From the NCBI GenBank assembly GCA_943704525.1, contig CALSCQ010001978.1, positions 1 to 24,491 on the forward strand: a stretch of 24,491 nt of DNA, read 5' to 3'. The position numbers and the translations under genes were made by a program. This document shows, piece by piece, positions 1 through 24,491 of the stretch. The notes below the pieces were generated by a model, which saw only the letters and a list, made by a program, of their open reading frames with translations, had not been told where the DNA came from and ran no database searches. This DNA comes from Pigoraptor vietnamica (taxonomy: Eukaryota > Opisthokonta > Filasterea). Positions within the stretch are counted from its first letter, which is position 1. Each line of letters starts with the position of its first letter.

Positions 1-139
<139 letters not shown>

Positions 140-175
140 GAATAAACTAATGCACGCACGTCATGCACACCCCAC

Positions 176-474
176 TCACACTGACGTGCAAGTCGTCGCG
201 GCCGACGTGCGCCCACTGGCGTAAGGCTTCAACAGCGATGGCATGGCCGACTGCATCGCCCCTTCGAGATGCGCCTGTGCTTTGTGCGCGGGCGAGTGCC
301 CGTGCCCGTGCCCGTGCTCCCCATGGTGGCTGCTTGCGCGCCCCTGCGCGTGTTCCCCCCCGTGCGCGTGTTCCCTGTGGCCGTGACTGCTTCCGGGCTC
401 CCCGTGCCCGTGCCCAGAGCCTGCATGGCCCGGGTGCCGCGGCGGCGACCGCATTCTCGGCTTCGATAGAATCG
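176..474 (-). CDS. possible His/Gly-rich protein C-terminus (uncertain)
   Basis: One minus-strand frame ending with a stop near 176 reads as a histidine-glycine-rich segment with repeated GHGHG, HGHRE and HHGEHGHGHGH runs, followed by a plain tail (about AHLEGAMQSAMPSLLKPYA). The frame stays open up to about 616, but sequence above about 474 does not look protein-like, so an upstream exon or start would be needed and I could not place one. The other frames through the same tandem GTGCCC/CGTGCC-like repeat read Gly-Thr or Arg-Ala-Pro, so the His-rich frame could be a by-product of low-complexity DNA. His-rich stretches of this kind occur in zinc transporters and metal-binding proteins, but no family domain is visible here. 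It would be divergent from the gene starting at 822. Confidence 0.25.
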
Positions 475-821
475 CCTCAAAGCGCCGACGATCGCGTTGA
501 AGAACTGACGATAGACGTAACAAACATCTTGACACCGTCGCACTCACGAAATTGGATCGGAGTCCACAATTCAACGCAACTTTCAACCCAATTTTCAATT
601 TATGGACCCCTGGCAACCAGGAATCAACACTTCACTCGGGATAATCCCGCATTATTCGGTTTCACTCGATTGTTGGAATGCCGGGCCATTACTCACAGTC
701 CTCACGCTGCAACCCAAAACGCTGCTTACGAACACGGAGAAGAGCAATAGTGCGCTCCACTTCAGATCTCACCGCCGTTCGTCCGACACCAGCTGTCTCT
801 GTTGTCGGAAGGGGCTGAAAA

Positions 822-1533
822 ATGGCGGACTTGGACCGCAAGCGGCGTCACGTGCAAGAGTGGCTGGCCAATATCGAGGTGCCTGACGTGCGGCCGTCGG
901 CGCACGAACAGACGGAGGACATGGTGAGCACTTGCGTGACCGCACGTAGCGTCTCTCTGTTTTATGATGCAGCGACCGATGGATTTACGTTCACTTGGCC
1001 TTTCGAAAGTGAGCAATAGACATATATTTTTATTCGCGCCCCTCATTTGTGTCCCTTGTATCTAGGAGGAGCCGCCGTGCCCACCAAAGGGAGCGCCGCC
1101 CGCGGGACGTTTGGCACGGCGACATGGGCGTACTGCCGAGTCGTCCGTTCGTCCGCAGCCGCCGGCTGAGAAGTCGCGACGAGGTGCACGGCCTTTGCCT
1201 CGCGAACTGAAGGCCCAACGCGATGTGTTGTCCTCAGACGACGACTACGAAGACGTTGCAGGCGAGGGCGAGGATGACGAGGGTCTTGACCTCATGAACG
1301 AAATTGAGGAGGAGACTCGCATCATCTCGGCGTTGAAGGACCAACTGCGCCTCCAGCGGCGCTTGCTCGAGAAGGAGTACGAGCTGCAGCAGCAGAGCAT
1401 GGGGGCGACCGACGTGCGTGTGGGTGGATTCGCATCGGACGCGCCCTCGCGTGCCAGCGGCCGCGACTCTGCGCTGGGATCTCTCTCGGCGTCGTCCCAC
1501 CGCTCTGGTTCTCGCAATGGACAACGGCGATAG
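822..1533 (+). CDS. acidic coiled-coil protein, unknown function
   Basis: Two exons, 822-923 and 1066-1533, joined in phase 0 across a 142-bp intron (donor ATG|GTGAGC, acceptor TATCTAG). The product is about 189 residues. The N-terminus (MADLDRKRRHVQEWLANIEV) is a charged helix. Residues about 35-85 are Pro/Arg-rich and disordered. An acidic stretch (LSSDDDYEDVAGEGEDDEG) follows, then a heptad-like helix about residues 105-140 (DLMNEIEEETRIISALKDQL onward, rich in Leu/Glu/Gln), and finally a Ser/Gly/Arg-rich tail. The ATG is the first in the frame and follows a plausible 5' leader. I do not recognise the family; a small centrosomal or microtubule-associated coiled-coil protein would look like this, but that is only resemblance. 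It lies about 580 bp upstream of the arrestin gene on the same strand. Confidence 0.68.
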
Positions 1534-2110
1534 CTCTGAGTCTCTCGCTCTTTCAACCGATGCGTCCCCACTGTCCCCTACTGCAGTCGTTTGCGTGCGT
1601 TTGTCCTTCAGTTGTACAGTATGTTTTTTATTTGCGGATAACGAGTTTTGTCGCGCGCTCGAAACGTCTCTCGAGAGCCCGAGTTTGTTGCTTGTAGTAA
1701 CAAATATATCACGTGCCGTTACTTTACATTCGATGTGCTATTTTTGGATGTGCGCGTTTTGGCCGAGAATAGGGAAGCAGCAAGGGCGCTAATAGGAAGC
1801 AGTCGGCAAACCATTCGAGAAGCGCGTGTCCGACAACAATTTCTGTGGTGTGTGCGTGGTGTGTGTGTGTGTGTGTGTGCGTGCCCGCGTTAATGACGGC
1901 AATGCCCCGCCAATATGACGTGAAGTTTTCCATTCCGCTGAGGCCCTAAATAACTGACTGCGAAAACTCTGACAAGCGCTTTGTTACTTTAATAGCATAC
2001 AATTTCTTTCTCCCAATAACTTTAGAGTTTCCGTGGAGGCGCATATAACACACGTTGAGCTGTTTCATGCTCAACTCACCGACAGCAGAGTGTCTCGGAC
2101 ATCGGTGGCC
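1534..2110. other. intergenic: 3' flank of coiled-coil gene, 5' flank of arrestin gene
   Basis: 577 bp with no convincing gene. It is more AT-rich than the coding parts, contains a short (GT)n run at about 1857-1880, and ends in a pyrimidine/AT-rich stretch (about 1980-2030) immediately before the arrestin start. A CACGTG box lies at about 1711. No clear TATA box or poly(A) signal could be assigned. Confidence 0.6.
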
Positions 2111-3649
2111 ATGGAAGGAATTTCACTGCGGATTTACCAGCCGCAACACCCCGACGGATTCGCTTCGCTGGAAACAATCGAGGGCGAGATTGTCGTACCC
2201 CGCAAGATTGAGCTCACGAGTGCGACCATACGATTCACGGGAAAAGGTGCGTGGCGCACGGGATATTGACCACGGCACACATTGTCTGTATTGATGATCG
2301 CTCGTGTTACGCAGCCTCGGCACAGTGGGTCAGCTCTCCGCTTCTAGGTCGGCGACACCTGCGCAAGGGCACCACCAAGCTTATCCGGCAGACGCACGAC
2401 GTTAGCCTCGAGGCGCTGCAGACACGAGTCGCCGAAGGACAGGCGAGGCGTAAGATTCCCTTCGCCCTCACGTTGCCCGCGGACCTACGCCAGAGCTTTG
2501 GGGCCGAGGACCACACTGAGGACGCGCCGTGGATGGTAGAGATTTATTACTACGTCCGCGTGCGGGCCTACGACGACCGCGGCAAGCTGTACAAGGCGAA
2601 GGAATACGTGGCGGTGCGTCCGGACGATGACGCAATCGAACGCGCGCGAGAGGCCCAACAGGCATCGACCCTCACGCAGGCCAGCAAGACACGGTGAGTG
2701 TCCCGCAACGCGTCAGTCGTTCGTTCAATGTCGGCGCTGAAAAGCGACCCTTCGCCTTGCAGCACGTGCGATGGCAGCATTCAAGTGACTGTGGGCCTCT
2801 CGAGCCGCGTGGTGCGACCGGGAGAGACCGTGTCCGCAACCATTGAAGTGTAAGTAGCGCAACTTGGGCGTTGATGCAGAGCCAGAGGAGTCGTCTGACT
2901 GTCGCTGTCACACGCGCAGGAATAATAAGAGCGACGAACCCATACGCTCGCTCTCCCTAAAGGCCGTCCAGTCGATAGAGCTTCGTGCAAGCCGCAAGTA
3001 TCGCTCACCCGCGCGCAGCAAGAAACACAGCAGCGTCCTCGGCGATCTCGTACTCTCCCCGTTTCAAATTGCCCCACACAGCACGAGGGTGCTGACGCTG
3101 TCTCTTCGGTGGCCGGAGACTGCGCGGAACCCGTCGCATCCGGACGGCTTTACGTGCTACTGCACAGTCAGGTGTGGGCCGTCGTGCGCAGAGCAGCCGA
3201 CGAACGAGCCGGCGCCGGGCATGCTGGGAAGCGCTTGCATGTCGTCTGCGTTCTCCATAACGCACGCACTGGAAGTGTGCGTTGAGCGGCGGCGCCACAG
3301 TGGCCTCGTCCACAGCTTCAAGGCTGCGCTCGGCGGCGTGTTGTGCAAGCGGCCATCTGAATTGGAGGCGCTCACCGTGTCGTGCGTTTCTGTGGTTGTC
3401 GGCGCGGCAACGGAGAAGAAGCGGCGCTGCCAGAGCGTGCGTCGTCGCCAGGAAGCGAGCGCTGGGGATGACCGCGACGGCGTGCCGGGACGGAAGTCTC
3501 CGGAGTTTGCGGAAGGGAAATATCACATGAGGCGCCACCCTCGGTACCAGCGCGAAATGAAGAACATCACGGGTGTGCCACGTGACGTGGACATTACACC
3601 TCCGACGCCCGAGGGGTCGCTGCGGAGCTTCAGCTTTCGTCGTCGCTGA
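2111..3649 (+). CDS. arrestin-domain (alpha-arrestin-like) protein
   Basis: Four exons: 2111-2246, 2315-2693, 2763-2849, 2920-3649. The phases agree and give 443 residues. Arrestins are cytosolic beta-sandwich adaptors that bind activated or ubiquitinated membrane proteins and steer their endocytosis. Residues 1-170 form an arrestin-N-like domain: an opening strand ISLRIYQ, the EGEIVVPRKIEL strand, a KASAQW turn resembling the Gly-x-x-x-x-W motif of alpha-arrestins, the hydrophobic IPFALTLPADL strand, and WMVEIYYYVRVRAYDDRG. Residues about 173-330 form the arrestin-C domain (IQVTVGLSSRVVRPGETVSA, then NNKSDEPIRSLSLKAVQ), ending in the SITHALEVCVE strand typical of this fold. A basic tail follows, with no obvious PPxY motif. 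The first ATG of the frame is at 2111; the frame runs open upstream but has no earlier ATG. The acceptor at 2315 was chosen over 2348 because it keeps the Trp motif. The gene is convergent with the hydroxylase gene. Confidence 0.85.
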
Positions 3650-3806
3650 ATGAAAAGTGGGGAAAAAAAGTGTCGGAGGGCGATTGAGTGCGTGAGTTGT
3701 GGAGTCGGAGGTTGGAGGGGTAACAGCTGCCACTGATTGGGTGCTATAAATAGTAACGAGAGCGTGGCCTGCTCCAACAACCAACACACACACACACACA
3801 GACACA

Positions 3807-3880
<74 letters not shown>

Positions 3881-3918
3881 GCTCCAACAATAATATGCTC
3901 ACTTCAAAGAACCATTGT
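3650..3918. other. convergent intergenic spacer with CA microsatellite
   Basis: 269 bp between two stop codons facing each other (arrestin + strand, hydroxylase - strand). It holds a (CA)n tract at 3784-3878 and otherwise unremarkable sequence. A run of seven adenines follows the arrestin stop at about 3662-3669. A near-duplicate of CTCCAACAA flanks the microsatellite on each side (about 3772-3780 and 3882-3890). Confidence 0.7.
3784..3878. repeat. (CA)n microsatellite
   Basis: About 95 bp of CA repeat with two GACA interruptions near its left end, lying in the spacer between two convergent genes. Confidence 0.97.
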
Positions 3919-4983
3919 TCATTCATCTTTCTGCGCCGCAACAGTGGGCTCCTCGAATGTCCCGAGCGCATGGTCCATCGAGTAGTCCAAAAAGCCCAGA
4001 TTCGTGCGCGTCTTGGCGTGGTGAAGGCGGTGGATGGCCTTGAGGCGGCTGAACCCGGGAATGTTGTCACACACCGAGTGCTTCACGTGCAGCCGCTGGT
4101 GCACGACGTCAGCGGAAATGATGAGGAACGTCGTAAGCGAAAGATAGAACCCGAGCCACTCGCGCGGAACGAGCACCCACGCCGCCGCATAGGCAGTAAG
4201 GATGAGTGGACCGAACGCCATGTGGCCGTCGTCCGAATGGTAGTACTCGGTGAGCATGTAGCGCGGCGTGTATCGCTGCATCGCGGAGAAAGGTAAGTGA
4301 TTCGTTTTACGTCTGGTGGGGTGCTTGGGAGGGCAAAGACACGGAGACGCCATTGCAGTATACGCGTAGAAGTGGGGTGCTTGAGGGCAAAGACACGGAG
4401 ACGCCATTGCAGTATACGCGTAGAAGTGGGGTGCTTGGGAGGGCAAAGACACGGAGACGCCATTGCAGTATACGCGTAGAAGTGGGGTGCTTGGGAGGGC
4501 AAAGACACGGAGACGCCATTGCAGTATACGTGTAGAAGTGTGTGTGCGCGTGGGTGAGCGGGAGGCATACTTTGTGGTGGTCGTTGTGCTTCTTGAACAT
4601 CATCCGCGTGAGGGAAGTGGTCTCCATGAGACGGCGGCTGTGGAGCATGAGATGGAATGCCCAGTCTGAAAGAGTCGGTCGTAATTAATAACGTTCACAG
4701 TCCGCTGTCGGCGACACACAGCTGGTGATTGTGCATACGCTGGGCGAATCGGACAGTGAGCTTAGCACGTACCCAAAAACAGAAAGACGTAGTATGTGAC
4801 GACGGCCACGACGGCAACAGCGCCCAGAGAGTACTCGTGCAGAATGCCGCCCGCATAGTAGAACGCGAGGCCGAGGAACACGGCGGAGGCAATCTCCCCA
4901 GCGTACATTTCGAGGTACTCGCGCACTGTCTCGGGGCGCTTTCCGCCCCGTCCCTCGAGCGCATCCGCGTCAGCCACCGCCAT
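3919..4983 (-). CDS. fatty acid hydroxylase / sterol desaturase superfamily membrane enzyme
   Basis: Exons on the minus strand: 4983-4773, 4665-4571, 4275-3919, with phases 1 and 0, giving 220 residues. Members of this superfamily are ER di-iron oxygenases that hydroxylate or desaturate sterol and lipid chains using O2 and electrons from a cytochrome b5 chain. The histidine boxes are all present: FHLMLH (H-x3-H), KHNDHH (H-x2-HH) and IHRLHH (H-x2-HH), plus extra His in HQRLHVKH. Hydrophobic spans lie at about 31-52 and 54-70 (IASAVFLGLAFYYAGG; AVAVVAVVTYYVFLFLG), about 130-145 and 150-165. At 220 residues it is at the short end for the family. The ATG at 4983 is the only in-frame ATG before the first span. 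Intron 2 carries a 56-bp minisatellite. Substrate cannot be told from sequence. It is divergent from the UBZ4 gene and convergent with the arrestin gene. Confidence 0.88.
4318..4539. repeat. 56-bp minisatellite, four copies, in an intron
   Basis: Four head-to-tail copies starting at about 4318, 4374, 4428 and 4484, with unit lengths 56, 54, 56 and 56 bp. Copy 2 lacks two G residues in the GCTTGGGAGGG part, and copy 4 differs by a single change near its end (TACGTG for TACGCG). The array fills most of intron 2 of the hydroxylase gene. Near-identity of the copies indicates a recent expansion. There are no unique spacers, so this is not a CRISPR array. Confidence 0.95.
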
Positions 4984-5352
4984 TTCTGCGCACACAGTAC
5001 TGCGCACACTGCTGCACTATTGTTCGTGGGCGAGTCGCTCTCTTACGTACTTGAGGGAAGCAGTGCCAGTGCACCAGTGTCACGTGCCTGCGTTTGGACA
5101 TGTGGACACTTTTCGAAAGCCACCGAGATCTCGGTATAATTAACTGTCATGACAACATCCACGTGATGAGTAACAGTTTTATATCACGTGAACACACGTG
5201 AGACAGTGTAACGAGCGCGAAAACCGGTGAGACCGCGGCACCGCCCGACATCAACTGTAAACGAGGACAGGAACTGCAGATTCACACAAACCATAACCGC
5301 CCAACTTGGGCGATTACCGCCGCGGTCGCGTAGTTGTTCTGTAGCGTTGAGG
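4984..5352. promoter_or_regulatory. divergent promoter region with four CACGTG boxes
   Basis: 369-bp gap between two head-to-head start codons (hydroxylase on -, UBZ4 protein on +). CACGTG palindromes lie at 5081-5086, 5160-5165, 5185-5190 and 5195-5200; the last two are 10 bp apart, about one helical turn. CACGTG is the core site of bHLH/bZIP factors in eukaryotes. A TATAAT-like sequence occurs at about 5135. Promoter function is inferred from position and motif clustering only. CACGTG also appears elsewhere in the window, so the cluster rather than any single site is the signal. Confidence 0.45.
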
Positions 5353-7919
5353 ATGGGGGATGATGGGAAGCGCAAGCAGGGCGACACGAAGCGTCAGCTG
5401 ACACTCGCGGGGTGCGGCGTAGTGACCAGGTGTGAACGCGTCACGAGCGCGCGCAAGATCGTTTTTGGTAGCAAAATAGGGCGCTTCATTGGCACGCGCG
5501 TTGATCTCTTGTATGCGATTGCATTTAACGTCTGTTACTTTAGCAGTGAACGGCGAAGCCACGACCCGTTTGGCGTGGGCGACGCCGACGACGTCCACGG
5601 GACGCTCCATCACGAACGCCCTTCGCCCACCGAAGCGCATCGTCCGCCCCATCTCACCGTTGCCGACAATCCCTCCGAGTTTCGCCGGCTGTCGGCGGTG
5701 CTCGCGCTCCTCCTGCGCGTGTCACTGGGTCACTGGCGCAGGCGACCGCGTCGTGTGTTGGTCCCAGAGCCCATCCGCACCAACAAGGGCCACGACCCAT
5801 GTCCGTTCTTCACACGCGCACACCATCGTCAGGCGCTGGCGCGTCCCCTTGTGCCCGTGGACAGGGACAGGCGACCGCGGGCGGCCTCGCCAGTGCCGTT
5901 TTCGCCGCTATGGGAGGCAGCCCACGCGTCCCCGCCGCACGCGCCGCCGTCGCCCGAGTTTGATCGGCTGCCGCAAAATGCCAAGCGCGGGCGCGTGGAA
6001 GACACCGACGACGACGATTTTCAGCCGAGCAAGGTACCCGCCGTCGCACCGCGGCGCTCCCCTCGCGCGCAGCGCCCGCCCGTCACCACAATCGACGATG
6101 ACGACGACGATTCCGACCTCAAGCCATTCCTCGACGTGAGGACGAGTCCAGTTGTCCAGCGCACGCCGGCCAATGCTGCGTTGCCGAAGTCCTTGCCGTC
6201 CTCCCTGCGACTGTCGCCCTCGTTGCAATCAGCCGCCGCGAGTTCTGGCGTGGGTGTTCTAACAACCAAGTCGCCGATACCGCCGCCGCTGAAACGGTCG
6301 CCGTCGCCGTCACGTGGCAGCGCCAATGCCGCGGAAACTGGCATCGGTGTGGCGGCTCTTGTGTCGCGGCCGGCGTTGTCCAGTCCCGCGAGTGTAGCGA
6401 CGCGCAAACGGGCTGTCGAGGACTCTCCTCTATCTCGTCGTGCGGTGTCGAACCCGGTCGGTGAAACGCGCGTGCATGAAGGGGAGAGTTCCCCCGTCCC
6501 GCCACCCTCGACCGATGTGCTGTTGGACAGCGACGGGGACGAGGTCATGCGCCTGAGGCCACGCAAGCGCCGCGCGATACTCAGCCAGGATGAGCTGCAC
6601 GATAAGCCCAAGTCGCCCGCGCCCGAAGCTGCCGCTAGAAAGGGACGCGCGAGAGAACTGCCTGCGTTCATCGCACAGTCGCCCGTGGCCCTCACGCCCG
6701 TCAAGGCAGAGCGAAATGTGGAGGTGTGGCGCGTCTGTTGCTCACTCCATTGCTGTCGAACCCAACTGGATCGCTGGTGCTAAGCAAGCATGTCCCTTAC
6801 ATTGGCGCGCCAATTTCCCTTTCGCTTGGGAATGCACCGCAAAATATCGCACCGTGGCGCTTTCACGCTGACCCATTCCCTTCGCAGGACGACGAGATGG
6901 TCACGTGCCCGACGTGCAACAAGCCGTTTCCACACGCCGAGATTCAGCAGCACGCGAACGCTTGCCTGGACGACGTCGAGACTTGCGATGTGTGCCCCGT
7001 GTGCCGCGTGCGCGTCTCTCCGACGAAGCTGACGGCGCACGCCAACACGTGTCTCGACGCGAACACTGCGCGAGCACGTGCCAGCGCGCCCAAGGTAACC
7101 GAGAGCGATGCCATGTCGCAGGAGCTGTTCTCGAGTCCCGTCGCACGGAAGAGTGCCCCAAAGGCGCCCGCGCCACCGAGTGGAAAGAAGGAGTTGATTG
7201 TGCTCTTGTCCGATGAAGAAGAAGGAGGCGACAGCGAAGGCGACGCCACGAACGAGATGGACGAGCCGGAGGAGTACGACGACGAGTCGGACGCGGAGGG
7301 GGGAGATGACGACATTGAGGATGATGACGGCGAGTGGGACGAGGGAGTGGGCGCCGGGTCGAGAGGCAGTGCGAGAGGCAGTGGGCGCAACGCGGGAGAG
7401 GGGAAGGACGACGACGGCGACGAAGGGCCGTCGATGTCGCCGATAAGGGGGTTCAAGCGCATTTCGGCGGACGCCGGGTGTCAGCTGGACCTCAAGAACC
7501 AGTTTGTCGCAAGGGAGCCGCGGAGGGGAGGCAAGGCGCGCGGGAGGGGGTGCGTTTGAAGCGGTGCTTGTTGTTGACAGAGTGCTTGTGGGTGCATGTG
7601 TGTGTCGTTCTGCAAGGTGTCGTTCCGTTCGCGGCTTACACGTGTCCGCTGTTTCACCATCCGCACAACCAGTGGCTCGTCCGATCGACGCGGTGGCAAG
7701 TCGCGATCCAACGGGCGGCGTGGCGGCAAAACGGGGCGGCGTGGCGGGAGGGGAAGAGGGAAGAGGAAGGGTAGCTGGGGCGTGCGCGGGAACGGTCGGG
7801 GTCAGGGTCGCGTTGCACGCCCGCTGGACGAGGTCGTGTACGCGGGTGACGTCATATCGAACAACGCCCATGTCGGGTGGCTGACGGCGCGGCACGAGAA
7901 CCTCGGCGGCGACGACTGA
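5353..7919 (+). CDS. tandem UBZ4 zinc-finger protein with SUMO-interacting motif and RGG tail (probable genome-maintenance scaffold)
   Basis: Exons 5353-5429, 5547-6723, 6888-7549 and 7673-7919 join in phase to 720 residues. Residues about 30-415 are disordered, Pro/Ser/Arg-rich, with acidic patches (VEDTDDDDFQPSK, TIDDDDDDSDLKPF). Two identical-spacing Rad18-type UBZ4 fingers follow: C425-x2-C428-x11-H440-x3-C444 and C454-x2-C457-x11-H469-x3-C473. UBZ4 fingers bind ubiquitin in repair proteins such as RAD18, SLX4, SNM1A and WRNIP1. LIVLLSDEEE at about 521-530 is a textbook SUMO-interacting motif, followed by a long Asp/Glu-rich stretch and an RGG/RGRG-rich basic segment. The conserved-looking end (DEVVYAGDVISNNAHVGW) is unrecognised. 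The N-terminal QLTLAG resembles a PIP box but lacks the aromatics. No nuclease, helicase or RING domain is visible, so it is better called a ubiquitin/SUMO reader than any named enzyme. Two in-phase donors (5412, 5430) are possible for intron 1. Confidence 0.8.
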
Positions 7920-8194
7920 GCTCATCGCTGGGTCTACTATTATATGTATTGGATCGTGTGTGAGAGATGTGTCCGGTGTTTATCGCGGACGATTGAGTGA
8001 AAGGAACATCTATGTTCGCGACATCGACTCCACGAGAAAATGAGGGAAGGAAAGACGATTCTTAATTCAATGGCAACACGAACGCACGCAAAGCGCAAAG
8101 CCAACAAATTGCAGAATGCACGCGCAAGCGCAATGCAACACGCGCCTCTGTGTGTGAGAATGTGTGTGTGTGTGTGTGTGTGTGTGCCTGTTTG

Positions 8195-8226
<32 letters not shown>

Positions 8227-8327
8227 CCTGTTTGTGTGTGTGTGTGTGGTGTGTGTGTGCGTGCGTGCGTGCGTGCGTGTGTGTGTATGCGTGGTGTGTG
8301 TGTGTGTGCGTATGTGTGTGTGTGCTC
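7920..8327. other. convergent intergenic spacer with TG microsatellite
   Basis: 408 bp between the stop of the UBZ4 gene (+) and the stop of the transporter-kinase gene (-). The left half is ordinary moderately AT-rich sequence; the right part (about 8161-8325) is a TG repeat. No gene is seen. Confidence 0.7.
8161..8325. repeat. (TG)n microsatellite, interrupted
   Basis: About 165 bp of TG repeat with CCTGTT and GCGTGCGT interruptions. It directly abuts the stop codon of the minus-strand gene at 8328, so it would lie in that gene's 3' UTR or just beyond. Confidence 0.95.
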
Positions 8328-11300
8328 TCATGCCTCCCATGGCGCCAGTTGCCTCTCTTGCACAGGCGCCGATTGCGGCGCATTCGCAGCCACGTGCTTC
8401 GTGTACGAGTTGAAGAGCATGTCAAAGTTCGTCTCAATCGGCTGCGATCGGCTCAGCATCACCTGCACGAGCGACGGAAGGGCAACGTGGGCACCGTTGC
8501 GTGAGTGAGGGCACACAGAATTCGGCAATGGCAGAAAGACAGACAGACACACACACACACACACACACCACACACACACACACACGCACACACACACACG
8601 CACACACACACGCACACACACACACAACACACACACACACACGCGCGCGCGCGAGGCACCACACACCTTGACGAGCGCCTTCTTCCGCTGGAGGAACGAG
8701 ACAAAGGCGTTTTCGAGCGCGGGCGACTTGAGCGACGTCTTCTCAGCGTTCTCCAGCCAAATCACAATGACATCTTGGCCAAACTGCAGTGGCGGTCACA
8801 AGGGTCAGCAGTCAGAGAACACGCGTGGTATGGGAACACATATTGGAGCAAATGCGTCCTGTGTGCATGGGCGGCAAAACACGGGGTTGACACCGAGTGC
8901 GTTGCGCACATGTGGCGCGCGTATGTGCGCAGGCAGTCCGGACGGAACGAGCTCGCACTCACCTCGTTTTGCAGCGCGAGCATTTGCTCGAGGTCGCGCG
9001 GAAAGCCGTCAATGACGTACGCGCGCTTTCCCCGCGCGTTCACCGGCGCCGGTGTCTCCTGCGCTTGCGCCTCGCCGCCCTCAAACGCCGTGCGCGGGGC
9101 TGAGGACGACCCACCCGCCGCGGACGACGCGTTCGTGCGCGACGACGACGCGAGCTCCGAGGGTGCGACGCGGGCCCCGGGGAGTGGAAGGGCCTTGCCT
9201 GTGCCGTTGATTGCCGTCTTGAGCAGGTTGATGCAGATCATCTGGCGGTGAGAAGAAAAGATCGCCGGGTTCAGTGAAATGGTTGGGGTGCGACGATGGG
9301 CCACACACACGCACACGCGCACAAACACACACACACACACACACACACGCGCACACACACACACATACACACACACGCACACACCCCACACACTCTTACG
9401 CAGTACGCAGACGCACACAATGGGTGCCACTTCTCGCACGCAGACGCGAGTGCTCACCGTCGGCGGCACAATTCTCTTTGAGTTGATGAGTTCGAGAATG
9501 CGTTCCTGTCCCGTGTGGTGCTTGGCCGACCGCTGCAAGAGGTCGATAATCGAGAGGTACGTCGCGCCAGTGCGGTCCGCCAGGAGGCGCGCGTGCGTTG
9601 TGCGCCCAGAGCCACTCTCGCCTGCAAGCGCATTCCGCACGTGAGTTCGCGATGTTGCGCTTGCGATGTACGCAGCAATCGCGCGAAGAGTGTGCTTATC
9701 GACAAACATACACAAGGCAACACGCACCGACGACTGCGACGATTTCAATGTTATTGCCGCCGCTGAAGAGCTTGTGGCTGCGATCGATGTTGCGCTCCTG
9801 CGTCTTGAGCTCAATGCGCTGCAGACAGCACATGTGTGAGCCTTATAACAGCGAATGGCAAAATTACACGCACACACAAGCACGATGCGAGTATGCGCGC
9901 GCACGTGGGACTACTAACGCACGTGTACAGCAGCCCCACACACTAGTCAACGACAGGAAACGCACCCGCGCGACCTGCGCGACCACTTCGTGGCGCTCCC
10001 TGCGCTTTGCCTCAGAGCGTTCGAGTGTGCGAATTTCGTCGTGGACGGCCTGGTTGTGCTCGCACACGTCCAGTCCGATGATTTCGTCGCGCGCCGACAC
10101 GCGCATGTTGAAGCGGCGGAGAATGAGGAACAGCACGCTGCCGAGCACAAGGCCCCACGCTGCGCAAGGAGAGGGCGCGGAGTAAGCACGGCTGCCACCA
10201 AATTAATGACGCTCACGTGTCTGCCGTTATTCGCATGTCAGACTAGGCTACATCGCCCCAGTGGGCCGAGAAAACTCCCCGCGTACGAAGACATTCTTCA
10301 GCCGTGTCCGGACAAACAAGAGGGAGACATGGAGATCCCAACAACTGACACCCCACCGGCGATGACGACGATTTCCAGCAGCTGGATGCCAAGCAGTTCG
10401 GCGCCGCCGCCATAGAAGAGGCCGTAGCCGTGCGATATGTCGCGGTGCGCGTACACCTGCGCACGTGCGGCGTAAGCGTGCATTCTCAGCAGCAACAGCA
10501 CGGGCGCTTTCGTCTCACAGGAAAACACACAACCGCACGCGCAGCAAACACAGACCAAGGGGCCCAATGATGCTCCCACCTGCATGGCGTAGTCCCTACG
10601 CGTGAAGAGCCCGCACGCGAAGAGCCCCCATATGCCGCAGAAGCCGTGGAGGGCGATTGCACCGACAGGATCGTCCACGCCCATCCGCACGACCAGCCGC
10701 GGCCCAAAGTTCGCCACGAGGCTGCCGACGGCGCCGACAAACACGGCGACGAGAGGCTCGGTCGTCGCACATCCGGGTCTGCGAGAGCGGACAAGACGCC
10801 GTCACGATGATGTCATCACGCTCACATACAGTGCAGGGCGCGGAAAACAAGACGACATCTACGGAGACAGTTTGTGAGGAAGCTCTCGTCACGCCAAAGG
10901 CTCACACGATAGTTCACTCGACCCTCGCCGTTAAGTGGCTCAAAGTACTCACGTGATGGCGACGAGGCCCCCGAGCGCGCCCGCGCACGTGTCCATTACG
11001 TCATATTGCCCGACCTTGCCAAACACGGCGGAAAACAGAACACCCGTCATCATGCCCGACGAGAGCGCTGCGTGCGTGCTTGGTCACGTGAGCGCGAGAA
11101 TAATGTGCTTGTCAGTTGTGCGTGCGTGTGCGTGTGCACGTGTTAGTAAGCGCTTGGGTTTCCGAATGCGAACAAAGGACGAGATTGGGTTGACATGACG
11201 CGGCAAGAGAGAGGGGCCCACCGATGAGCGACACGACGGCCACGCGCGCAGAGACAAGGTGGAGATCCGCCCCGGAGAGGCCGCCCGTGGAGCCTGCGTT

Positions 11301-13016
11301 GAAGCCAAACCACCCGATGGCCAGGAACATCGTGCCTGCCGAGCGCGCACGTGTCGAAGTAGAAGGGGAGGGGGAGGGGGTGTGTTTAGCGTGGACGAGA
11401 ACAAACACCGCCACTTAACCGCACAAGCGCACACGCACTGCTGACTCGCATCCATCGCACAACACCCACCGAGAATAAGGTACAGCGGCTTGTGCCCAGG
11501 AATGGGCTCGAGGCCAAGCACCGACCGCCGCATGTACTCCTCCACCTCCTGAATTCGCTTGCGCAGCTCCCGCGCCGTCTCGCTGTTCGCAGACGACGTC
11601 ATTGAACCCTGCCGCTCCGTGCGCTCCCTCTGCACCTGCGCGTGCTCGCCAGACGCCGACGCAGACCCGCCCATCGCACTCGTGGCGCCGTCGCGCGTCT
11701 CGTTGACCGTCACGTTCGGCGTGGCACCGCCCGACCCCGAACCGCCCGTGCCCCTGGTGGAGACTTCAATCTGCCCAAGATCGCCGAGGCTGACGGTGGA
11801 CGAGTCGGTGGAGAGGTTCGACAGGGTCGCCTGCGAGCCGCGGAGGCGCGCCCCGATGATCTTGGCGCCCGCAAGGCCTGGGTGAGGGGAAGAGGGAGGG
11901 TGAACGCGTATGGAATGTTCAGCGTGCGTGCGAATTCAGACAGAACAATGGAGGGGACGAGAGGTTGCGGGAGTAAGACTGTACACAGGATCGATTAAGG
12001 GAGGACATGAATACGAATTGACAGCGCCAAAGGAGACGAAAAACGGGGATTGTGGGCACGCGGCGACGGCCAGTCACAATGTCGGACACCCACTGACACA
12101 TCCGCCGAGAAGGTGCACTGGACCGCCACCCGCAAAGTCCTGCGAACGGGGACGGGGTGATGGACTGTCACGTGACTGTCCAATGTCCACTCGTACCGTA
12201 CTGCGCAACAAACGCCACTTGCAAAAGGAAGACTACGCAGAGCACTCGATCTACACAAGGCACACCCACCACTACTCCGAATTCGCCGAGTCGCCGCAAA
12301 AAGCCCTCTGGCGCCCACACCTGTGATGCACACGACGCAGTCAGAACATATGAACTATGCAGGCGCAAATCCACCGCACACTACGCACAGACTACAGACT
12401 GTATCCGCATGTTCGCAACCGCACACGCACGTGCGCACGCCCACCCACCCAGTGCGTCGTGAAGGGATATATGAAGGCACCCATTAAGAAGGCGTAGATG
12501 AGGTACATTGGGTAGCGCGTGCGCTCCGAAATGGCGCCGCTCAGAATGGTCGTCGAAGCCATCGCAAACGAGCACTGCGGTGTGTGCGCGTGCGCACGTG
12601 TGTGAGCCGTCACGAGTGCCAGATTGCCTATATCCATCACACCCTCTCTCTCACTCGCGCACTTTTCTTCACAACCCTCTCTCTCACTCGCACCTTTCCA
12701 TCACCCTCTCTCTCACTCGCACACTATCCATCACACCCCCTCTCTCTCACTCGCACACTTTCGCGAAACCGTGCACGTTCTGACCCAGCGCCGCAGAGCA
12801 CAAGCCCCTCCGCACCTGGAAGAAGACCTTCGCCATGAGGAGCGGCGGCAGTTCGTGGAGCACAAAGTAGTCCCTTCCGGAGAACCCGTTTCCGTTGCCA
12901 AAGCCAAACGCATAGCCCATGACAAAGTAGCCCAGACCACACGCGCCCATGTCACCCAGGTTCTGCGGGATGCGCGCCGTCAGAACACACAGCAACAGGC
13001 GTAATAGTGTAGTGAC

Positions 13017-13052
<36 letters not shown>

Positions 13053-13232
13053 GTGCTTTGGCGCATTAACAGAGACGAGCCAACTCACTTTCATCGCAAT
13101 ATTTGTGAGATTTTTCTTTCGTACGCAGCCGGCCTCGAAGAGAAGGAAGCCCACTTGCATGACCACCACGAAAATGCCTGCGCATGGAAGTGTGAGGTGT
13201 ATGCGTGTTTGTGTTTGTGTGTGTGTGCGCGC

Positions 13233-13288
<56 letters not shown>

Positions 13289-13782
13289 CTGTGTGTGTAC
13301 GTGCGTGCGCGTGTGTGTCTGTGTGTGTGTCTGTGCGTGTATGTACGCGTGCGTGCGTGCGTGTGTGTCCGTGTAGTGTGTGTGCGCGTGCGTGCGTGTG
13401 TATGTATGTGTGCCTGTTTGCGCCGTATGCGTTCATCTTCCATTCCCCTTGACCCCTTGCAGCCACGCACCCATAGTGAGCAAATGTAGCACGTCGGTTG
13501 CATCTCCCGCAGTCTTATCGGCCGCTTGAAGTGCGGCAATTTGCTACAAAGCAGCGCACGCGTGAACTCGCGCGCATGTGTCGACTCTCACAAACAAACA
13601 CAACCGAGAGATACACCACGCTTACAGCCACTGTTTGCACGCGAATGCGGAACGAAAGTGCGCTTGGCTCGACCAAGACGCAACTATTACCGGTGCGTCG
13701 GCGTGTGCATGCGGCTCACCTTTTGGAGCAGCGCAATTTCGGACAGCGCCGCCTGCGCAACTGGCTCCGATATGTTCGACAT
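8328..13782 (-). CDS. ammonium transporter fused to an adenylate-kinase-like domain
   Basis: Eighteen minus-strand exons, all phases consistent, give 836 residues: 13782-13720, 13543-13471, 13177-13089, 12962-12816, 12574-12449, 12320-12270, 12139-12094, 11877-11470, 11335-11222, 11067-10953, 10778-10580, 10456-10357, 10159-9966, 9818-9728, 9621-9458, 9241-8963, 8783-8667, 8462-8328. Residues about 50-540 are an Amt/Mep/Rh-type channel for ammonium across a membrane: [38 protein letters not shown] with first pore His192, [27 protein letters not shown] with second pore His455, and cytosolic [18 protein letters not shown] cytosolic insertion of about 100 residues (about 213-322) with a charged helix separates TM5 and TM6. 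A helical linker (residues 540-597) leads to an adenylate-kinase-like fold: P-loop [10 protein letters not shown] with Arg612 for the usual Lys, IIDLL, and [12 protein letters not shown] (DGFPR 738-742). An Ala/Ser-rich insert lies between these, and the Arg-rich LID is not recognisable. Enzymatic activity is therefore doubtful; nucleotide sensing is an inference. A separate gene starting at 9833 is a less likely reading. Confidence 0.8.
8543..8653. repeat. (CA)n microsatellite in transporter-kinase intron 17
   Basis: CA repeat with a terminal (CG)n run. It fills about half of the intron between exons 17 and 18; on the sense strand it is (TG)n and begins about 14 bases after the donor AAG|GTGTGT. 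Confidence 0.95.
9302..9392. repeat. (CA)n microsatellite in transporter-kinase intron 15
   Basis: About 90 bp of CA repeat with CGCGCA interruptions, inside the intron 9242-9457; it reads (TG)n on the sense strand. Confidence 0.95.
12634..12768. repeat. CCCTCTCTCTCACTCGCAC minisatellite, four imperfect copies
   Basis: Four imperfect tandem copies of a roughly 25-38-bp unit (CATCACACCCTCTCTCTCAC plus CGCAC and variable links) lie in intron 4 of the transporter-kinase gene. The sense strand reads as a GA-rich (GTGAGAGAGAGGGTG) array, so each copy carries a GTGAGA that looks like a splice donor. Confidence 0.85.
13016..13055. repeat. (TG)n microsatellite in transporter-kinase intron 3
   Basis: About 40 bp of TG repeat inside the intron 12963-13088. 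Confidence 0.93.
13195..13412. repeat. (TG)n microsatellite with internal (CG)n run
   Basis: About 218 bp of degenerate TG repeat containing a 20-bp alternating CG block at about 13227-13247. It fills most of the intron between exons 2 and 3 of the transporter-kinase gene (13178-13470). Alternating purine-pyrimidine DNA of this length and CG content can adopt Z-form. Confidence 0.95.
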
Positions 13783-14051
13783 CTTACGTCCAGCGCAAAG
13801 AACGCGTAATTAAAAAGGGGATCACACGTGACACACGCGCAAGTTCGCGTGTGTCTCAGGCGGCAGACAGCCGCGCACAATCAAGCCCTCATGGGGAACA
13901 CTTGACCGACGGGGTCGTTCAAAAAAGGTGCCGAGGACTCAGTAGTCGCCGTTCGAAACGAAGAGTGCGAGCAGTGTCTCCAGAGCCGCGTAAGAAAAGA
14001 AGCGCAGAGCGTGAGAGTGCCCTCTAATAAAAGGAGTTGAACTTGCTCTCG
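13783..14051. promoter_or_regulatory. 5' region of the transporter-kinase gene (and of a possible small + strand gene)
   Basis: 269 bp upstream of the ATG at 13782 (-). It holds an AT-rich TAATTAAAAAG segment at about 13807-13817, next to a CACACGTGACACA stretch at 13825-13837. The right end (AATAAAAGGAG) precedes a possible + strand start at 14052. Promoter role is inferred from position only. Confidence 0.35.
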
Positions 14052-14358
14052 ATGGCTACGCAAGGGACAGTCACAACGGAGGTGCCCGACGCCGAGATCA
14101 AATCTAAATTGGACTTGTCCGCGGATACGGCCAAATTTTCGGTAAAAATTCCAAATTATTGTCCGTAGCAACGTCCGCTTCCTCATTGATGTCCGGACCA
14201 TGTCACTTTTATTGTGTGCATAAATGTGTCTGCACTCTTTATGGGTATTGTAGAAGGAGAGGGAACGCGCGGCAGCGAACGCAACGACGGGAGCGCGTGA
14301 AGGCAAGAATAAAGGGAAAAATGGCTGTGAATTCGGTGGGCTCGTGGTGAAGATGTAA
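14052..14358 (+). CDS. possible small two-exon protein, 64 residues (hypothetical)
   Basis: Exon 14052-14141 and exon 14254-14358 join in phase 0 across a 112-bp intron (donor TCG|GTAAAA, acceptor GGTATTGTAG). The predicted product begins MATQGTVTTEVPDAEIKSKL, continues into a Lys/Glu/Ala-rich middle (KERERAAANATTGAREG) and ends GGLVVKM. The first exon has balanced, protein-like composition with no low-complexity DNA, which is why it was noticed. The second is basic and repetitive, and the GTAAAA donor is unlike the GTGNGT donors of every other gene here, so the model is weak. It is divergent from the transporter-kinase gene, and its stop lies 20 bp from the facing stop of the receptor cyclase. 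No family recognised. Confidence 0.3.
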
Positions 14359-14378
14359 CATTGAACCGAGTGCGTCAG

Positions 14379-24385
<10,007 letters not shown>

Positions 24386-24491
24386 CTGGGAGGTGCGAGG
24401 TGGGGTAGAGGAGTGTGCGTTGCCTCTCGGTTAGATAGATATATATACATATATATATATATATGATAATGAAAAAGGGGAAAGAAGGGGG
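24386..24491. other. right-edge intron sequence with (AT)n microsatellite
   Basis: On the sense (minus) strand this is the end of an intron leading to the acceptor at 24386-24388. It contains an (AT)n/GATA tract at about 24434-24465, the only AT-type microsatellite in the window. No gene is seen here. If transcription instead started nearby, the AT tract could be promoter-like, but the first exon has no convincing signal peptide. Confidence 0.6.

Follow-up and report, generated by a model that had tools for sequence, protein, structure and literature searches.

A single gene model in the window (the whole analysed stretch of 24,491 nucleotides from Pigoraptor vietnamica) joined an Amt-type ammonium channel to a degenerate adenylate kinase (AK)-like domain. 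It is tentatively read here, with somewhat less than an even chance, as a eukaryotic ammonium sensor or transceptor that is built on an Amt and bears a pseudo-adenylate kinase as signalling or regulatory module. The channel type is one to which bacterial ammonium sensors belong too, and its combination with an AK deprived of most catalytic residues points to such a protein rather than to an ordinary transporter or enzyme.

Gene model and linking intron

Splicing of the minus strand yielded 18 exons (13782-8328) and a single frame of 836 residues, the stop codon of which ended at position 8328. All 17 introns were of the GT..AG type and all 17 donors started with GTG. The gene was divided as follows:

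8328..13782, minus strand: whole gene, composed of Amt channel, linker and AK-like domain (spliced translation, Pfam)
9966..13782, minus strand: exons 1-13, with the N-terminal stretch, the Amt channel (approximately aa 42-548), a cytosolic motif of 13 residues and the start of the linker
9819..9965, minus strand: intron 13 (147 bp, phase 0), between the exons for the Amt part and those for the AK-like part
8328..9818, minus strand: exons 14-18, covering aa 576-836 with the AK-like domain and the last part of the linker (spliced translation, Pfam)

The spliced translation reproduced the junction given in a preliminary description of this DNA, where exon 13 ends in phase 0 at a GTGCGT donor and 9818 opens exon 14, and likewise the two pore histidines (H192 and H455) and the 13-residue motif reported there for the Amt part. 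The P-loop and DGFPR motif placed after the channel were both present; the P-loop, given as a run of 12 letters, was nevertheless read here as a different run of 11. As that description had proposed, Pfam recognised Ammonium_transp (E 1.1e-92) and ADK (E 1.1e-6) on the same 836-residue protein.

The model might conceivably merge two adjacent genes: the Amt gene would stop within intron 13, and a second gene, for the AK-like domain, would begin close to an in-frame ATG at 9833. This appears very unlikely. Splice sites were scored with a matrix built from the other 16 introns, using GTs and AGs within the gene as decoys. The acceptor at 9819 was weak (64 out of 209 decoy AGs scored equally or better), which favours two genes, as does the ATG itself; a TATAAG is located 8 bp upstream of it, probably too close for a TATA box. 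In contrast, the donor at 9965 was strong (only three out of 450 decoy GTs scored as high), and splicing from a donor needs a downstream partner. The two parts are 147 bp apart, inside the range of the other 16 introns (106-293 bp), and the phase 0 frame is kept. In addition, a segment of 55 residues without Gly or Pro (residues 540-594), which is probably helical, spans the exon 13/14 junction. Stops were met when the frame of exon 13 was continued into intron 13, and GC3 of exons 14-18 (0.73-0.84) remained within the range of exons 1-13 (0.46-0.87). Encoding of both domains by one gene is well supported as a gene model, short of proof.

Amt half and its relatives

The Amt half clearly belonged to family PF00909 (311.3 bits, cut-off 23.2). 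With NCBIfam profile TIGR00836 it scored 329.2 bits, below the curated cut-off of 343.3, and the match was broken into two stretches, possibly by loop 5. All channel residues that were checked were present, namely the twin histidines H192/H455, the Phe gate F127/F344 and the outer filter W168/S350, and the gene product may therefore still transport ammonium.

Among PDB structures, the best match of the Amt half was Ks-Amt5 (6eu6, 136.3 bits), an Amt-histidine kinase sensor from Candidatus Kuenenia stuttgartiensis (PMC5764959), followed by 8qpf and 8qj3 (132.7 and 132.6 bits, respectively); Mep2, Af-Amt1 and AmtB reached at most 113.2 bits. No literature on 8QPF was found among open-licence papers. 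The ammonium site of Ks-Amt5 is reported to comprise Q24, E31, N47, D50, T51, T109 and T112, and its loop 5 counts 19 residues, where 10-12 are common (PMC5764959). The corresponding features of the window gene were:

13134..13157, minus strand: Q53 to E60 (QVGFLLFE, exon 3), counterparts of Ks-Amt5 Q24 and E31 (alignments)
12951..12962, minus strand: N76 to D79 (NLGD, exon 4), counterparts of Ks-Amt5 N47 and D50 (alignments)
11495..11845, minus strand: loop 5 with a long insertion (aa 210-326, ~117 residues), rich in Ser, Gly and Ala, then charged

Five of the seven site residues were identical in the alignment (Q24, E31, N47, D50 and T109), while T112 was replaced by Ser and T51 by Met (M80). 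Of the residues narrowing the Ks-Amt5 pore (F27, Y30 and F34), only F27 was shared, the window protein displaying F56, F59 and C63.

Relatives were then considered in bacteria. First scans returned 37 (genome contigs) and 54 (viral contigs) stretches matching the search pattern, none of which was confirmed. A second genome scan returned 71 matching stretches and ten confirmed loci, all from rhizobia or their relatives. Three of these frames were fused (L032 according to Pfam, L035 and L038 alike by eye), and the other seven were judged fused from frame lengths of 1081-1113 aa and similar tails. According to Pfam, the fusions L032, L049, L050 and L053 carried PAS-GGDEF-EAL, MCPsignal, HisKA/HATPase or HATPase domains. 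When 299 bacterial genomes belonging to a Rhizobium's phylum were searched, seven of the ten top matches lay in frames of at least 700 aa, versus 15 out of all 150 matches listed, one of the seven coming from the starting genome, which had been picked for holding such a fusion.

The combination Q-E-N-D-T109 was complete in 16 of 17 fused bacterial sequences, ten of the 17 being near relatives, versus three of 24 unfused ones; these three were the best three matches of the 299-genome search. T51 was also missing in 8qpf and in all 17 fused sequences, which likewise shared only F27 of the pore-narrowing residues. In the tree, the window gene branched off basally on a side shared with 21 unfused bacterial sequences, outside the bacterial sensor group and on a long branch flagged by a warning. 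Judged from PDB matches, frame lengths of the bacterial matches and site residues, the Amt half resembles sensor Amts, a point missed in the preliminary description, and this resemblance suggests that ammonium would be the input and a signal the output, rather than a nucleotide the input and gating the output.

At least five other Amt loci were encountered in the genome. C82 and C994 (spliced models) and C915 and C1114 (by eye) displayed plain tails; in C528, the C-terminal part of which was modelled, the Amt continued into ankyrin repeats. Ankyrin repeats are typical interaction modules. These paralogues bear on a simpler reading, which seems unlikely, according to which the window protein is a plain transporter whose degenerate AK is inert or a scaffold that tethers or sorts the channel, with no ammonium signal. 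The retention of all checked transport residues is consistent with it, and so is the ankyrin fusion. The unfused C994 also carries Q-E-N-D-T109; together with the three unfused bacterial sequences, this indicates that the site is no proof of sensing. A plain transporter, however, fits poorly with a sensor-like site accompanied by a very long loop 5, and C994 manages without an AK-like domain.

Degeneration of the AK-like domain

The ADK profile (PF00406) matched the full protein at 29.3 bits, above its curated cut-off of 26.8, and the last 261 residues alone at 33.6 bits (E 5.3e-8). Scores remained far below cut-off with TIGR01360 (adenylate kinase iso1; 38.3 bits, cut-off 284.1) and TIGR01359 (UMP-CMP kinase family; 39.2 bits, cut-off 207.6), and the AK matches shown stopped before the final third of the domain. 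Its landmarks were:

9596..9621, minus strand: degenerate P-loop GESGSGRTT (aa 606-614), with its first base in exon 14 at 9728 and R612 at the catalytic Lys position
9032..9205, minus strand: low-complexity insertion of 58 residues (aa 673-730, ends set by eye)
8996..9010, minus strand: DGFPR motif (aa 738-742), R742 corresponding to AK1 R97
8715..8735, minus strand: site of the missing AK LID segment (~aa 770-776), judged from a MAFFT alignment with three of this genome's AK domains

Six catalytic Lys and Arg positions of AK1 were compared, namely K21, R44, R97, R132, R138 and R149. Only one of these six was retained in the alignment (R97, as R742); K21 was replaced by R612 and R44 by Q635, and the stretch holding R132, R138 and R149 had no counterpart. 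The LID gap lies inside exon 17, and the LID is thus absent from the DNA rather than removed by splicing. The AK part is real but degenerate. On these alignments it is probably no enzyme, being unable to transfer phosphate, and its binding of ATP appears doubtful.

Identity with the AK domains of the same genome amounted to 29% over 115 columns. No close paralogue of the AK part was found in this genome, the best match outside the window having an E of 0.92. Intact AK domains do exist there, for instance three in tandem on C1363.

This degeneration bears on the proposal of the preliminary description, in which a working channel is gated by a covalent AK-like nucleotide sensor, making ammonium uptake dependent on energy state in the way GlnK/PII does for bacteria. 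The covalent link between Amt and AK-like domain was retained in the gene model. An intact nucleotide sensor gating the channel was left without support, given a single catalytic position out of six and the missing LID. The checked transport residues (F127, W168, H192, F344, S350 and H455), the conserved C-terminal motif and a recognisable AK-like fold that retains DGFPR and the glycines of the P-loop are all compatible with nucleotide gating. Replacement of the P-loop Lys by Arg and of R44 by Gln, loss of the LID, scores far under both curated cut-offs and an Amt half nearer to Ks-Amt5 than to the assimilatory channels in the PDB nevertheless make it quite improbable.

Possible signalling and known systems

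For the sensor reading stand Ks-Amt5 as best match, the site residues, a loop 5 of ~117 aa, the degenerate AK and the Amt-ankyrin fusion of the same genome; against it stand occurrence of the site in unfused Amts, Met in place of T51, a pore plug shared at one of three positions, the tree position and the weak acceptor. In a more precise form, the protein would be a eukaryotic receptor binding ammonium at a Ks-Amt5-like site and passing the signal to the pseudo-adenylate kinase, which is possible but rather doubtful. In the sensor reading itself, ammonium having passed the outer filter would fill a pocket between helices 1, 2 and 4. As a result, loop 5, which is very long, and the C-terminal segment would shift, and this movement could be relayed to the AK-like domain through stretch 540-594. 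Amt proteins form trimers, which would place three AK-like domains beneath each. Rather than transferring phosphate, the AK-like domain would more likely alter how it interacts with partners or with the neighbouring subunit's loop 5, residual nucleotide binding being possible.

A profile built from three of the genome's own AK domains detected none of 43 Amt frames below E 1.7, the 17 fused ones and two duplicates included, loci from the 299-genome search reaching ~500 aa past the Amt part; the window protein served as control and scored E 5.9e-10. No report of an Amt-AK fusion was found in the open-licence literature, and none of the listed titles pointed to an Amt-AK or Amt-ankyrin fusion; the preliminary description likewise knew of no described Amt-AK fusion.

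If the sensor reading is true, the bacterial sensors in which an Amt is joined to a kinase or cyclase would have a eukaryotic counterpart in this gene, the output module being a pseudoenzyme; no such module was found described for an Amt in that literature. It would provide a single testable protein and link the sensing question to residues E60 and D79. Together with the Amt-ankyrin fusion, it suggests that in eukaryotes, too, Amt domains may be used as plug-in modules for input.

With regard to known systems, the window gene shares with Ks-Amt5 a cytosolic domain fused C-terminally to the Amt (as predicted by gene model and ADK match), identical Q24, E31, N47, D50 and T109, and a lengthened loop 5. 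It differs in being eukaryotic and intron-rich, in carrying a pseudo-adenylate kinase rather than a histidine kinase, in Met at T51, in two of the three pore-plugging residues and in loop 5 length (~117 versus 19 residues). The fusions L032, L049, L050 and L053 were among its closest prokaryotic matches and share Q-E-N-D-T109 and C-terminal output domains; unlike the window gene, which falls outside them in the tree, none of the 17 fused frames displayed an AK-like domain as far as the loci extend. The domain aligns with the AK1/UMP-CMP kinase family (PF00406, TIGR01360, TIGR01359) from the P-loop to the NMP-binding region and again at DGFPR, and departs from that family by Lys to Arg, R44 to Gln, the missing LID and the 58-residue low-complexity insert.

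Yeast Mep2 is a eukaryotic Amt reported as a sensor without a fused domain. Dictyostelium AmtA was proposed as an ammonium sensor, the consulted part of the source mentioning no fused output domain (PMC10559540). The window protein resembles both in its proposed sensing role and differs from them by its fused AK-like domain. In the literature covered, the one sensor Amt with a described site and output was the bacterial Ks-Amt5 (PMC5764959); in eukaryotes, Amt sensors have been proposed.

Gene model and Amt-AK junction

The features considered in the window were as follows:

13782-8328, minus strand: Amt-AK gene, encoding an Amt channel, a linker and an adenylate-kinase-like (AK-like) domain
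14865-16558, minus strand: pieces of protein kinase (PF07714), HNOBA and guanylate cyclase (PF00211), upstream of the Amt-AK gene

Spliced translation of 18 exons yielded a single frame of 836 residues, and all 17 introns were GT..AG introns with a donor starting with GTG. The preliminary description had placed an ammonium transporter and an AK-like domain in one frame. Splicing bore out the claimed junction, exon 13 ending at 9966 in phase 0 and exon 14 starting at 9818, and a domain search of the 836-residue model recovered both domains (Pfam Ammonium_transp, E 1.1e-92; ADK, E 1.1e-6, above the cut-off). The sole error found was a P-loop quoted with one glycine in excess. The window represents a single contig stretch from an assembly that totals 32.5 Mb in 1395 contigs.

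The splice sites of intron 13 were scored with a matrix built from the remaining 16 introns. Its donor, which links the two halves, was strong, with 3 of 450 decoy GTs scoring equal or higher, and its acceptor was weak, equalled or exceeded by 64 of 209 decoy AGs; the acceptor of intron 1 scored lower still. Intron 13 measured 147 bp (106-293 for the others), and GC3 of exons 14-18 (0.73-0.84) lay inside the range of exons 1-13 (0.46-0.87). Read-through past exon 13 ran into stops. An in-frame ATG at 9833, with TATAAG 8 bp ahead of it, could open a separate AK-like gene, but only on condition that TATAAG is not a TATA box or is one out of place. As a gene model from genomic sequence, the Amt-AK fusion is very probably real. 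Residues 540-594 contained neither Gly nor Pro, so that an uninterrupted helix could run across the junction.

The upstream kinase, HNOBA and cyclase pieces may form one receptor-like cyclase gene; EGF-like cysteine-rich segments were noticed by eye beyond them.

The AK-like half

The PDB matches, with a best E of 1.1e-6, were headed by adenylate kinase isoenzyme 1 (AK1) and also comprised AK5 and UMP-CMP kinases. Their displayed alignments fell into two pieces, one from the P-loop to the NMP region and one around DGFPR. A comparison at profile level, made against three AK domains that stand in tandem elsewhere in this genome, gave a probability of 96.3; the alignment covered 115 columns at 29% identity and stopped short of the LID. 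NCBIfam kinase models scored this half far under their cut-offs. The P-loop lysine position was aligned with R612 and the counterpart of AK1 R44 was Q635, while DGFPR was retained (R742); the AK1 roles and numbering behind these assignments are presumed. The LID segment and its arginines were absent inside exon 17, hence from the DNA. A 58-residue low-complexity insert interrupted the domain, whose last third was aligned by MAFFT and by eye only. It is here called a putative pseudo-adenylate kinase.

Elsewhere in this genome, contig C1363 (L031) carried three intact-looking adenylate kinase domains in tandem, and C473 (L030) two ADK matches in long frames, which we take to resemble the flagellar multi-AK protein AK9.

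Relatives of the Amt half and its ammonium site

All checked transport residues were present. The best PDB matches were Ks-Amt5 of Candidatus Kuenenia stuttgartiensis (PDB 6eu6, 136.3 bits), 8qpf (132.7) and 8qj3 (132.6), the latter two presumably also a signalling Amt; Mep2 (113.2), Af-Amt1 and AmtB (both ~111) were weaker. PMC5764959 describes Ks-Amt5 as an ammonium sensor with a fused histidine kinase. In two rhizobial genomes, picked for carrying an Amt-GGDEF-EAL-type frame, the protein of that frame matched the window Amt with 180 and 164 bits, and the remaining Amt did so with 84 and 100. A wider search covered 299 genomes of the phylum to which one of the two belongs, and 279 of these gave a match. 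Frames of at least 700 aa made up 7 of the 10 best rows versus 15 of 150 among the matches listed, the rows being interdependent and the starting genome being one of the seven (six of nine without it); the three top rows were unfused Amts. Four of the seven long frames were assigned by Pfam (GGDEF-EAL, MCPsignal, HisKA/HATPase and HATPase), the other three by eye. At locus L049 a bacterial Amt was joined to a chemotaxis signalling domain of the methyl-accepting type (MCPsignal, E 1.7e-32), which suggests ammonium chemoreception via Amt.

Two ammonium ions are bound in Ks-Amt5 by Q24, E31, N47, D50, T51, T109 and T112, according to PMC5764959. The window counterparts were, in order, Q53, E60, N76, D79, M80, T133 and S136; one of three pore-narrowing residues of Ks-Amt5 was matched. 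After removal of duplicate loci L042 and L043, the full Q-E-N-D-T109 set was found in 16 of 17 fused bacterial rows (E replacing Q in the remaining one), ten of the 17 being near relatives from rhizobia found with patterns derived from own-genome Amts. It also occurred in both PDB rows, in three of 24 unfused bacterial rows (L046-L048) and in the unfused own paralogue on contig C994, and not in that on C82. Being present in fused and some unfused Amts, the site seems to mark a subfamily that includes sensors; alone it does not prove sensing. Plant AMT1 transporters have part of it in common. The C994 paralogue (L026) was 35% identical to the window Amt, and behind each of L046-L048 lay an ORF of 206-218 aa, these ORFs looking alike by eye.

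An IQ-TREE phylogeny of 46 rows (loop 5 removed from the window row, aligned pieces used for the PDB rows) put both C994 and the window gene on the sensor side, which includes 21 unfused bacterial rows, and set C82 and three unfused bacterial Amts apart. The window gene lay at the base of the sensor side, its branch measuring 2.47 and drawing a long-branch warning; this tree did not nest it inside the bacterial sensors.

Amt fusions and a possible signalling route

Amt fusions are already known in bacteria, Ks-Amt5 being characterised and more being found here. An AK-like domain was found in none of the 17 fused bacterial frames, as far as the loci extend, and no description of an Amt-AK fusion was found in open-licence papers. 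Family search detected at least five other Amt loci in the same genome, among them:

C528 (L029), 4033-6032, plus strand: Amt continuing in frame into ankyrin repeats

Its 268-residue model matched two Pfam families, Ank at E 1.6e-29 and Ammonium_transp at E 1.3e-7, and by eye its second pore histidine is replaced by glutamine (DVTSLQAVPG). Two unlike Amt fusions within a single genome fit a lineage that employs Amt domains as modules.

We infer ammonium sensing, the signal direction and the existence of partners for the window protein. In the most likely route, ammonium would pass the outer filter into a pocket of helices 1/2/4, whose occupation would shift the C-terminal segment as well as loop 5. 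Through the linker, this shift would reach three AK-like domains under the trimer (Amts are trimers, PMC5764959), and these would then alter partner contacts. The reverse direction is less likely: the preliminary description proposed a nucleotide sensor coupling ammonium flux to energy state, but gating of transport by nucleotides requires their binding by a damaged P-loop. PMC5764959 gives loop 5 a usual length of 10-12 residues and 19 in Ks-Amt5, where it comes close to the C-terminus of the adjacent subunit and possibly links both domains functionally; with ~117 residues (210-326), that of the window Amt is far longer.
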